Source: Zymomonas mobilis subsp. pomaceae ATCC 29192 (GTDB lineage: Bacteria > Pseudomonadota > Alphaproteobacteria > Sphingomonadales > Sphingomonadaceae). From it: a stretch of DNA of 64,000 nt. The position numbers and the translations under genes are program-made. Of the stretch, positions 1-64,000 are shown piece after piece (the first letter of the stretch is position 1; the number at the start of each line of letters is the position of its first letter). The notes under the pieces were generated by a model. That model did not search any database. It was given only the letters and a program-made list of their open reading frames with translations, and had not been told where the DNA came from. The stretch spans positions 1,681,001 to 1,745,000 of the forward strand of contig NC_015709.1 of NCBI RefSeq assembly GCF_000218875.1, written 5' to 3'.

Positions 1-964
1 CGAAGCTCTGGGTGCCCATAATCAAGGCACGATGCTGATCTTGCAAAGCCCCTGCTACGATTTCAGAAGCTGAAGCGGATCCCCCGTCCACCAAAACGAT
101 AACGGGCAGCCCATGCGCCAGATCACCCGATTTAGCGAAATAGCGCCGAATATCTGTTTTTTCTCGGCCTCTTTCAGAGACCACTTCGCCATGATCCAAG
201 AAAATATCGCTTAATGCGACGGCTTGATCTAACAGACCGCCCGGGTTGGAGCGTAAATCGACGATGTAACCTAAAGGTTCTCCTTTATTCTGTTTTTCTA
301 TATCCGCGATAGCCTTGATAACATCGGGGCCGACATTATGGGAAAAAGAACTCACTGTTATGATGCCAATGTGGTCTTTAACTTCCCATTTTACCGACTG
401 AACCTGAATGATTTCCCGTGTAATAGTAACATCAAATTCCTTGTCCCGTCCCGGGCGGACAATCGTCAATTTTACAGAGGTGCCAGGTGTGCCCCGCATC
501 CGTGACACCGCATCATCCATGTTTGAACCATAGATAAATTGCCCATTTATATGGGTGATGTAATCTCCGGCTTTAATGCCAGCCTTCCATGAAGGGGTGT
601 CCTTCATCGGACTAATGACTTTTAAAATACCATCTTGCGCCATAACCGTTAGACCCAAGCCACCGTAATTACCATCGGCCTGTGTTTTCAGATTAGCGAA
701 TTGATGAGCGTTCATATAAGAACTGTGGGGGTCAAGGCTGGACAACATTCCGTCGATAGCCCCTTGAATCAGTTTTTGATCGTCAACCTTGTCGACATAA
801 CTGCTTCTGACCTGTTCAAAAACCCGCATAAACTGGTCAAGCTGATGATAGGTATCCGTATTCTGACTATCGACCGCGGCCATAGAAGAGGTCAGGACAG
901 GAATCAGCATGCCCGTGCTGACAAGGGCAATGAGGAGGGGCATCCGTAATTTTTTTATTTTCAT
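1..964 (-). CDS. ctpA: C-terminal processing peptidase, S41 family (partial, 3' end outside window)
   Basis: Periplasmic serine protease that trims C-termini of envelope proteins. Only the first 321 codons are present because the left edge cuts the gene. The start codon at 964 opens a hydrophobic leader that serves as a signal peptide. A PDZ domain follows at about residues 85-165, containing GGLGLTV, and then the S41 core. The nucleophile motif GSASASE lies near residue 296. The catalytic Lys expected about 25 residues later falls outside the window. The gene follows the EnvC-like gene on the same strand after a 162-bp gap that contains a weak hairpin, so it is probably cotranscribed but may also have its own promoter. 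Family assignment is firm. Confidence 0.93.
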   Translation of the reverse strand, partial: MKIKKLRMPLLIALVSTGMLIPVLTSSMAAVDSQNTDTYHQLDQFMRVFEQVRSSYVDKVDDQKLIQGAIDGMLSSLDPHSSYMNAHQFANLKTQADGNYGGLGLTVMAQDGILKVISPMKDTPSWKAGIKAGDYITHINGQFIYGSNMDDAVSRMRGTPGTSVKLTIVRPGRDKEFDVTITREIIQVQSVKWEVKDHIGIITVSSFSHNVGPDVIKAIADIEKQNKGEPLGYIVDLRSNPGGLLDQAVALSDIFLDHGEVVSERGREKTDIRRYFAKSGDLAHGLPVIVLVDGGSASASEIVAGALQDQHRALIMGTQSF

Positions 965-1102
965 CAGTCTTTACTTTGTCCATCCATGACAGGCACCACA
1001 GATTTTTACCCGTTTTTGCCTTGTAAACGCCGGGGCGATAGTAAAAATGAGCGTTATCTTATTTCAAAAACAGAAATTTCCAGCCATTATTAAAAGGTAT
1101 AA

Positions 1103-1121
1103 GCCTTGCCATTTACAAGGC
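1103..1121 (-). terminator. Weak hairpin between envC-like gene and ctpA
   Basis: GCCTTG and CAAGGC form a 6-bp stem with a 7-nt loop just past the envC-like stop codon. No real T-run follows on the minus strand, so it may only be partial termination or mRNA processing. Confidence 0.3.
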
Positions 1122-1126
1122 CTTTA

Positions 1127-2329
1127 TTAGGAGGTTCTTTTCTGATTATAGTTTTCTTGTGGGGGTTCATTTATAAAATTGCAAGATAATCGGGAATTCC
1201 CCTGGTGAGAGAACTGATTTTTTGACGGCATTGCGACGGTTTCATCATTATGGCGAATCTGAAAACCTATCTCTGAATATCCCGTACCTACATAGCCTAA
1301 AGGTTGGTCTATTCTAACAGAGTCATTCGTTTTTACGATCAGTTTTGTAAGGCCTGTCAGCAAGGATGAAAAACCATTCTCATGGCGTAGGATAACGATT
1401 TGGCCATAACTTCTAAAATTACCGGCATAGAGGACGATCCCCGCTTTAGGGGGCATGATAACCATACCTTTTTCTGTTATAATCCGTAACTCGTTTTGGT
1501 CAGAGCTGGGGGCAAGATAGCCCTTGGCGGGAAGCTGCCAGCCGACAAAAGGTAGCTCGCAAACGGGCACTAAATCCTTGGGATTTTGACTATTTCTCAG
1601 CTTTTCGCGCGCCTCTTCCATGACAGCTATGGCTTTATCCTCTTGATACATGGCTTGGGATAATAAGGTATCGACCTGCTGTTGATCTTCATGGGCTAAA
1701 TTAACGAAATACTGATGTTTTTGGTCTAATAACTGTTGCTCTTGTCTGATTTTATCAAGTTCTTGCTGTCTCATTTGATAGAGCAAATTTAGGGTATGAA
1801 GTCTGTTCATGCTTTCTATAGAACGCTGCCGAATGACAGGCGTCAGTGCTTTTATAACGCCTCTTATATGAACAATATCTGTCATAATATCGGGTTTCAG
1901 AATGGACAGGATCGAGAAATAATGGGATCTCTGTTCTAAGGCGGCAGCCATGCGGGTTAGGGGTTGTTTTTGTCTCGCTAACTCAGCCCTCTCATTGCGG
2001 CGCATAGTATCAATTTGAAGGAGATAGTGGCGTTCTATATCGATTTTTGTTTGCAATTTTTCAATATCAGCAGCGACATGCGCTGCCTCAATAAGCGCTT
2101 TTTGGGCTCTTTCTTTAATAAAAGCCGCATCCTTCTCTAATATTTTGGCCTTATTGCGCGATAAGGTAGCCTGTTGTTGCGCTTTTGTAAAAATAAAGGA
2201 TTTTGGGGAATAATTTGGTTTTTCACTAGGAACCGCTGCAAAGCCATGATGCGATAGAAGGATTGATAACCATAAAAGCGTCAAAAATCGAATAATAGGG
2301 TATATTAATCCCTTATCTATTCCCAACAT
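1127..2329 (-). CDS. EnvC-like murein hydrolase activator, M23/LytM domain
   Basis: Exported protein of 400 residues. The N-terminal hydrophobic stretch (about 10-30) acts as signal or anchor, a long coiled coil runs from about 45 to 240, and a C-terminal LytM (M23) domain spans about 270-370 with the YAGNFRSYGQIVILRHENG signature. The usual HxxxD and HxH zinc ligands are not visible (SLLTGL stands where YaHL is expected), so it is probably a non-enzymatic amidase activator like EnvC rather than a peptidase. Its ATG overlaps the rlmH stop by one base (TAATG), which implies translational coupling. ctpA follows, as in many alphaproteobacteria. Confidence 0.85.
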   Translation of the reverse strand: MLGIDKGLIYPIIRFLTLLWLSILLSHHGFAAVPSEKPNYSPKSFIFTKAQQQATLSRNKAKILEKDAAFIKERAQKALIEAAHVAADIEKLQTKIDIERHYLLQIDTMRRNERAELARQKQPLTRMAAALEQRSHYFSILSILKPDIMTDIVHIRGVIKALTPVIRQRSIESMNRLHTLNLLYQMRQQELDKIRQEQQLLDQKHQYFVNLAHEDQQQVDTLLSQAMYQEDKAIAVMEEAREKLRNSQNPKDLVPVCELPFVGWQLPAKGYLAPSSDQNELRIITEKGMVIMPPKAGIVLYAGNFRSYGQIVILRHENGFSSLLTGLTKLIVKTNDSVRIDQPLGYVGTGYSEIGFQIRHNDETVAMPSKNQFSHQGNSRLSCNFINEPPQENYNQKRTS

Positions 2330-2757
2330 TAGCCTTCACGGTGATAGGGGTGGCGCGTTAAAATAGCGCTTGCTCGCCATAATTGTTCGGCTAGCATGGC
2401 ACGCGCTAACATATGAGGCCAAGTAGCAGGCCCAAATGCAAAATACATATCAGCGGCTTTTCGTTCTTCTTCCCTCAAACCATCGGCGGCACCGATGAGG
2501 AAGCGAATTTCGGAACGCCCTTCATCCTGCCATTCGCCCATTTTGCGGGCAAAATCCAAGGAACGCCATGCTTTCCCCGTTTCATCCAAGGCAATGGTCA
2601 TGGCATGAGAAGGTGCAGGCGGCAGAGACGCTGCACTTTCACGGTCAGGCAATTCTGTAATACGATAAGGCCATGAAAGCCGCTTCATATAACGTTCTAC
2701 CAATTCACCTTCAGGTGAACGGCCGATACGTCCTCTAGCAATGATGTGAATCTTCAT
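2329..2757 (-). CDS. rlmH: 23S rRNA pseudouridine-1915 N3-methyltransferase RlmH
   Basis: SPOUT-fold methyltransferase of 142 residues, acting on m3Psi1915 in helix 69 of 23S rRNA. The SAM-binding knot is visible as FLIGAADGL near residues 87-95, and the C-terminal part (MLARAMLAEQLWRA, then HPYHREG) matches the family end. Length fits the usual ~155 residues, slightly short. It sits between rsfS and the envC-like gene, a common alphaproteobacterial order, and shares one base with the envC-like start. Confidence 0.95.
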   Translation of the reverse strand: MKIHIIARGRIGRSPEGELVERYMKRLSWPYRITELPDRESAASLPPAPSHAMTIALDETGKAWRSLDFARKMGEWQDEGRSEIRFLIGAADGLREEERKAADMYFAFGPATWPHMLARAMLAEQLWRASAILTRHPYHREG

Positions 2758-2783
2758 GGCCTTTTTTGACCACCTTATATTTA

Positions 2784-2816
2784 AACGCTGATACCCTGTT
2801 TTTAAAAGTCAGCGTT
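2784..2816 (-). other. Perfect 8-bp hairpin between rsfS and rlmH
   Basis: AACGCTGA and TCAGCGTT form a perfect 8-bp stem around a 17-nt loop in the 64-bp spacer. On the minus strand it is followed by TAAATATAAGG rather than a T-run, so it is more likely an mRNA processing or partial attenuation site than a strong terminator. Confidence 0.4.
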
Positions 2817-2821
2817 GGTTT

Positions 2822-3250
2822 TTAAGACACGACAGATTGTAAAACAGGGCTATCATTCTCGTCTCCAAATCCCCACATTCTTTCCAGATTGTAGAAACTC
2901 CGCACTTCTGGGCGGAAAAGATGAACAATAATATCACCAGCATCCAGAAGCACCCAATCCGCCGAAGGCAGACCTTCAATTCTGGTAATATGGCCAGTCG
3001 CAACCTTAATCCGTTCTGCCAATTTTTGGGCCATTGCGGTTACCTGACGCGAAGAACGTCCGCTGGCAATGACCATATAATCAGCTATGCTGGACTTTCC
3101 GGCTAAAGGTATAGAGATAATCTCAAGGGCTTGATCGTCATCAAGCGACTGCATGACCAGCTTTAAAAGCATTTCGGGATCAATTTCGACTTGGCCCTTA
3201 CGGGTAGAAGAAGGGGCAGGCAATTTACCTCCTAGCTGATTGGTCGCCAT
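2822..3250 (-). CDS. rsfS: Ribosomal silencing factor RsfS
   Basis: RsfS (Iojap/YbeB family) binds ribosomal protein L14 and blocks subunit joining when nutrients are short. The conserved core is visible: ALEIISIPLAGKS, then DYMVIASGRSSRQV, and the C-terminal GDIIVHLFRPEVRSFYNLE. The open frame extends upstream to 3385, but that extension lies inside nadD and has no family similarity. The ATG at 3250 gives 142 residues, close to family length, and overlaps nadD by 19 bp. Confidence 0.95.
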   Translation of the reverse strand: MATNQLGGKLPAPSSTRKGQVEIDPEMLLKLVMQSLDDDQALEIISIPLAGKSSIADYMVIASGRSSRQVTAMAQKLAERIKVATGHITRIEGLPSADWVLLDAGDIIVHLFRPEVRSFYNLERMWGFGDENDSPVLQSVVS

Positions 3251-3867
3251 GTTACAGCATCTCGTAACCCCCGACCTGAATATGTCTTGTGCCAGTCGGG
3301 TTGACGGGCACGCGTGACAGTCGCAGAAGAAGGGTCGGGACGAAAGCGCAACAGCACAAGCGCTGGCGGCCTCCAATCTGTCCAATAAAGTGACCGGCTT
3401 GCAGGTCGGACAAAACGCCGCAGCCAGCTCATCGCCCTCACGGCGTGAACTTTGTTATCATAACTCGGACGCGCAATGACCGCAATCACAACCATACGCG
3501 CAATTTGTTGCCAATTCTTCCATTGTTGAAATTGTTTCAGGTTATCCATCCCCATTAACCAAACAAAACGCCGGTTAGGATAACGCCGGATCAACCGTCG
3601 CAATGTATCAACGGTAAAGCGACAATGGAGATCTCTTTCAATGGCCGTTACCTTAATCGGGCTGTAACGGGTCATTCTACGCGCAGAGGCAAAACGCTGA
3701 GATAAGGAAGCCATATCCTTGGCTTGAGATTTTAAAGGGTTTCCGGGAGAAACCATCCACCATATTTCATCTAAGCCTAATGCTTTTTTTGCCAATAAAG
3801 AAATATGACGGTGCCCTTGATGCGCCGGATTAAAAGATCCCCCCAGTAAACCCGTTAATTTTTTCAT
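3232..3867 (-). CDS. nadD: Nicotinate-nucleotide adenylyltransferase NadD
   Basis: Adenylates nicotinate mononucleotide to deamido-NAD in NAD synthesis. GGSFNPAHQGH at residues 9-19 is the nucleotidyltransferase GxFxPxHxGH motif. WLMGMDNLKQF and WQQIARM are typical mid-domain blocks, and SSATVTRAR near the C-terminus corresponds to the family ISSTxIR motif. Length is 211 residues. It overlaps the rsfS start by 19 bp and lies 100 bp downstream of proA on the same strand. Confidence 0.95.
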   Translation of the reverse strand: MKKLTGLLGGSFNPAHQGHRHISLLAKKALGLDEIWWMVSPGNPLKSQAKDMASLSQRFASARRMTRYSPIKVTAIERDLHCRFTVDTLRRLIRRYPNRRFVWLMGMDNLKQFQQWKNWQQIARMVVIAVIARPSYDNKVHAVRAMSWLRRFVRPASRSLYWTDWRPPALVLLRFRPDPSSATVTRARQPDWHKTYSGRGLRDAVTWRPIS

Positions 3868-3967
3868 AAAGGAATCAGCCTGTTTCCAAGGGCTTGTCCT
3901 ATCATTTTTTTCTCTTTACTCTCTCGGTTCAAGGTCAAATACTGCGTCAGTAAAATTTCTATTTTAC

Positions 3968-5248
3968 TTATAAAGGTCTTATCTGTCCTGTTCCGCGCAC
4001 CTGCCATTTGTAGCTTGTCAAACCTTCCAGCGCGACGGGGCCTCGCGCATGAATCCGTCCGGTTGCGATTCCAATTTCTGCCCCCAAGCCGAATTCTCCA
4101 CCATCGGAAAACTGTGTGGAAGCGTTCCACATAACAATAGCCGAGTCCACCTGGGCCAAGAAGGCTTCTGCAACGGTCTTATCTTCTGTAATAATCGCAT
4201 CCGTATGCTGGGAACTATGGCGTGCAATATGCTCTAACGCTTGTTCTTCATTGTCAACAAAGCGTGCTGAGACGATAGAATCCAAATATTCAGTATCCCA
4301 GTCGGCTTCTTCCACCGACTCGACAGCCGCATCCAGAGCTTTGATTTCTTCTGTGCCGCGAACTGTACAATTTGCTGCTAACAAAGCCTGAATAAGTGCT
4401 TTTGCCGCTGGATAACGACGATCAATCAATAAGGTTTCGGTCGCCCCACAAATACCTGTTCGACGCATTTTAGCATTAACAACCACTTTTTCGACCATTT
4501 CGGGATCGGCCGCCGCATGCACATAGCTGTGATTGATACCATCAAGATGCGCTAAGACGGGGACACGGGCTTCTTGCTGCACCCGCGCCACCAAGGATTT
4601 ACCGCCGCGCGGAATAACTAGATCAATCAAACCATTGGCTGACAGCATAGCGCCTACCAAGGCGCGATCTGTTGTCGGAATGAGTTGGGTTGCTGTTTCC
4701 GGCAATTCAGCATCTCTTAAGCCCTGTTGCATTGCCTGATAAAGTGCTTGATTACTATGTATAGCTTCTGACCCACCCCGCAAGATGGCAGCATTACCCG
4801 ACATTAGGGTAAGGGCCGCGGCATCAATGGTGACGTTGGGACGGCTTTCATAGATAATGCCAATAACGCCAATCGGTACGCGGATACGTGTCAGATCCAA
4901 CCCATTAGGACGTGTGCGTTTATCAATAATCTGACCCACCGGATCTTCTAAAACCGCAATAGCCTCCAATGCCTTGATCATACCTTCTAAACGCGCAGGG
5001 GTCAGGCGTAATCGATCAATCATGGCAGGTGTTAGATGACGGGCTTCCGCGGTCGCGATATCTTGCGCATTGGCAGCCAAAATATCGGTCGAATTTTCAC
5101 GGAGTGCAGCAGCTGTTCCTAACAACGCTTTTGCTTTTTGCTGTGTCGGTGCTTGGGCTAAAATCGCGCTCGTCAAGCGCGCCTTTTTTGCCATAGCCTC
5201 AATTATCGTTGCCGGATCAACGGCATTATTGGTATTATTATCAGTCAT
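3968..5248 (-). CDS. proA: Gamma-glutamyl phosphate reductase ProA
   Basis: Second step of proline synthesis: NADPH-dependent reduction of glutamyl-5-phosphate to glutamate semialdehyde. The 426-residue protein has the aldehyde dehydrogenase fold. The catalytic Cys is residue 267 within RRTGICGAT, and IGVIGIIYESRPNVT (about 126-140) and GGEFGLGAEIGIATGR near the C-terminus are characteristic. No proB is present here. nadD follows after 100 bp on the same strand. Confidence 0.96.
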   Translation of the reverse strand: MTDNNTNNAVDPATIIEAMAKKARLTSAILAQAPTQQKAKALLGTAAALRENSTDILAANAQDIATAEARHLTPAMIDRLRLTPARLEGMIKALEAIAVLEDPVGQIIDKRTRPNGLDLTRIRVPIGVIGIIYESRPNVTIDAAALTLMSGNAAILRGGSEAIHSNQALYQAMQQGLRDAELPETATQLIPTTDRALVGAMLSANGLIDLVIPRGGKSLVARVQQEARVPVLAHLDGINHSYVHAAADPEMVEKVVVNAKMRRTGICGATETLLIDRRYPAAKALIQALLAANCTVRGTEEIKALDAAVESVEEADWDTEYLDSIVSARFVDNEEQALEHIARHSSQHTDAIITEDKTVAEAFLAQVDSAIVMWNASTQFSDGGEFGLGAEIGIATGRIHARGPVALEGLTSYKWQVRGTGQIRPL

Positions 5249-5332
5249 GACCCGTCACCTGCTATGGTCTTAGCTTAGAAAAACATCCGTTTTTATAGCT
5301 AAAATGAAACGAAGAAAGCATTTTAGTGATTT

Positions 5333-5734
5333 TTAGAAAGAAGCAATAACATTATTACGGCATGGATAGCGGCTATTCATACCTTTGATATAAGCATCAA
5401 TAACCGTGGTATTATTTCTATCTTTAGGCGGAATGGCTTTTAGAAAACCCATAAATTCGTCATCACCGATAGAAATATCTGTTGAGGGAGGGCAAGCTGG
5501 TTTTGGCTTTTTTGCAAGCTGTGCTTTCCATGCCTTATCAGACATTCTGCCGATGTCACTCAATAAATCATAATCTGGCGAAACGAGAGCAAAAGGCCCC
5601 TTACGCTTCAAGCTTTTCGCTTTATTAATAAATTCTTGGACGCTCATATTCTGCTGCGGTGCATCAGCCATTACCGGAGAAGTCAGAAAAAGAGCAGTTG
5701 CCATTATCGGCATACAAAAAAGAGAACGATACAT
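5333..5734 (-). CDS. Small secreted protein, Rap1a/Tai-like pattern (tentative)
   Basis: Protein of 133 residues with a clear signal peptide (about 1-23, ending PVMADA). The mature part starts with a short helix-forming MSVQEFINKAKSLKRKG segment and has two cysteines, in ACPPST and YPCRNN, which could form a disulfide. The pattern (an EFL/EFI-KA-LK start, a CPP motif, a DEF-IPP block, then a final YPC) resembles small proteins I associate with sphingomonads and with the Rap1a/Tai immunity family, but this is from memory and unverified. It lies between ftsH and proA on the same strand as a likely single gene. Confidence 0.7.
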   Translation of the reverse strand: MYRSLFCMPIMATALFLTSPVMADAPQQNMSVQEFINKAKSLKRKGPFALVSPDYDLLSDIGRMSDKAWKAQLAKKPKPACPPSTDISIGDDEFMGFLKAIPPKDRNNTTVIDAYIKGMNSRYPCRNNVIASF

Positions 5735-5796
5735 AGTGGGTCTTTATATACCAAAGATTATGAAGAAATTACGGTCAAAATAGACTTTTATAAAAA

Positions 5797-5826
5797 AAAG
5801 CCCACTTTTTAATAAAGCAGGCTTTT
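5797..5826 (-). terminator. Rho-independent terminator of ftsH
   Basis: AAAAGCC (5797-5803) pairs with GGCTTTT (5820-5826). On the minus strand the stem runs into an eight-T tract. It starts 34 bp after the ftsH stop codon. Confidence 0.8.
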
Positions 5827-5859
5827 AGTCATAAAATTTATAGAGATAAAAGCTAAGAC

Positions 5860-7824
5860 CTAAGCGCCTTGAGGTGCTGCATTACCCCATCCGCCAAAAG
5901 GGGAACTTTTGGGAACACCAGAAGCGCCACCCGCTAAAGGAATGGTCACTTGAGGTTTCACATCCTGTATCGCGATAGTTTCACCCGCAATAGCGCGTTT
6001 GGCTTCAGCCCCCGTCAGACTCTCATATTCGATTAAAGCATTAGCAAGGCGATGCAATTCCTCGATATGTTCGGTTAAAACCTGACGCGCTCGTGCTTCC
6101 CCTTCTTCGACCAAAACCCGAACTTCCTGATCAATCAGTTTCGCGGTTTCTTCAGAAATATTCTGTGAACGTGAAACACTATGGCCTAAAAATACTTCAT
6201 CCTGATTTTCACGATAGCGAAGCCATCCCAGACGCGGCGACATACCATATTCTGTCACCATGGCGCGCGCCATATCGGTCGCTTGCTGAATATCGTTAGA
6301 AGCCCCCGTATTAAGAGAATCTTCGCCATAGATAAGCTGTTCTGCAATGCGTCCACCAAAGCACAAAGCTAATCTTGCCTTCATCTGCTTCATATTAACC
6401 GAAAGCTGATCGCGTTCAGGCAAATTCCACGTTACACCCAAAGCACGACCACGGGGAATAACGGTCACTTTATGCAATGGATCACAACCTGGGACATGCA
6501 AAGAAACCAAGGCATGACCCGCTTCATGATAAGCCGTCGAGCGCTTTTCTTCTTCAGTCATGATAACCGAACGCCGTTCCGCGCCCATCATAACTTTGTC
6601 TTTGGCTTCTTCAAATTCACTCATCGCAACCAAACGTTTGCCTTTTCGTGCGGCTAAAAGTGCCGCCTCATTGACAATATTGGCAAGGTCAGCTCCGGAA
6701 AATCCTGGCGTACCTCTGGCAATGGTTCTGACATCAACATCCGGTGCCAACGGGGTTTTCTTCATGTGTACCTGAAGAATTTTCAGACGGCCTTCAATGT
6801 CTGGACGCGGCACAATAACCTGCCGATCGAAACGACCGGGGCGAAGAAGGGCCGGATCTAAAACATCTGGACGATTGGTCGCTGCAACAATGATGATCCC
6901 TTCGTTGGCTTCGAAACCATCCATTTCTACCAGTAACTGGTTTAAGGTCTGTTCCCGTTCATCGTTACCGTTACCAAGCCCAGCACCCCGATGCCGTCCG
7001 ACAGCATCGATTTCATCAATGAAAATAATGCAAGGGGCATTCTTCTTCGCTTGTTCAAACATGTCACGGACACGGCTGGCACCGACACCGACGAACATTT
7101 CGACAAAGTCAGAACCCGAAATCGCAAAAAAAGGCACGCCCGCTTCTCCAGCGATAGCACGTGCTAACAGGGTTTTCCCCGTTCCCGGAGGCCCCACCAA
7201 CAAAGCCCCTTTAGGAATTTTACCGCCTAAGCGCGAAAAACGGGTCGGGTCTTTTAGAAAATCGACAATTTCTTCTAACTCTTCGCGGGCTTCTTCAATA
7301 CCGGCAATATCGTTAAAAGTGACACGCCCTTGCTTTTCAGTCAAAAGACGCGCGCGTGACTTTCCAAAGCCCATAGCGCCGCCGCCGCCACTTTTTTGCA
7401 TCTGGCGGACGAAGAGAAAGCCCAACCCCAAAAACAGAATGAAAGGCAATAAAAATTGTGACAGAAGAATTTGCCAAAAGCTAACCGTATCCTCTGGCAA
7501 AGCGCGGAAAGTAATATTTTTACTCTGTAAACGCTGAATCAATTGCGGGTCACTGGGCGCTACTGTCTTAAACGCGCTGTTATCGCTGAAATGGCCCGTT
7601 AATTCATCATGCCCAATAATGACATCTTTTACCGTATTGTTATCAACACGGTTCAAGAATTCAGAATAAGCTACATTACTGACGCTGCGTTCATGTCCGC
7701 TGCCGTCAAATAAGGTCACAGCAAAGGCAAGGGCGGCAATAACCGCACCACCAATAAGGATAGTTTTCATCCATGCATTGGTCTGTGGCCCTTGGGGTTT
7801 CTTATTATTGTCGTTCATAGCCAT
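5860..7824 (-). CDS. ftsH: ATP-dependent zinc metalloprotease FtsH
   Basis: Inner-membrane AAA+ protease for membrane and regulatory proteins. The 654-residue protein has two transmembrane segments (about 19-39 and 115-140) around a periplasmic domain. Walker A GPPGTGKT is at 211-218, Walker B IIFIDEID at about 266-273, and the zinc motif HEAGH at 433-437. The start may be Met1 or Met3. It lies downstream of tilS with a 167-bp gap, the usual tilS-ftsH order. A terminator follows. Confidence 0.98.
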
Positions 7825-7991
7825 ATACTATAGTAAGCCTTTCATCGGACATTTTGTCCGGCAGGGAAGTCCCTGTTAAAGGATCATGCAACAGCACTTT
7901 TTCTTAAGGACTGAAGACGACCGACGCCTCTAAATATATCCAACATAGGGGTTGATACGCTGATAACAATGACTGATTAGTTTATCTAATG

Positions 7992-8981
7992 TCATATCTG
8001 CTTATTTTTTCGAGGTGGTGCAGGATAAAAACGCCATAATACCCCACCTTCTCCGATAATTTCTGATAAACTGGCCTTTTTGCCTTGCTGCAAAAAACCA
8101 ATAAAACGCGTAAGGTCTGTCCCACGGACTTGTTTTTTTTCACCTACGCGTTGAAGACACAATACTACTAAGCGCCGTAAAATTTCTATTGGTAAATCCT
8201 CTGGATCAAAGCGCACTCCTTTGCCCTGTAATCGAATCCTCGCCGCCGCCTCTTTTTGGGTAATCCAGTCCAATGCTTCTTCTGATTGCTGACAATATCG
8301 GGCAGTGTTAGCTAACTTTCGTCGGTCAATCCAAGGCGCTGCAATAAGTAAGCGTCGAAAATGAGTGCGGTCATAATGGGGGTTGTCATTGGATGGATCA
8401 CTAACCGCTTTTAACCCTGCCTTTTCAACAATAGTGGCTAATTCCAGTCGTGAAAAATCGAGCAGGGGACGCAACAATCTTATAGTTTGTCCTTCTGCTG
8501 AAAAGAGGACATTAGGTCGGATAGCGGCAAGCCCCGCAATACCGCTGCCGTGTGCCGCCCGCATTAACAAAGTTTCAGCCTGATCATCCGCATGATGGGC
8601 GGTCATCAAAGCAGTAACCTGTCTTTCTTTGGCCCATTGTGCCATAAGCGCATAACGCCGAATACGTGCGGCGGCTTGAATACCTTCGCCTGTTGCTTCG
8701 ATCTGGGTTGTCAAGATTTGATGCGGGATAGCAAGCTGCTGGCAAATCTGGGCGACAAAACGCGCTTCTTCAGCCGATTCCTGCCGTAAACTATGATCGA
8801 CTGTTACGGCTTCAACGTCAAAACCACTGACATATCCCAATAACAGCAGCGCAAGGCTATCTCCACCACCCGAAACAGCAATGCCCAATTTCCCTAATTC
8901 AGAAACTGAGGCTGCATGCTGTAAAGCTAGATGAAAGCGATGGGCCTCTGTTTCAAGAAGGGTTTTTAAATTATTTTTCAT
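7992..8981 (-). CDS. tilS: tRNA(Ile)-lysidine synthetase TilS
   Basis: Converts C34 of the CAU-anticodon tRNA-Ile to lysidine, changing its decoding from AUG to AUA. The PP-loop motif SGGGDS is at residues 37-42, followed by VTVDHSLRQESAEEA and the conserved TAHHADDQAETLLMR. Length is 329 residues, in the short alphaproteobacterial range without the full C-terminal extension of Escherichia coli TilS. No obvious Shine-Dalgarno precedes the ATG. It sits between the CpoB-like gene and ftsH, matching the common cpoB-tilS-ftsH order. Confidence 0.95.
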   Translation of the reverse strand: MKNNLKTLLETEAHRFHLALQHAASVSELGKLGIAVSGGGDSLALLLLGYVSGFDVEAVTVDHSLRQESAEEARFVAQICQQLAIPHQILTTQIEATGEGIQAAARIRRYALMAQWAKERQVTALMTAHHADDQAETLLMRAAHGSGIAGLAAIRPNVLFSAEGQTIRLLRPLLDFSRLELATIVEKAGLKAVSDPSNDNPHYDRTHFRRLLIAAPWIDRRKLANTARYCQQSEEALDWITQKEAAARIRLQGKGVRFDPEDLPIEILRRLVVLCLQRVGEKKQVRGTDLTRFIGFLQQGKKASLSEIIGEGGVLWRFYPAPPRKNKQI

Positions 8982-9041
8982 GAAAACAGACTAAAAGATT
9001 ACAGTTTAAAGCATAAGATAGAAACGACCTAGCACCCTAAA

Positions 9042-10190
9042 TTAACGGCATTTGGCTTGGTCCTGCCCCTTTGTAATACGATCTTTCAAAGAATCGCCTA
9101 GCTTGTCACTGTAAACATCCAATAATTCGGCATATACTTTACATGCATCTTTAGGGCGGGGCGGTTTTAAAGCCATCAAGGATTGGCCTAAGAAATAGAG
9201 ACTGTCGGGCGCACGTGCCCCCTGAGGAAGAGTCTGGTAATTAGCATAAAAAATTTCTGCAGCTTGGGCTGGTTGCCCAGAATCCAAATAAGCCCGTCCC
9301 ATCAAATTACGGGCATAGCTGGCACGATGGTGATCTGGATATTTTGTAATAACTGATTTTAAAACCGTTTCCGCTTCTGGATAGCGCTTATCCATCCATA
9401 ATTTATATCCCGCAAGATAGGCTTGTTCTGCCGGATCGCTATTAGAATCAGCATTTTCAGCGATCAAAGCTGTTACCGATTTATCGGCTGTGGTTTTTGT
9501 TGCGGGCCCTATAGGGGCAGGGGACGACGTTACTGTTTTTTTTGTATCCGTCATTTTATTAACAGATGATTTTACTGTATTATCGGCCTGATTTTTATCA
9601 GAGGTTGCCTTGGTAACAGGTGCTACCGTCGCTATCCCTTTTACGTCATCGCTCTTACTGACAAGCGGTGTATTATTTTTTATATTAGAGGCATTATTGG
9701 GCTTGGTCATATTATTTTGAACCGTATTGGATTGCCCATTATTGCTTGACTGTGGGGGCATATTTACCGGATCAGTATCACCGGTTACACCCGCTTCAGC
9801 CGGCGCTGTCAGTCGTGACTGCATTTCTGTTTTGAAATTTTCAAACTGCTGTTCCATTTGGCGCAGCCGATGACCATTTTCTTCTGTCTGTGCCGTCAAC
9901 TGAGTCATTGATTGCTCAAGAGAATCCACCCGCGCACTTAATACAGTAAGAAGGGACGTATCAGGTTGATTAGGGGCCGCTTCTGTAGCGACAGGTGCCG
10001 TAATTTCTGGACTCACAATTTCATGATTTTTGCCATCCGGGAAAATTTTACGCTGAACAGCCCGCATTTGCCTTTGAAGCTGATCGACCTGTTGATTAAG
10101 CGTATCAGAGGTTGGCGTTGCTCCCCAAAGAGGAGCGCTTATAAAAGTGGACGATAAGCAGATAAGAAGCAGTTTGCGGTGTAATTTCAT
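9042..10190 (-). CDS. cpoB: CpoB/YbgF-like Tol-Pal associated periplasmic protein
   Basis: Periplasmic coordinator of peptidoglycan synthesis and outer-membrane constriction in its characterised homologues. The ATG at 10190 is preferred over one at 10211 because it is preceded by GGAATTGAAA and starts directly with a signal peptide ending near LWGA. A coiled coil follows the leader, with a second one at about 85-125. A long Ser/Thr/Asn/Lys-rich linker (about 140-235) leads to C-terminal TPR-like repeats that open with AEQAYLAGYKLWMDKRYPEA. The tolQRAB-pal genes are not next to it within the window; tilS and ftsH follow. The linker is longer and lower in complexity than usual. Confidence 0.85.
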   Translation of the reverse strand: MKLHRKLLLICLSSTFISAPLWGATPTSDTLNQQVDQLQRQMRAVQRKIFPDGKNHEIVSPEITAPVATEAAPNQPDTSLLTVLSARVDSLEQSMTQLTAQTEENGHRLRQMEQQFENFKTEMQSRLTAPAEAGVTGDTDPVNMPPQSSNNGQSNTVQNNMTKPNNASNIKNNTPLVSKSDDVKGIATVAPVTKATSDKNQADNTVKSSVNKMTDTKKTVTSSPAPIGPATKTTADKSVTALIAENADSNSDPAEQAYLAGYKLWMDKRYPEAETVLKSVITKYPDHHRASYARNLMGRAYLDSGQPAQAAEIFYANYQTLPQGARAPDSLYFLGQSLMALKPPRPKDACKVYAELLDVYSDKLGDSLKDRITKGQDQAKCR

Positions 10191-10462
10191 TTTCAATTCC
10201 ATACTAGCCATGCATAAAAACCGCCTTCAACGGTACAAACCCCGACTATTGATAGCAGTCAGGGTATGACAGACGATGAACAGGCCAAAAAAGAAAAATG
10301 TCGTGTCGGGTTTTCTCTTTGATATTTTTATAGACTAGAGCACTAAGCAGAAAACAGGTCAATGTTTACCATTTCCCGCTTTATAATTCCTGTTTTAACA
10401 AAAAAATCATTCACTGCGGCTTCTTCGAAGATATATTCAAAGCTGTTTTCGTTATACCCATT

Positions 10463-11389
10463 CTAATTGCTACTTCCTGCTTGACTGGATGGGCTAATAG
10501 GTGCCGCCGTTAAAAGGCTATCTGGCTTTAGACTGAAATCTTTGACCTTTTTGGAGGGTAAAATAGAAGGGGGTAAATTTCTTGTCGCCACCATGACGGT
10601 AAGGGCTTCTGGGTGATTGGTTCTTAATAGAGGATCTTTTGCGGTGGCAGGAATTTCGAAATGATCACCCGTGTTTAAGGTCTTTTCAAATAAAACTGGG
10701 CCAGATTTTCCATCATAAACGCGTAACCATACCGGTTTTAAAGCGACTAAATTTACGGCAGCTTTGGGGGTATTTTCGATCGTCGCATCTGTAGCATTAG
10801 CTAAAAATGTATTTGTCATTGATGGCGAATAAATCGCCTGATTCTCGACTGCCGCAATAGCCGAGTTTTCCGTCTCGGCATTGATATTACTATTGTCATT
10901 GACATTACTACTGTCAGTTACAGTAGACAAATTTTGCGCATAAGGTACCGACGGCGTAGAGTGATGATTATTCCACAAAATACCGCCACCGATTATAATT
11001 ACGCCTGCAATGACACAAGGCACGATTAACCGCCAAGGCGGCACGCGGGCCGGATCAGTCGGGGCATAGGGTTCAATAATGGGCTGTTGTTTTGTAGCTT
11101 CGCCCATAGTCTGACGGAAACGAGCCGCTAATGCCACTCCGTCTAATCCCAAGAGATTGGCATAAGTTTTGACAAAACCCGCACTATAGGTCGTAGCGGG
11201 TAACCCCTTACTAGACCCTTCTTCAATAGCTTCTAAATGACGAACAGGAATACGGGTCTGGCGAGAAACTTCATCCAGCGTCAGCTTTTGAGCGATACGG
11301 GTGCGCTGTAAAATTTCACCTACTTTTTCAGACATTTCCGAACGGTTATCCGTTGAGGTTGTCGGTTGGTCCTCTTTATTGCCCTTCAT
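10463..11389 (-). CDS. RodZ-like helix-turn-helix membrane protein
   Basis: Bitopic membrane protein of 308 residues. The N-terminal XRE-type HTH spans about 22-90 (VGEILQRTRIAQKLTLDEVS, then IPVRHLEAIEEG), a single membrane helix follows at about 119-139, and a C-terminal periplasmic domain of the DUF4115 type ends the protein. That architecture is RodZ, the MreB-associated cell-shape factor. The start is supported by GGGGA five bases upstream. The window shows no ispG next door, unlike many bacteria. The linker between about 145 and 210 is Asn/Ser rich. Confidence 0.82.
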   Translation of the reverse strand: MKGNKEDQPTTSTDNRSEMSEKVGEILQRTRIAQKLTLDEVSRQTRIPVRHLEAIEEGSSKGLPATTYSAGFVKTYANLLGLDGVALAARFRQTMGEATKQQPIIEPYAPTDPARVPPWRLIVPCVIAGVIIIGGGILWNNHHSTPSVPYAQNLSTVTDSSNVNDNSNINAETENSAIAAVENQAIYSPSMTNTFLANATDATIENTPKAAVNLVALKPVWLRVYDGKSGPVLFEKTLNTGDHFEIPATAKDPLLRTNHPEALTVMVATRNLPPSILPSKKVKDFSLKPDSLLTAAPISPSSQAGSSN

Positions 11390-11595
11390 TATATCCCCGA
11401 TCTCCTGTCATGAGCCTCAAGTTTATTTTGAGTAAAAAAATTGTGGTCAAAAGGCTCATTGTTTAATTGATATTGATTAGAACGAATGTTTATTAAATTT
11501 ATATCCTACATTGCTTAAATATAATTGAATTATTTAAAATAAGACCCTTGAGGCCACTACCTCAATAAATCTGTACTGTTAGCTTAATGATATAT

Positions 11596-12165
11596 TTACC
11601 GCTTGATTTTCTGGTTTTTTTGCCAATTTTTAATGACTTCCAGCGCTTTTATCATGTGACTGTCGGTATCTGAAGAAACATAAGTCAATAATATGCGGCG
11701 ATCGGGTGCAATGACATAGGTCGTATTATTCTGAGGTGATAACGGGTTATTAAGAGCATAAAGGCGCGTTACGCTAGTATCAGCAATAGCCACGGGTAAA
11801 CGGGATCGACATCCGGTCGTAAAGGGCATCGAATTTTTTATGACAGAAAAAGCGATTAGAAAAGCTCCATAGAGCCGTAGTTCAGAGGCTGATTTTATGA
11901 GGGGTTCTGCTTCCCTACTACAGGCGAAATCAGGGGATTCAGATGAAAAATAAAGCACAACAGGGCCATTTTTAAGCATCTGATCAAGGTCGAAATGAAA
12001 AGGCTGACCCATCGTTATGCCTGATACTTTAAAGGGAGGGGCATGAAAACCGCTCGATAAAGTGGCTTTGGCAGAAGACGGCCGTAAGGCTATGTTTGCT
12101 AACCCCAAGGTTAATAATGCGGCAATAATTTTAGATTTCAGAATGAATTTTTTTGAAAGAGCCAT
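11596..12165 (-). CDS. Exported peroxiredoxin-like protein with degenerate active site
   Basis: Thioredoxin-fold protein of 189 residues with a signal peptide (about 1-34). The AhpC/TSA layout is visible: an APPFKVSG start, the strand VVLYFSSESPDFACSREAE, then AFLIAFSVIK. The peroxidatic-type Cys is kept, but the standard PxxxTxxC motif reads SESPDFAC, so the Pro and the Thr that position peroxide are replaced (the Thr by Asp). A second Cys is in TTGCRSRLP. It could be a weak peroxidase, a redox sensor or a structural relative. It lies between ubiG and the RodZ-like gene on the same strand. Confidence 0.75.
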   Translation of the reverse strand: MALSKKFILKSKIIAALLTLGLANIALRPSSAKATLSSGFHAPPFKVSGITMGQPFHFDLDQMLKNGPVVLYFSSESPDFACSREAEPLIKSASELRLYGAFLIAFSVIKNSMPFTTGCRSRLPVAIADTSVTRLYALNNPLSPQNNTTYVIAPDRRILLTYVSSDTDSHMIKALEVIKNWQKNQKIKR

Positions 12166-12242
12166 AGGGTTATACTTTTTTAAAAGAGCATTTATTCTAA
12201 GGGTATTAAGCGTATAAATTAAATATTATAGCAAAATAACAT

Positions 12243-13043
12243 TTATAGTTTTGCGTTATTTTTTTGTGCTGTTAACAAATAATCGACAGCTTTATTTTCC
12301 GTTAAGATAAAGCCCCGTATGGGCGACCATATCAAACCCATAATATGGGTGATCCTAAGGCCTGCATTTTCCATAAAATGTTGGGTCTCTTCCGGTTTTA
12401 AAAAACGATTCCAGTCGTGGGTACCTGTAGGAATACCGCCCAAAGTTTCCCCAATATCAATAATCATCAAACGGGATAGTAAAGTGCGGTTAGGCGTAGA
12501 TAGGATCAGCAAGCCATCTTCTTTTAATTTATCGGCTATCTCATTGATAAATTCTTGAGGGTCTGCGACATGTTCCAACACTTCCATCGCTGTAATAAGA
12601 TCGAATCGTTCTCTGCCGAGTGATTCCATCCCTCCTGTAAGGTAATTTATTTTTAAATTCTGTTGATCTGCATGTTGCTTTGCGACCGCAATATTTTCAG
12701 CTGCCGCGTCCATTCCTGTCACATCAGCCCCTAATCGTGTCAAAGGTTCAGCTAACAATCCCGCCCCACAGCCAATATCGAGCGCTTTTTTCCCTGATAA
12801 AGGCTTAATATTGTCTATTACCCTTGAAAAATGCCGGTCAACAGCGCTTCTTATATAAGAAAGTCTAGCCGGATTCATTCTATGCAGCATGGCTGAACTG
12901 CCAAAAGGATTCCACCATTCCTCCGCCATTTTGCCAAAATGTTCCGCTTGATGACGATCAATAGTGGACATGCCTTCTTCATTTTTTTTATCGGTTAGTT
13001 GACCAACTGATGATAATGAATCTGACGCAGCGCTTGCTTTCAT
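12243..13043 (-). CDS. ubiG: Ubiquinone biosynthesis O-methyltransferase UbiG
   Basis: SAM-dependent methyltransferase carrying out both O-methylations in ubiquinone synthesis. SAM motif I is ALDIGCGAGLL at about residues 87-97. The N-terminal block HFGKMAEEWWNPFG and the C-terminal DWNRFLKPEE are typical of UbiG. The 266-residue length fits. AGGGATG precedes the ATG. It is divergent from lysC, with about 74 bp between the two start codons holding both promoters, a typical alphaproteobacterial pairing. Confidence 0.95.
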   Translation of the reverse strand: MKASAASDSLSSVGQLTDKKNEEGMSTIDRHQAEHFGKMAEEWWNPFGSSAMLHRMNPARLSYIRSAVDRHFSRVIDNIKPLSGKKALDIGCGAGLLAEPLTRLGADVTGMDAAAENIAVAKQHADQQNLKINYLTGGMESLGRERFDLITAMEVLEHVADPQEFINEIADKLKEDGLLILSTPNRTLLSRLMIIDIGETLGGIPTGTHDWNRFLKPEETQHFMENAGLRITHIMGLIWSPIRGFILTENKAVDYLLTAQKNNAKL

Positions 13044-13117
13044 TATAATACATCCCTACAAAATCGCTTTTGCGTCTGCAAAGCTGGTTTTCTGCTACAA
13101 TTTTTGAGCGTTTCTTT

Positions 13118-14395
13118 ATGGCCCGTATCGTGATGAAGTTTGGTGGCACGTCGGTTGCAGGATTGGAAAGAATCCGCAATGTGGCCCGTCGTGTCCAAAA
13201 AGAGGTGGAGGCCGGCAACGAAGTTGCTGTCGTTGTTTCCGCAATGTCCGGAGAAACAGACCGTCTGGTTGGTTTCTGTCGTGAAGCGGCTCCCCTTTAT
13301 GATCCCGCAGAATATGATGCGGTAGTTTCCTCTGGTGAACAAGTAACCAGTGGTCTTTTAGCTATTGTGCTAAAATCGATGGGATTAAAAGCCCGTAGCT
13401 GGTTTGGTTGGCAAATTCCGATCCACACAACCGATGCTTATGCGAATAGCCGCATTGAATCGATTGATACTGAACGCTTGACCAAGGCGATGAGTTCCGG
13501 AGAAGTGGCTGTTGTAGCTGGTTTTCAGGGTGTCAGTGATGAAGGTCGGGTAACAACCCTCGGCCGTGGCGGTTCCGATACCTCGGCGGTTGCCTTGGCG
13601 GCGGCTTTGGAAGCTGACCGTTGCGACATTTATACAGATGTCGATGGGGTTTATACCACAGATCCTCGCATTGTCTCTCGTGCCCGTCGCTTAGATCGGG
13701 TCACCTATGAGGAAATGTTGGAATTGGCTAGTGTTGGTGCCAAAGTCCTTCAGACGCGGTCTGTCGGTCTTGCGATGAAAGCACGAACCCGTCTTCGGGT
13801 GCTTTCATCCTTTGGAGATCCCGATTTACCACCAGACGGTGGAACCTTGATTGTTTCGGAAGACGAAATCAGAGAAAGCGATATGGAACGTCAGATCATT
13901 ACCGGCATTGCTTATGATAAATCTGAAGCGAAAGTAACCTTAATGGGGGTACCGGATAAGCCCGGCGCCGTTGCTCAGATTTTTTCTCTATTAGCTACCG
14001 CCCATATCCATGTTGATATGATTGTGCAGAATGTTACCTATGATTCGCACACAACCGATGTCACTTTCACTGTGCCTAAAGCGCAGCTTTCTCATGTTCT
14101 TGATATTTTAGAGAAGGCAAAGTCCGAAATCGGTTTCGATCGCGTCATGAAAAATGACAATGTCTGTAAAGTCAGCATTGTCGGTGTGGGTATGCGCAGT
14201 CACCCGGGTGTTGCGGCGACCATGTTTAATTCTTTGGCCGATCGTGGCATAAACATTTTAGCAATCACGACTTCTGAAATTAAGGTTAGCGTTTTAATTG
14301 ACGATGCCTACACTGAATTAGCCGTGCGGGTTTTACACACCGCTTATGGTTTGGATGCGGATATGCGTCCTGTCAATGAAGAGGCCGTTGCATGA
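13118..14395 (+). CDS. lysC: Aspartate kinase LysC
   Basis: Phosphorylates aspartate, committing it to lysine, threonine, methionine and diaminopimelate synthesis. The start at 13118 gives MARIVMKFGGTSV, the family N-terminus, and is preferred over the upstream frame opening at 13070. The protein is 425 residues: amino-acid kinase domain first, then two ACT domains from about residue 260 (VTLMGVPDKPGAVAQIFSLL and VSIVGVGMRSHPGVAATMF), suggesting feedback control. The stop overlaps the next gene (ATGA). Confidence 0.96.
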   Translation: MARIVMKFGGTSVAGLERIRNVARRVQKEVEAGNEVAVVVSAMSGETDRLVGFCREAAPLYDPAEYDAVVSSGEQVTSGLLAIVLKSMGLKARSWFGWQIPIHTTDAYANSRIESIDTERLTKAMSSGEVAVVAGFQGVSDEGRVTTLGRGGSDTSAVALAAALEADRCDIYTDVDGVYTTDPRIVSRARRLDRVTYEEMLELASVGAKVLQTRSVGLAMKARTRLRVLSSFGDPDLPPDGGTLIVSEDEIRESDMERQIITGIAYDKSEAKVTLMGVPDKPGAVAQIFSLLATAHIHVDMIVQNVTYDSHTTDVTFTVPKAQLSHVLDILEKAKSEIGFDRVMKNDNVCKVSIVGVGMRSHPGVAATMFNSLADRGINILAITTSEIKVSVLIDDAYTELAVRVLHTAYGLDADMRPVNEEAVA

Positions 14396-15477
14396 TAAAT
14401 AGCGTCAGCAAGCAAGCTCAGGTTCTTCCTCAAGCCGATAATGATGATAAGTTGATACGAGGTCATAAGCTGCTTGAAAAGCTTATGACGAGGGGCGCAG
14501 ATTTTTTAAATTGTCGCTATGCTATTATGGGCGGCGCGATGAGTTGGGTCAGCGAACGTCATCTTGTATCTGCTTTATCGAATGCGGGTGGGTTCGGGGT
14601 TCTTGCTTGCGGGGCTATGCCACCTGCTCTTTTAGATGAAGAAATTACCGCTACAAAACAGCTAACAGATCAATCTTTTGGCATCAATTTAATTACCATG
14701 CATCCGCAATTGGATCAACTGATTGATGTCTGCCTTAACCAGCATGTAAGCCATGTGGTTTTGGCAGGGGGATTGCCGACGACCGCCGCCATTGAAAAGC
14801 TGAAAAAGGGGGGCATAAAAGTTATTTGTTTTGCCCCTGCGCTTGTTCTTGGGCGTAAACTTCTAAGAGCGGGTGTTGATGCCTTAGTTATTGAAGGTAT
14901 GGAAGCCGGTGGTCATATCGGGCCCGTCACTACGACGGTACTAGCACAGGAAATCTTGCCGACATTGTCCAAAAAGATTCCGGTTTTTGTCGCAGGCGGT
15001 ATTGGCCGTGGTGAATCTATCGCGGCTTTTCTGGAAATGGGGGCTGCGGGCGTCCAGCTGGGAACCCGTTTTGTCTGTGCAACAGAATCTATTGCTCATC
15101 CACGCTTTAAACAAGCTTTTATTCGAGCATCAGCGCGTGATGCAATTACTTCGGTACAGATAGATTCGCGTTTACCTGTCATACCTGTCCGAGCTTTAAA
15201 AAATGCTACAACAGAAAATTTTATTGCTAAACAGCGTGAAGTAGCCAAAGCTTTGGATGATGGTGAATTAGCTTTGCCCGAAGCTCAGCTTATGATTGAG
15301 CATTATTGGGCAGGATCGTTACGACGCGCTGTCATTGAGGGTGATATTGAAAATGGGTCTGTCATGGCTGGACAATCGGTTGGCATGGTAAAGCAAGAAG
15401 AACCCGCAAGTGATATTATAAATCATTTGGTGGATGAAGCGGCTTTAGCACTCGCAGCCCGTGCTTTGGCTTGCTAA
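14392..15477 (+). CDS. Nitronate monooxygenase / 2-nitropropane dioxygenase family protein
   Basis: FMN-dependent TIM-barrel protein of 361 residues. The conserved N-terminal YAIMGGAMSWVSERHLVSAL and GGFGVLACGAM, the glycine-rich EGMEAGGHIG near 170, and VFVAGGIGRGESIAAFLEMG then GVQLGTRFVC for the phosphate site all match nitronate monooxygenase or enoyl-reductase-like FMN proteins. The substrate is not known. The start overlaps the lysC stop by four bases, so it is translated with lysC. ptsP starts 10 bp after its stop. Confidence 0.82.
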   Translation: MINSVSKQAQVLPQADNDDKLIRGHKLLEKLMTRGADFLNCRYAIMGGAMSWVSERHLVSALSNAGGFGVLACGAMPPALLDEEITATKQLTDQSFGINLITMHPQLDQLIDVCLNQHVSHVVLAGGLPTTAAIEKLKKGGIKVICFAPALVLGRKLLRAGVDALVIEGMEAGGHIGPVTTTVLAQEILPTLSKKIPVFVAGGIGRGESIAAFLEMGAAGVQLGTRFVCATESIAHPRFKQAFIRASARDAITSVQIDSRLPVIPVRALKNATTENFIAKQREVAKALDDGELALPEAQLMIEHYWAGSLRRAVIEGDIENGSVMAGQSVGMVKQEEPASDIINHLVDEAALALAARALAC

Positions 15478-15487
15478 TAACAGGATT

Positions 15488-17776
15488 ATGTCTCCTTCCC
15501 AGCAGATAGCAACGATAGCAGCGCGTGAAATTTTAACGCGATTGCATGATGTTATGGCCTCCCGTTCTAATGCGCAGTCAAAATTAGATCAGGTCGTCCG
15601 GATTATCAGTACCGCTTTATGCAGCGACGTGTGTTCCATCTATTTACTGCGCGATGGGGTATTAGAACTTTTTGCAACCTATGGTTTAAAACAAGAAGCT
15701 GTCCATGTCACCAAGTTGGCATTAGGGCAGGGGCTTGTGGGCACAATCGCCCGTGACATGGCTATTCTCAATTTAAGTGAAGCTACTAGTCATCCAGATT
15801 TTGTGCACAACCCTGAAACGGGTGAAGATTTATTCCACAGTTTTGCGGGGGTTCCCATTGTCAGACGGGAACAATCCGTTGGGGTACTAGCTGTTCAAAC
15901 TACGGATCCTCGTCGTTTCGCCGATATCGAAGTTGAGGCCTTACAGACGGTCGCTATGGTATTAGCTGAGCTGATATTTAGTGCCGGATTGATTGATGAA
16001 AATAGTCTGTCTAGTGGCGGTGTAAAAGACCAAGGATCTTTACGGTATAATGGTCTGAAACTGGTGGAAGGGATGGGACGTGGCTATGCTGTTTTCCATC
16101 AGCCCCGTATCACCATTGAATTCACCGTTGCTGAAGATGTGGAAGCAGAACGCCAAAGACTCAATGCGGCTTTCTCGCAGATGCGAGAACAGATCGAGAG
16201 GATGGCGCAGGATGTCGAGTTTTTTGGTAGTTCCAATGATCATCGGGAAGTTCTCGCTACTTATCGTATGTTTGCCTATGATGAGGGTTGGCGTCGCCGG
16301 ATTGATGAAGCCATTGATAGTGGCCTGACAGCGGAAGCAGCTATTGAGCGGGTACAACAGCATAACCGAATGCGGATGCGGGAAATCGGCGATCCGTTGC
16401 TAGCTGAACGTTTGCATGATCTGGAAGATTTATCTAACCGCTTGCTGCGCTTGGTTTCCGGTCAACTTGGTACAGCCGCTCGATTAGGTCTTCATAGTGA
16501 TGCTATTCTTATTGCCCGTAATATGGGGCCCGCTGAACTTTTAGAATATGATCGCCGTCGACTAAAAGGCATTGTACTAGAAGAAGGCTCATTGACCTCT
16601 CATGTGACTATTGTCGCCAAGGCCATGGGTATTCCCGTTTTGGGGCGGGTTAAGGAAATCCATCAGGGTGTTCGTGAAGGAGATCTCTTGCTGGTGGACA
16701 GCAATCAGGGGGCCGTATTTATTCGCCCAACCCCTGAAATTGAGGAAGCCTTTGCAACCCGTTTTGCACTCAGTCGTAAAAGACGGGCTGAATTTGCAGC
16801 GATGCGGGATTTACCCGCTATCACGCGAGACAATCATCGTATTGAATTAATGATTAATGCCGGATTGCGTGATGATGTGGCCGCATTGGATGCAACCGGT
16901 GCCGATGGTATTGGTCTTTTTAGAACAGAATTTGAATTTTTGGTTTCTTCTACCCTGCCCCAAAGAGAAAGGCAGCTTCGTCTCTATCGCGATGTCTTAG
17001 ATGCCGCAGGTAATCGACCTGTTATCTTTCGAACAGTGGATATTGGTAATGATAAAACATTACCCTATATCAACAACAGTGAAGATGAAAACGAAGAAAA
17101 TCCAGCCCTCGGCTGGCGTGCTATTCGTTTAGCGCTCGAAAGAAAAGCGCTTTTGAAAGTGCAGGCGCGGGCGCTTATCGAGGGCGCTGCAGATCGTCAT
17201 CTTTACGTGATGTTTCCGATGATCGCAGAGCCATGGGAATATGATCAAGCACAGACGCTGTTTGAAAGTCAGAATAAATGGCTGATTAAACATAACAAGC
17301 CACGAGCTAAAGTCATTCACTATGGCTCAATGCTGGAAGTACCTTCTTTGGCCGAGAGTCTTGATATTCTGTTGCCGAAGCTCGATTTTTTATCGATTGG
17401 CACAAATGATCTCATTCAGTTCTTTTTTGCCGCAGATCGTGCGCATCCCAAGCTGGCAGAAAGATATGACTGGTTATCTCCGGCTTTATTGCGCTTTTTA
17501 GCGCGTATTATTGATCAGGCTAATGCTGCCGGTTGTAAAGTAGGATTATGTGGTGAGATGGGCGGTCGATCGCTGACAGCCATGGCCTTGATCGGATTAG
17601 GGCTAAAACGCCTCTCTATTACACCTGTTGCCATCGGGCCTATTAAGGCAATGATCCGATCTTTGGATCGTGATGCTTTTGCACCTTTTTTGCGCGATTT
17701 ATTAGCCCGTGGAGTCAGTAATATTGGCGAGCATTTGGAAAAATGGGCTGATAAACATGGAGTGATTATCAACTAA
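15488..17776 (+). CDS. ptsP: Nitrogen-type PTS enzyme I PtsP (EI-Ntr)
   Basis: Autophosphorylates with PEP and passes phosphate to NPr. The ATG at 15488 (762 residues) has AGG just upstream and is preferred over 15461. An N-terminal GAF sensor domain (about 20-165) precedes the EI domains. The phosphohistidine is His372 in EEGSLTSHVTIVAKAM, and LFRTEFEF, SIGTNDLIQFFFAADR and GLCGEMGG mark the PEP-binding barrel. It is probably regulatory rather than a sugar transporter component; no other PTS gene is in the window. Confidence 0.96.
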   Translation: MSPSQQIATIAAREILTRLHDVMASRSNAQSKLDQVVRIISTALCSDVCSIYLLRDGVLELFATYGLKQEAVHVTKLALGQGLVGTIARDMAILNLSEATSHPDFVHNPETGEDLFHSFAGVPIVRREQSVGVLAVQTTDPRRFADIEVEALQTVAMVLAELIFSAGLIDENSLSSGGVKDQGSLRYNGLKLVEGMGRGYAVFHQPRITIEFTVAEDVEAERQRLNAAFSQMREQIERMAQDVEFFGSSNDHREVLATYRMFAYDEGWRRRIDEAIDSGLTAEAAIERVQQHNRMRMREIGDPLLAERLHDLEDLSNRLLRLVSGQLGTAARLGLHSDAILIARNMGPAELLEYDRRRLKGIVLEEGSLTSHVTIVAKAMGIPVLGRVKEIHQGVREGDLLLVDSNQGAVFIRPTPEIEEAFATRFALSRKRRAEFAAMRDLPAITRDNHRIELMINAGLRDDVAALDATGADGIGLFRTEFEFLVSSTLPQRERQLRLYRDVLDAAGNRPVIFRTVDIGNDKTLPYINNSEDENEENPALGWRAIRLALERKALLKVQARALIEGAADRHLYVMFPMIAEPWEYDQAQTLFESQNKWLIKHNKPRAKVIHYGSMLEVPSLAESLDILLPKLDFLSIGTNDLIQFFFAADRAHPKLAERYDWLSPALLRFLARIIDQANAAGCKVGLCGEMGGRSLTAMALIGLGLKRLSITPVAIGPIKAMIRSLDRDAFAPFLRDLLARGVSNIGEHLEKWADKHGVIIN

Positions 17777-17819
17777 TCAATTCACTTTGAATATTTTTTG
17801 ATCTTATTCAGATGAGGAG

Positions 17820-17872
17820 AAGGGAAAGTTTTTTGCGTGTTTAAAAGACACTCTTAGGCTTTCCCTTTTTTA
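17820..17872 (+). terminator. Rho-independent terminator of ptsP
   Basis: AAGGGAAAG (17820-17828) pairs with CTTTCCCTT (17859-17867), with an inner GTGT/ACAC stem, and six T residues follow on the plus strand. The end touches the stop codon of the convergent serine hydrolase gene. Confidence 0.8.
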
Positions 17873-19018
17873 ACTATCCAGATGCTGGTAAATAGCTTCT
17901 GTGATCTGTTGTGGTAATTGTCCTGCCATGCCTTCAAAGGTCGTATTGGTTAATATAACAGCGGTTATACTCTGTTGACGATCAATAAACCATCTATGCC
18001 CATAAACACCACCCCATTGTAGGGTGTTTTTTGATTGACCTGTCCCTACAATTTGGGGGTCTATAATGAGAGACCCCCCATAGCCAAAACCAAAACCGGG
18101 TTTTTGGGAGGCCATTTTTGCCCCGACATGATTGGTAAACATACGGTCTACACTACTCTTTTTCAGCAAGCTGTCCCCGTTCAAACGAATTATTTCTAAA
18201 AAACGCAGAATATCGGGTGCATTACCTACCATGCCGGCACCCCCTGAAGGGTAGGCTGTTTTTTCTTCGGCACGCCTGGGTGAAAAGATGATTGCCCCTT
18301 TCTCATCAGGTGAGAGAATCTCTTCAATGCGCATTCTTTTAGGCATAGGGTCGGCATTATAATAAGGGGTCGCCAAAACGTCTGATGTCCCCCAAAATCG
18401 GCATGATTCGAGCCCTAAAGGCGCAGTAATATATTTCTCGATAATATTGGGTAAGGGGCGGTCACAGATATTTTCAAGCATGGCGCCGACAACATCAATA
18501 GCTAAAGAATAATCCCATTTCTCTTCGGGTGAATAGAATAAAGGCGCTAACGCCAGTCGTCGCATGTTTTCATCTAAAGTAAGCGTTGGGCAGTAATCAA
18601 TACCATCAGAAATGCCTAAACGATGATAGATAGAATCTTTGGGTAAGGCGAATCCGTAACTTAAACCAGCCTGATGGGTTAGCAAATGGTGCAGGGTAAT
18701 AACCGGATGTTCCCCTGTTTCGGGTAAGGTCGGTTTGAAATAAGGGAGCCAACGCGTTACGGGCGTATCAAGGGAGATAACGCCTTGTTCTACCAATTTT
18801 AAAGCAGCCACTGTTACAAAAGGCTTGGTCACTGAAGAGAGACGAAAGGCTGTCTCTAGATGCATAGCCTTTTGTGCTTCACGATCTTTCCATCCAACAG
18901 CTTTTTCATAAATCAGACGGCCTTTATGGGCAATCAGAATAACCCCGCCCACTAAACGCTGATTTGCTAAAGACTGCGCAATGACTTTATCAAGCGTTTC
19001 TGACAAATTGGTTGCCAT
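17870..19018 (-). CDS. Serine hydrolase, class C beta-lactamase family
   Basis: Penicillin-binding-like hydrolase of 382 residues. The SxxK nucleophile motif is SVTK at 62-65. A Tyr motif, YSL, sits at 170-172 in EEKWDYSLAIDVVG, and a late GGVYGH is in the place of the third KTG-type motif. No signal peptide is seen, so it is probably cytoplasmic. Such proteins are usually esterases or D-amino-acid peptidases; true beta-lactamase activity is not implied. It is convergent with ptsP and downstream of gnl, with a 389-bp gap. Confidence 0.85.
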   Translation of the reverse strand: MATNLSETLDKVIAQSLANQRLVGGVILIAHKGRLIYEKAVGWKDREAQKAMHLETAFRLSSVTKPFVTVAALKLVEQGVISLDTPVTRWLPYFKPTLPETGEHPVITLHHLLTHQAGLSYGFALPKDSIYHRLGISDGIDYCPTLTLDENMRRLALAPLFYSPEEKWDYSLAIDVVGAMLENICDRPLPNIIEKYITAPLGLESCRFWGTSDVLATPYYNADPMPKRMRIEEILSPDEKGAIIFSPRRAEEKTAYPSGGAGMVGNAPDILRFLEIIRLNGDSLLKKSSVDRMFTNHVGAKMASQKPGFGFGYGGSLIIDPQIVGTGQSKNTLQWGGVYGHRWFIDRQQSITAVILTNTTFEGMAGQLPQQITEAIYQHLDS

Positions 19019-19172
19019 AAGGCTGTCTTTCTCTTCAACAAAACCCGTATATTAGAACCAATAAGCACAAAAATAACGCATTGCCTAGAAATCTATTTTA
19101 TTGTTGAAAGAAAATTAAACTGACAAAGTTAATCGACAATGGAAAGAATATTCTCCTTTCATCAAGGATAAA

Positions 19173-19245
19173 AGCTGATTATTTTTAGAAATTTTTTAAA
19201 TAAAAGGGATAATAACCTTTAAAAAATTTCTAAAAACAATCAGCT
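19173..19245. repeat. Long near-perfect inverted repeat between gnl and serine hydrolase
   Basis: Arms 19173-19200 and 19218-19245 are 28 nt each and pair at 27 of 28 positions around a 17-nt loop. Plus-strand CTGTTTTTTT follows. It lies within the 389-bp gap 19019-19407, 163 bp past the gnl stop. It may act as a terminator for gnl or as a processed RNA hairpin. Nothing else is recognisable in that gap. Confidence 0.75.
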
Positions 19246-19407
19246 CTGTTTTTTTAATTAAAAAGTATTCAGATCTAGATTAAGCGATTTTGCCTTTGGG
19301 CATCCTCTTCTAATACATCGCTTTGATAATCAGATCTGTTACTTCTATCTTGCATCTTCTATCTGGCTAGCTTGTTGCTCTTATTCCAGACAGATAATTC
19401 CACGTTT

Positions 19408-20478
19408 TTAACCAAAAGTTTTGGTACGGACGCGCAAGATATTATGACATGCCGAGATGAAAAGCGTTTGACCCTGTTCACCAAAGCAGCAATTTGAAAG
19501 CGCCTGCCCTGGTTCGCCAGCGATCAACCCTAAACATTCACCATCGGGGGCAAAGATATAAAGACCGCCCGAAGCAGAAGCAAAAAGATTGCCTTGTTTA
19601 TCGATGTTCATACCATCAGGTAAACCCGGGAGACCCTGATCAAAATATTCTTTACGGAAATTGCGCAAAAGCGTGCGACCCGTTGGTAAACCGTCGGTAC
19701 CCATGGAATAAACCCAGATATTAGGGCTGGCACGATCAGAATTCGAAACGTAAAGCTTGGTTTCATCTGGTGAGAGCGCTAATCCGTTCGGACGGCTAAG
19801 ACCGGCTTCGATGAGATCAAGTTTCCCATCTGGGGAAAGGCGGAATACACCGTTATAGTTCATTTCCTTGATGTCAGATTCATCAAGATTGGTCAGACCA
19901 TATGGCGGATCGGTGAAGTAAACCGCACCTGATTTAGAAATAATAAGATCATTCGGGCTATTGAAACGCTTGCCCTTATAATTATCAACCACCACGGTAC
20001 GCTGACGTGTTACCGGATCGAGTTTCATAATTGCACGGGAGCCACTATCTGCAATCCAGACTTTACCGTCAGGGCCAACTTTCATGCCATTTGAGCCCGG
20101 TTCGCGGAATTGACCAGCGGGAACAGGTTCAACATGCCCTGAAGGCTTTAGAAAGATACTGGTACCGCCATCAGCCGTCCATTTACGCATGATGTTAGCG
20201 GGGGGGTCGCTGAACAGCAGATAGCTGCCATTTTTGATCCAGACAGGTCCTTCAGACCATTGAATATTGGAAGAAATTACCTCGATAGGGGTTGAAACAT
20301 CCAAAATGGAGTCAAGACGAGGTGAAAATTTAGTAATTTTACCGATAATTGATCCGTTCATAACATTTTTTGCAGCCTGGGCTGCCCCTGTAATTGAAGC
20401 TGTTACTGTCATAGCGGCAATAGGTACCACAACAGCTGCGGAAAGGCATTCACGACGAGACATACGACCAGTGGTCAT
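19408..20478 (-). CDS. gnl: Periplasmic gluconolactonase
   Basis: Hydrolyses glucono-delta-lactone to gluconate. In Zymomonas it acts after glucose-fructose oxidoreductase in the periplasm. The 356-residue precursor has a twin-arginine leader (MSRREC with Arg8-Arg9, a long hydrophobic region, and an AQA cleavage site near 35). The SMP-30/gluconolactonase beta-propeller follows, with WSEGPVW, NGMKVGPDGKVWIADSGS, NSPNDL, YFTDPPYG, RPNGLALSPDE and LPDGMNID repeats containing metal-binding Glu, Asn and Asp positions. GGAG lies eight bases before the ATG. The gene stands alone between long gaps. Confidence 0.93.
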   Translation of the reverse strand: MTTGRMSRRECLSAAVVVPIAAMTVTASITGAAQAAKNVMNGSIIGKITKFSPRLDSILDVSTPIEVISSNIQWSEGPVWIKNGSYLLFSDPPANIMRKWTADGGTSIFLKPSGHVEPVPAGQFREPGSNGMKVGPDGKVWIADSGSRAIMKLDPVTRQRTVVVDNYKGKRFNSPNDLIISKSGAVYFTDPPYGLTNLDESDIKEMNYNGVFRLSPDGKLDLIEAGLSRPNGLALSPDETKLYVSNSDRASPNIWVYSMGTDGLPTGRTLLRNFRKEYFDQGLPGLPDGMNIDKQGNLFASASGGLYIFAPDGECLGLIAGEPGQALSNCCFGEQGQTLFISACHNILRVRTKTFG

Positions 20479-20732
20479 TTAACGACTCCTGCAACTAATC
20501 GGGTCTTTATTCAAAAAAGGTCACAAAAAGTCTTGTTATTTCTCTGAAAAATTTAAGAAAAAATCCTGATAGAACGCGCTCTAAAAAATACGTTTGAAAT
20601 AAAATTCATTTATCGCTACTAATAAAAGCAATTCCATACGCCATGGTAAACGTTGTCATAAATGATGCGTATTTTATTTTTCCCAAAATATTAATTTTAT
20701 TCCATCTATAATAAAGAAACGTTTTCTCGCTA

Positions 20733-21506
20733 CTAGCAATAATATGTCATAATTTTTTTGAAGATAGCCTGAAACATATCAGGCGTCAGGCGTTTTGTAT
20801 TCTGATTATAACGGGAACAATGATAACTATCGATCAGACGTAATCCTGAAGGTAGTGGATATTCAGCACCATGTTTAAAAGGCATTTCTGCCAAACGAAT
20901 ATTAAAATGCCGCAAAATAGTCTGATGGGCGATCTGTCCCAGCGCTAAAATTATCTTTAAATGAGAAAAATTCTGAAGTGTAGCCTGCAAAAAAGGGCGG
21001 CAGGTTGTTATTTCAAGAGGTGTCGGCTTGTTAGCGGGGGGCAAACATCGGACTGCATTAAGAACTGAAACCCCTTTTAACTGAAGACTATCATCAATTT
21101 TTTCTTCGTAAGTGCCGGTGGCCAATCCGAAATGAATAAGGGTTTCATAAAGAAGGATACCGGCGAAATCGCCTGTAAAAGGGCGACCTGTTCGATTGGC
21201 ACCTCGCATCCCCGGAGCCAGTCCGATAATGGCCAACCATGGATCGGGATCACCAAAAGGCGGAACCGGTGCATTAAACCAAGCTGGATGAGATAACTGT
21301 AGCGCATGTCGAAAATCAGCCAAACGGGGACATAGCGGACAATCAGGGTCAGGACGCAAGGGAGAATTTGAAAAAATCGGTGTTTTTAAAGCGGGTAAAG
21401 GGTTCCTTTTTTTATGAGGACTTAATTTTTTTGTCTTTGATATAGGCCGAGAGATAGTCATGGAAAAGCGATAGAATATTTTTGAAAAAGGATAAACTGC
21501 TGACAT
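20733..21506 (-). CDS. Uracil-DNA glycosylase, family 5 (UDGb type)
   Basis: Removes uracil and other deaminated bases from DNA. Four cysteines in the iron-sulfur pattern are visible at about residues 56, 59, 154 and 169 (DCPLC, RC, TC). The active-site block GLAPGMRGANRTGRPFTGD, which lacks the usual Asp as in UDGb, and C-terminal SYHCSRYNQNTKRLT point to family 5. Length is 257 residues. A later start at 21461 is possible because the first 15 residues look non-conserved. It is divergent from folK. Confidence 0.88.
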   Translation of the reverse strand: MSAVYPFSKIFYRFSMTISRPISKTKKLSPHKKRNPLPALKTPIFSNSPLRPDPDCPLCPRLADFRHALQLSHPAWFNAPVPPFGDPDPWLAIIGLAPGMRGANRTGRPFTGDFAGILLYETLIHFGLATGTYEEKIDDSLQLKGVSVLNAVRCLPPANKPTPLEITTCRPFLQATLQNFSHLKIILALGQIAHQTILRHFNIRLAEMPFKHGAEYPLPSGLRLIDSYHCSRYNQNTKRLTPDMFQAIFKKIMTYYC

Positions 21507-21638
21507 ATCTTCAGAAAGAATTCCCTTTTCGTTAAAAAAACGTGTTTTAGATTTTTAAAAAGAGCATTTGATTTTTTTCTTTTTTAAAGCTTCCCGGCCA
21601 GTTTCCATTGCCTCATTTTCGTTTCAGGATATATAATA

Positions 21639-22190
21639 ATGTTATACGCGCTCGCATTAGGGTCTAATCGGTGGCATGGCCGCTATGGAGCACCAAAAGC
21701 GGTTATAGACGCCGCTATTGCCGATTTAAGCGCCCAAGGGCTTACTATCAAAGCACAAGCCACTATCTTTGAAACACAGGCTGTAGGGCCAGCAGGGCGA
21801 CGTTTCGCCAATACGGCTATTATTGTTCAAACTACGTTGTTGCCCCTATCTTTATTGGCGCTTTGTAAAAAAACGGAACAGCTCTTTGGAAGACGGGCAG
21901 GGCGGCGATGGGGCGCCCGTGTTCTTGATATTGATATTCTGCTATGGGAAAAAGGGCGTTGGCCACAAAAAAAACAACCTCTATTACGGTATCGCCCCGG
22001 CCTAACGTCGAATAAACCGCCTGCCTTATGGCCAACACTGCATATTCCCCATCTAGAAATTAGCCGCCGTGATTTTGTGCTAAAACCTTTAACCGAGATA
22101 GCTGGAAATTGGCGTGTTTTTGAAAAAAATAGGTTTTTTACCGTTAAACAGCTTTATTTTCGTTATAAGTGCTTGACCCCTAAGCAATAA
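21639..22190 (+). CDS. folK: 2-amino-4-hydroxy-6-hydroxymethyldihydropteridine diphosphokinase FolK
   Basis: Transfers pyrophosphate from ATP to hydroxymethyl dihydropterin in folate synthesis. LALGSNRWH opens the protein, RFANTAIIVQTTLLPLSLL and GRRWGARVLDIDILLWEKG carry the pterin/ATP-binding residues, and LHIPHLEISRRDFVLKPL ends the domain. Length is 183 residues. AGGA lies about nine bases before the ATG. It is divergent from the uracil-DNA glycosylase gene and precedes tRNA-Lys. Confidence 0.95.
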   Translation: MLYALALGSNRWHGRYGAPKAVIDAAIADLSAQGLTIKAQATIFETQAVGPAGRRFANTAIIVQTTLLPLSLLALCKKTEQLFGRRAGRRWGARVLDIDILLWEKGRWPQKKQPLLRYRPGLTSNKPPALWPTLHIPHLEISRRDFVLKPLTEIAGNWRVFEKNRFFTVKQLYFRYKCLTPKQ

Positions 22191-22291
22191 GTCCCTAGGG
22201 AAGCACTCCCAGACGGGGAGTTGATTCAACGTCTTTCAAAAATTAGGTCTTCATGAATATTTTATAATATTTCTGATGATAGACCTTGGTT

Positions 22292-22367
22292 GGGTCCGTA
22301 GCTCAGTTGGTAGAGCAAGCGACTTTTAATCGAGAGGTCCCGGGTTCGAATCCCGGCGGACCCACCA
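22292..22367 (+). tRNA. tRNA-Lys (anticodon TTT)
   Basis: A 76-nt cloverleaf with encoded CCA. The acceptor stem GGGTCCG pairs with CGGACCC, the D arm is GCTC/GAGC, the anticodon loop is CTTTTAA (anticodon TTT) and the T arm is CCGGG/CCCGG around TTCGAAT. The anticodon stem AGCGA/TCGAG has only three Watson-Crick pairs; positions 27-43 (A-G) and 28-42 (G-A) are purine mismatches. It stands alone between folK and the mfd terminator. Confidence 0.96.
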
Positions 22368-22489
22368 CCTCTCTCCTTATTTTTATCGCCAAAAATGACA
22401 AAGCCGGATGGCTGTTACCGCCGTTACGGGAAGTCGACTTTTTTTAAAGCCTGCGTCAGAGTATTTCTGTCTTTCCCCTATCAAAAAAG

Positions 22490-22548
22490 CTAAAAGCTAT
22501 TCCCGAAAGACTTCGGTAATTTTGTCTTTCTAAAAGAATAGCTTTTAG
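22490..22548 (-). terminator. Nested-hairpin terminator of mfd
   Basis: CTAAAAGCTATTC (22490-22502) pairs perfectly with GAATAGCTTTTAG (22536-22548). The loop contains a second perfect 7-bp stem, GAAAGAC (22505-22511) with GTCTTTC (22524-22530). On the minus strand a CTTTTTTG tract follows. It begins eight bases past the mfd stop codon. Confidence 0.85.
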
Positions 22549-22555
22549 TAGGGCG

Positions 22556-25500
22556 TTATCCGGCCAAGGCGACTTTCGCTAATCCTCGAGAAAGTTGTAC
22601 TAATCCGTTTAATCTTGATTTTTGGTCAGGCCAGTTGCGCTGGATAACCAGTTTTTGATCTGGTCTTAATTTAGCGGTGCCTTTTAATTTCTGAATGTAA
22701 TTCAGTAATCCGGTTACATTCGGAAAATTATCGTTGTTAAAAGAGATTAACGCACCTCGGGGGCCGCCATCTAAGCGGATAATATGCGCTTGCCGACAAT
22801 TCGTTTTGATTTCGATAATAGCCATCAGATTTTTCGTTTCCTGAGGCAAAGAACCAAAACGATCAATCAATTCAGCCGCAAACGCATCAATATCTTCCCG
22901 ATTTTTAATGTCACTCATCCGGCGATAAAGCGCCATACGTAAATTGAGATCGGGGACATAACTTTCAGGAATTAAAATCGGGGCATCAATTGTTATTTGC
23001 GGTGAAAATTCATCCTGTTCTTTTGCGGCTGTAAGATCCCCTGATTTTGCTTCTAAAATCGCATCTTCCAGCATGGATTGATAAAGCTCAAAGCCTACTT
23101 CCTTGATATGTCCGGATTGTTCATCCCCTAAAAGATTACCGGCACCACGAATATCAAGATCATGACTGGCTAATTGGAAACCTGCCCCCAAAGAATCCAA
23201 GGTTGACAGAATATGCAATCTTTTTTCAGCCGTTTCACTGATAGCGTGATTGATGGGGGTCGTCATATACGCATAAGCACGGGTTTTGGACCGCCCTACG
23301 CGTCCTCTAATTTGATAAAGCTGTGACAAGCCAAAGCGATCGGCACGATAGACAATCATCGTATTAGCACTTGGAATATCAAGACCCGATTCAACAATTG
23401 TGGTGGACAGTAATACATCAAAACGTTTGTCGTAAAAGGCGGCCATGCGTTCTTCAACTTCTGATGCCGCCATTTGTCCATGGGCTATAACAAAACGGAC
23501 TTCTGGCACTTGATCGGTCAAGAATTTTTCAAGATCAACCAAGTCAGAAATACGCGGCACCACAATGAAGCTTTGTCCGCCCCGATAATGTTCACGCAGC
23601 AAGGCTTCCCGAATAGCAACGGGGTCCCAAGGCATGACATAACTACGAACAGCCAGTCTATCGATAGGCGGCGTCTGGATAACCGATAATTCACGCAAAC
23701 CAGACATTGCCATCTGTAAAGTGCGGGGAATAGGTGTTGCGGTCAGGGTTAATTGATGAACATCATTTTTTAAGGCTTTCAATCTTTCTTTGTGGACAAC
23801 GCCGAAATGCTGTTCCTCATCGACGATGACCAACCCTAATCGTTTAAATTGGATAGTTTTTGATAAAACTGCATGGGTGCCAATAACTATATCCATCGTC
23901 CCTTCGGCCAATTCCTGACGACAAATTTTTGCTTCTTTAGCGGGTACCAGCCTTGAAAGACGGCCAATTTTTAAAGGAAAACCTTCAAAACGTTCTATAA
24001 AATTGCTGTAGTGCTGACGGGCTAGCAATGTCGTCGGGCATACCAAAACAACCTGAAAACCAGCCATTGCGGCTATAAAAGCGGCCCGTAAGGCCACCTC
24101 TGTTTTACCAAAACCGACATCGCCACAGATCAGACGATCCATCGGTTTACCCTTGGCCAGATCTTCGATAACGTCGCTGATCGCCCGTTCTTGATCATCT
24201 GTTTCTTGATAGGGGAAACGATCAACAAAAAGCGGGTAACTAGCTGGATCGGCCAAGGCAACCGGCCCAGAGCGTAGAACTCTTTGCGCGGCTGTTGCCA
24301 TTAACTGACCAGCAATAGCGCGGATGCGCTCTTTCATTTTTGATTTGCGGGTCTGCCATGCGACGCCGCCTAATTTATCAAGAACGGTATTTTCATGGGC
24401 ATTGCCATACCGACTGAGCGTATCAATATTTTCAACCGGCACATAAAGTTTATCGCCGCCCTGATAGCTTAACGCAACACAGTCATGCGGCGCACTGCCG
24501 ACAGGGATGGACGTTAACCCTTCATAACAACCTATTCCATGATCGCTGTGAACGACCAGATCACCGGGGGTCAGACTCGCCAGTTCAGCCATGAAAGCAT
24601 CGGCTGATTTTCTCCTTTTGGCGCGTCTGACCAGACGATCCCCTAAAATATCCTGTTCGCTTAAAAGGGCGATGTCCGTTGTAAGAAAACCATGATCAAT
24701 CGGTAACACCATCAAAGCGGCACCAGAAATCTTTGATCGACTAATATCGGCGGCACCCAGTGCTTCTTGCCATGTGTCTGCTTCTATAACGCGTTTCAGA
24801 CCATGATCGGATAAAAGCCCCGCTAATCTTTCGCGTGAGCCTTTAGAATAGCTTGCCAGAATAACGCGCTTGTTCTGATTATTGAGTGCACCAATATAAT
24901 CCACGACCGCTTCATAAATATTACCGCCTTGACTACGTTCAGGTGCGAAATCACGCGGGGCGGCAATTTCCAGATCAATAACATGCGGGGCAGGGGGATG
25001 ATGAAAAGCGGTAATCTGATGCGCTGGCCAGCTTTCCAGATTTTGCAGCCAGTTTTCCCGATTCAAATAAAGCATATCCGGTTTTAACGGTCGGTAACTT
25101 CCGGCATCCTGACTTTGATGATCTTTGCGATGGCCGTAATAATCAAGGATAGCTTCAAAACGTTGTTCGGCGGCCTTGATGCAACCCTGATCATAAAAAA
25201 TGGCATCATCGGTGGAGAGATGATCAAATACGGTTACCAATTTTTCTTCAAACAGGGGTAACCAATGCTCCATACCGGACAGGCGGCGGCCTTCTGATAT
25301 AGCCTGATAAAGGGGATCAGTCGTCGCTGTTGCGCCGAATAAATCGCGATAACCACTTCGAAAACGTTTGATATTGTCGGGATCTAACAACGCTTCCGAG
25401 GCAGGTAATAAGGTAAAACTTTCAATATTGCTGATGCTACGTTGGTCTACCGGATCAAATTGGCGTAGACTTTCAATTTCATCACCGAAAAAATCAAGCC

Positions 25501-26059
25501 GCAAAGCATAGGGCAAGCCTGATGGCCATAAATCGATCAGGCCGCCCCGAATGGCATAATCACCGGCATGGCTAACCGTATCGCTTTGTTGATAGCCATG
25601 GGCCCGTAATAAAGTGACCAGTTGATCTCGATCAATACGCGCATTGGGGGCTAAATACTGGCTCAGCTGACGCAACCGGAACGGCGTTAAAACCCGTTGT
25701 GTCGCGGCCTCAATTGTCGTCACGACTAGTTGCGCTGTTTTAGGGCACCTCTGAAGGTCATAAAGTGTAGCAATACGATTTGCTGAAACGGAGAGTGACG
25801 GCGATGCCCGATCATAAGGGAGACAATCCCATGCCGGAAAAAATAAGGTTTCTAACTCAGGCGTGAAATAAGGGGCTGTCTCAATAATTGCACGCGCAGC
25901 CTGATCATCAGGGGCTATATAAAATAATCGGCCCCCTTTTCCTTTGCGAACGAAGGCACGGGCAATATCGCCTAGCAATAAAGGCTGGAAGCCATTTTCT
26001 ACGCCTGCCAGAGTCAGGGGCTGCGCCGCTTTTAAAATCTGACTAAGGTCTAAAAACAT
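22556..26059 (-). CDS. mfd: Transcription-repair coupling factor Mfd
   Basis: Releases RNA polymerase stalled at lesions and recruits UvrA. The ATG at 26059 has AAAGGACG just upstream and gives MFLDLSQIL, the family N-terminus (1167 residues); an in-frame upstream start at 26116 is unlikely. The order is UvrB-homology region, RNA-polymerase-interaction domain (GDLVVHSDHGIGCYEGL), then SF2 translocase with GDVGFGKTEVALRAA, DEEQHFG, TATPIPRTL and GLDIPSANT, and a C-terminal TRCF domain. It is divergent from recG with about 230 bp between. Confidence 0.97.
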   Translation of the reverse strand: MFLDLSQILKAAQPLTLAGVENGFQPLLLGDIARAFVRKGKGGRLFYIAPDDQAARAIIETAPYFTPELETLFFPAWDCLPYDRASPSLSVSANRIATLYDLQRCPKTAQLVVTTIEAATQRVLTPFRLRQLSQYLAPNARIDRDQLVTLLRAHGYQQSDTVSHAGDYAIRGGLIDLWPSGLPYALRLDFFGDEIESLRQFDPVDQRSISNIESFTLLPASEALLDPDNIKRFRSGYRDLFGATATTDPLYQAISEGRRLSGMEHWLPLFEEKLVTVFDHLSTDDAIFYDQGCIKAAEQRFEAILDYYGHRKDHQSQDAGSYRPLKPDMLYLNRENWLQNLESWPAHQITAFHHPPAPHVIDLEIAAPRDFAPERSQGGNIYEAVVDYIGALNNQNKRVILASYSKGSRERLAGLLSDHGLKRVIEADTWQEALGAADISRSKISGAALMVLPIDHGFLTTDIALLSEQDILGDRLVRRAKRRKSADAFMAELASLTPGDLVVHSDHGIGCYEGLTSIPVGSAPHDCVALSYQGGDKLYVPVENIDTLSRYGNAHENTVLDKLGGVAWQTRKSKMKERIRAIAGQLMATAAQRVLRSGPVALADPASYPLFVDRFPYQETDDQERAISDVIEDLAKGKPMDRLICGDVGFGKTEVALRAAFIAAMAGFQVVLVCPTTLLARQHYSNFIERFEGFPLKIGRLSRLVPAKEAKICRQELAEGTMDIVIGTHAVLSKTIQFKRLGLVIVDEEQHFGVVHKERLKALKNDVHQLTLTATPIPRTLQMAMSGLRELSVIQTPPIDRLAVRSYVMPWDPVAIREALLREHYRGGQSFIVVPRISDLVDLEKFLTDQVPEVRFVIAHGQMAASEVEERMAAFYDKRFDVLLSTTIVESGLDIPSANTMIVYRADRFGLSQLYQIRGRVGRSKTRAYAYMTTPINHAISETAEKRLHILSTLDSLGAGFQLASHDLDIRGAGNLLGDEQSGHIKEVGFELYQSMLEDAILEAKSGDLTAAKEQDEFSPQITIDAPILIPESYVPDLNLRMALYRRMSDIKNREDIDAFAAELIDRFGSLPQETKNLMAIIEIKTNCRQAHIIRLDGGPRGALISFNNDNFPNVTGLLNYIQKLKGTAKLRPDQKLVIQRNWPDQKSRLNGLVQLSRGLAKVALAG

Positions 26060-26286
26060 GCTCGTCCTTTTACGCTCAATATGTATAGTGGTACCCAGCT
26101 TGATCCGGTCTGCCACTTGTTCACTATAGAATCTAATCTCGGCAGACAGCCCATTGTTGTTCCATAACAGTTGAAAAATGGATTATCCTGTCTGAAGGAT
26201 CGGAAGGCCTTTTTACAGATTTCTACCTACAAAAAAATAACAACCGTGTATTGAACTCTGTTTTTGACAGGCTATGCCTTATAAAT

Positions 26287-28362
26287 ATGCGTCCTGAAAT
26301 TCTGAACCCGCTATTTGCTGAAACGGAATCCCTAAAGGGGATTGGCCCAGCGCTTGCAAAACCTTTAAAAAAACTAAATCTGACCCGCATCAGGGATTTG
26401 CTTTTCTATCTTCCCTCCGGCCAGTTGACCCGTATTAAAACTGATCATGCCACCGCAAAAGACGTCGGGGCTTCGGTTATTTTGACCTTAACAGCGCGGG
26501 AATATCGTTCTTCAACTGGACGAGGGCCTTTTCGTGTTATCGCCACTGATGGTCAGAATGGGGTTATTCATCTGTTATGGTTTGGTAACAATAGTAGTTG
26601 GGCCAGAAAGCTGATGCCCCTTGGTGAAACCCGCATAGTCACAGGTAAGCTTGATATTTATCAAGATCAGCTTCAAATTGTCCATCCTACGGAAATTCTG
26701 CCGCTTTCTGAAGGGAATAGTATTCCAATAAAGGAAACCCTGTACCCGTTATCAGACGGGTTAACCCATCGCCGACTTTCCCACCTCATTCAACAAGGAA
26801 TGGAACGCGCACCGGATTTACCGGAATGGATTGAACCCACTTTATTACAAAAAAATCAATGGCCCTCATGGCGTCAGGCAATCGAAAGATTGCATAAAAA
26901 CCCTGATGATCGTGACGCAAAAATGCGGATTAGTTATGATGAGCTTTTTGCCAATCAATTGGCTTTAAAACTTATTCGTGCTGCCAATCGCAAAAAGCGG
27001 GGCTTTCCCTTAAAAGGCAATGGGCATTTACGCGATGCTTTGACTTTACCTTTTAAACCGACAGGAGCACAAAGCCGCGCCATGTTGGAAATCGAAGGGG
27101 ATATGCAGCAATCTTCTCCCATGCTGCGGTTGTTACAAGGGGATGTTGGATCAGGTAAGACGTTAGTAGCACTGAATAGTCTTTTGATTGCGGTCGAGGC
27201 CGGTTATCAGGCGGCTTTTTTGGCCCCTACTGAAATCTTGGCGCGGCAGCATTTTGAAACGCTTAGCCAGCAATTAGCGGGCCTTCCTGTTAATATCGCC
27301 CTTTTGACCGGGCGCGATAAAGGTAAATTACGGGAATCTATCCTGATGGGATTGGCTGATGGTTCTATCCATATCTTGGTTGGCACCCACGCCATCTTTC
27401 AGGAAAAGGTCAGCTATAAAAATTTGGGGCTGGCCGTCATTGATGAACAGCATCGTTTTGGGGTAGCACAACGTATGATGCTGGCTGAAAAAGCAGAACA
27501 TACGCCTCATCTGCTTGTTATGACGGCCACGCCTATTCCACGTAGTCTGATGCTGACAGCGCATGGTGAAATGGATGTCAGCCGCTTGGATGAAATGCCC
27601 CCCGGTCGTCAACCCATTGAAACGCGCGTTATTGCTGTGCAAAGAATAGCCGATGTTATCGCTTCTCTTGGTCGTCATATCGCGCAAGGCGGCCAAGCCT
27701 ATTGGGTATGCCCGTTAGTGGGTGAATCTGAAAACGATCTCGATTTTTCTTCTGAAATAGCCTCTGCCGAGCAGCGCTATACGTTATTACAGCAATATTT
27801 CGGCGATAAAGTCGGTTTAGTGCATGGTCGAATGAAAGGCCCGGAAAAAGATAAAGTGATGACAGCTTTTTCCAAAGGGGAAATCGCTGTGCTTGTGGCT
27901 ACCACGGTTATTGAAGTCGGCGTTAATGTGCCTAATGCAACATTAATGATTATTGATCATGCCGAACGGTTCGGGTTAGCACAGCTTCATCAATTAAGAG
28001 GCCGTGTAGGACGGGGAAGTGACCGTTCAGTTTGTTTATTGTTGCGTGGTTCTGAATTGAGCCATGTTGCTCGTGAAAGACTAGCCCTTATTCGTGGCTG
28101 TCATGACGGTTTTCGTTTGGCTGAGGAAGATTTGCGTCTACGCGGCAGCGGTGAAATTTTAGGCACGCGTCAATCTGGCGAAAATGGTTTTCAATTGGCT
28201 TCTCCCGAAGATATTTCAGCCCTTTTGCCTATCGCTAATGATGACGCCCGTTTACTGGTAGATCGTGATGGTGGCCTTTCAGCAGAACGAGGGCAAGCTG
28301 CCCGTAATGCGCTTTATCTTTTTGAACGGGATGCCGCTGTCAGTTTTCTTCGTTCTGGCTGA
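26287..28362 (+). CDS. recG: ATP-dependent DNA helicase RecG
   Basis: Branch-migrating SF2 helicase for stalled forks and recombination intermediates. An N-terminal wedge domain (LKGIGPALAKPLKKLNL, OB-fold RVIATDG) precedes the helicase core with GDVGSGKTLVALNSLL, DEQHRFG, TATPIPRSLMLTAHG and LHQLRGRVGRG. The start MRPEILNPLF at 26287 matches the family N-terminus; an in-frame ATG at 26251 would add 12 residues. The protein is about 691 residues. Confidence 0.96.
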   Translation: MRPEILNPLFAETESLKGIGPALAKPLKKLNLTRIRDLLFYLPSGQLTRIKTDHATAKDVGASVILTLTAREYRSSTGRGPFRVIATDGQNGVIHLLWFGNNSSWARKLMPLGETRIVTGKLDIYQDQLQIVHPTEILPLSEGNSIPIKETLYPLSDGLTHRRLSHLIQQGMERAPDLPEWIEPTLLQKNQWPSWRQAIERLHKNPDDRDAKMRISYDELFANQLALKLIRAANRKKRGFPLKGNGHLRDALTLPFKPTGAQSRAMLEIEGDMQQSSPMLRLLQGDVGSGKTLVALNSLLIAVEAGYQAAFLAPTEILARQHFETLSQQLAGLPVNIALLTGRDKGKLRESILMGLADGSIHILVGTHAIFQEKVSYKNLGLAVIDEQHRFGVAQRMMLAEKAEHTPHLLVMTATPIPRSLMLTAHGEMDVSRLDEMPPGRQPIETRVIAVQRIADVIASLGRHIAQGGQAYWVCPLVGESENDLDFSSEIASAEQRYTLLQQYFGDKVGLVHGRMKGPEKDKVMTAFSKGEIAVLVATTVIEVGVNVPNATLMIIDHAERFGLAQLHQLRGRVGRGSDRSVCLLLRGSELSHVARERLALIRGCHDGFRLAEEDLRLRGSGEILGTRQSGENGFQLASPEDISALLPIANDDARLLVDRDGGLSAERGQAARNALYLFERDAAVSFLRSG

Positions 28363-28506
28363 CATCCACTCCGTCCCAAAGGCGCGAATAATAGCAGACT
28401 TATCCTTCACTCTATCTTTCAAGCGCTTCAATAGGTTTAGTCTGTTTCTCCATATTTTTTGTATGATAGTTTTAAATCTTCCTCTCAATAACAAAACAGA
28501 CCCTTT

Positions 28507-28543
28507 AACGCCTTCACTCCAACCCTAAACGAGGGCGTTTTCA
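28507..28543 (+). terminator. Possible terminator of recG
   Basis: AACGCCTTC (28507-28515) pairs with GAGGGCGTT (28531-28539) with one G-U pair, followed by a short T-run. It lies 144 bp past the recG stop, in a 295-bp convergent gap with tyrS that contains no gene I can support. Confidence 0.45.
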
Positions 28544-28595
28544 GCTTATGATTTTGATAAAGTCATAGAAGCTGTAAAATGGCCTTAACAAAAGA

Positions 28596-28622
28596 AAGCC
28601 TCAGAAAATGATTCTGAGGCTT
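28596..28622 (-). terminator. Rho-independent terminator of tyrS
   Basis: AAGCCTCAGAA (28596-28606) pairs with TTCTGAGGCTT (28612-28622) around a 5-nt loop. On the minus strand TCTTTTGTT follows. It lies 36 bp past the tyrS stop. Confidence 0.85.
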
Positions 28623-28657
28623 CCTGGCCTTGAATAGAGGGGCTCTATCCGAAAAGA

Positions 28658-29890
28658 TTATCTTTCTAGTTGTAAGACGCCATGGGCTTTTTTACCCGCA
28701 GAAATACGCACAGCTTCTGCTCCTACTGTGATGATCGCTTTTTCATCCAAAGCTTTTTCACCATCAATGCGCGCACCGCCGCCGCGTATCATGCGGCGGG
28801 CTTCGGCTTTGGAAGAAACCAGATTTAATCCGACCAAAGCATCAATCAGGCTAATTTCTGTTTTACTTATTGTCATAACAGGTAAGGCATCGCCTGCCAC
28901 ACCTTCTTCAAAGGTACGTTTAGCCGTTTCGGCAGCTTCAAGTGCTGCCTTTTCACCATGCGCCATTTTGGTCGCTTCATTAGCCAGAATTTTTTTCGCC
29001 TCGTTAATCTCGCTGCCTTCAAGGGCGGATAATTTTGCGATTTCATCTAAGGATAAATCAGTAAACAGCTTTAAGAATCGTTCAACATCTGCATCATGGG
29101 TATTACGCCAAAATTGCCAGTAATCATAAGGCGAACACATATCACCATTAAGCCAGACAGCGCCTCCAACGGTCTTTCCCATTTTGACGCCGTCGGCTGT
29201 GGTCATTAAGGGGCTGGTCAGTCCAAAGACTTCTTTACTGTCCATACGGCGCGCTAATTCAATACCGTTGACAATATTACCCCATTGATCTGATCCGCCT
29301 AATTGTAGGGTGACGTCCAATCGACGGGACAGTTCAAGAAAATCATAGGCCTGTAAAATCATATAATTGAATTCGAGGAAGCTTAATGACTGCTCCCGAT
29401 CCAACCGCAATTTGACTGAATCAAAACTTAACATTCGGTTGACTGAAAAATGGCGTCCTACATCGCGTAAAAAAGGAATATACTCAAGCCGGTCTAACCA
29501 TTCAGCATTATTCACCATGACAGCATCTGTCGGTCCATTGCCAAAATGCAAGAAATGCTCAAAAACACGCCGAATAGAGGCGACATTGTTTTTGATGGTA
29601 TCATCATTCAGTAATTGACGGGCTTCGTCTTTAAAGGAAGGATCACCGATTTTACCTGTTCCGCCTCCCATCAAAACAACCGGCTTATGACCGCTTTGCT
29701 GAAGCCGCCGCAACATCATAATCTGTAATAAACTGCCAACATGCAGCGAAGGCGCGGTAGGATCAAAGCCTATATAGGCTGTAATAATGCCTTCTGATGC
29801 GCGTTTATCTAACGCTTCTGCATCGGTAATCTGATGAATATACCCTCGTGTCTCAAGCAAACGCAGAAAGTCAGAACGGAATTGTGCCAT
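28658..29890 (-). CDS. tyrS: Tyrosyl-tRNA synthetase TyrS
   Basis: Class I aminoacyl-tRNA synthetase. The start at 29890 ([20 protein letters not shown]) has TAGG seven bases upstream and fits the family; 29926 is less likely. The HIGH-type motif is PSLHVGSL, the KMSKS-type loop is KMGKTVGG, and [11 protein letters not shown] binds tyrosine. A C-terminal S4 RNA-binding domain ends the protein ([19 protein letters not shown]). Length is 410 residues. It is divergent from anmK. Confidence 0.97.
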
Positions 29891-30054
29891 AATGTGCCTA
29901 TTATGAATAATCGCTGTAAAAACCAACAGCCGTTAAGAAATGCAGATTGCTGTTTAAGGGATTAAAGGATTAAAGTCGAATAAACAGCTTCCTATGGTTT
30001 TCAGCTTATGATGAAAAGAGCAAAGGGCTGGAAAATAAGATCGAGGAAAAACGG

Positions 30055-31152
30055 ATGCTGGCAATCGGACTCATGTCCGGCACGTCTTTAGATGGTGTGG
30101 ATGTTGCTTTAATTGAAACCAACGGCGAAAAACGGGTGCGCCCTTTAGATTTTTCTTTCTACCCTTATAGCGAGGCTGATAAGGATTGTCTGCGCGCGGC
30201 TGCTAGATATGCGCTTACGCTTGCTGCCCCTTGTCCGGTACAGGATAAGGCGATTCTTCATCAGGCGGAAGTAATCGTAACCCAACGTCATATCGAAGCT
30301 GTTGAGGATTTCTTAAAAAAACATAAAGTTGAAGCTACAGCTGTAAAAGTCATTGGTTTCCATGGTCAGACTATTGCGCATCGGCCCGATTTAGGATGGA
30401 CGTGGCAAATTGGAAATGGTGCTGCTTTAGCGCAAGCCACTAGAATCAGCGTTGTTGATGATTTTCGGTCCCATGACGTGCAAGCAGGCGGAGAGGGCGC
30501 ACCACTTATTCCGATTTATCATTGGGCTCTGTTTGCTAACGCACCCCATCCTTTAGCTGTTTTGAATTTAGGCGGAATCGCTAATATCACATGGATAGGG
30601 GATAATGAAAATGATTTGATCGCCTGTGACACAGGTCCGGCTAATGGGCTTATTGATGATTGGGTTAAGGCTAAGGCCAATCTTCATTATGATAAAGATG
30701 GTGCTATTGCAGCCCGAGGTAAGGTACATCAAAATATTATTGATGCCATGATGCATAATGATTTCTTTTTGCTGCCGCCTCCTAAATCATTGGATAGAGA
30801 AGATTTTTCAATATCTCCCGTAGCGCGTTTATCCCTTGAGGATGGCGCTGCTACATTAACAGCCTTTACGGCTGAAACGGTAGCGTATGCATTAAGATTT
30901 TTTCCCAAAAAACCACAACGTATTATTGTCGCAGGGGGCGGACGGCACAATAAGACTATGATAGCTATGCTTAAAGCAAGCTGTGATCTGCCTATCGAAA
31001 TGATTGATGACTGGCACTTTAACGGCGATGCTACCGAAGCTGAAGGCTTTGCTTATCTTGCCGTGAGAAGAGTTTTCAATCGTCCTATCAGTTTTCCTAA
31101 AACAACAGGGGTTTCTCAGCCGATGACGGGAGGGCGTATTCACTATATTTGA
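30055..31152 (+). CDS. anmK: Anhydro-N-acetylmuramic acid kinase AnmK
   Basis: Converts 1,6-anhydro-MurNAc from recycled peptidoglycan to MurNAc-6-phosphate. MSGTSLDGVDVALI at the N-terminus is the ATP-binding signature, with VIGFHGQTIAHRP, VVDDFRSHDVQAGGEGAPL, ANITWIG and IVAGGGRHN following. Length is 365 residues. GAGGA lies seven bases before the ATG. It is divergent from tyrS, a frequent alphaproteobacterial arrangement, and a strong terminator follows. It fits with the lytic transglycosylase MltA nearby, which produces anhydro-muropeptides. Confidence 0.96.
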   Translation: MLAIGLMSGTSLDGVDVALIETNGEKRVRPLDFSFYPYSEADKDCLRAAARYALTLAAPCPVQDKAILHQAEVIVTQRHIEAVEDFLKKHKVEATAVKVIGFHGQTIAHRPDLGWTWQIGNGAALAQATRISVVDDFRSHDVQAGGEGAPLIPIYHWALFANAPHPLAVLNLGGIANITWIGDNENDLIACDTGPANGLIDDWVKAKANLHYDKDGAIAARGKVHQNIIDAMMHNDFFLLPPPKSLDREDFSISPVARLSLEDGAATLTAFTAETVAYALRFFPKKPQRIIVAGGGRHNKTMIAMLKASCDLPIEMIDDWHFNGDATEAEGFAYLAVRRVFNRPISFPKTTGVSQPMTGGRIHYI

Positions 31153-31226
31153 GGCCATAGAGCAAACATAGAAACAAAATTGCTACAAAGTCTAGATTTG
31201 ACTTATTAATTAGATACTACTGTCGA

Positions 31227-31263
31227 ACGACAGCCCGTATTTTTGTCCATAGGGCTGTCGTTT
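31227..31263 (+). terminator. Rho-independent terminator of anmK
   Basis: ACGACAGCCC (31227-31236) pairs perfectly with GGGCTGTCGT (31252-31261), 10 bp with a 15-nt loop, and TTATAA follows. It lies 75 bp after the anmK stop. Confidence 0.75.
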
Positions 31264-31367
31264 ATAAGACATCGCAATATTAGGCCTATTCTTGAACCTT
31301 GCAATATTGAATAAGCACAATAATATTATCTCATTAAAGTGCGTTAATAGTTTTTTATATCGAATTT

Positions 31368-31697
31368 TTATTGTGATACTTCTTCATAAAGAGGTAGAAC
31401 TTTTCTACTATAGGCAGAGATAGCTTCAAAAGAAGAGTTCCTCTCGGCAATTTTAAAACGATATCCATCTTTGATTAAATCGTTAAGATAAAGCCTGTTG
31501 TAGATAAAAGGCCAGACCAAGCAGGATAAACCAAGCGTCGCTATCGCAGTGAGAAACATCAAAAGTGCAAATTTCCAACTACCTCTAAAAATAGCAGGCC
31601 ATATTCCAAAAAAGAAAGTGGTCCATGAAAATCCAATAGGCGCATAACGCGTTTTACCATTGTATGGATTAGCCATGACTAAACGATCAAAGGCCAT
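31368..31697 (-). CDS. Small membrane protein, DUF2628/HrgC-like
   Basis: Protein of 109 residues. The N-terminal NPYNGKTRYAPIGFSWTTFF followed by a hydrophobic region with FGIWPAIFRGSWKFA resembles the DUF2628/HrgC group of small membrane proteins. Two membrane segments are likely, at about 20-35 and 43-68. The C-terminal 35 residues are polar. Function is unknown. It stands alone between anmK and the Smr gene, with AT-rich flanks. Confidence 0.7.
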   Translation of the reverse strand: MAFDRLVMANPYNGKTRYAPIGFSWTTFFFGIWPAIFRGSWKFALLMFLTAIATLGLSCLVWPFIYNRLYLNDLIKDGYRFKIAERNSSFEAISAYSRKVLPLYEEVSQ

Positions 31698-31819
31698 TAT
31701 TCCCCCTGTAATATTTATTATTATTTTTAATCTATAAAATAATATTAAGGGGAAAATAAACCTTATATTTTATTTTAGAATAAATTGAATGTGCGTTAGC
31801 TTATCAATAATTTTAGCTA

Positions 31820-32503
31820 TTATTTTTCACGCTTCCGTCTCAGAATAACATATAAAGCACCGGCCCCTCCATGTTTGGGATGGGCATTTCTAACCGCTGC
31901 AATATGGCTGGCATAAGGGGAAAAACTAAGCCAGTCCCCAATAGCGCCTCTAATTAATCCTCTTGTGATAATTCCTTGATCATTTCGACGGGGAGGACGG
32001 CCCGTGATAATCAATAACACCCTAATACCCTGCATAATCGCTTTTGAAAGCGCCATCTCCAAGACGCGATGGGCGCTAGTCATCGTATAACCGTGAAGAT
32101 CAATGCTTCGTTCGGGTTCGACACTGCCTTTACTCAGGCGGCGATCCCATGAACCATCAAGCGTATCTGGGTTATTTTTCGATGAGGCGAGCGGCGTTGG
32201 GGGTGGCGACAGCATTTTTTGTCGCTCACGCATCCGTTTTGTAACGGCCGCTATCGAAGGTATTTTCTGGGGTAATCGAATATCTTCAACAAGAAGATCT
32301 TCAAAAGATTGATAACGATCCAGATCAAGCGGCTTTACAGTAGAAGCTACTTTTCGCCATAAGATCAAATCTTCAGAAGAAAGCCGGTCTCGGTTGAATT
32401 TAAGCGTAGCAAGAGAGGAGGGGGAATCCTGAAAATCTCCCCTTTTATTTTTTATCTGATCCGGTGCTACCGGATATTTTAGTCCCCTCTTGCGCTTTGT
32501 CAT
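31820..32503 (-). CDS. Smr domain protein
   Basis: Protein of 227 residues with a charged, disordered N-terminal half and a C-terminal Smr (MutS2-type) domain: SIDLHGYTMTSAHRVL is the LDLHG motif, VLLIITGRP is the central strand and HPKHGGAGALYVILRR is the HGGxGALYV motif. Smr domains can cleave DNA or RNA; the target is unknown. The ATG lies 59 bp inside the mltA C-terminus, so the first residues may be misassigned, but no better start is visible before the conserved part. Confidence 0.88.
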   Translation of the reverse strand: MTKRKRGLKYPVAPDQIKNKRGDFQDSPSSLATLKFNRDRLSSEDLILWRKVASTVKPLDLDRYQSFEDLLVEDIRLPQKIPSIAAVTKRMRERQKMLSPPPTPLASSKNNPDTLDGSWDRRLSKGSVEPERSIDLHGYTMTSAHRVLEMALSKAIMQGIRVLLIITGRPPRRNDQGIITRGLIRGAIGDWLSFSPYASHIAAVRNAHPKHGGAGALYVILRRKREK

Positions 32504-33791
32504 GTTTTTCAGAGCCGATTCGCGCGGCTACCCCTTTTGGTAATAAAAGCCATGCAGAACCATGGCTTGCAAGACCACCGGCGATATGCTCCGCTTTGGC
32601 TCCATATCCCCAATAGCTATCAAAACGATTAAGCCCTTTAATAGCGCCTCCTTTGTCTTGTGCAATCCAAACACCATTAACAAATGGAGAATCACCTCCA
32701 TGCTTGGTATCGAGCATCAAAACAACGGGGGCACCCAGAGGAATATAGGCGGGATCAACGGCTAAAGAGGTCTCTGCTATGACAGGAATACCTATGGCAC
32801 CCAGCGGATTTCGATCACCTCGCTCGCGAAAGAAGACATAGCTGGGATTGTTTTCCATGATACCGACGGCTTCAGTCGGATGAGAATGCAACCAATCCGT
32901 AATACCTGACATGGTTGCTTGGCTGTTTTCAAGCGCGCCTTTTTGTACCAGAAGGCGTCCTATAGCTTTATAATCATGCCCGTTCTGTCCATCATATTCG
33001 ACAGGGATAACACGGCCATCCTCTAAAGCAAGACGACCAGACCCTTGAATTTGCAAAAAGAATAAAGCCACCGGATCGGCTGCCCAGGCTATTTCAAGAT
33101 GACGGTTGCTCAAAGCCCCTTTATCAATAGCTGCCCGATCAAAATAAGGTACAAGCTGACCTTTTTCTACTCTGCCGCGTACGGATCGGCCTTTAAGGGT
33201 GCTTTGGAAATCGCCTAGATGCACTTCAATTAAATCGGCAGGACGACGATAAATAGGCGTATTATAGTTGGTTTTGGGTTGTGAAGAGGCCAAAATTTGA
33301 GGTTCGTAATAGCCAGTAACAAAAGCTTTTCCGTCCCCCACTACGACGGGTTCAAAGTAGCGGTCAAAAAATGCTATCGCCTGCCCACTGCTGTTATTGC
33401 CTGTCATAGCTTGTGCGGCACTGCAAGGCGTCGACCAATCCTCTTTCTCTGTCAGTCCACTTTTATCGGTATGCGATATTAAAAACGGACAGGATTGCTG
33501 GAAAGCCGCTAAAGCGGAGGCAGCTTTCTCATTCGTCATGCCAACCCAGCTGACTGAAAAATTCTGTGGGCGAATACCCGCTTGTTTCGCATTTTCTGGC
33601 TGTTTATTGTTATTGGAAGGCGCCACCGGCTTGTTTTTTTCCGCTGATGGCGGTGCTGGCTGGGGTGCCGGTTCTATATGCGGGGGATGAAGCGTCGAAC
33701 AAGCCGATAAGCTTAACCCAAGACTAAGGAATACAGCGGATAACCGCCTTGCTGAAAAACTGGTATCTTTTTTAAACACAACAGAATTCAC
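32445..33791 (-). CDS. mltA: Membrane-bound lytic murein transglycosylase A (MltA), lipoprotein
   Basis: Cleaves peptidoglycan to 1,6-anhydro-muropeptides at the outer membrane. The 448-residue precursor has a lipoprotein signal with LSAC lipobox (Cys about 31), then a Pro-rich linker. The MltA barrel contains FVTGYYEPQILAS and LEIAWAADPVALFFLQIQGSG, and the 3D domain AQDKGGAIKGLNRFDSYWGYG carries the catalytic Asp. The Tim44-domain gene lies directly upstream (gap 6 bp) and the Smr gene overlaps downstream. Confidence 0.95.
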   Translation of the reverse strand: MNSVVFKKDTSFSARRLSAVFLSLGLSLSACSTLHPPHIEPAPQPAPPSAEKNKPVAPSNNNKQPENAKQAGIRPQNFSVSWVGMTNEKAASALAAFQQSCPFLISHTDKSGLTEKEDWSTPCSAAQAMTGNNSSGQAIAFFDRYFEPVVVGDGKAFVTGYYEPQILASSQPKTNYNTPIYRRPADLIEVHLGDFQSTLKGRSVRGRVEKGQLVPYFDRAAIDKGALSNRHLEIAWAADPVALFFLQIQGSGRLALEDGRVIPVEYDGQNGHDYKAIGRLLVQKGALENSQATMSGITDWLHSHPTEAVGIMENNPSYVFFRERGDRNPLGAIGIPVIAETSLAVDPAYIPLGAPVVLMLDTKHGGDSPFVNGVWIAQDKGGAIKGLNRFDSYWGYGAKAEHIAGGLASHGSAWLLLPKGVAARIGSEKHDKAQEGTKISGSTGSDKK

Positions 33792-33797
33792 ATAATC

Positions 33798-34454
33798 TTA
33801 AGAAGCGGCCAATGTTTCCACTAAAAGCCAACTTGTTTTCGGTTCTTGGCGGATATTACGACTAAAAGTCCATACATCATGCGTGGGAAGCGCATCTGCC
33901 GAAGAGCCTGCTACCATGATACCCTCTTGATTACGGACTATAGTCGAAATCCATGCATCATAACTGACCGTAATGATAGCATTATCGCCATCAACACCCG
34001 CTTTTTGCACTACCGCTTTATCAATATTAATCAAGCGATTTTCAAGACTATGCCCTTCTGTCTCACGGTTTTTTATAACATGTTCAAAAGCTTCCATGAC
34101 ATCCTTGCTGATCATGTCAGAAAGTTTAAGACGATCACCCTGCCAAAAAGCATCTAGGATTTTACCGTAAGCCGTTTTTGCCCCTTCGATAAAGGCGGTA
34201 AGATCAAAATGGGAATCGCGACTGACAATACGACGGATGCCGTCCCATGCCTCAGGCAATACGATTTCATCGCGTTTTTTTTCTTCAGAAGCAGGCCGCT
34301 CAAGCTGTCCACTTGGCTGTGCGACAACAGCGGGTGATGCTTCTACCGGTTTTGTAAAACTCTGTTCATGGCCGGTACGGCTTCCAAGGACATTGTAAAG
34401 CCACACGCAAAGCATAGCAGCCACTACCACCAGAACTACAATTTCGACCACCAT
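33798..34454 (-). CDS. Tim44/TimA-domain inner-membrane protein
   Basis: Bitopic protein with one N-terminal membrane helix (MVVEIVVLVVVAAMLCVW) and a C-terminal Tim44-like domain from about 75: FDLTAFIEGAKTAYGKILDAF, then WQGDRLKLSDMISKDVMEAF, ending DVWTFSRN. The homologous mitochondrial protein is part of the import motor; alphaproteobacterial relatives sit beside secB, as here. The ATG at 34454 is preferred over TTG at 34475, but GGAGG lies only one base before it, so the GTG one codon later is also possible. The same strand continues into mltA. Confidence 0.88.
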   Translation of the reverse strand: MVVEIVVLVVVAAMLCVWLYNVLGSRTGHEQSFTKPVEASPAVVAQPSGQLERPASEEKKRDEIVLPEAWDGIRRIVSRDSHFDLTAFIEGAKTAYGKILDAFWQGDRLKLSDMISKDVMEAFEHVIKNRETEGHSLENRLINIDKAVVQKAGVDGDNAIITVSYDAWISTIVRNQEGIMVAGSSADALPTHDVWTFSRNIRQEPKTSWLLVETLAAS

Positions 34455-34623
34455 GCCTCCAAATGCAAAAAGCAACAGAATTCTATTTCTGTTGAAGTAT
34501 TTTATCCTCTATATATAGGCAAGATATATTAGGCTTTCAAACGCCATATATCTAATCTTTATAGGATGGTTCTTTTTTTACGAAAATAAAAATAAGAAAT
34601 ACGGTAAAAATATGGAAATTAAA

Positions 34624-34901
34624 CTATATTTTCACTGAAAAAATCAGAAAATTATCTCTTTCCTTATCAAAGACAGACTTTTGATGTTGGATTTTATCTG
34701 AAAAATAATTCCCAGCTAAAATAGCGGCTTGGATATATTTTGTATCTTCAATAGCTATAGCATAATAAATTTGATATCGATTGGTATTATTCTTTATAAT
34801 GAAGCATTTATACCTTTGGCATCCTATTTCTGTTTCGTGTGTTTTAACTTTTAATATATCCCTTAAAAGAGGGTATCTTTTTCATAAGCAGACAATAACA
34901 T
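34624..34901 (-). pseudogene. Probable frameshifted small gene divergent from secB
   Basis: Within the 471-bp region 34476-34946 a stretch of 85 sense codons is open on the minus strand from 34881 down to a TAG at 34624-34626, with no in-frame ATG. An ATG at 34901 opens the neighbouring frame (MLLSAYEKDTLF, then stop). Joining the two needs one extra base in the A5 run (34878-34882), giving about 92 residues. The predicted peptide (EIGCQRYKCFIIKNN ... AAILAGNYFSDKIQ) is not recognised. It could be a decayed gene, a sequencing error in a homopolymer, or chance in AT-rich DNA. The rest of the gap shows nothing else. Confidence 0.35.
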
Positions 34902-34946
34902 CTTAATTTCAAAGGCTGTTGTTAAACCTAGCTAAAGGAGGCTTTT

Positions 34947-35444
34947 ATGTCTGGAAACAAATTTAATTCTGCCCAAGACAATAATGATAATAACGTGCCC
35001 CAAGTGAATATTCTTGCCCAGTATATCAAGGATCTCTCTTTTGAGAATCCTAATGCACCGGCGGTTTATCAATGGCAGACACAGCCCCATATTGAAGTGC
35101 AATTTAATATTGGTACGCAAGCCATGGCACAGGATGTCTATGAAGTTGCCTTAAAAATAGATGTCTCTGCCAAAACCGACGATGGTATCGTTTTTCATAT
35201 TGAATTAGTTTACAGTGGCTTGTTTGCGATCAAGAACGTTCCTGCTGATCAGATTCAACCTTTCCTTTATATTGAAGCACCACGGATTCTTTTCCCCTTC
35301 GTTCGTCGTATTTTAGCCGATTGTGTCCGTGACGGTAATTTCCCGCCTTTAATGTTAGAACCCCTCGATTTTGCAGCCCTTTATATGCAGCAAGCCGAAC
35401 AGCAGGACATGCTTTCCAATGCGGAACCAGCAGGTCAGGCCTAA
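34947..35444 (+). CDS. secB: Protein-export chaperone SecB
   Basis: Homotetrameric cytosolic chaperone that holds preproteins unfolded for SecA. The order VNILAQYIKDLSFENPNAP, QFNIGTQAM, YEVALKIDVSAK, FHIELVYSGLF and the conserved ILFPFVRRILADCVRDGNFPP segment is complete. Length is 165 residues. AAAGGAGG lies about five bases before the ATG. The Tim44-domain gene upstream is divergent, as is typical in alphaproteobacteria. Confidence 0.97.
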   Translation: MSGNKFNSAQDNNDNNVPQVNILAQYIKDLSFENPNAPAVYQWQTQPHIEVQFNIGTQAMAQDVYEVALKIDVSAKTDDGIVFHIELVYSGLFAIKNVPADQIQPFLYIEAPRILFPFVRRILADCVRDGNFPPLMLEPLDFAALYMQQAEQQDMLSNAEPAGQA

Positions 35445-35476
35445 AAATTAAGCGCTATTTTATAGCCAAAGACAAG

Positions 35477-35504
35477 GAAAGCCGCTTACAAGCGGCTTTC
35501 TTTA
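35477..35504 (+). terminator. Rho-independent terminator of secB
   Basis: GAAAGCCGCT (35477-35486) pairs perfectly with AGCGGCTTTC (35491-35500) around a 4-nt loop and TTTATATT follows. It lies between secB and murJ. Confidence 0.85.
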
Positions 35505-35531
35505 TATTGTTTATATTATCCAGATCGCGAT

Positions 35532-37136
35532 ATGACGAAAACACCGCAGAGCCTGCCTGGGAAAGTCCATCTTTTAAAAGCTACCGCTACGATCGGTGGT
35601 CTAACGTTAATCAGTCGTATTTTAGGTTTTGTCCGCGATACTCTTGGTGCGCAATATCTGGGAGCAGGGCCTGCTAATGATGCTTTTTTAATCGCTTGGC
35701 GACTTCCTAATCTATTTCGGGCTCTTTTTGCAGAAGGGGCCTTTGCCTCTGCTTTTGTGCCAATGTTTAATCGCACCATTAGTGAAGCGGAAAAAAAAGG
35801 TCAGGATGGCATGGCGGCAGGGCTACGCTTTGCCAGTGATGTTTTATCGGTGTTATTGCCGTTGTTACTTTTTTTTGAAGTCGGGATGATAGCGGCTGCT
35901 GAGCCTATTGTGGAAATTATGACAGGTGGCTTTCCGGCAGGAACCGCCGGTGAATTCCAGTTAGCCGTTTTTTTAACCCGCCTTACGATGCCTTATCTGG
36001 CTCTGATTTCTATTGTTACCCTTTTAGGCGGAATTCTTAACTCGCTTCATCGTTTTTGGGTGAATGCCGCCGCCCCCATTCTTTTGAATGTCGGCTTGAT
36101 TATCGGTTTGATCTTTTTTCGAAGTTCTAACTCTTTTATGACCGCTCAAACGCAAGCCTTAGCCGTCAGCCTATCGGGTGTTTTACAACTAGGCTGGTTG
36201 TTATGGGCTTGTCATCAAGCTGGTATCCATCTTTATCCCCATTGGCCTAAGTTCACCCCTGCGGTAAAAAAAATGCTGAGTATTACATGGCCCGCAGCCC
36301 TAGGAGCTGGCGCCGTTCAGTTTAATCTTTTGATCTCTACCGCCTTAGCTGCGCGTTATCTTCCCGAAGGGGCGGTTTCTTATCTCTATTATGCCGATCG
36401 CCTTAATCAACTGCCTTTAGGCTTGGTCGGTATCGGCATCGGGACGGCGATTCTGCCTGCTCTATCTCGTCAGCTGGCGACCAATGATAAGGATGCGGCT
36501 ATTCACACTCAAAATCGTGCGATTGAATTAGCGCTTTTTTTGACATTACCGGCGACTTTTGGGCTGATAGTTACGGCAGGCCCTTTAATTCGGGCTTTAT
36601 TGCAGCATGGCGCTTTTTCCGCCGTAGATAGTCTTAATTCCGCCCGTGCCTTATCCGCGTTTTCGCTAGGATTACCGGCTTATGTGCTGATCAAGATTCT
36701 GACGCCTGGTTTTCACGCACGTACAGATACGCGCACGCCTGTTCGGATCGCTATCCTTGCCATGCTTCTTAATTTAATACTTAATCTTCTTTTACTTCAT
36801 CCGTTAGGGCATGTCGGGTTAGCTCTTTCGACGGCGATTTCTGCATGGGCCAATGTTGTCATGCTGTATATTTTACTACGCCGCCGTCGTCATTTCTACT
36901 GTGATGGGCCATTACTTCGCCGTAGTCCACGCATGGTAATCGCCGGTGGGATTATGGCCCTTGGATTATGGCCTTTCATCGGATGGTTTAATCAGCTAGC
37001 CATCGGCCATATTATGCACAGAATAACAGCGCTTATCTTATTATTATTGTTAGGATCAGTTTTATATTTTGGTTCGGCCGTCTTAATCGGTGCATTTCCA
37101 TGGAAAGAAGTCCGCCGTTTTTTACGCCGTCGTTAA
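35532..37136 (+). CDS. murJ: Lipid II flippase MurJ (MviN)
   Basis: Polytopic MOP-superfamily protein that moves lipid II across the inner membrane. The 534-residue sequence begins LISRILGFVRDTLGAQYLG and continues DAFLIAWRLPNLFRALFAEGAFASAFVP, both highly characteristic of MurJ, then has about 13-14 hydrophobic segments to the end. Charged residues within the early membrane segments (Arg in FVRD and RLPNLFR) line the substrate cavity in known structures. trpS starts 32 bp downstream, so they are likely cotranscribed. Confidence 0.97.
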   Translation: MTKTPQSLPGKVHLLKATATIGGLTLISRILGFVRDTLGAQYLGAGPANDAFLIAWRLPNLFRALFAEGAFASAFVPMFNRTISEAEKKGQDGMAAGLRFASDVLSVLLPLLLFFEVGMIAAAEPIVEIMTGGFPAGTAGEFQLAVFLTRLTMPYLALISIVTLLGGILNSLHRFWVNAAAPILLNVGLIIGLIFFRSSNSFMTAQTQALAVSLSGVLQLGWLLWACHQAGIHLYPHWPKFTPAVKKMLSITWPAALGAGAVQFNLLISTALAARYLPEGAVSYLYYADRLNQLPLGLVGIGIGTAILPALSRQLATNDKDAAIHTQNRAIELALFLTLPATFGLIVTAGPLIRALLQHGAFSAVDSLNSARALSAFSLGLPAYVLIKILTPGFHARTDTRTPVRIAILAMLLNLILNLLLLHPLGHVGLALSTAISAWANVVMLYILLRRRRHFYCDGPLLRRSPRMVIAGGIMALGLWPFIGWFNQLAIGHIMHRITALILLLLLGSVLYFGSAVLIGAFPWKEVRRFLRRR

Positions 37137-37168
37137 AAGTAGCCTTTTGAATAGGTAACAGGAAAATT

Positions 37169-38191
37169 ATGACTGACAAGAAACGTATCGTCTCCGGTAT
37201 TCAGCCGACTGGCAATCTTCACCTTGGTAACTATCTTGGGGCTATTCGTAATTGGGTAGACATGCAAAATGCTATGGCTGCCGGTGACAGCTGCATCTTT
37301 TTTCTTGCTGATTTACACGCCGTCACCATGCCTCAGGAACCGGATATATTGGCCGCTAATATACGGTCTATGGCAGCAACCTTATTGGCCGCTGGCGTTG
37401 ATCCAGAGCGTTCTGTTTTATTTGCTCAGTCCGATGTTGCTGCCCATTCCGAATTAAGCTGGTTGCTCAATTGTGTTGCCCGCATTGGCTGGCTTAACCG
37501 CATGACTCAGTTTAAAGAAAAATCAGGCAAGAACCGTGAAGGTGCCTCAGTTGGTCTCTATACCTACCCTGTTTTACAGGCAGCGGATGTCATGCTGTAT
37601 CAGGCCACGCATGTTCCTGTTGGCGAAGATCAAAAACAGCATTTAGAATTAGCGCGTGATATCGCTACAAAATTTAATAACGATTATCAAAGCGAGGTTT
37701 TTACTTTACCCCAACCTATTATCCAAAAGACAGCTGCTCGTGTAATGTCATTGCGCAACGGTAGCGCAAAAATGTCCAAATCTGATCCTTCTGATCTCAG
37801 CCGGATTAACCTTACCGATAGTAATGATGACATCACCCAAAAAATCCGCAAAGCCAAGACGGATCCAGATCCTATTCCAGATAACGAGGCTGCGCTTACA
37901 GAGCGTCCAGAAGCGCGCAATTTATTAACTATTTATAGTGCTTTAAGTGGGAAAGCGGTTCCAGAAATCTTGAATCAGTTTGCGGGGCAAGGTTTTGGAC
38001 AGTTTAAACCTATTCTTTCTGATCTAATGATTAGTATTATTGGGCCCATACGTGATAGACTATTTTCCTTCCAAAGTGATCCGGCTGAAATTGATCGTTT
38101 ATTATTGCAAGGCGCTAAAAAGGCAGAAACGCTGGCTGCTGTAACTTTAGAAAAAGCTTACTATGCAATGGGATTACGGCGACGGAATTAA
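37169..38191 (+). CDS. trpS: Tryptophanyl-tRNA synthetase TrpS
   Basis: Class I synthetase charging tRNA-Trp. The HIGH-type motif is in GIQPTGNLHLGNYLGAI (about residues 9-25), and KMSKSD is the second signature. QAADVMLYQATHVPVGEDQ binds tryptophan and is typical. Length is 340 residues. The murJ-trpS pair is common in alphaproteobacteria. No T-box or attenuator was seen upstream. About 110 bp separate it from the following lipoprotein gene. Confidence 0.97.
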   Translation: MTDKKRIVSGIQPTGNLHLGNYLGAIRNWVDMQNAMAAGDSCIFFLADLHAVTMPQEPDILAANIRSMAATLLAAGVDPERSVLFAQSDVAAHSELSWLLNCVARIGWLNRMTQFKEKSGKNREGASVGLYTYPVLQAADVMLYQATHVPVGEDQKQHLELARDIATKFNNDYQSEVFTLPQPIIQKTAARVMSLRNGSAKMSKSDPSDLSRINLTDSNDDITQKIRKAKTDPDPIPDNEAALTERPEARNLLTIYSALSGKAVPEILNQFAGQGFGQFKPILSDLMISIIGPIRDRLFSFQSDPAEIDRLLLQGAKKAETLAAVTLEKAYYAMGLRRRN

Positions 38192-38302
38192 TGATTTCAT
38201 TCATCTTTGGTTCAATCAGAATAGACAAATTTTATTATAATGGGCATGTCTTATTTTTTCGGAAATATCAGGCATAAATATTAAACGGGAAAGGGTACAG
38301 GC

Positions 38303-38974
38303 ATGCGACAGAGTATAACTATAAAGATAGTCTTATCGTCTTTGTCCATTATTTCTCTGTCCGCCTGTGAATCGCCTTTTCGGGCCGATGTTGCACGGTT
38401 CCAGATGATGCCAGCACCAGCTGGTCAAACTTTTACTATTGAAGCTATAGATCCTCAGGATAAAGGCGGTCTCGAATTTGGACATTACGCCAATATAGTT
38501 GCTCATGAATTATATGCTCAAGGGTATCAACCTGCGCCTTCTGAAGGTACGGCGACGCTGATCGTTAAGCTGGATTACGGCATTGATAATGGTCAGCAGA
38601 AAGTCACTTCCACTTCTTATGGATATGGTGGTTGGGGCGGCCCATGGGGTGGTTGGGGCGGCTGGGGCGGTGGCTGGGGCGGCTGGGGTGGATACGGCGG
38701 TTGGGGCGGCCCATGGGGTGGCGGCTGGGGCGGCGGCTGGGGCGGCACAGACGTTTACAGCTACACCGTTTACAGCCCCTTCTTTAAAATGGAAATTGAT
38801 CGTGTCAGCGATGGACAGCGTGTCTTTGAAGGTCGCGCCCGTGCTCATGTTACAACCGATAACATGACACAATTAGTGCCGGATTTAATCCGTGCCATGT
38901 TTGTTAATTTCCCTGGTCATTCAGGGGAAAATATTGAAATTAAATTGACAGACGATAAGAAGAAACAGAAATAA
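38303..38974 (+). CDS. DUF4136-type lipoprotein with Gly/Trp-repeat insert
   Basis: Lipoprotein of 223 residues. The signal peptide ends in a lipobox LSAC (Cys22). The DUF4136-like fold is seen in ARFQMMPAPAGQTFTIEAID and the C-terminal VFEGRARAHVTTDNMTQLVPDLIRAMFVNFPG. Between them, at about 109-151, is a low-complexity run of GW, WGG and PWGG units. The DNA repeat is an in-frame duplication with a 69-nt period (38630-38652 and 38699-38721 are identical). Function is unknown; an envelope role is likely from the lipobox. Confidence 0.85.
   Translation: MRQSITIKIVLSSLSIISLSACESPFRADVARFQMMPAPAGQTFTIEAIDPQDKGGLEFGHYANIVAHELYAQGYQPAPSEGTATLIVKLDYGIDNGQQKVTSTSYGYGGWGGPWGGWGGWGGGWGGWGGYGGWGGPWGGGWGGGWGGTDVYSYTVYSPFFKMEIDRVSDGQRVFEGRARAHVTTDNMTQLVPDLIRAMFVNFPGHSGENIEIKLTDDKKKQK
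38630..38752 (+). repeat. In-frame Gly/Trp coding repeat
   Basis: A 23-nt segment at 38630-38652 recurs exactly at 38699-38721, giving a repeat unit of 69 nt (23 codons, about GGWGGPWGG plus variants). Smaller GGCTGGGGC units fill the rest. The strong GC-rich bias contrasts with the AT-rich surroundings, and such tracts are prone to copy-number change. Confidence 0.9.
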
Positions 38975-39092
38975 AGCCCAAAACGCCCTCTCCGATGATA
39001 TTATTGTCACCGGAGAGAACGCACTATCTGAATAGAAGTATCGATTAGCCTTTAAATCGGCGCTTTTTTTCCAGAAGATATTTTGAGCATTT

Positions 39093-40223
39093 TTAGCCCA
39101 AAAAAGCTTTAATAATATCCTCATCAATACGGCTTAATTGTTGAATATCGGCTACTGCGGCTTGCTCATCGACCTTATGCATCGTAGCATTGACTAAACC
39201 AAATTCAATTACTGGACAAATATGCGTCAAGAAACGGGCATCCGACGTCCCGCCGCTTGTAGAAAGGGTAGGGGTGATTCCGGTATTTTTAGCTACTGCA
39301 GCACTTACTTTTTTAGTAAGGACCCCTTCTTCTGTAACAAAGGCTTCCCCAGAAATAGTAGCCTTCAATCGGGCATCAGGCGCAATAGCGTTCACCCGAT
39401 TTCGGACAGTTTCTATTAACTGAGCACCTTTTTGTAATGCATTAAAGCGAATATTAAGTTGGGCTTTTGCTATAGAAGGGATAACATTCGTTGCCTTGTT
39501 ATCGCATTCAATGGCTGTAATTTCGAGATTGGAAGGCTGAAACCATTGGTCCCCTTCATCAATAATCCAGTTTTCTAAATCCTCGATTATGCGCGCCAAA
39601 ATCGGAATCGGGTTTTTTGCTCGGTCGGGATAGGCGACATGGCCTTGTATGCCTGGTACCTCGATCCACATATTAACTGAACCGCGCCGACCATTTTTGA
39701 TAGTATCCCCTAGGGTATCAATAGAGGTAGGCTCGCCCACAACACAGTAATCCAATTTAATATCATGTTCCAGCAACCATGCAATGATGGCCGGTGTGCC
39801 ATAGGTGGCGGGGCCTTCCTCGTCGCCTGTAATCAAAAAAGACAAGGTACCTTTGTGATGGCGATAGCGGGCTGCGGCGGCAATAAAGGCCGCGACAGAA
39901 CTTTTCATATCGACTGCCCCACGTCCGACCAAATAGCCGTCCTTTAAGGTGGGTGTAAAGGGATCTGAAGACCATCCCTGACCGGCTGGGACTACATCAC
40001 TATGCCCTGCAAAGGCTAAATGGGGATGACCTTCGCCCCGAAAAGCTATTAAATTGGTGACAGGGCCATCAGGGGCTTGACCTTGCGTTAATAAATGAAC
40101 TTTGAAACCAGCGGCTTTCAAAGCGTCGCCCATCACGCTCATGGCACCATCATCAGTCGGCGTTACTGATTTGCAGGCAATCAAGCGGGCAGCAAGTTCA
40201 ACAGCGTCAGGGGCAGCAGTCAT
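39093..40223 (-). CDS. dapE: Succinyl-diaminopimelate desuccinylase DapE
   Basis: Zinc-dependent M20-family hydrolase in lysine and peptidoglycan diaminopimelate synthesis. AFAGHSDVVPAGQGW and GAVDMKSSVAAFIAAA hold the metal and active-site His and Asp residues, and ITGDEEGPA carries the catalytic Glu pair. ISTSGGTSDARFLT-like TLSTSGGTSDARFL near the C-terminus is diagnostic. Length is 376 residues. The gene is convergent with the DUF4136 lipoprotein gene; a 7-bp stem (38988-38994 with 39011-39017) lies between them without a T-run. Confidence 0.96.
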   Translation of the reverse strand: MTAAPDAVELAARLIACKSVTPTDDGAMSVMGDALKAAGFKVHLLTQGQAPDGPVTNLIAFRGEGHPHLAFAGHSDVVPAGQGWSSDPFTPTLKDGYLVGRGAVDMKSSVAAFIAAAARYRHHKGTLSFLITGDEEGPATYGTPAIIAWLLEHDIKLDYCVVGEPTSIDTLGDTIKNGRRGSVNMWIEVPGIQGHVAYPDRAKNPIPILARIIEDLENWIIDEGDQWFQPSNLEITAIECDNKATNVIPSIAKAQLNIRFNALQKGAQLIETVRNRVNAIAPDARLKATISGEAFVTEEGVLTKKVSAAVAKNTGITPTLSTSGGTSDARFLTHICPVIEFGLVNATMHKVDEQAAVADIQQLSRIDEDIIKAFLG

Positions 40224-40527
40224 TCAATCACCAGAAATAAGAGAAGGAAAAATATCCAGCTAAAAACCGGAACATTCAATAAAAGTATCTGTGTTATCTT
40301 ATAATAGGACGATAAGAAGCTTGTCAGCTATCTAAATAATTAAAACAACCGTATTTTTACTATCGTAACGATGTTTAAAGGCGTTCAACCGCGGTAAGAG
40401 ATTGCACTTAAACAGCCGTTTTTATGGTCAAATATTTGTAAAAATACTTCTAATTTAATATAGAGAGGCCATAGGCCTTTGCACAAAATTAGACCAAGCC
40501 TCTTTGGAAGCGGTCCTATCAACGCCT

Positions 40528-40854
40528 TTATCGATTATGGGGACTAAACAGAATAATCATCGCGCCTACCAGACAGATGGATGCCCCTAAAATATCCCAA
40601 TGATCGGGCTTTTTACCTTCGACGACGCCCATCCAGACCAAGGACATGACAATATAAATACCGCCATAAGTAGCGAAACTACGACCTGCATCATCGGGGC
40701 TCGTTTTTGTTAACAGATAAGCAAAAAGCGCTAAGGATACTGCCCCTGGGAATAACCAAAGAGGTGATTTATTTAATTTTAACCATGCCCAAAATGAGAA
40801 GCAGCCACCAATTTCAGCCAAAGCCGCGGGCACATAGAATAAAAAATCTCTCAT
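40528..40854 (-). CDS. ynfA: YnfA family (UPF0060) small membrane protein
   Basis: Four-helix membrane protein related to small multidrug transporters. [18 protein letters not shown] and [21 protein letters not shown] are the family signatures. The ATG at 40854 gives 108 residues, the length of YnfA; an upstream ATG at 40869 is less likely. Substrate is unknown. The 304-bp region 40224-40527 downstream holds no gene I can support, only short inverted repeats such as AGGCC/GGCCT near 40466. Confidence 0.9.
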
Positions 40855-40926
40855 AAATTTTTGTACCATAATTATGAAATTATGGAATTAAACTTATTTT
40901 TTCTACTATTGAACCACTAAATAAGG

Positions 40927-40949
40927 CGGGGGGATAAATTGCTCCCCCG
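40927..40949 (-). terminator. Possible terminator of the rpmH-engB operon
   Basis: CGGGGG (40927-40932) pairs with CCCCCG (40944-40949) in a GC-rich stem with an 11-nt loop. It lies 38 bp after the engB stop on the minus strand. The following tract (CCTTATTTAG) is a weak T-run, so this is tentative. Confidence 0.5.
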
Positions 40950-40987
40950 AAAAAGAATAAGATCTTTTTGCGCTGCCCTAAAAAATA

Positions 40988-41626
40988 TTAGATAATCGCA
41001 TCATAAACAGCCGCTCTTAATTCAGGAAGGCCAGTATTTTTTTCACTAGAAGTAATAATGATTTCTGGAAAAGCGGCTGGATGCTGCCGTATTTCTGTTG
41101 TGATAGCGTCGGTGACCTTCTTTAATGCTTCGGCTTTGATTTTATCAGATTTCGTTAGCACCATGCGATAAGAGATGGCAGCGTCATCCAACATTTTCAT
41201 TAATTCACGGTCAACATCTTTCAGACCATGCCGACTATCCACTAAAATCAGGGTACGCCGTAAAACAGCCCGTCCCCGTAGATAATCATTGATAAGCCAT
41301 TTCCAACGTTTCACCATATCTTTGGGCGCTTTGGCAAAGCCATAACCCGGCATGTCAACCAGCCGCATTTGTAACGGCTCACCAACATCGAAAAAATTCA
41401 GTTCTTGCGTCCGCCCCGGTGTAGTGGACGCCCGCGCCAGGCTGTTTCGATTAGTCAAGGCGTTGATCAGTGAAGATTTACCAACATTTGATCGCCCTGC
41501 AAAGGCTACTTCCGGCACTGAGGCATCGGGTAAAAACTCAAGGGCGGGGGCGGATTTTAAAAAATTAACCGCCCCTGCAAAAAGTTTTCGTCCCGCTTCC
41601 ATTCTGGCGTCTTTTTCAGGGGTCAT
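40988..41626 (-). CDS. engB: Ribosome biogenesis GTPase EngB (YihA)
   Basis: Essential GTP-binding protein for 50S assembly. The G1 motif GRSNVGKSSLI, G3 DMPGYG and G4 TKSDK are visible, with the family N-terminus PEVAFAGRSN. Length is 212 residues. It is the last gene of the operon, starting 6 bp after the yidC stop, the usual yidC-engB order in alphaproteobacteria. Confidence 0.97.
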   Translation of the reverse strand: MTPEKDARMEAGRKLFAGAVNFLKSAPALEFLPDASVPEVAFAGRSNVGKSSLINALTNRNSLARASTTPGRTQELNFFDVGEPLQMRLVDMPGYGFAKAPKDMVKRWKWLINDYLRGRAVLRRTLILVDSRHGLKDVDRELMKMLDDAAISYRMVLTKSDKIKAEALKKVTDAITTEIRQHPAAFPEIIITSSEKNTGLPELRAAVYDAII

Positions 41627-41632
41627 AGCGTC

Positions 41633-43375
41633 TTATTTGGCTTTCTTTTTAGAAAGGCGTTTCTTTTCCGCCCTGTCTTGCCGTTCTTCTGGTGTCGCAT
41701 GGCGATGCTGAAGCCATGTCATCTGTGCCAAGGAAACAAGGTTATTAAAGATATAATATACCTGTAAACCTGCGGCTAAAGGCGCCATGAAAATCACCGA
41801 AACCAACGGCAAGAAACTCATGATTTGCTGTTGCGTAGGATCAAGTTGCTGTGGACTTGCCCGAAACTGGAGCCACATCGTAATCCCCAGAATAATAGGC
41901 AGTACCCCAATCATCAAGAAATGCGGTGGCGTGAAAGGCAACAATCCAAAGAGATTGAAGGGGGTTAAAGGATCGGGTGCCGATAAATCTTTGATCCAAC
42001 CGATAAAGGGTTGATGGCGGCTTTCAATCGTTACCAACAAGGTTTTATAAAGCGCAATAAAAATGGGAAACTGAATAAACATCGGAAGACAACCCGCAAA
42101 AGGATTGACCTTTTCCTTCTGATATAAGGTAACCAGTTCCTGACGCATTTTTGCATCATCATTTTTATAACGTTCGCGTACAGCCTGCATTTTAGGCTGT
42201 AAACGCCGCATGGAAGCCATCGAAGCATATTGCTTATTGGCAATAGGAAAGATCAAGGCACGGATGGTAAACACCATCAAAATAATGGCTAGCCCATAGT
42301 TACCAACATGCAAGAATAACCAATCGAGATAATAGAAAAATACTTTCTCGATGATAGCAAACCAACCCCAGTCAATCGCTTTATCAAAATGCGGCAAACG
42401 CAGATGATCACGATAGCGGTCAAGAATGCGCACTTCCTTGGCCCCCGCGAATACGTCAACACTCAGACTGGCGGTTTTTCCTGCGGGGACAACCACAGGG
42501 GCAACTGTGAAATCAGCCTGATAATGCTGGTTAGCGCCGCTACGGAAATTAGTATCAATCGCCATATTTTGATTATGGGGCGCTAAAGCGGATAACCAAT
42601 ATTTATCCGAAAAACCGATCCAGCCGCCTTGCGTGTTATTTTGAAGTCCATTGCCATTGGCTTTATCGAGATCGGAAAAAGCAATATGATAGTTAACCGA
42701 ACCATTAAACACACCGATTGGGCCCGTGTGTAAAGTCCATGAACTGGGGGTTTTAAAGACGCCTTGGCGATTGGTCAGCACATAGGGACGGATAATAATC
42801 GGATTATTGCTGTGGTTAATCACACTTTCTGTTGCATTGAACATATAGTCATGATCGACCGATAAAGTGAGGCGGAAAATCTGACCTTGATGGTTATCCC
42901 AATAAAAATTAACCGGATGTTCCGAGGTCAATTTATCGCTATCGGCCTTCCAAAGGCTATCAGCCCCCGGCAAAGTAACATTTTCACCGCTCCAGCCAAA
43001 ACCCGTAAACCAAGCATCTTGGGTGCCGGCGGGTGAAAAAAGACGAACGGCCGGTGAATTACGGGCCAAGGTTTCACGATGCCGAATCAAGGTCAGATCA
43101 TCGAGCCTTAAGCCTTTTAAATTAATAGAACCTTCAAGGCTTGCGGTTGAAATGGGCAGACGAGGGGTTTCTGCCAGCACCTGATTAACAGGTCTTAAAA
43201 CAGTATCGGCTGCGACATCAGGTGCCAATTCCGATTTTGGTTGCGGTTTTGCCTGATGGGTTGGTGGGGGTGTGGTGGGTAACCAATACTTCGTAATGAA
43301 GCTCCAACCAAACAACACAACTGCCGAGAGAATCGTAACAATAATCAGGTTACGCTGCTGGTGCTGATCACCCAT
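41633..43375 (-). CDS. yidC: Membrane protein insertase YidC
   Basis: Inserts proteins into the inner membrane with or without SecYEG. The 580-residue protein has an N-terminal anchor (about 11-28), a large periplasmic beta-sandwich (about 60-350), and C-terminal membrane helices with the conserved insertase core: FFYYLDWLFLHVGNYGLAIIL, the positively charged cytoplasmic loop, LPMFIQFPIFIALYKTL. The C-terminus is Lys/Arg rich (KKRLSKKKAK), which can contact ribosomes. yidD lies 17 bp upstream and engB 6 bp downstream. Confidence 0.97.
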   Translation of the reverse strand: MGDQHQQRNLIIVTILSAVVLFGWSFITKYWLPTTPPPTHQAKPQPKSELAPDVAADTVLRPVNQVLAETPRLPISTASLEGSINLKGLRLDDLTLIRHRETLARNSPAVRLFSPAGTQDAWFTGFGWSGENVTLPGADSLWKADSDKLTSEHPVNFYWDNHQGQIFRLTLSVDHDYMFNATESVINHSNNPIIIRPYVLTNRQGVFKTPSSWTLHTGPIGVFNGSVNYHIAFSDLDKANGNGLQNNTQGGWIGFSDKYWLSALAPHNQNMAIDTNFRSGANQHYQADFTVAPVVVPAGKTASLSVDVFAGAKEVRILDRYRDHLRLPHFDKAIDWGWFAIIEKVFFYYLDWLFLHVGNYGLAIILMVFTIRALIFPIANKQYASMASMRRLQPKMQAVRERYKNDDAKMRQELVTLYQKEKVNPFAGCLPMFIQFPIFIALYKTLLVTIESRHQPFIGWIKDLSAPDPLTPFNLFGLLPFTPPHFLMIGVLPIILGITMWLQFRASPQQLDPTQQQIMSFLPLVSVIFMAPLAAGLQVYYIFNNLVSLAQMTWLQHRHATPEERQDRAEKKRLSKKKAK

Positions 43376-43392
43376 GTCTTTGAATTACCCTT

Positions 43393-43605
43393 TCAAGGCA
43401 CCGGGTCATGACCGCAACCTCCCCAAGGATGGCAACGGGCCAGACGTTTTATAGCAAGCCAACTTCCTTTAATCGCCCCATAACGTCGCCATGCTGTGAT
43501 AGCATAAGCCGAACAGCTAGGCGTAAAACGACAGGAAGGCGGCATAAAGCGGGACGGGCCCCATTGCCACAGGCGCGCTAAAAAAACGAGCGTATGGACG
43601 ATCAT
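43393..43605 (-). CDS. yidD: Membrane protein insertion efficiency factor YidD
   Basis: Small amphipathic protein of 70 residues assisting YidC. The Cys-rich family core [19 protein letters not shown] and the ending [14 protein letters not shown] are complete. The ATG overlaps the rnpA stop by four bases (ATGA), so translation is coupled to rnpA. Confidence 0.95.
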
Positions 43606-44066
43606 CGTCGCATACGCGCTAAAGCTTTTGACAACTGACGCATAAGATCGTCATAATTGCCATTATAGGCAGCACGCCGACCAATCAATATATGATCAGC
43701 GCCTGCAATACCACCCTTAGGCAGCAGCGACCGAACTAAAGCCCGAAAGCGCCGCTTGATCCGGTTGCGAACAACCGCATTACCCGTTTTTTTTGTTACC
43801 GTATAACCAACGCGCATGGCAGAGTTGCCATCATTGCGGGCATAAACCAACAGAATAAAACCGGGCATCGGCACGCGTTTTCCGCGATTTGCCGCAAGAA
43901 AATCAGCGCGGCGCTTAAGAACGCTTATGCAGACAGTTTCTTGCGGCTGCGAGCCCGACGGGCTGCCAGAATTTTGCGGCCACCCGGGGTCGCAGACCGG
44001 GTACGAAATCCGTGCCGGCGTTTGCGCACGAGATTGCTCGGCTGAAAGGTGCGCTTCATCGCTCAT
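43602..44066 (-). CDS. rnpA: RNase P protein component RnpA; unusual start overlapping rpmH
   Basis: Protein subunit of RNase P, which matures tRNA 5' ends. The conserved RNR motif is in [20 protein letters not shown]. The canonical part begins near [16 protein letters not shown]. Between the rpmH stop and that part there is no ATG, GTG, TTG or CTG in frame. The only ATG is at 44064-44066, seven bases before the rpmH ATG and in another frame, giving a 154-residue protein that wholly contains rpmH. An ATA overlapping the rpmH stop (43926-43928) is the alternative. yidD overlaps by four bases at the 3' end. Confidence 0.85.
43925..44059 (-). CDS. rpmH: 50S ribosomal protein L34
   Basis: L34 is a basic 44-residue protein of the large subunit. 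The frame reads [19 protein letters not shown], then [19 protein letters not shown] and RKKLSA, an essentially complete match to the family. It is too short for many gene callers. GAGGA at 44067-44071 lies seven bases before the ATG, ideal spacing. It is first in the rpmH-rnpA-yidD-yidC-engB operon, with the promoter presumably in the 283-bp gap upstream. Confidence 0.97.
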
Positions 44067-44071
44067 TCCTC
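44067..44071 (-). promoter_or_regulatory. Shared Shine-Dalgarno for rpmH (and possibly rnpA)
   Basis: The GAGGA sequence is spaced seven bases from the rpmH ATG and zero bases from the upstream ATG of the rnpA frame. Spacing favours rpmH initiation strongly and argues against efficient initiation at 44066. Confidence 0.7.
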
Positions 44072-44349
44072 AACAATATTTCTTGATTGTTAAAAAAGGC
44101 CGCCGAACGCACGGCAGCCATATCTAAAGGGCGTGAATAGGGAATAAAGAACGAAAAGTCAACGCTGCTTAAAAAGCAATTTCAAGCATCTAGCTTGCCT
44201 TTCTAGAAAATAAAAGAATATCTTGTTTTTAAGTTATTTTAGCCAATAATAAAATATTTCTTTTAGCTTCTATCTTTTTTGTGCCATGAACAGCCTCATG
44301 ATCATTAGAATAACAAAATTATAATATTAGTAACAAGGCATGTATTATT

Positions 44350-45864
44350 ATGGTTACTTGTGTTGCCAGTCTCGCTTTTTTAGGGCTGGAAGCACGTCCT
44401 ATTGAAGTTCAGGTACAACTTTCTTCGGGGGTGCCTGCTTTTACCATTGTAGGATTACCCGATAAAGCCGTTTCAGAGAGTCGCGAAAGGGTAAGATCAG
44501 CCCTTTCGGCTATTGGGCTGGCACTTCCGCCCAAGCGAATTACGGTGAATCTCTCCCCAGCTGATCTTCCCAAGGAAGGTTCTCATTACGATTTGCCGAT
44601 TGCATTGGGGCTATTGGGGGCTATGGGCGTCTTGGATAACGAAAGCTTAAGTCAATATCTGGTACTGGGGGAATTAGGATTAGATGGGCGTCTTATGGCC
44701 TCACCGGGGGCTTTACCGGCAGCCATCCATGCGTCATCTTGTCATTTGGGGTTAATCTGTGCTCAACTTCTGGGGGCAGAAGCCGCATGGTCAGATCTTG
44801 ATGAGATTATAGCGGCACCTGATCTTTTGATGCTGATTCAGCATTTAAAAGGTAAAATGACCTTACCTCAGCCACAACGAAGCCCCTTTAATGATCCTAT
44901 TTCCGGGCCAGATTTATCAGCTGTAAAAGGACAGGAACAGGCTAGACGCGCTTTGGAAATAGCTGCCGCCGGAGGGCATAATATGCTGATGTGCGGCCCG
45001 CCTGGTGCTGGTAAATCGCTACTTGCCGCTTGTTTACCGAGTATCCTGCCGCCCTTGGATGCGCGTGAAGCCCTAGAAGTTTCTATGATCGCTTCAGTCG
45101 CCGGTATGCTTGATCAGGGGCGTCTTATTCAACAGCGCCCTTTTCGTGCACCTCACCATTCTGCCTCTATGGCGGCCTTAGTGGGCGGCGGGTATCATAT
45201 AAAACCGGGTGAAGTAAGTTTAGCCCATTTGGGTGTGTTGTTTTTAGATGAGTTGCCGGAATTTAAAAGGCCAGCCTTGGACTCGCTTAGACAGCCTTTG
45301 GAAAGTGGTGAAGTTTCTATCGCCCGTGCTAATGGTCATGTTCATTTTCCGGCCAGAGTGCAACTTATTGCCGCGATGAATCCTTGTCGTTGTGGTCATC
45401 TTGACGATGCTGCTTTAGCCTGTTCACGTGCACCGAAATGCGCTGTAGAATATCAAAATCGTATTTCCGGCCCTTTACTTGATCGTATCGACATTCACCT
45501 TGATATGCCGCCGGTAGGGGCAAGAGAATTGTTGTTACCGGCTGGTGAAAATTCAGCCGCGGTCAAACAACGCGTCATAGCTGCGCGTGCCCTTCAACAG
45601 GCCCGTTATAAATCTTATAAAAATGGCACGATCCGTTGCAATGCAGAAGCCGATGGTGCGCTTATTGAAAAGCTGGCCCCTATGGATGATGCGGGTCAAA
45701 AGCTTTTGATAGAAGCCGTTGAAAAAATGCATCTTTCAGCGCGCAGCTATTATCGCCTTTTAAAAATAGCCCGTACTATTGCCGATATGGCAGGATCAGA
45801 AAATCTTACACGCCTCCATATAGCGGAAGCGCTCAGTTATCGTCGTCGTCTTCCTGTTGCATAA
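44350..45864 (+). CDS. comM: ComM/YifB family Mg-chelatase-like AAA+ ATPase
   Basis: AAA+ ATPase related to ComM, a helicase that promotes branch migration during integration of transforming DNA. The N-terminal Lon-like domain has VGLPDKAVSESRERVRSAL and NLSPADLPKEGSHYDL; GPPGAGKSLLA is Walker A, LFLDELPEF is Walker B, and PCRCGHLDD marks a zinc-like Cys loop. The C-terminal domain ends LTRLHIAEALSYRRR. Length is 504 residues. It is divergent from the rpmH operon. Confidence 0.95.
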   Translation: MVTCVASLAFLGLEARPIEVQVQLSSGVPAFTIVGLPDKAVSESRERVRSALSAIGLALPPKRITVNLSPADLPKEGSHYDLPIALGLLGAMGVLDNESLSQYLVLGELGLDGRLMASPGALPAAIHASSCHLGLICAQLLGAEAAWSDLDEIIAAPDLLMLIQHLKGKMTLPQPQRSPFNDPISGPDLSAVKGQEQARRALEIAAAGGHNMLMCGPPGAGKSLLAACLPSILPPLDAREALEVSMIASVAGMLDQGRLIQQRPFRAPHHSASMAALVGGGYHIKPGEVSLAHLGVLFLDELPEFKRPALDSLRQPLESGEVSIARANGHVHFPARVQLIAAMNPCRCGHLDDAALACSRAPKCAVEYQNRISGPLLDRIDIHLDMPPVGARELLLPAGENSAAVKQRVIAARALQQARYKSYKNGTIRCNAEADGALIEKLAPMDDAGQKLLIEAVEKMHLSARSYYRLLKIARTIADMAGSENLTRLHIAEALSYRRRLPVA

Positions 45865-46098
45865 GGCGTGATAGATATTACGCATGAGATAATGAATATT
45901 TTATCTATTTTAGATACGCATGGTAAACATAAAATATTTTAATGTGGAAGGCTATGTAGGCCATAGTCTGACCTATGAAAATATTACGCCGATCGCAAGG
46001 GATGCCAGAAATTGCAGAATTGATTTCGACTATTAGAGAAACTCTATACTAGGCAGATAAAAGGGTTTTTGCCTAGGTCATTCTGCTAGAAGAACGGG

Positions 46099-46593
46099 AT
46101 GTTTTTAATGGCGACTAAAAATATTACTGTAACACCTATTGGGCATGTGCGTTCACTACGGAAGGACATCACGGACGATAACTGGGGTGGGGTTATCTCT
46201 ACAATAGTCATTGATTCTGAAGTATTACCCTGTGAAGCCCTTCTAGGATTAGACCAGTTTAGTCATATCGAGGTTATATTTTACTTCGATCGTGTTCCCC
46301 TTCAAAAGATTCAGTATGGGACGCGCCGTCCACGCGGCCGTTCTGACTGGCCCGAAGTAGGGATTCTAGCGCAACGAGGAAAAGGTAGGCCGAACCTTAT
46401 GGGTGTATCCCGTTGCCAATTGCTATCAGTTGAAGCGTTTAGCCTCAAAGTACGTGGGCTAGATGCCATAGATGGTACACCCATCATTGATATTAAACCT
46501 TACATGGCAGAGTTCGGTCCTATTGGAACGGTGATACAACCCGAATGGAGTCATGAAGTAATGAAAGACTATTATCTTACTATACCCGAATAG
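46099..46593 (+). CDS. TrmO/TsaA-type SAM-dependent methyltransferase (UPF0066)
   Basis: Protein of 164 residues with the TsaA/YaeB beta-barrel fold: ITVTPIGHVRS at the N-terminus, FSHIEVIFYFDRV, then RGKGRPNLMGVSRCQLL, and VRGLDAIDGTPIIDIKPYM as the hallmark block. Relatives methylate tRNA t6A37. The start may be 46099 or 46108. A stem CTAGGCA/TGCCTAG lies at 46049-46076, just upstream. The gene sits alone between comM and the rpoD terminator, flanked by imperfect 24-nt repeats at 46002 and 46621. Confidence 0.83.
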   Translation: MFLMATKNITVTPIGHVRSLRKDITDDNWGGVISTIVIDSEVLPCEALLGLDQFSHIEVIFYFDRVPLQKIQYGTRRPRGRSDWPEVGILAQRGKGRPNLMGVSRCQLLSVEAFSLKVRGLDAIDGTPIIDIKPYMAEFGPIGTVIQPEWSHEVMKDYYLTIPE

Positions 46594-46755
46594 CGAGGGT
46601 TGTTTTATACAGTCGCAGCAATGCCAGAAAGCACAGAGTTAAATATCAGTCATTTTCTTATAGGTAAGGCCGTTTTTGTCAAATTATCAATATTAAACGG
46701 ATACGTTATTTATCAGCATTTATCCGCCGATTTTTAATAATTTTTGCTTCATACA

Positions 46756-46788
46756 AAAAAGGCGTCCTCATTAAAAGAACGCCTTTTT
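46756..46788 (-). terminator. Rho-independent terminator of rpoD
   Basis: AAAAAGGCGT (46756-46765) pairs perfectly with ACGCCTTTTT (46779-46788) around a 13-nt loop. On the minus strand CCTTTTTTG follows. It ends the dnaG-rpoD transcript 19 bp after the rpoD stop. Confidence 0.88.
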
Positions 46789-46807
46789 ACTTTAAAATGT
46801 TTAAATT

Positions 46808-48811
46808 CTAGTGGTCAAGAAAACTCCGCATCTTCCGTGAACGGGAAGGATGCTTCAATTTCCGCAAAGCTTTTGCTTCAATCTGTCGAATACGTTCACG
46901 CGTCACCGAGAATTGTTGACCCACTTCTTCCAACGTATGATCTGTATTCATACCGATACCAAAACGCATCCGCAAAACGCGTTCTTCACGAGGCGTCAAG
47001 CTGGCAAGAACACGGGTTACCGTTTCCTTCAGATTGGCCTGAATGGCAGCATCAACCGGAATAATAGCATTCTTGTCTTCGATAAAGTCACCAAGATGGC
47101 TATCTTCTTCGTCACCAATCGGGGTTTCAAGACTGATCGGCTCTTTGGCAATTTTCATCACTTTGCGCACTTTTTCAAGCGGCATCGATAGACGTTCTGC
47201 CAATTCTTCCGGCGTGGGTTCACGACCGATTTCATGTAGAATCTGACGACTGGTGCGCACCAGTTTATTGATAGTCTCGATCATATGCACCGGAATACGG
47301 ATGGTTCTTGCCTGATCTGCAATAGAACGGGTAATCGCCTGCCGAATCCACCATGTGGCATAGGTTGAAAATTTATAACCGCGCCGATATTCGAATTTAT
47401 CGACTGCCTTCATCAAACCGATGTTACCTTCCTGAATAAGATCCAGAAATTGCAAACCGCGGTTGGTGTATTTTTTGGCAATCGAGATCACAAGACGAAG
47501 ATTGGCTTCCACCATTTCGGTTTTTGCGATACGCGCTTCTCTTTCGCCTTTTTGCACCATAGTGACAATCCGGCGCAGTTCTTTCAGCGTCATACCGGTT
47601 ATTTGGGCAATATCAGCGACTTCAGAACGTATCTGTTCGATATGTTCTACTTCATTGGCGGTAAAATTAGCCCATTTCTTGTCAATTTTTGTGACCCGAT
47701 CAATCCAGCCTTCTTCCATTTCATGGCCAAGATAGGCATTCAAGAAAGAATCACGGGGCACTTTATAGCGTTCAGCCAAACGAAGCATTTGACCGTTCAA
47801 GGTGCGTAAACGGCTGTTGAAGGTATAGAGCTGTTCCACCAAAAATTCGATTTTGGCATTATGGAATTTAACGCTTTCGACCTCAGCCGTTAATTCTTCC
47901 CTTAACTGCTGATAAGCATTTTCTTTATCGGTGGGGAAATCCTCATTCACGCTAAGCGCCTTCATGCGCTCGCTTTGTAAGGTAGAAAACTGGCGATAAA
48001 GATCCGTAATTTTTGAGAATTTTTCTAAAGAGGCAGGCTTTAGCTGTTCTTCCATCTGCGCAAGAGATAAGGTATTTTCATCCTCATCATCTATCGATTC
48101 ACGGTGAATACGCTGACCGTTTTCGTCTAATTCGCCTTCTTCTTCATCCTCATCATCTTCTTTAAAGGTGGGGCCTGCGTTACGTTCAGAAATTTCATTA
48201 TCGTTATCATCGTCCTCATCCTCGAATTGTTCAGGAGAAGGTCCTTGAGACAACATGGCATCAAGATCGATAATCTCGCGGAGTTGAAGGGTGCCTTCAT
48301 TCAAGGCATCAGACCACTCAATAATGGCATCAAAGGTAATCGGGCTTTCACATAGTCCCAAGATCATCGTATCGCGACCGGCTTCAATCCGTTTGGCAAT
48401 CGCAATTTCGCCTTCACGGCTTAATAACTCAACCGCGCCCATTTCGCGAAGATACATACGGACAGGATCATCCGTGCGATCACTGGTTTCCTTTTTGACT
48501 ACGGTTGCAGGGGCAGGTGTACCTTCATCCCCCTGTAGTTCTTCGGCACCTTCTTCTTCAGACTGACCATCTTCACCGGCGTCTTCATTTTCAACAATAT
48601 TAACGCCCATTTCGGAAAGCGCCGACATAATGTCTTCAATCTGCTCCGAAGACATCTGATCCTGTGGAAGAGCCTCGTTTAGCTGATCATAAGTAACATA
48701 GCCTCGTTTTTTCGCCTGTGTTACGAATTTACGGATCGATGCTTCATTCAAATCGATCAGCGGCGCATCACTGGCATTCTTTTTTGCTTCAGCCGTAGTC
48801 GTCTCTGCCAT
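46808..48811 (-). CDS. rpoD: RNA polymerase primary sigma factor RpoD
   Basis: Housekeeping sigma-70 of 667 residues. Region 1.1 is at the N-terminus (about 15-80). An acidic low-complexity non-conserved region (about 85-270) contains runs of Glu and Asp. Regions 2-4 are at the C-terminus: [20 protein letters not shown] (region 2), [18 protein letters not shown] (2.4) and [20 protein letters not shown] (4.2). It begins immediately after the dnaG stop (TAGATG) and is translated with dnaG. Confidence 0.98.
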
Positions 48812-50686
48812 CTAGCCTTCATCCACCCTTGTTCTAAGCTCGAACTGCACGCCGAGCATATAACGTCGTTCCTGATAATCAGCACGCCGCTTGCGTAGCG
48901 AAGCGGCGACTGCCTCTAATTTTTCATAATCAGCCAGCAGACATTTTCCTGAAAACGCCTGTTTAAGCTGCCTTTCCTCGGTCGCCAAATCCTGTTCTTC
49001 GATCATAAGATCAATTAGGGCGACCAAACTTTCGACTGCTAATGCTGGTTCAATACCTGGCCGCATAAAGGGAAAGCGTATATCTTTCGCTATATCCCAA
49101 CTATCCGCCGGAAAGCCGTGATCTTTTCTCAATATGGCCTTGATCGCGGCGCTATCAAGATCTGGTTGATCAAGGATGACGGTTATTAATAATTCGCGCC
49201 ATCTTGTTAGAACAGGATCTTTGATAGAGAGCTTACTCAGCCTTTCGAGGCGCTCTGTAACGGCTTTTGGGTAAAAAGTCAGCCCGATTAGCATTTGCCG
49301 CAGATATTGATATTCGAGATCAATCTCTGCGGTCGAAATCTGTGATACAAGAACAGGAGGAGGAGATATCTCATGTCTTTTTTTTCCCTTCCATCCAAAA
49401 TTGTCAAAGAAGAAGTTCCGTAAACTCTGGCGATATTCACGAGCGATAGCCGTATTACGGCAAGAGGCCGCTAGACTGTCCAGTCTTTCTAACAATCCCA
49501 CGCGTGCTTCTGGCGCATTCGGATCTATTTTTGCTGCTTCATGTCGATACAGCAACGCACCTAGAGAAAACGGGTTTTTTATTAAGGCTTCAAAGCCATC
49601 CTTACCTTTTTCCTTTACTATATCATCCGGATCCTGACCGGCGGGTAAGGTAACAAAGGCCAGCGTTTTTCCGGGACGCGCTTGAATAAGAGCCCGCTCA
49701 GCTGCTCTTACCGCCGCTTTTTGACCCGCCTGATCTCCATCAAAGCAGAGCAGGGGGTGGTCATCCATCCGCCAAAGTCTTTCAATTTGGGCTTCCGTTA
49801 GTGCGGTTCCCAGAGGGGCAACGGCTTCATAAATGCCCGCTTCTGCTAATCCGATAACATCTAAATATCCTTCCACGACAATCAAACGTTGTTGCTGACG
49901 AGAAGACTGGCTAGCCATATCCAAATTGTAAAGGGTATGTCCCTTATCAAAAAGGGATGTTTCCGGTGAGTTAAGATATTTTGGGCCTGCATCCGGTGAG
50001 ATATTCAAGCCGCTTAAACCCTCTAACCGTCGCCCTCCAAAGGCAATTGTCCGAGAACGTTGATCCCGGATAGGAATCATTAAGCGTCCTCTGAAACGGT
50101 CATAAGGTTCGCGCCCTTCCACCGAGATCAAGAGACCTGTTTCAATCAGTTTTTCAAGGCCGTGGTGGGCTAAAGCATTTTTTAACCGCCCCCGAGCATT
50201 AGGGGCAAAGCCCAATCCAAAACGGGCAGCGGTCGCCGGAGATATGCCGCGTTCCTGTAAATAAGCCCTGACAGGCGTACCTTCAATACCGTGAAGCTGT
50301 GCTGTAAACCATTCGGCGGCTTCTGCCATCACATCATAAAGGGTAGCTGCCCGTTTTGCTTGTTGAATCGCTCTTGGATCGGGTTCGGGAATATCCATCC
50401 CCACTTGCGCTGCTAATTCTTTTACCGCTTCTATGAAGGGTAAGCCACGCGTTTCGGTCAGAAATCGGATAGCATCGCCATGGGCACCGCACCCGAAGCA
50501 ATGATAAAATCCTTTTTCATCATTGACATAGAAACTTGGGGTTTTTTCGTTATGGAAAGGGCAACAAGCGCGAAATTCTCTTCCGGCGCGCGTCAGCTTG
50601 ACGCTGCGGCCGATTAGAGTAGACAACGTTATCCGTTGACGTAACTCGTCTAGAAATTCAGGTGGAAGAAAGTGACCAGTGGTCAT
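48812..50686 (-). CDS. dnaG: DNA primase DnaG
   Basis: Makes RNA primers for replication. The start at 50686 (MTTGHFLPPEFLDELRQR) gives 624 residues and fits the family; the open frame to 50809 adds 41 unlike residues. The zinc-binding domain CCPFHNEKTPSFYVN with YHCFGCGAHGDAIRF is followed by the TOPRIM core, with EGYLDVIGLAEAG and CFDGDQAGQKAA. The C-terminal DnaB-interaction region is less conserved. It lies directly upstream of rpoD, part of the macromolecular-synthesis arrangement but without rpsU. Confidence 0.96.
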   Translation of the reverse strand: MTTGHFLPPEFLDELRQRITLSTLIGRSVKLTRAGREFRACCPFHNEKTPSFYVNDEKGFYHCFGCGAHGDAIRFLTETRGLPFIEAVKELAAQVGMDIPEPDPRAIQQAKRAATLYDVMAEAAEWFTAQLHGIEGTPVRAYLQERGISPATAARFGLGFAPNARGRLKNALAHHGLEKLIETGLLISVEGREPYDRFRGRLMIPIRDQRSRTIAFGGRRLEGLSGLNISPDAGPKYLNSPETSLFDKGHTLYNLDMASQSSRQQQRLIVVEGYLDVIGLAEAGIYEAVAPLGTALTEAQIERLWRMDDHPLLCFDGDQAGQKAAVRAAERALIQARPGKTLAFVTLPAGQDPDDIVKEKGKDGFEALIKNPFSLGALLYRHEAAKIDPNAPEARVGLLERLDSLAASCRNTAIAREYRQSLRNFFFDNFGWKGKKRHEISPPPVLVSQISTAEIDLEYQYLRQMLIGLTFYPKAVTERLERLSKLSIKDPVLTRWRELLITVILDQPDLDSAAIKAILRKDHGFPADSWDIAKDIRFPFMRPGIEPALAVESLVALIDLMIEEQDLATEERQLKQAFSGKCLLADYEKLEAVAASLRKRRADYQERRYMLGVQFELRTRVDEG

Positions 50687-50888
50687 TACTATCCCATCAG
50701 ACCCTAAAGCAGAAAAACGGATAATGCGGGGGAAATTATCGTTGCCGACAGCCCACAAATTCAGAACTTTTTGTAAGATATGGGTATGATTGCTGACCCA
50801 TTTTAGCATCAGGAAAATATTGGCCTGATGCGTATCCTATCTAACGATACCGTCCCGGACAAAAGGGATAGAATTAGGATATAAAAAA

Positions 50889-50920
50889 ACGGGTAGAAGC
50901 AAAATACCGAATCACCCCGT
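50889..50920 (-). terminator. Possible terminator of the AEC permease gene
   Basis: ACGGGT pairs with ACCCCGT with one bulged base; the minus strand runs on into TTTTTTTATA. It lies 146 bp past the permease stop, in the 379-bp gap 50687-51065 that also holds the dnaG promoter. No gene was seen in the gap. Confidence 0.4.
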
Positions 50921-51065
50921 AATTATACCCCTCTATCAGAAGAAAAATTATTTTTCTAGATGAAAAGATGGTTCAAAGCTTATCAGATATATCCCAAAAA
51001 TAAGGGAAATCTTAATATCTCAAAGGGTAAAGATAGGGCCTTTTCGACAGCCTATTTTCAGATCC

Positions 51066-51986
51066 TTATCCTAAAAAATGAGAAATAAGAACAAGCGTTC
51101 CTAACGAGATAGCTGTTGTCAGAACTATGGCTCGAGAGCAAATTGTATCATCTGCGCCGTATTCTAACGCCAATAAGGCGGTAATATTGCCGACCGGCAT
51201 AGCGATCATAAGGATAATCAGCTTAGATACCCTATCATTCCAGCCTATTATTCTAAAAATACCTAGTAATAGAAGCGGTAATACAATCATTTTCAGGAGA
51301 GAAAATGTTAAAATTCGACGATTAGTGATAATATCAAGAAGGCGATGCTGAGCAATAGATACCCCGATTAAAAACATGGCTAGCACAACTGCGCAACGCC
51401 CCATTTCTAAGGTCATATTATTTATAAATTTGGGTAATTTGATACCTGTGGCCAAGACAAGAATAAGTGCGAGACAGGCCATAAATCCGGGATTGAGCAG
51501 CTTTTTTAAAGTGGCAAGATTTAAATGCGTAACCGTCTGATCGCTGGCCGATTGAACGATATAGACGCCATAGGTATAAATCAGGATATTATAAACAAGG
51601 ATATAAATTGAGACATCAATAACAATGGATGGCCCAAAAATAGATTGCGCTACGGGAATGCCCATAAAACCGACATTGGGGAATACAGTGAGCAAAGCGT
51701 AAAGGGGCCGTTGATCTTTCAAAGTACGGGAAATATTGTTATAAAGATAGGCGACAAAGATTAAGCCTATAAACACTAGTGAAGCGATGACAAAGTTAAG
51801 GATAATGCCATCTAAATTAGTTTCTTTGGCCGCATACCCTGCACCCGATAGAATAAGGGCCGGATTAAATACATTGACGACAAGGCGCGAAAGTTCTGCC
51901 GCGCCTTTATGGGATATCCAACTAATCCGATGGCATATTGCGCCTAAAGTGATAATGGCCGCTAATACGAGCATTTGATCTAACAT
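51066..51986 (-). CDS. AEC (auxin efflux carrier) family permease
   Basis: Membrane transporter of 306 residues with about 10 hydrophobic segments. LSRLVVNVFNPALILSGAG, FPNVGFMGIPVAQSIFG and MPVGNITALLALEYGAD are AEC signatures, the last of which is in the C-terminal half. Substrates in this family are organic acids or amino acids; specificity cannot be read from the sequence. It lies between yqeY and dnaG on the same strand, which are usually nearer together. Confidence 0.85.
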   Translation of the reverse strand: MLDQMLVLAAIITLGAICHRISWISHKGAAELSRLVVNVFNPALILSGAGYAAKETNLDGIILNFVIASLVFIGLIFVAYLYNNISRTLKDQRPLYALLTVFPNVGFMGIPVAQSIFGPSIVIDVSIYILVYNILIYTYGVYIVQSASDQTVTHLNLATLKKLLNPGFMACLALILVLATGIKLPKFINNMTLEMGRCAVVLAMFLIGVSIAQHRLLDIITNRRILTFSLLKMIVLPLLLLGIFRIIGWNDRVSKLIILMIAMPVGNITALLALEYGADDTICSRAIVLTTAISLGTLVLISHFLG

Positions 51987-52143
51987 TTTATGCGCTCGCT
52001 AGCCCAAAATATTTAAGATTTATAATCGGAGTAAACGGTACAATTTCTTTTAAAAAAGAATTATTCTTAAAATAAGACATATGTTGTATGACATTATATT
52101 GAATCATAGATAATAATATCTTTTAATGTAAAAATATTGAAAT

Positions 52144-52178
52144 AAAAAGGCAGATAGTTACGCTCTATCTGCCTTTTT
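52144..52178 (-). terminator. Rho-independent terminator of yqeY
   Basis: AAAAAGGCAGATAG (52144-52157) pairs perfectly with CTATCTGCCTTTTT (52165-52178), 14 bp with a 7-nt loop, and a T-rich run on each strand. It ends 26 bp after the yqeY stop. Confidence 0.88.
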
Positions 52179-52203
52179 ATTTATAGTTTATTGGTATGTG
52201 AAT

Positions 52204-52662
52204 TTAATTATTATTTAATAATGATTTTACTAAAGGACCTGCTTTGCTCATATCCATTTCGCTAGCATAGCGCTCTTTTATAAGTGCCATCACTTTACCC
52301 ATATCTTTGATAGAGCTCGCTGAAGTTTCCGCAATCAAACCCGTAATAGCGACTTTGGCTTCTTCTTCGCTCATTTGTTTGGGTAAAAAGCTATTAATCG
52401 TTTTTAATTCGGCCTCTTCTTTAGCTGCCAATTCTGGCCGACCGCCTTTTTCATACATATCAATTGATTCGCGGCGTTGCTTAGCCATTTTTAACAATAC
52501 TTCGATAACAAGCTTATCATCATCAATGGTATCATTGCCGGTGCGTTCTTCAATATCACGATACCGGATAGCCGCCTGAATCAGGCGAAGCGCGGCGGTG
52601 GTTTCGCTATCGCGCGCTTTCATAGCCGTAATTAATGCGGCTTTGACATCATCTCTTATCAT
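52204..52662 (-). CDS. yqeY: GatB/YqeY domain protein
   Basis: Protein of 152 residues related to the C-terminal domain of GatB. The conserved block AALITAMKARDSETTAALRL, DDDKLVIEVLLKMAKQRRESI and AELKTINSFLPKQMSEEE are typical, and EKGGRPELAAKE precedes the last. It probably acts on tRNA or as a tRNA-binding partner; a role has not been fixed. It is divergent from carA (245-bp gap), a common alphaproteobacterial layout. Confidence 0.93.
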   Translation of the reverse strand: MIRDDVKAALITAMKARDSETTAALRLIQAAIRYRDIEERTGNDTIDDDKLVIEVLLKMAKQRRESIDMYEKGGRPELAAKEEAELKTINSFLPKQMSEEEAKVAITGLIAETSASSIKDMGKVMALIKERYASEMDMSKAGPLVKSLLNNN

Positions 52663-52907
52663 AAAAACTGCCTTTATTTTGGGAATTAGGGGGATTCATC
52701 TCTGTTATTGGGTAAAAAAACAACCATATATAAAACGGATATCAGACCGGGAAACAGGGTAATTATCCGAGAAATAAACGGGGGAAAGAAAGAAAGCGGG
52801 TAAAATAGCGCATATTTGTTCATTTTAATAGATTGACCAGATAAACCGCCCCCCTTACTGATGCGCCGTTTATCTATTTCCCGCCAGCATGAAAAGGAGC
52901 TCCATAG

Positions 52908-54080
52908 GTGGCCGATCCCATATCTGCACGCCCCCCGGAAGGCGCAACCGGGGTTTTGGTCTTAGCCGACGGTAAAATGATATGGGGCCGTGGTTTTGGT
53001 GCTACCGGCGCAAAAGTAGGCGAAGTCTGTTTCCATACCGCTATGACCGGTTATGAAGAAATCATGACGGACCCTAGTTTTGCCAGCCAGATCATCAATT
53101 TCACTTTTCCCCATATCGGTAATGTCGGTGCTAATAGAGAGGATGTCGAAGCAAATACCCTGCATGCTCTTGGTTGTGTAGTCCGGGATGATGTCACAGC
53201 GCCTTCTAACTTTCGTAGTTTATGGCGTTTTGATACGTGGTTAAAAAATCACGATCGCATCGGCCTATCCGGAGTAGATACCCGTGCCTTAACTAGTTTA
53301 TTGCGTATGGGTGGGGCTCAAAATGCTGTCATCGCCCATAATCCAGAGGGTATCTTTGACATTGCCGCGCTAATTGAAACCGCACGTTCATGGCCTGGTT
53401 TAAAGGGTATGGATCTTGCAAAAGAGGTCTCTACCCATCAGAGCTATCAGTGGGATGAGGGGGTATGGTCCTTACAAGAAGGCTATGCTTCACATGTCCA
53501 AAATGCTGGTGGCCCCCATGTTGTGGCAATTGATTATGGATTAAAATATAATATCCTTCGAAATTTAGTCAGTGCTGGCGCGCGGGTTACTGTTGTCAAA
53601 GCGACGGCTAACTTTGATGAGGTCATGGCTTATAAGCCCGATGGCGTTTTCCTCTCGAATGGACCGGGTGATCCGGCGGCAACCGCAGAATATGCAGTGC
53701 CGTTGATTAAGCAGTTGTTAGATATTAAAATGCCGTTATTTGGTATCTGCTTGGGTCATCAACTTCTGGCGTTAGCTGTTGGCGCTTCTACCTACAAAAT
53801 GCATCAGGGACATCGCGGCGCTAATCATCCCGTCAAAAGATTAGGGGATGGTAAAGTCGAAATTACCTCTATGAATCATGGTTTTGCGGTAGATACAAAA
53901 AGTTTACCATCCTGTGCCCGCCAGACGCATGTTTCGCTCTTTGATGGTTCTCTTGCCGGTATCGAGCTAACAGATCGGCCTGCTTTTTCGGTGCAATATC
54001 ACCCTGAGGCCAGCCCTGGCCCACAAGACAGTCATTATCTGTTTTCTAAATTCGTCGATCTTATTAAGAGGGAACAATAA
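52908..54080 (+). CDS. carA: Carbamoyl-phosphate synthase small subunit CarA
   Basis: Glutaminase subunit that supplies ammonia for carbamoyl phosphate. A GTG start at 52908 is preceded by AAGGAGC nine bases upstream. VLVLADGKMIWGRGFGA and FHTAMTGYEEIMTDPSF start the protein; the class I glutaminase core has the Cys of FGICLGHQLLALAVG and the QYHPEASPGPQDSHYLF His-Glu pair. Length is 390 residues. carB follows after about 66 bp. Confidence 0.97.
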   Translation: MADPISARPPEGATGVLVLADGKMIWGRGFGATGAKVGEVCFHTAMTGYEEIMTDPSFASQIINFTFPHIGNVGANREDVEANTLHALGCVVRDDVTAPSNFRSLWRFDTWLKNHDRIGLSGVDTRALTSLLRMGGAQNAVIAHNPEGIFDIAALIETARSWPGLKGMDLAKEVSTHQSYQWDEGVWSLQEGYASHVQNAGGPHVVAIDYGLKYNILRNLVSAGARVTVVKATANFDEVMAYKPDGVFLSNGPGDPAATAEYAVPLIKQLLDIKMPLFGICLGHQLLALAVGASTYKMHQGHRGANHPVKRLGDGKVEITSMNHGFAVDTKSLPSCARQTHVSLFDGSLAGIELTDRPAFSVQYHPEASPGPQDSHYLFSKFVDLIKREQ

Positions 54081-54146
54081 AATGCGGGTTCTCCGCATTT
54101 CCTCTTCGTTTCTTTTCCTTTCTTCTTTCCCGCTAAGGTTTTTGTG

Positions 54147-57100
54147 ATGCCTAAAAGAACCGATCTTCAATCGATTATGATTATCGGCGCTGGCCCGATC
54201 GTCATTGGTCAGGCCTGTGAGTTCGATTATTCCGGTACACAGGCGTGTAAAGCCCTGCGGGAAGAGGGCTATCGGGTTATTCTGGTCAATTCCAATCCGG
54301 CCACCATTATGACCGATCCCGATATGGCGGATGCAACCTACATCGAACCCATTACACCCGAAGTTGTTGCCCGTATTATTGAAAAAGAACGCCCCGATGC
54401 GTTGTTGCCTACCATGGGGGGGCAGACCGCTTTAAATACCGCTTTAGCCTTGGCGCGTGATGGGACGTTAGAGAAGTACGGCTGTGAAATGATAGGCGCG
54501 GATGCGACTGCCATTGATAAGGCAGAAGACCGCTTAAAATTTCGTCAGGCGATGGATAAAATTGGACTTGAAAGTCCGCGTTCTTCTGTCGCGCATTCAT
54601 TGGAAGAGGCCTTGGATGGCCTTGCCCATGTGGGTTTACCTACCATTATTCGGCCTTCTTTTACTATGGGCGGAACGGGTGGCGGGGTCGCCTATAATAA
54701 AGAAGAATTTATCGATATTGTTTCCGGCGGTTTAGCGGCTTCTCCCACGCGTGAAGTGCTGATCGAAGAATCAGTCATTGGTTGGAAAGAATACGAAATG
54801 GAGGTCGTTCGCGACCGCCATGATAACTGTATCATCATTTGTTCGATTGAAAATATCGACCCTATGGGGGTGCATACCGGAGATTCTATCACAGTTGCGC
54901 CTGCATTAACCATGACTGATAAAGAATATCAGATTATGCGAAATGCCGCGATCGCAGTATTACGGGAAATCGGGGTTGAAACGGGTGGCTCAAATGTGCA
55001 GTTTGCCTTAAATCCTGAAAATGGCCGACTAGTGGTGATCGAGATGAATCCACGGGTTAGCCGTTCTTCTGCGCTTGCCTCCAAAGCAACGGGATTTCCT
55101 ATTGCCAAAGTGGCTACTAAATTAGCCGTAGGCTATACCCTTGATGAAATTACTAATGATATAACGGGGGCAACGCCGGCTAGTTTTGAGCCGACAATTG
55201 ACTATATCGTTACAAAAATACCGCGTTTCGCCTTTGAAAAATTTAAAAATGCAAAACCCTTACTGACAACCGCTATGAAGTCGGTTGGCGAAGTGATGGC
55301 GATTGGTCGTTCCTTCCCTGAAAGTCTGCAAAAGGCGTTACGGGGACTTGAAAGCGGTCTTTCGGGTCTCGATCCGGTTGAAAATTTAGTAGGCGCCAAT
55401 CACTCTGTTATTGAGGCTGAATTAGCCAAGCCGACGCCTGATCGCTTATTAGTAGCCGCGCAAGCCTTACGGGAAGGCATGACCGTTGCTGAAATCTGCC
55501 ATATTACGGCTTATGATCCATGGTTTATCGAAAGATTAGCCGAAATCATTACTGCTGAAAATCAGATTATCAAAAATGGCCTGCCTTTGGATGCGGAAGC
55601 CTTTCGTCAGTTGAAATCGCTCGGCTTCTCTGACCAACGCCTTGCTAAACTGGCGCTCGAATCCTCGAATATCCGTGGATTGGGGCAGGCGCAGGCGGCG
55701 GGCTCGGGTATTGTTCACGACGCTCTGACGGCCATGACAGGCGGTATTACAGAACAAGAAGTGCGTGCACTCCGTCACAGTCTGAATATCCGACCCGTCT
55801 TTAAGCGTATTGATAGTTGCGCTGCCGAATTTGAAGCCAAAACGCCCTATATGTATTCCACTTATGAAGCGCCTTTCTTTGGCGAAGCGATATGCGAATC
55901 GCAACCGACAGATAGAAAGAAGGTCGTTATTTTGGGGGGCGGTCCCAACCGAATTGGGCAGGGCTTAGAATTTGATTATTGCTGTTGTCATGCCTGTTTT
56001 GCCTTGGAAGCGGTGGGTTATGAGACAATCATGATCAACTGTAATCCAGAAACGGTTTCAACTGATTACGACACCTCCGACCGCTTGTACTTTGAGCCAT
56101 TAACGGGCGAAGATGTGCTAGAAATCCTGTATAAAGAACAGCAAAAAGGTACCCTTGCTGGTGTTATTGTGCAGTTTGGAGGCCAGACGCCTTTGAAATT
56201 GGCGGCTGAAATCGAAAAGGCCGGTATTACTATCTTGGGCACTAGCCCTGATGCGATTGATCTGGCCGAAGATCGTGAACGCTTTTCAGCCTTGGTAACT
56301 CAGTTAGGGCTGTTACAACCTGCCAATGGCATCGCGCGGAGCCGTGATGAAGCGATTACGGTTGCTGAACGTATCGGTTATCCGATTTTAATCCGACCTT
56401 CCTATGTTTTAGGGGGGCGCGCGATGGAAATCATTGATAGCCCTCGTCAGCTTGACGACTACATTCATACAGCGGTTAAGGTATCGGGAGAATCTCCGGT
56501 ACTTATTGATCAATATCTTCGCGATGCTATCGAAGTTGATGTTGATGCTATTGCTGACGGGGATGATGTCGTTGTCGCAGGCATTCTTCAACATATTGAA
56601 GAAGCGGGTATCCATTCAGGCGATAGCGCCTGTTCTATTCCGCCTTATAGCCTGCCTGAAAATATTATTGCCGAGATTAAAACTCAAACTGATAAGTTAG
56701 CGCGCGCTTTAAAGGTGCAAGGGCTAATGAATGTTCAATTTGCAGTTAAGGATGGTCAGGTTTACCTTATCGAGGTTAATCCCCGAGCCAGCCGTACGGT
56801 ACCTTTTGTTGCGAAAGCCGATGGCCGACCTGTTGCACAGGTGGCTGCACGGGTCATGGCAGGTGAGAAATTACGCAATTTGCCGGAAATCAGTTGGCCC
56901 AAAGGCTATACCGCCGTCAAAGAAGCGGTTTTCCCTTGGGCGCGTTTCCCTGGGGTTGATCCTGTATTATCCCCGGAAATGAAATCCACGGGTGAAGTCA
57001 TGGGAATCGATATAGATTTCCCGATGGCTTTTGCCAAAGCACAGCTGGCTGCCGGTAATGCTTTACCACGCTCAGGAACTTTCTTTATTTCAGTAAAAGA

Positions 57101-57479
57101 TAGTGACAAAGCCCAGATTGTGGAATCTTTACGGGCTTTAACCGATTTGGGTATTAAATTGGTTGCTACTGATGGCACAGCCAACTACCTAAAAGAGCAG
57201 GGTGTTCCCGTAGATCGGGTTAATAAAGTACGGCAAGGTAGACCCCATATTGTGGATCTTATCAAAGATGGTGCTATTGCTTTAGTGGTCAATACAACAG
57301 AAGGATGGCAGTCGCTTCAGGATTCGGCCTCTATCCGCTCTTCGGTTGTTTTAGCACCTGTGCCTTATTTCACGACAGCCGCTGCGGCTGTGATCGCCGC
57401 TGAAGCTATTGTCGCAATTAAAGCGCGAAAGCTTGAAGTCCGCTCTTTACAATCCTATCATGCCTTGATGCACGTCTGA
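54147..57479 (+). CDS. carB: Carbamoyl-phosphate synthase large subunit CarB
   Basis: Synthetase subunit with two ATP-grasp halves making carbamoyl phosphate for pyrimidine and arginine synthesis. Length is about 1110 residues. [20 protein letters not shown] at the N-terminus and [19 protein letters not shown] in the second half are the paired signatures. The C-terminal allosteric domain has [23 protein letters not shown]. The ATG at 54147 follows a GTG at 54144; TAAGG upstream fits the ATG. It follows carA. Confidence 0.97.
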
Positions 57480-57560
57480 TCCCAGCCATTTGTTGAGTGC
57501 TAATGGGGTTATATTTAGCCCTTTATGGGATTTACTTTTATCGTTTAGGGGATATTGCCT

Positions 57561-58037
57561 ATGGCAGCCCAAGAAAAAATACCAATGCTTATTGAAGGTC
57601 ATCATATGTTGACCGAGGAGCTGGCTCGATTACAGGCTGAAAGGCCTAAAATCATCGACGCGATCGAAGAAGCGCGCGCGCATGGTGACTTGTCTGAAAA
57701 TGCAGAATATCATGCTGCCAAAGAACGGCAAGGACAAGTCGAAGCGATGGTTGCCGATATTGAAGGCAAACTGAGTCGCGCACTTATCATCGATCCCAAG
57801 ACGCTATCAGGTGATAAAGTCATCTTCGGGGCGACCGTGCATCTCTTAGATGAAGATGATAAACCGGTTAAATATCAAATCGTCGGTCAGACCGAAGCAA
57901 ACGCCAAAAGTGGTCGAATTTCTTATAATTCACCCCTTGGACGCGCTTTAATTGGCCGTAAAGTTGATGATGAAATCGAGGTGACTGTACCTTCAGGTGA
58001 CCGCTATTATCTGATTTCCAAAATTGAATTTATTTAA
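57561..58037 (+). CDS. greA: Transcription elongation factor GreA
   Basis: Stimulates RNA cleavage in backtracked RNA polymerase. The N-terminal coiled coil ([39 protein letters not shown]) carries the DLSENAEY tip, with Asp and Glu at the catalytic end. The C-terminal FKBP-like domain has [20 protein letters not shown]. The ATG at 57561, with AGGGG eight bases upstream, gives 158 residues; the TTG at 57555 is less likely. It lies 81 bp after carB, a frequent order. Confidence 0.97.
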
Positions 58038-58053
58038 GCTTGGATTTTAGGGC

Positions 58054-58692
58054 GTGAGGCTGCCTCCTGCTCGCGCAACCATTGGATTGGTTATTATAAC
58101 CTCTGGTTTTTGGCTTGCGTCGATACTGACTCATCATCAGGATTTATGGGCTATGGCGGCTGGTTTTATACCAGCTCGTCTAAATGGCTGGCATTCTGGT
58201 ATCCCTTCATTGCCGTTTTGGCTGACACCCCTTTCAGCTACGGTGGTACATGAAGGGATATTGCATCTTGGTTTCAACATGTTGATGCTGGCTTTTTGTG
58301 GCCGCTATGTTGAAATGGTAATTGGCAGCGGCAATTTTGTTTTTCTTTATATCGTCGGCGCTTATGTCTCGGCCTTTTCGCAATATTGGATTAACCCAAC
58401 CAGTTATTATCCAATGATAGGGGCTAGTGGGGCTATATCGGCTTTATTTGGGGCATATGCGCTTTTATTTGGCCAAGAGCGCCAGTTTTTTTCTTATCGT
58501 TGGTTAAACCATCTTATTCATATTTTCTGGTTGGCTAGTGCTTGGATTATTATTCAAACCCTGATCGGTTTTAGCGAAAGCAATGATATTTCGATTGCGA
58601 CTCCTGCTCATATCGGGGGATTTTTAATTGGTCTTCTTCTCATTCGTCCGTTGCTACGTTTCCATTATCATAAAAGATTTATTAATTTTTAA
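58054..58692 (+). CDS. Rhomboid family intramembrane serine protease
   Basis: Polytopic protease of 212 residues with about six hydrophobic segments. HLGFN (71-75) provides the oxyanion-side His and Asn, GASG (123-126) has the catalytic Ser125, and AHIGGF supplies catalytic His186. Start is GTG at 58054, 16 bp after the greA stop, so it is likely cotranscribed with greA. Substrates cannot be predicted. Confidence 0.92.
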   Translation: MRLPPARATIGLVIITSGFWLASILTHHQDLWAMAAGFIPARLNGWHSGIPSLPFWLTPLSATVVHEGILHLGFNMLMLAFCGRYVEMVIGSGNFVFLYIVGAYVSAFSQYWINPTSYYPMIGASGAISALFGAYALLFGQERQFFSYRWLNHLIHIFWLASAWIIIQTLIGFSESNDISIATPAHIGGFLIGLLLIRPLLRFHYHKRFINF

Positions 58693-58764
58693 AAATTGGA
58701 TCTTTATAAAAAAGACCAAAAACGGCGACGGCGATTAGTCCTTATTTTTTAACCTACACATATT

Positions 58765-59349
58765 TTATTCAGCACGCGCCTGAAGCATGGCTACTAATGC
58801 ATCAAAACCTTTATGTTCTACCACTGAATCAAAATCTGCACGTTGTGTTATCAAAAGATTAATACCAGCTACCGTCATATTGCTGACTTTATAGCCGTCC
58901 GCTGTTTTATCCAGCGTCCAAATGACATTGACGGGCTGTGCCCCTGTTTTAGTGACTTGGGATAAAACCGCCGCCCCATCACCAGCCGGAATAATACGAA
59001 TAATTTTAACTTTGGCAGAAGTATAATCCGAGATGCGATTCGCATAAGTGTTAATAATAAAATTAGGTAAGGCCTTTTGATACGCTGCTAGTTGCTCTGA
59101 GGTTATCTGGGGTTTCCAGCGCCGAATCAGACTATCGCCGATTTGGTCAACTTCAAAATATTGTCCTAATAAAGTTCTGAATTTTTGGCGCGCATGGGAT
59201 TGATCATTGGATTTTGCAATGGTCAAACCTTCATCTATCAGCCCATTGATTAAACCCGAAGGCGTCTGGCTATCAATAGCCGCTACTACTGGTGCTGCCA
59301 TGGAAACAAAAATAGCGGGAATAGTAAAGTTTTTCAGGATGCTTTTCAT
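58765..59349 (-). CDS. MlaC/Ttg2D-type phospholipid-binding periplasmic protein (orphan)
   Basis: Protein of 194 residues with a signal peptide (about 1-24). LLGQYFEVDQIGDSLIRRWKP, then ISDYTSAKVKIIRIIPAG and VIWTLDKTADGYKVSNMTVAGINL are the MlaC/toluene-tolerance hallmarks. Classical MlaC ferries phospholipids between outer and inner membranes with MlaBDEF. None of those genes is adjacent. A close relative, HpnM, occurs with hopanoid genes, so a hopanoid role is possible. AGGAG precedes the ATG. Upstream lie two palindromes at 59504 and 59549. Confidence 0.87.
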   Translation of the reverse strand: MKSILKNFTIPAIFVSMAAPVVAAIDSQTPSGLINGLIDEGLTIAKSNDQSHARQKFRTLLGQYFEVDQIGDSLIRRWKPQITSEQLAAYQKALPNFIINTYANRISDYTSAKVKIIRIIPAGDGAAVLSQVTKTGAQPVNVIWTLDKTADGYKVSNMTVAGINLLITQRADFDSVVEHKGFDALVAMLQARAE

Positions 59350-59503
59350 AATTCTCCTTTCTCGGACTAATGTCGGAGAAGTCGGTTTTCAAAGCGGAAG
59401 CCATATTTTGGCATCTTGCTGATTCGACCGATGTTCAGAAGTAAGGAGAATGACCTGTGGGAGCCCAGATATTTCTCTACGGTTATTTCGGGCGAATCAA
59501 TAA

Positions 59504-59560
59504 TACTAGTCAGTACAAAAAATATACTATGGCGTATATATAAAATCATACTGACCAGTA
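59504..59560 (-). promoter_or_regulatory. Paired palindromic operator-like sites upstream of mlaC-like gene
   Basis: TACTAGTCAGTA at 59504-59515 and TACTGACCAGTA at 59549-59560 share a TACT/CAGTA half-site. The second is a perfect TACTG-AC-CAGTA palindrome; the first has one mismatch. Their centres are 45 bp apart, and they sit 155-211 bp upstream of the mlaC-like start, overlapping AT-rich promoter-like sequence. This is the layout of a TetR- or MarR-type repressor site. No such regulator gene is in the window. Confidence 0.45.
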
Positions 59561-59605
59561 CAGCCTACAAATCGTTATCTGAACCGTGATTGAATTCTTT
59601 TCTTT

Positions 59606-59923
59606 TTAGGAAGGGTTGGGCTCATTCTTCTTAAAGAAAGAAAAGATAAGTCGGATAACCATTCCTCCAAGAGAGGAACGCCACAGGAAGAAAAAACCAA
59701 GACCACTAGCGGCGGCTACGGCCACAATAGGACGTTGCTGGGCTTCTTGATTAAGGCGATTAACCGTTTTTTTTCCGGTTTTTACGACTGATTTGACAAG
59801 ACTACGCGCAATTGATCCTGGACGTAGATGATTGGTAACATCATCCAGCGAAACCATAAGCTTCATACGCGCTTGTTCTGCCTCAGCTTTTTTTCGATTA
59901 ATTTTAGAAGTATGGAGCATCAT
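59606..59923 (-). CDS. Small membrane-anchored protein of YqjD/YqjE-like cluster
   Basis: Basic protein of about 105 residues. The start at 59923 or 59920 (MMLHTSKINRKK) follows AAGGAT; the open frame to 59962 adds a short leader unlike a family start. A charged N-terminal part precedes a single hydrophobic helix near the C-terminus (PIVAVAAASGLGFFFLWRSS). This is the DUF883/DUF3618-like layout, though the match is weak. It is downstream of the holin-like gene, separated by about 61 bp, and probably in one operon. Confidence 0.72.
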   Translation of the reverse strand: MMLHTSKINRKKAEAEQARMKLMVSLDDVTNHLRPGSIARSLVKSVVKTGKKTVNRLNQEAQQRPIVAVAAASGLGFFFLWRSSLGGMVIRLIFSFFKKNEPNPS

Positions 59924-59984
59924 ATCCTTGCCTTGTTTCAGGCAGTTTCCTTTCAGAATCACAGCCTTTGGGTGAAACGGAAAC

Positions 59985-60506
59985 CTATTGCGATGGATTC
60001 ACAAGCCAATGACGCGCTACCAATACTAAAACCACCGCAACCGGTAAGGCGACACCAGCATAAATCAGACCTGCTCCCAAAGCCCCAACAACGTGGATAA
60101 GAGCAATGAAAATACCTACCAGAAGACCAATCAAACCCACTATCGCTAAAGCCACGGCTAATACCAATGCAGCAGCAGCCTTAGCGATACGTTTGACGCG
60201 TACGACGATAATCTCGCGACAAAGGTCTATTTCACGATCGAAAAAGTCTCTTCCTGCCTGAATTAAATTTTGGAAGGACTGAAAAATACCTGTATCTTCA
60301 TAGATCAAATCATTTTCATCAGCCGCTTCTTGTTCTAATTCATCTTCCTCTAAATTCGCTTCTGCGCGTGCAACCGCTGCTTCGTCATCCTCTAATCCCA
60401 TAGCGACTTTTTCTGCCGCTACGGGATCAATTTCAGCATGAGACAAAGCCGTAGCAATATCTTCGGAAGTTTGAAGGTCTTTTTCGCTTGGGTTATGAAG
60501 CGTCAA
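59985..60506 (-). CDS. YqjE/phage-holin-family (DUF1469-like) membrane protein
   Basis: Protein of 173 residues. An acidic N-terminal third (Glu/Asp/Ala rich to about 70) leads to FQSFQNLIQAGRDFFDREID, then two membrane helices at about 107-135 and 140-165 with a Gly-rich turn. The two-TM YqjE or holin-like family is found beside YqjD-like genes and is associated with envelope stress, but the function is unknown. It starts two bases after the stop of the upstream gene, so the operon is clear. Confidence 0.78.
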   Translation of the reverse strand: MTLHNPSEKDLQTSEDIATALSHAEIDPVAAEKVAMGLEDDEAAVARAEANLEEDELEQEAADENDLIYEDTGIFQSFQNLIQAGRDFFDREIDLCREIIVVRVKRIAKAAAALVLAVALAIVGLIGLLVGIFIALIHVVGALGAGLIYAGVALPVAVVLVLVARHWLVNPSQ

Positions 60507-60508
60507 TG

Positions 60509-61126
60509 TTAGGAATCCTGCTGGCTACTGTCAGAAGAAGGGGCACTGCTTTCCTGATGATTACAGTGGTGATTTTCTTCACATTTACGCTTTCTGTGGC
60601 TGACAAAGCGATAAAGAGCGTATCCCATGGCAGCCGCGACACCCGCTGAGACAACAGGATTACGGCGGATGATACCGTGGCCGCCTTTTGTCAGATCAGC
60701 TAATTTTTTATTTTTAATGGTTTGCGACAATTTTCCGATATGCTTTGAAGCTTTATGCATATAATCGCCATAAGAACTACCAAAGTTTTCAGCAACTAAT
60801 TCTGCTGTCTGATCGACAATTTTGGCGACATTGTTAACAGCCTCAATGGCTTTATGACGACCATCTTCGCCAATTTCATGAAGTTTACCATTCGTAAAAT
60901 GGTGATCATGCAACAAATGATGAAGCTTACTTTCTTTTTTTTCAGTATGATCTTTAGCATCGGATAAGTGTGACATCACCTTACCTGCAACATGAGAAGC
61001 CGATTTTGCTAAGGGATGACCTGTCTCATGAGCCTGTTCTTTAACGGCCTTAACGCCCTTTTCTGCCTGATTTTCGGCATTTTTTGCAGATGATTCTACA
61101 TCTGACGTGGTTTTATTTTCGGCCAT
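60509..61126 (-). CDS. YqjD/DUF883-like ribosome- or membrane-associated protein
   Basis: Protein of 205 residues. A charged, Ala/Lys/His-rich helical N-terminal region (to about 150) contains HKAIEAVNNVAKIVDQTAEL and resembles the amphipathic domain of YqjD/ElaB. It ends in a Gly/Ala-rich membrane helix (NPVVSAGVAAAMGYALYRFV, about 155-175) and a short His/Ser-rich tail with KCEENHHCNH. In Escherichia coli such proteins tether ribosomes to the membrane in stationary phase. It leads the operon and is divergent from eno. Confidence 0.75.
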   Translation of the reverse strand: MAENKTTSDVESSAKNAENQAEKGVKAVKEQAHETGHPLAKSASHVAGKVMSHLSDAKDHTEKKESKLHHLLHDHHFTNGKLHEIGEDGRHKAIEAVNNVAKIVDQTAELVAENFGSSYGDYMHKASKHIGKLSQTIKNKKLADLTKGGHGIIRRNPVVSAGVAAAMGYALYRFVSHRKRKCEENHHCNHQESSAPSSDSSQQDS

Positions 61127-61223
61127 TGTCTATCTCCAGTCACTCAATACGGAAAAAATAATCACTCTCTTCTGATTATAGAATCGCATGAGAAGCGATA
61201 ACGTTTCACCATAAGCAATATAA

Positions 61224-62615
<1,392 letters not shown>

Positions 62616-62706
62616 GAATCGCAGCTAGAATCGGTTTTTAAACGGCTCTAACTGAATGGGGACATTGAGCCTTGATTTATCGCTTAAAGCGGTAATTATA
62701 GGCTTC

Positions 62707-63024
62707 ATGTCCCTGATTCGTTCAAAAAATAGCCTTTTTCGTGCCGCGATTGGTCCCGCCCTTATGTTGCTTGTGCTGGGGGTTTTTATCGGTAATGCCC
62801 TTGTCGGGGTAAATGGTCTGTTTTCTCTTGATGGATATCGTCAGAAGCTTGCTATCCGAAAAACGGAATTAGCGGCTTTGGAAGCACAGAAAAACCAGCT
62901 TGCCAATCGAATTGCGCTCCTTAATCCTAAGGCTACTGATCCTGATTATGCTGATGAATTAGTCCGCAAAGAAACCCGTCAAATTAGACCTGATGAGGTT
63001 TTGATTCTGGATAATCAGAAGTAA
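62707..63024 (+). CDS. ftsB: Septum formation initiator FtsB-like protein
   Basis: Small bitopic divisome protein. The start at 62707 (MSLIRSKNSLFR) has TATAGG upstream and gives about 105 residues; an upstream ATG at 62656 is less likely. A membrane helix (about 13-34) is followed by a coiled coil, RKTELAALEAQKNQLANRIALL, and a DPDYADELVRKETRQIRPDEVLIL end, matching FtsB/DivIC. It lies 91 bp after eno, as in most proteobacteria. Confidence 0.9.
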   Translation: MSLIRSKNSLFRAAIGPALMLLVLGVFIGNALVGVNGLFSLDGYRQKLAIRKTELAALEAQKNQLANRIALLNPKATDPDYADELVRKETRQIRPDEVLILDNQK

Positions 63025-63057
63025 TTTTTACGATTTCTTGCTATTTTTATAAAAAAT

Positions 63058-63091
63058 CAGGGTATTTTTCACCTTAGAAAAAAATACCCTG
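63058..63091. terminator. Bidirectional hairpin between ftsB and pirin gene
   Basis: CAGGGTATTTTT (63058-63069) pairs perfectly with AAAAATACCCTG (63080-63091) around a 10-nt loop. On the minus strand ATTTTTTATAAA follows, which suits termination of the pirin gene. It lies 34 bp after ftsB. The T-run on the plus strand is weaker. Confidence 0.75.
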
Positions 63092-63194
63092 TGCCTTTCA
63101 GTATAATTTCATTCTAAATAGACAATTTTTTCTGTTCTATGGGCGGAATCTATTTTGATTAGAAAATATTCTGTCCATTTTGTTTTTAGCAGAT

Positions 63195-64000
63195 TTAGTT
63201 CTTTATTTCTCCGAAATGTCCGCTGTTAAAATCACGGACAGCTTGCTTTATTTCTTCTTGGCTGTTCATTACAAAGGGGCCATAGCCAACGACCTCTTCT
63301 TTGATAGGCTCACCACTTAATAACAAGAAGGTGCTCTCTTCTTCGGCAGTTATGCTGAGACTATCGCCTTCTGCGCTCGCTGTGACAACATCCGCTTGTC
63401 GTAAGGTAGTTTCGCTATTTACTCGCAGCAGCCCCTTTACAGCGATTAAATGTGTTGTCCGCCCTTCTTTTAGCGGTAGTTTAACGGTTTTCCCTTGATG
63501 AATATGGACGTCCCAAACATCCATCGGGGTGAACGTTTTGGCTGCCCCCTTCTGTCCCTCATAATCACCTGCGATAATTCTTAATGCGCCGCTGTTTTCT
63601 GGCAAAGATACTGTGGGTATTTTTTCCTTCACAATCGCCTGATAATGAGGGGATGTCATTTTATCTTTAGCAGGTAGATTTACCCACAGTTGAATCATCT
63701 GAAGCCGACCCCCTTTTTTTGTGAAAGCCTCAGAATGAAATTCTTCGTGTAAAATACCAGAACCCGCAGTCATCCATTGAACATCGCCGACCCCGATAAC
63801 CCCGCCTTTGCCACTTGAATCGCGATGAGCGACTTCTCCTTCATAGACAATAGTAACGGTTTCAAAACCCCGATGGGGATGTTGGCCAACACCTCTTTGA
63901 TGCTGACTTGGTTCAAAATCCACAGGCCCCGCAAAATCCAGCAATAAAAAAGGACTAAACTGAGCATTATGATCACGATAGGAAAATAATGTCTGTACGG
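63195..64000 (-). CDS. Pirin family protein (5' end outside window)
   Basis: Cupin-fold protein with quercetinase-like or redox-regulatory relatives. The metal-binding N-terminal cupin HPHRGFETVTIVYEGEVAHRD and the following GVGDVQWMTAGSGILHEEFHS are intact. The frame stays open to the right edge (TLFSYRDHNAQFSPFLLLDFAGP), so the true start is outside; an internal TTG at 63944 is not the start. The second half has TTHLIAVKGLLRV and ends GHFGEIKN. About 268 residues are visible. Confidence 0.93.
   Translation of the reverse strand, partial: VQTLFSYRDHNAQFSPFLLLDFAGPVDFEPSQHQRGVGQHPHRGFETVTIVYEGEVAHRDSSGKGGVIGVGDVQWMTAGSGILHEEFHSEAFTKKGGRLQMIQLWVNLPAKDKMTSPHYQAIVKEKIPTVSLPENSGALRIIAGDYEGQKGAAKTFTPMDVWDVHIHQGKTVKLPLKEGRTTHLIAVKGLLRVNSETTLRQADVVTASAEGDSLSITAEEESTFLLLSGEPIKEEVVGYGPFVMNSQEEIKQAVRDFNSGHFGEIKN

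Follow-up and report, generated by a model that had tools for sequence, protein, structure and literature searches.

An ordinary bacterial rnpA has its own start codon after rpmH. Nesting of the Thermus type is marked by the absence of a canonical start between rpmH and the conserved RnpA core. To our knowledge, bacteria very rarely have one essential gene lying wholly within another in a different frame, and the nested rnpA-rpmH genes of Thermus were reportedly described by Feltens et al. in 2003. A 2022 paper gave the Thermus rnpA-rpmH site as 5'-AUGGAUG-3' with one Shine-Dalgarno (SD) element, named Thermus as the one bacterial example of a shared start site of this type described so far, and presented the ambiguous start sites (AUGUG/GUGUG) of pqiA and tamA in E. 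coli (PMC9841429). The ordinary operon order was given in another source as rpmH-rnpA-yidD-yidC (PMC10941002). In the accessible text of the open-licence PMC literature, including PMC9841429, PMC10941002 and PMC7566282, no report of nesting outside Thermus was found, sphingomonads and Zymomonas included. According to a Z. mobilis multi-omics study, ribosome profiling (GSE139939) and shotgun proteomics (PXD016962) data of strain ZM4 were deposited, and neither rpmH nor L34 was present in its main text (PMC7566282).

The rpmH-rnpA locus of Zymomonas mobilis

We analyzed a stretch of 64,000 nt from Z. mobilis subsp. pomaceae ATCC 29192 (hereafter the window, meaning this DNA at its full length). 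Its minus strand carried rpmH, rnpA, yidD and yidC in the usual order, and upstream of rpmH lay a divergent Mg-chelatase-family gene, which we take to be comM-like. The features of the locus were as follows.

43393..43605, minus strand: yidD, sharing 4 nt with the end of rnpA and in its usual place in the gene order
43602..44066, minus strand: long rnpA frame of 154 codons (154 aa), bounded by ATG 44066..44064 and a stop that ends at 43602
43611..43922, minus strand: conserved RnpA domain (PF00825), residues 49-152, E 7e-20 (Pfam)
44059..43925, minus strand: rpmH, ribosomal protein L34, 44 aa, nested (PF00468, E 1e-20)
43926..43928, minus strand: ATA codon, the rival non-canonical start, overlapping the rpmH stop TAA (43927..43925)
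44064..44066, minus strand: ATG(-7), the proposed rnpA start, 7 nt 5' of the rpmH ATG and out of frame with it
44067..44071, minus strand: GAGGA, a single Shine-Dalgarno-like element abutting ATG(-7) and well placed for rpmH

The whole of rpmH, whose product was spanned over its full length by PF00468 (Pfam), lay within the rnpA frame, which is the -1 frame of rpmH. A sequence-only reading of the window had reported this out-of-frame containment, and its coordinates were correct. The long frame was also open in the strain's own genome (2,061,413 bases, 3 contigs). Between the rpmH stop and the conserved core, the rnpA frame held no ATG, GTG, TTG or CTG in the window, and the codons there, beginning with the ATA at the rpmH stop (ATA AGC GTT CTT AAG), bore out the same statement of that reading. 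Because an in-frame TGA starts 13 nt 5' of the rpmH start, ATG 44066 was the sole start 5' of the core. It had been called the sole ATG of the frame, which held for the region upstream of the core, where it was the only ATG, GTG, TTG or CTG, but not for the core itself, where additional in-frame ATGs are located (e.g., in VPMPGF); starting at those would cost the core its conserved beginning. The GAGGA element (44071..44067) adjoined ATG 44066 with no spacer and, as had also been noted, was well spaced for rpmH, with 8 nt separating its final G from the rpmH ATG. The sequence marks of Thermus-type nesting were found together in the window: rpmH inside the rnpA frame, an rnpA ATG a few nucleotides before that of rpmH with a single shared SD, and no canonical start before the core.

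Based on these features and on the comparisons below, we consider it very probable that RnpA is translated from ATG(-7), with rpmH enclosed in rnpA in another frame. Against this start stands its poor spacing from the SD, which directly adjoins it.

Comparison within the genus

The genus comparison comprised the window and three other genomes, one per species. In all three other species, the ATG 7 nt before rpmH, the GAGGA element and the open frame of 154 codons were as in the window. The sequence-only reading had left two options, a Thermus-like nested frame or a start at the ATA codon (43926-43928) with translation by coupling. In the rival reading considered here, RnpA would be made by termination-reinitiation from this ATA or another near-cognate codon near the rpmH stop, and the long frame would be open by accident. 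The ATA overlaps the rpmH stop as a coupled start would. However, the codon was GTA in the three other species, and their sequence from the rpmH end up to the core held no CTG, ATT, ATC, ATA or ACG, so an ATA start is not common to the genus; ATA as a conserved rnpA start was ruled out by the GTA in these sister species. A comparison of the locus across relatives had been proposed as a check: in the three other species the long frame was kept and a start at 43928 was not conserved. A canonical local start in close relatives, which had been named as evidence against the nested frame, was not found in the three other species.

Synonymous codon shuffling of rpmH closed the -1 frame in 77-82% of trials across the four species of the genus. 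When the same procedure was applied to 84 family loci without ATG(-7), 42 closed frames were expected and 13 were seen; since the shuffle over-predicts closed frames in this control set, its expectation is useful only for comparing sets. The family-wide pattern described below is a stronger argument against chance than the shuffling. A frame open by chance, in which the rnpA sequence contains an error or its short start escaped detection, is the most improbable of the readings considered here: the -1 frame of rpmH is often open, with no stop in 69 of 82 loci without ATG(-7), but all four species of the genus agree, as do all 204 family loci with ATG(-7).

Survey of the family

From the family Sphingomonadaceae, 320 loci were gathered (30, 80, 100 of 163 further matched genomes, 30, and 80 of the remaining 118), the fetched loci being taken mainly by rank order. 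Nine were dropped, either for lack of a match to the rpmH motif or because the locus was truncated, and 25 were duplicates, giving 286 distinct rpmH-rnpA loci with the window included. ATG(-7) was present in 204/286. The collected set is biased toward RnpAs resembling the query, and related sequences in it are not independent. In a sample drawn over 96 genera, it was present in 49 of the 123 usable loci. As judged by these comparisons, nesting of rpmH in rnpA extends beyond the window and is conserved in those family loci that carry ATG(-7).

In every one of the 204 ATG(-7) loci, rnpA lay in the -1 frame of rpmH and was open from ATG(-7), which supports the Thermus-like nested frame of the two options left by the sequence-only reading. 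Measured from the rpmH stop to one fixed residue of the core, the spacing took 22 values between 20 and 143 nt in this set, all of them 2 mod 3. Spacer stops in the rnpA frame were absent (0/2626 codons), while the other two frames had 132 and 32 of 2626; loci without ATG(-7) had 30/2508 in the rnpA frame. Similarly, a -1-frame stop within rpmH occurred in 0/204 ATG(-7) loci versus 13/82 loci without ATG(-7). Among the latter 82, rnpA fell in frames 0/1/2 of rpmH in 10/22/50 loci, and a local NTG was present in 66. In 40/84 loci without ATG(-7), rnpA also lay in the -1 frame and was open; frame-keeping is not exclusive to ATG(-7) loci, and perhaps it persists in the others by descent.

No ATG, GTG or TTG followed the rpmH stop in 112/204 ATG(-7) loci, and the remaining 92 also had a local NTG. 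In all 112 loci without a local start, ATG(-7) was the sole NTG from itself to the core, and in 47 of them it was the sole NTG of the entire open frame. A CTG, ATT/ATC/ATA or ACG was present in the stretch in 103 of these 112, as a start at ATA or a near-cognate codon would allow, but nine had none of these codons. Reinitiation near the rpmH stop also leaves unexplained the frame kept over 22 distances, the absence of stops, and the position-3 bias described below, and together with the GTA of the sister species this makes it an improbable source of RnpA. Overall, the sequence comparison favors the nested frame over an ATA start.

A -1 slippage near the end of rpmH, giving an L34-RnpA fusion with ATG(-7) incidental, would likewise account for the open -1 frame and its kept phase. 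Slippage needs no ATG(-7), yet among the 119 loci whose rnpA was open in the -1 frame and lacked a local NTG, the codon at -7 was ATG in 112, TTG in 4, and another codon in only 3, and we regard slippage as highly improbable. The four TTG loci (L149, L153, L155, L204) kept the frame without a local start and are possible cases of nested rnpA with a TTG start. Five loci (L067, L082, L118, L122, L168) had GTG at -7 (GTGCCGC before the rpmH ATG) along with local starts and long spacers, and in L168 a stop within rpmH closed the frame; these loci possibly represent a transitional state.

Spacer substitutions and possible turnover of starts

Initiation at ATG(-7) would make the spacer between rpmH and the core coding sequence. 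Substitutions were counted by codon position between nearest pairs of equal-length spacers. In the ATG(-7) set, the part of the spacer that precedes any local start had 45/33/75 substitutions at positions 1/2/3 (75/153 at position 3; 38 pairs; p = 4e-5), while the whole spacer of the control set had 26/24/28 (28/78; 11 pairs; p = 0.36), and the position-3 bias was limited to the ATG(-7) set. A small set of loci without any local start gave 21/9/27 (27/57; p = 0.019), and the same test on an earlier, smaller set gave 14/6/14 (14/34), which was not significant.

On an rnpA tree, the ATG(-7) set showed at least 65 changes of distance and no change of frame, and the remaining loci showed 55 distance and 20 frame changes; because tree support was weak and two independent pairs were available, these figures are a count and not a formal test. 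The tree was a quick one of 282 nt, with only 2 independent contrasts on supported branches and hence no power. In nine loci, AAAGAC or AGAGAC after GAGGC replaced ATG(-7), and all nine had a GTG six codons before the core reference residue, as would look like a swap of one start for the other. A tenth AGAGAC locus, L131, had a different context and no canonical start. Seven loci without ATG(-7) (L123, L131, L145, L156, L163, L172 and L186) had no ATG, GTG or TTG from the nearest in-frame stop to the core; at these loci a non-canonical codon, for example ATC, CTG or ACG, is a candidate rnpA start. Non-canonical starts may therefore exist in the family, which fits the reading of RnpA from a non-canonical codon near the rpmH stop.

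Start signals, leader elements and protein product

Across the 204 ATG(-7) loci, positions -11 to -8 showed a GGA consensus rich in purines. At least 4 nt matched the SD exactly in 113 of these loci but not in the other 91, which counts against the proposed start. In 201/204 loci an A followed ATG(-7), and AUGANNNAUG was found in 201/204. An SD-like 4-mer preceded the local start in 13 of the 92 ATG(-7) loci that had one and in 7 of the 66 others, rates near background (11% and 8%), so such 4-mers cannot separate used from unused local starts.

Two further elements were noted in the rpmH leader of the window.

44098..44119, minus strand: terminator-like hairpin before the rpmH start, with an 8 bp stem (GC) and a U run
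44134..44162, minus strand: promoter-like TTGACT-17 nt-TATTCA upstream of the hairpin, read by eye and not listed by the scan

Similar leader hairpins were present in part of the relatives. At E <= -8, they were found in 69/202 and 32/81 family loci, versus 4 and 1 after mononucleotide shuffling, and the hairpin is a possible attenuator of L34. A TTGAC-type match occurred in 200/202 and 75/75 family loci, using a loose expression that had no shuffle control. For 43300-44600, Rfam gave no match at a gathering score.

The long RnpA would carry about 47 additional N-terminal residues, almost all of them encoded by rpmH sequence in another frame, ahead of the RNase P protein. As estimated from length, the long form would be about 17 kDa and a short form about 12 kDa. 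In the AlphaFold2 model of the 154-residue protein, the extension had low confidence (block means of 44-50 over residues 1-40), while the model was confident from about residue 50, and the best PDB structural matches of the confident fold were solved RNase P proteins. This difference in model confidence suggests that the extension is probably a disordered, tolerated tail rather than a functional one.

Occurrence outside the family

In a class sample of 289 genomes, the rpmH pattern matched 100, and ATG(-7) was found in 3, two of the family and one other. In a phylum sample, 7/299 genomes matched ATG(-7), 6 of them from the family. Both surveys are partial, the rpmH pattern having matched only 100/289 genomes in the class, with no such denominator for the phylum. 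The two hits outside the family were read by eye and set aside as coincidences: in one, the frame was closed within rpmH and no rnpA was recognized behind it, and in the other, the frame was open but rnpA lay in the frame of rpmH. No nested rpmH/rnpA frame leading into rnpA was found outside the family among the sampled class and phylum genomes, which suggests, at the level of sequence, that the arrangement here may have arisen independently of Thermus. An ATG with the Thermus spacing, ATG(-4), was found in 0/196 genomes of the order.

Proposed mechanism and comparison with known systems

With RnpA translated from ATG(-7), one ribosome-binding site would feed two competing AUGs. The SD would favor initiation at rpmH, and infrequent starts at AUG(-7) would yield the longer RnpA at a low rate. 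The need for RNase P protein is much smaller than that for L34, and low-rate use of AUG(-7) would fit this difference. Both starts may be in use in the 92/204 loci with an additional local NTG. We would give even chances to a broader proposal, in which much of this large family sets its L34:RnpA ratio by means of two out-of-frame AUGs, 7 nt apart, competing for one ribosome-binding site. In the same proposal, nested rpmH/rnpA would have originated here a second time, independently, and repeated losses or gains would have exchanged ATG(-7) for a local start or the reverse.

A second nested case, with many species and with relatives that lack nesting, would allow the study of how nesting arises and decays. 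It would also open to study how one SD serves two AUGs and whether their competition sets the L34:RnpA ratio. Furthermore, annotations that assumed a local start may place the rnpA start wrongly in genomes of the family.

Gene order and gene families here were the same as in the ordinary rpmH-rnpA-yidD-yidC operon, and an rnpA start of its own, as in the ordinary operon, was possible in 66/82 loci without ATG(-7). Like pqiA (one SD) and tamA (two SDs), as presented in PMC9841429, the locus has two starts in different frames; the pqiA and tamA starts overlap directly, whereas here 7 nt separate the two starts and the upstream one opens the rnpA frame itself. The comparison with Thermus, drawn from the same source, is closer. 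The AUGs of Thermus are 4 nt apart (AUGGAUG) rather than 7 nt, and the SD-like element abuts the first AUG here. The lineage also differs, as this locus belongs to the Alphaproteobacteria, which are unrelated to Thermus, and expression has reportedly been demonstrated for Thermus, while that of the nested frame here is predicted from sequence comparison. Nevertheless, an offset of 4 nt in Thermus and one of 7 nt in the family give the long frame the same phase relative to rpmH (-1), and Thermus rnpA-rpmH and the family locus have in common the full nesting of rpmH, AUGs only a few nucleotides apart, and one SD.
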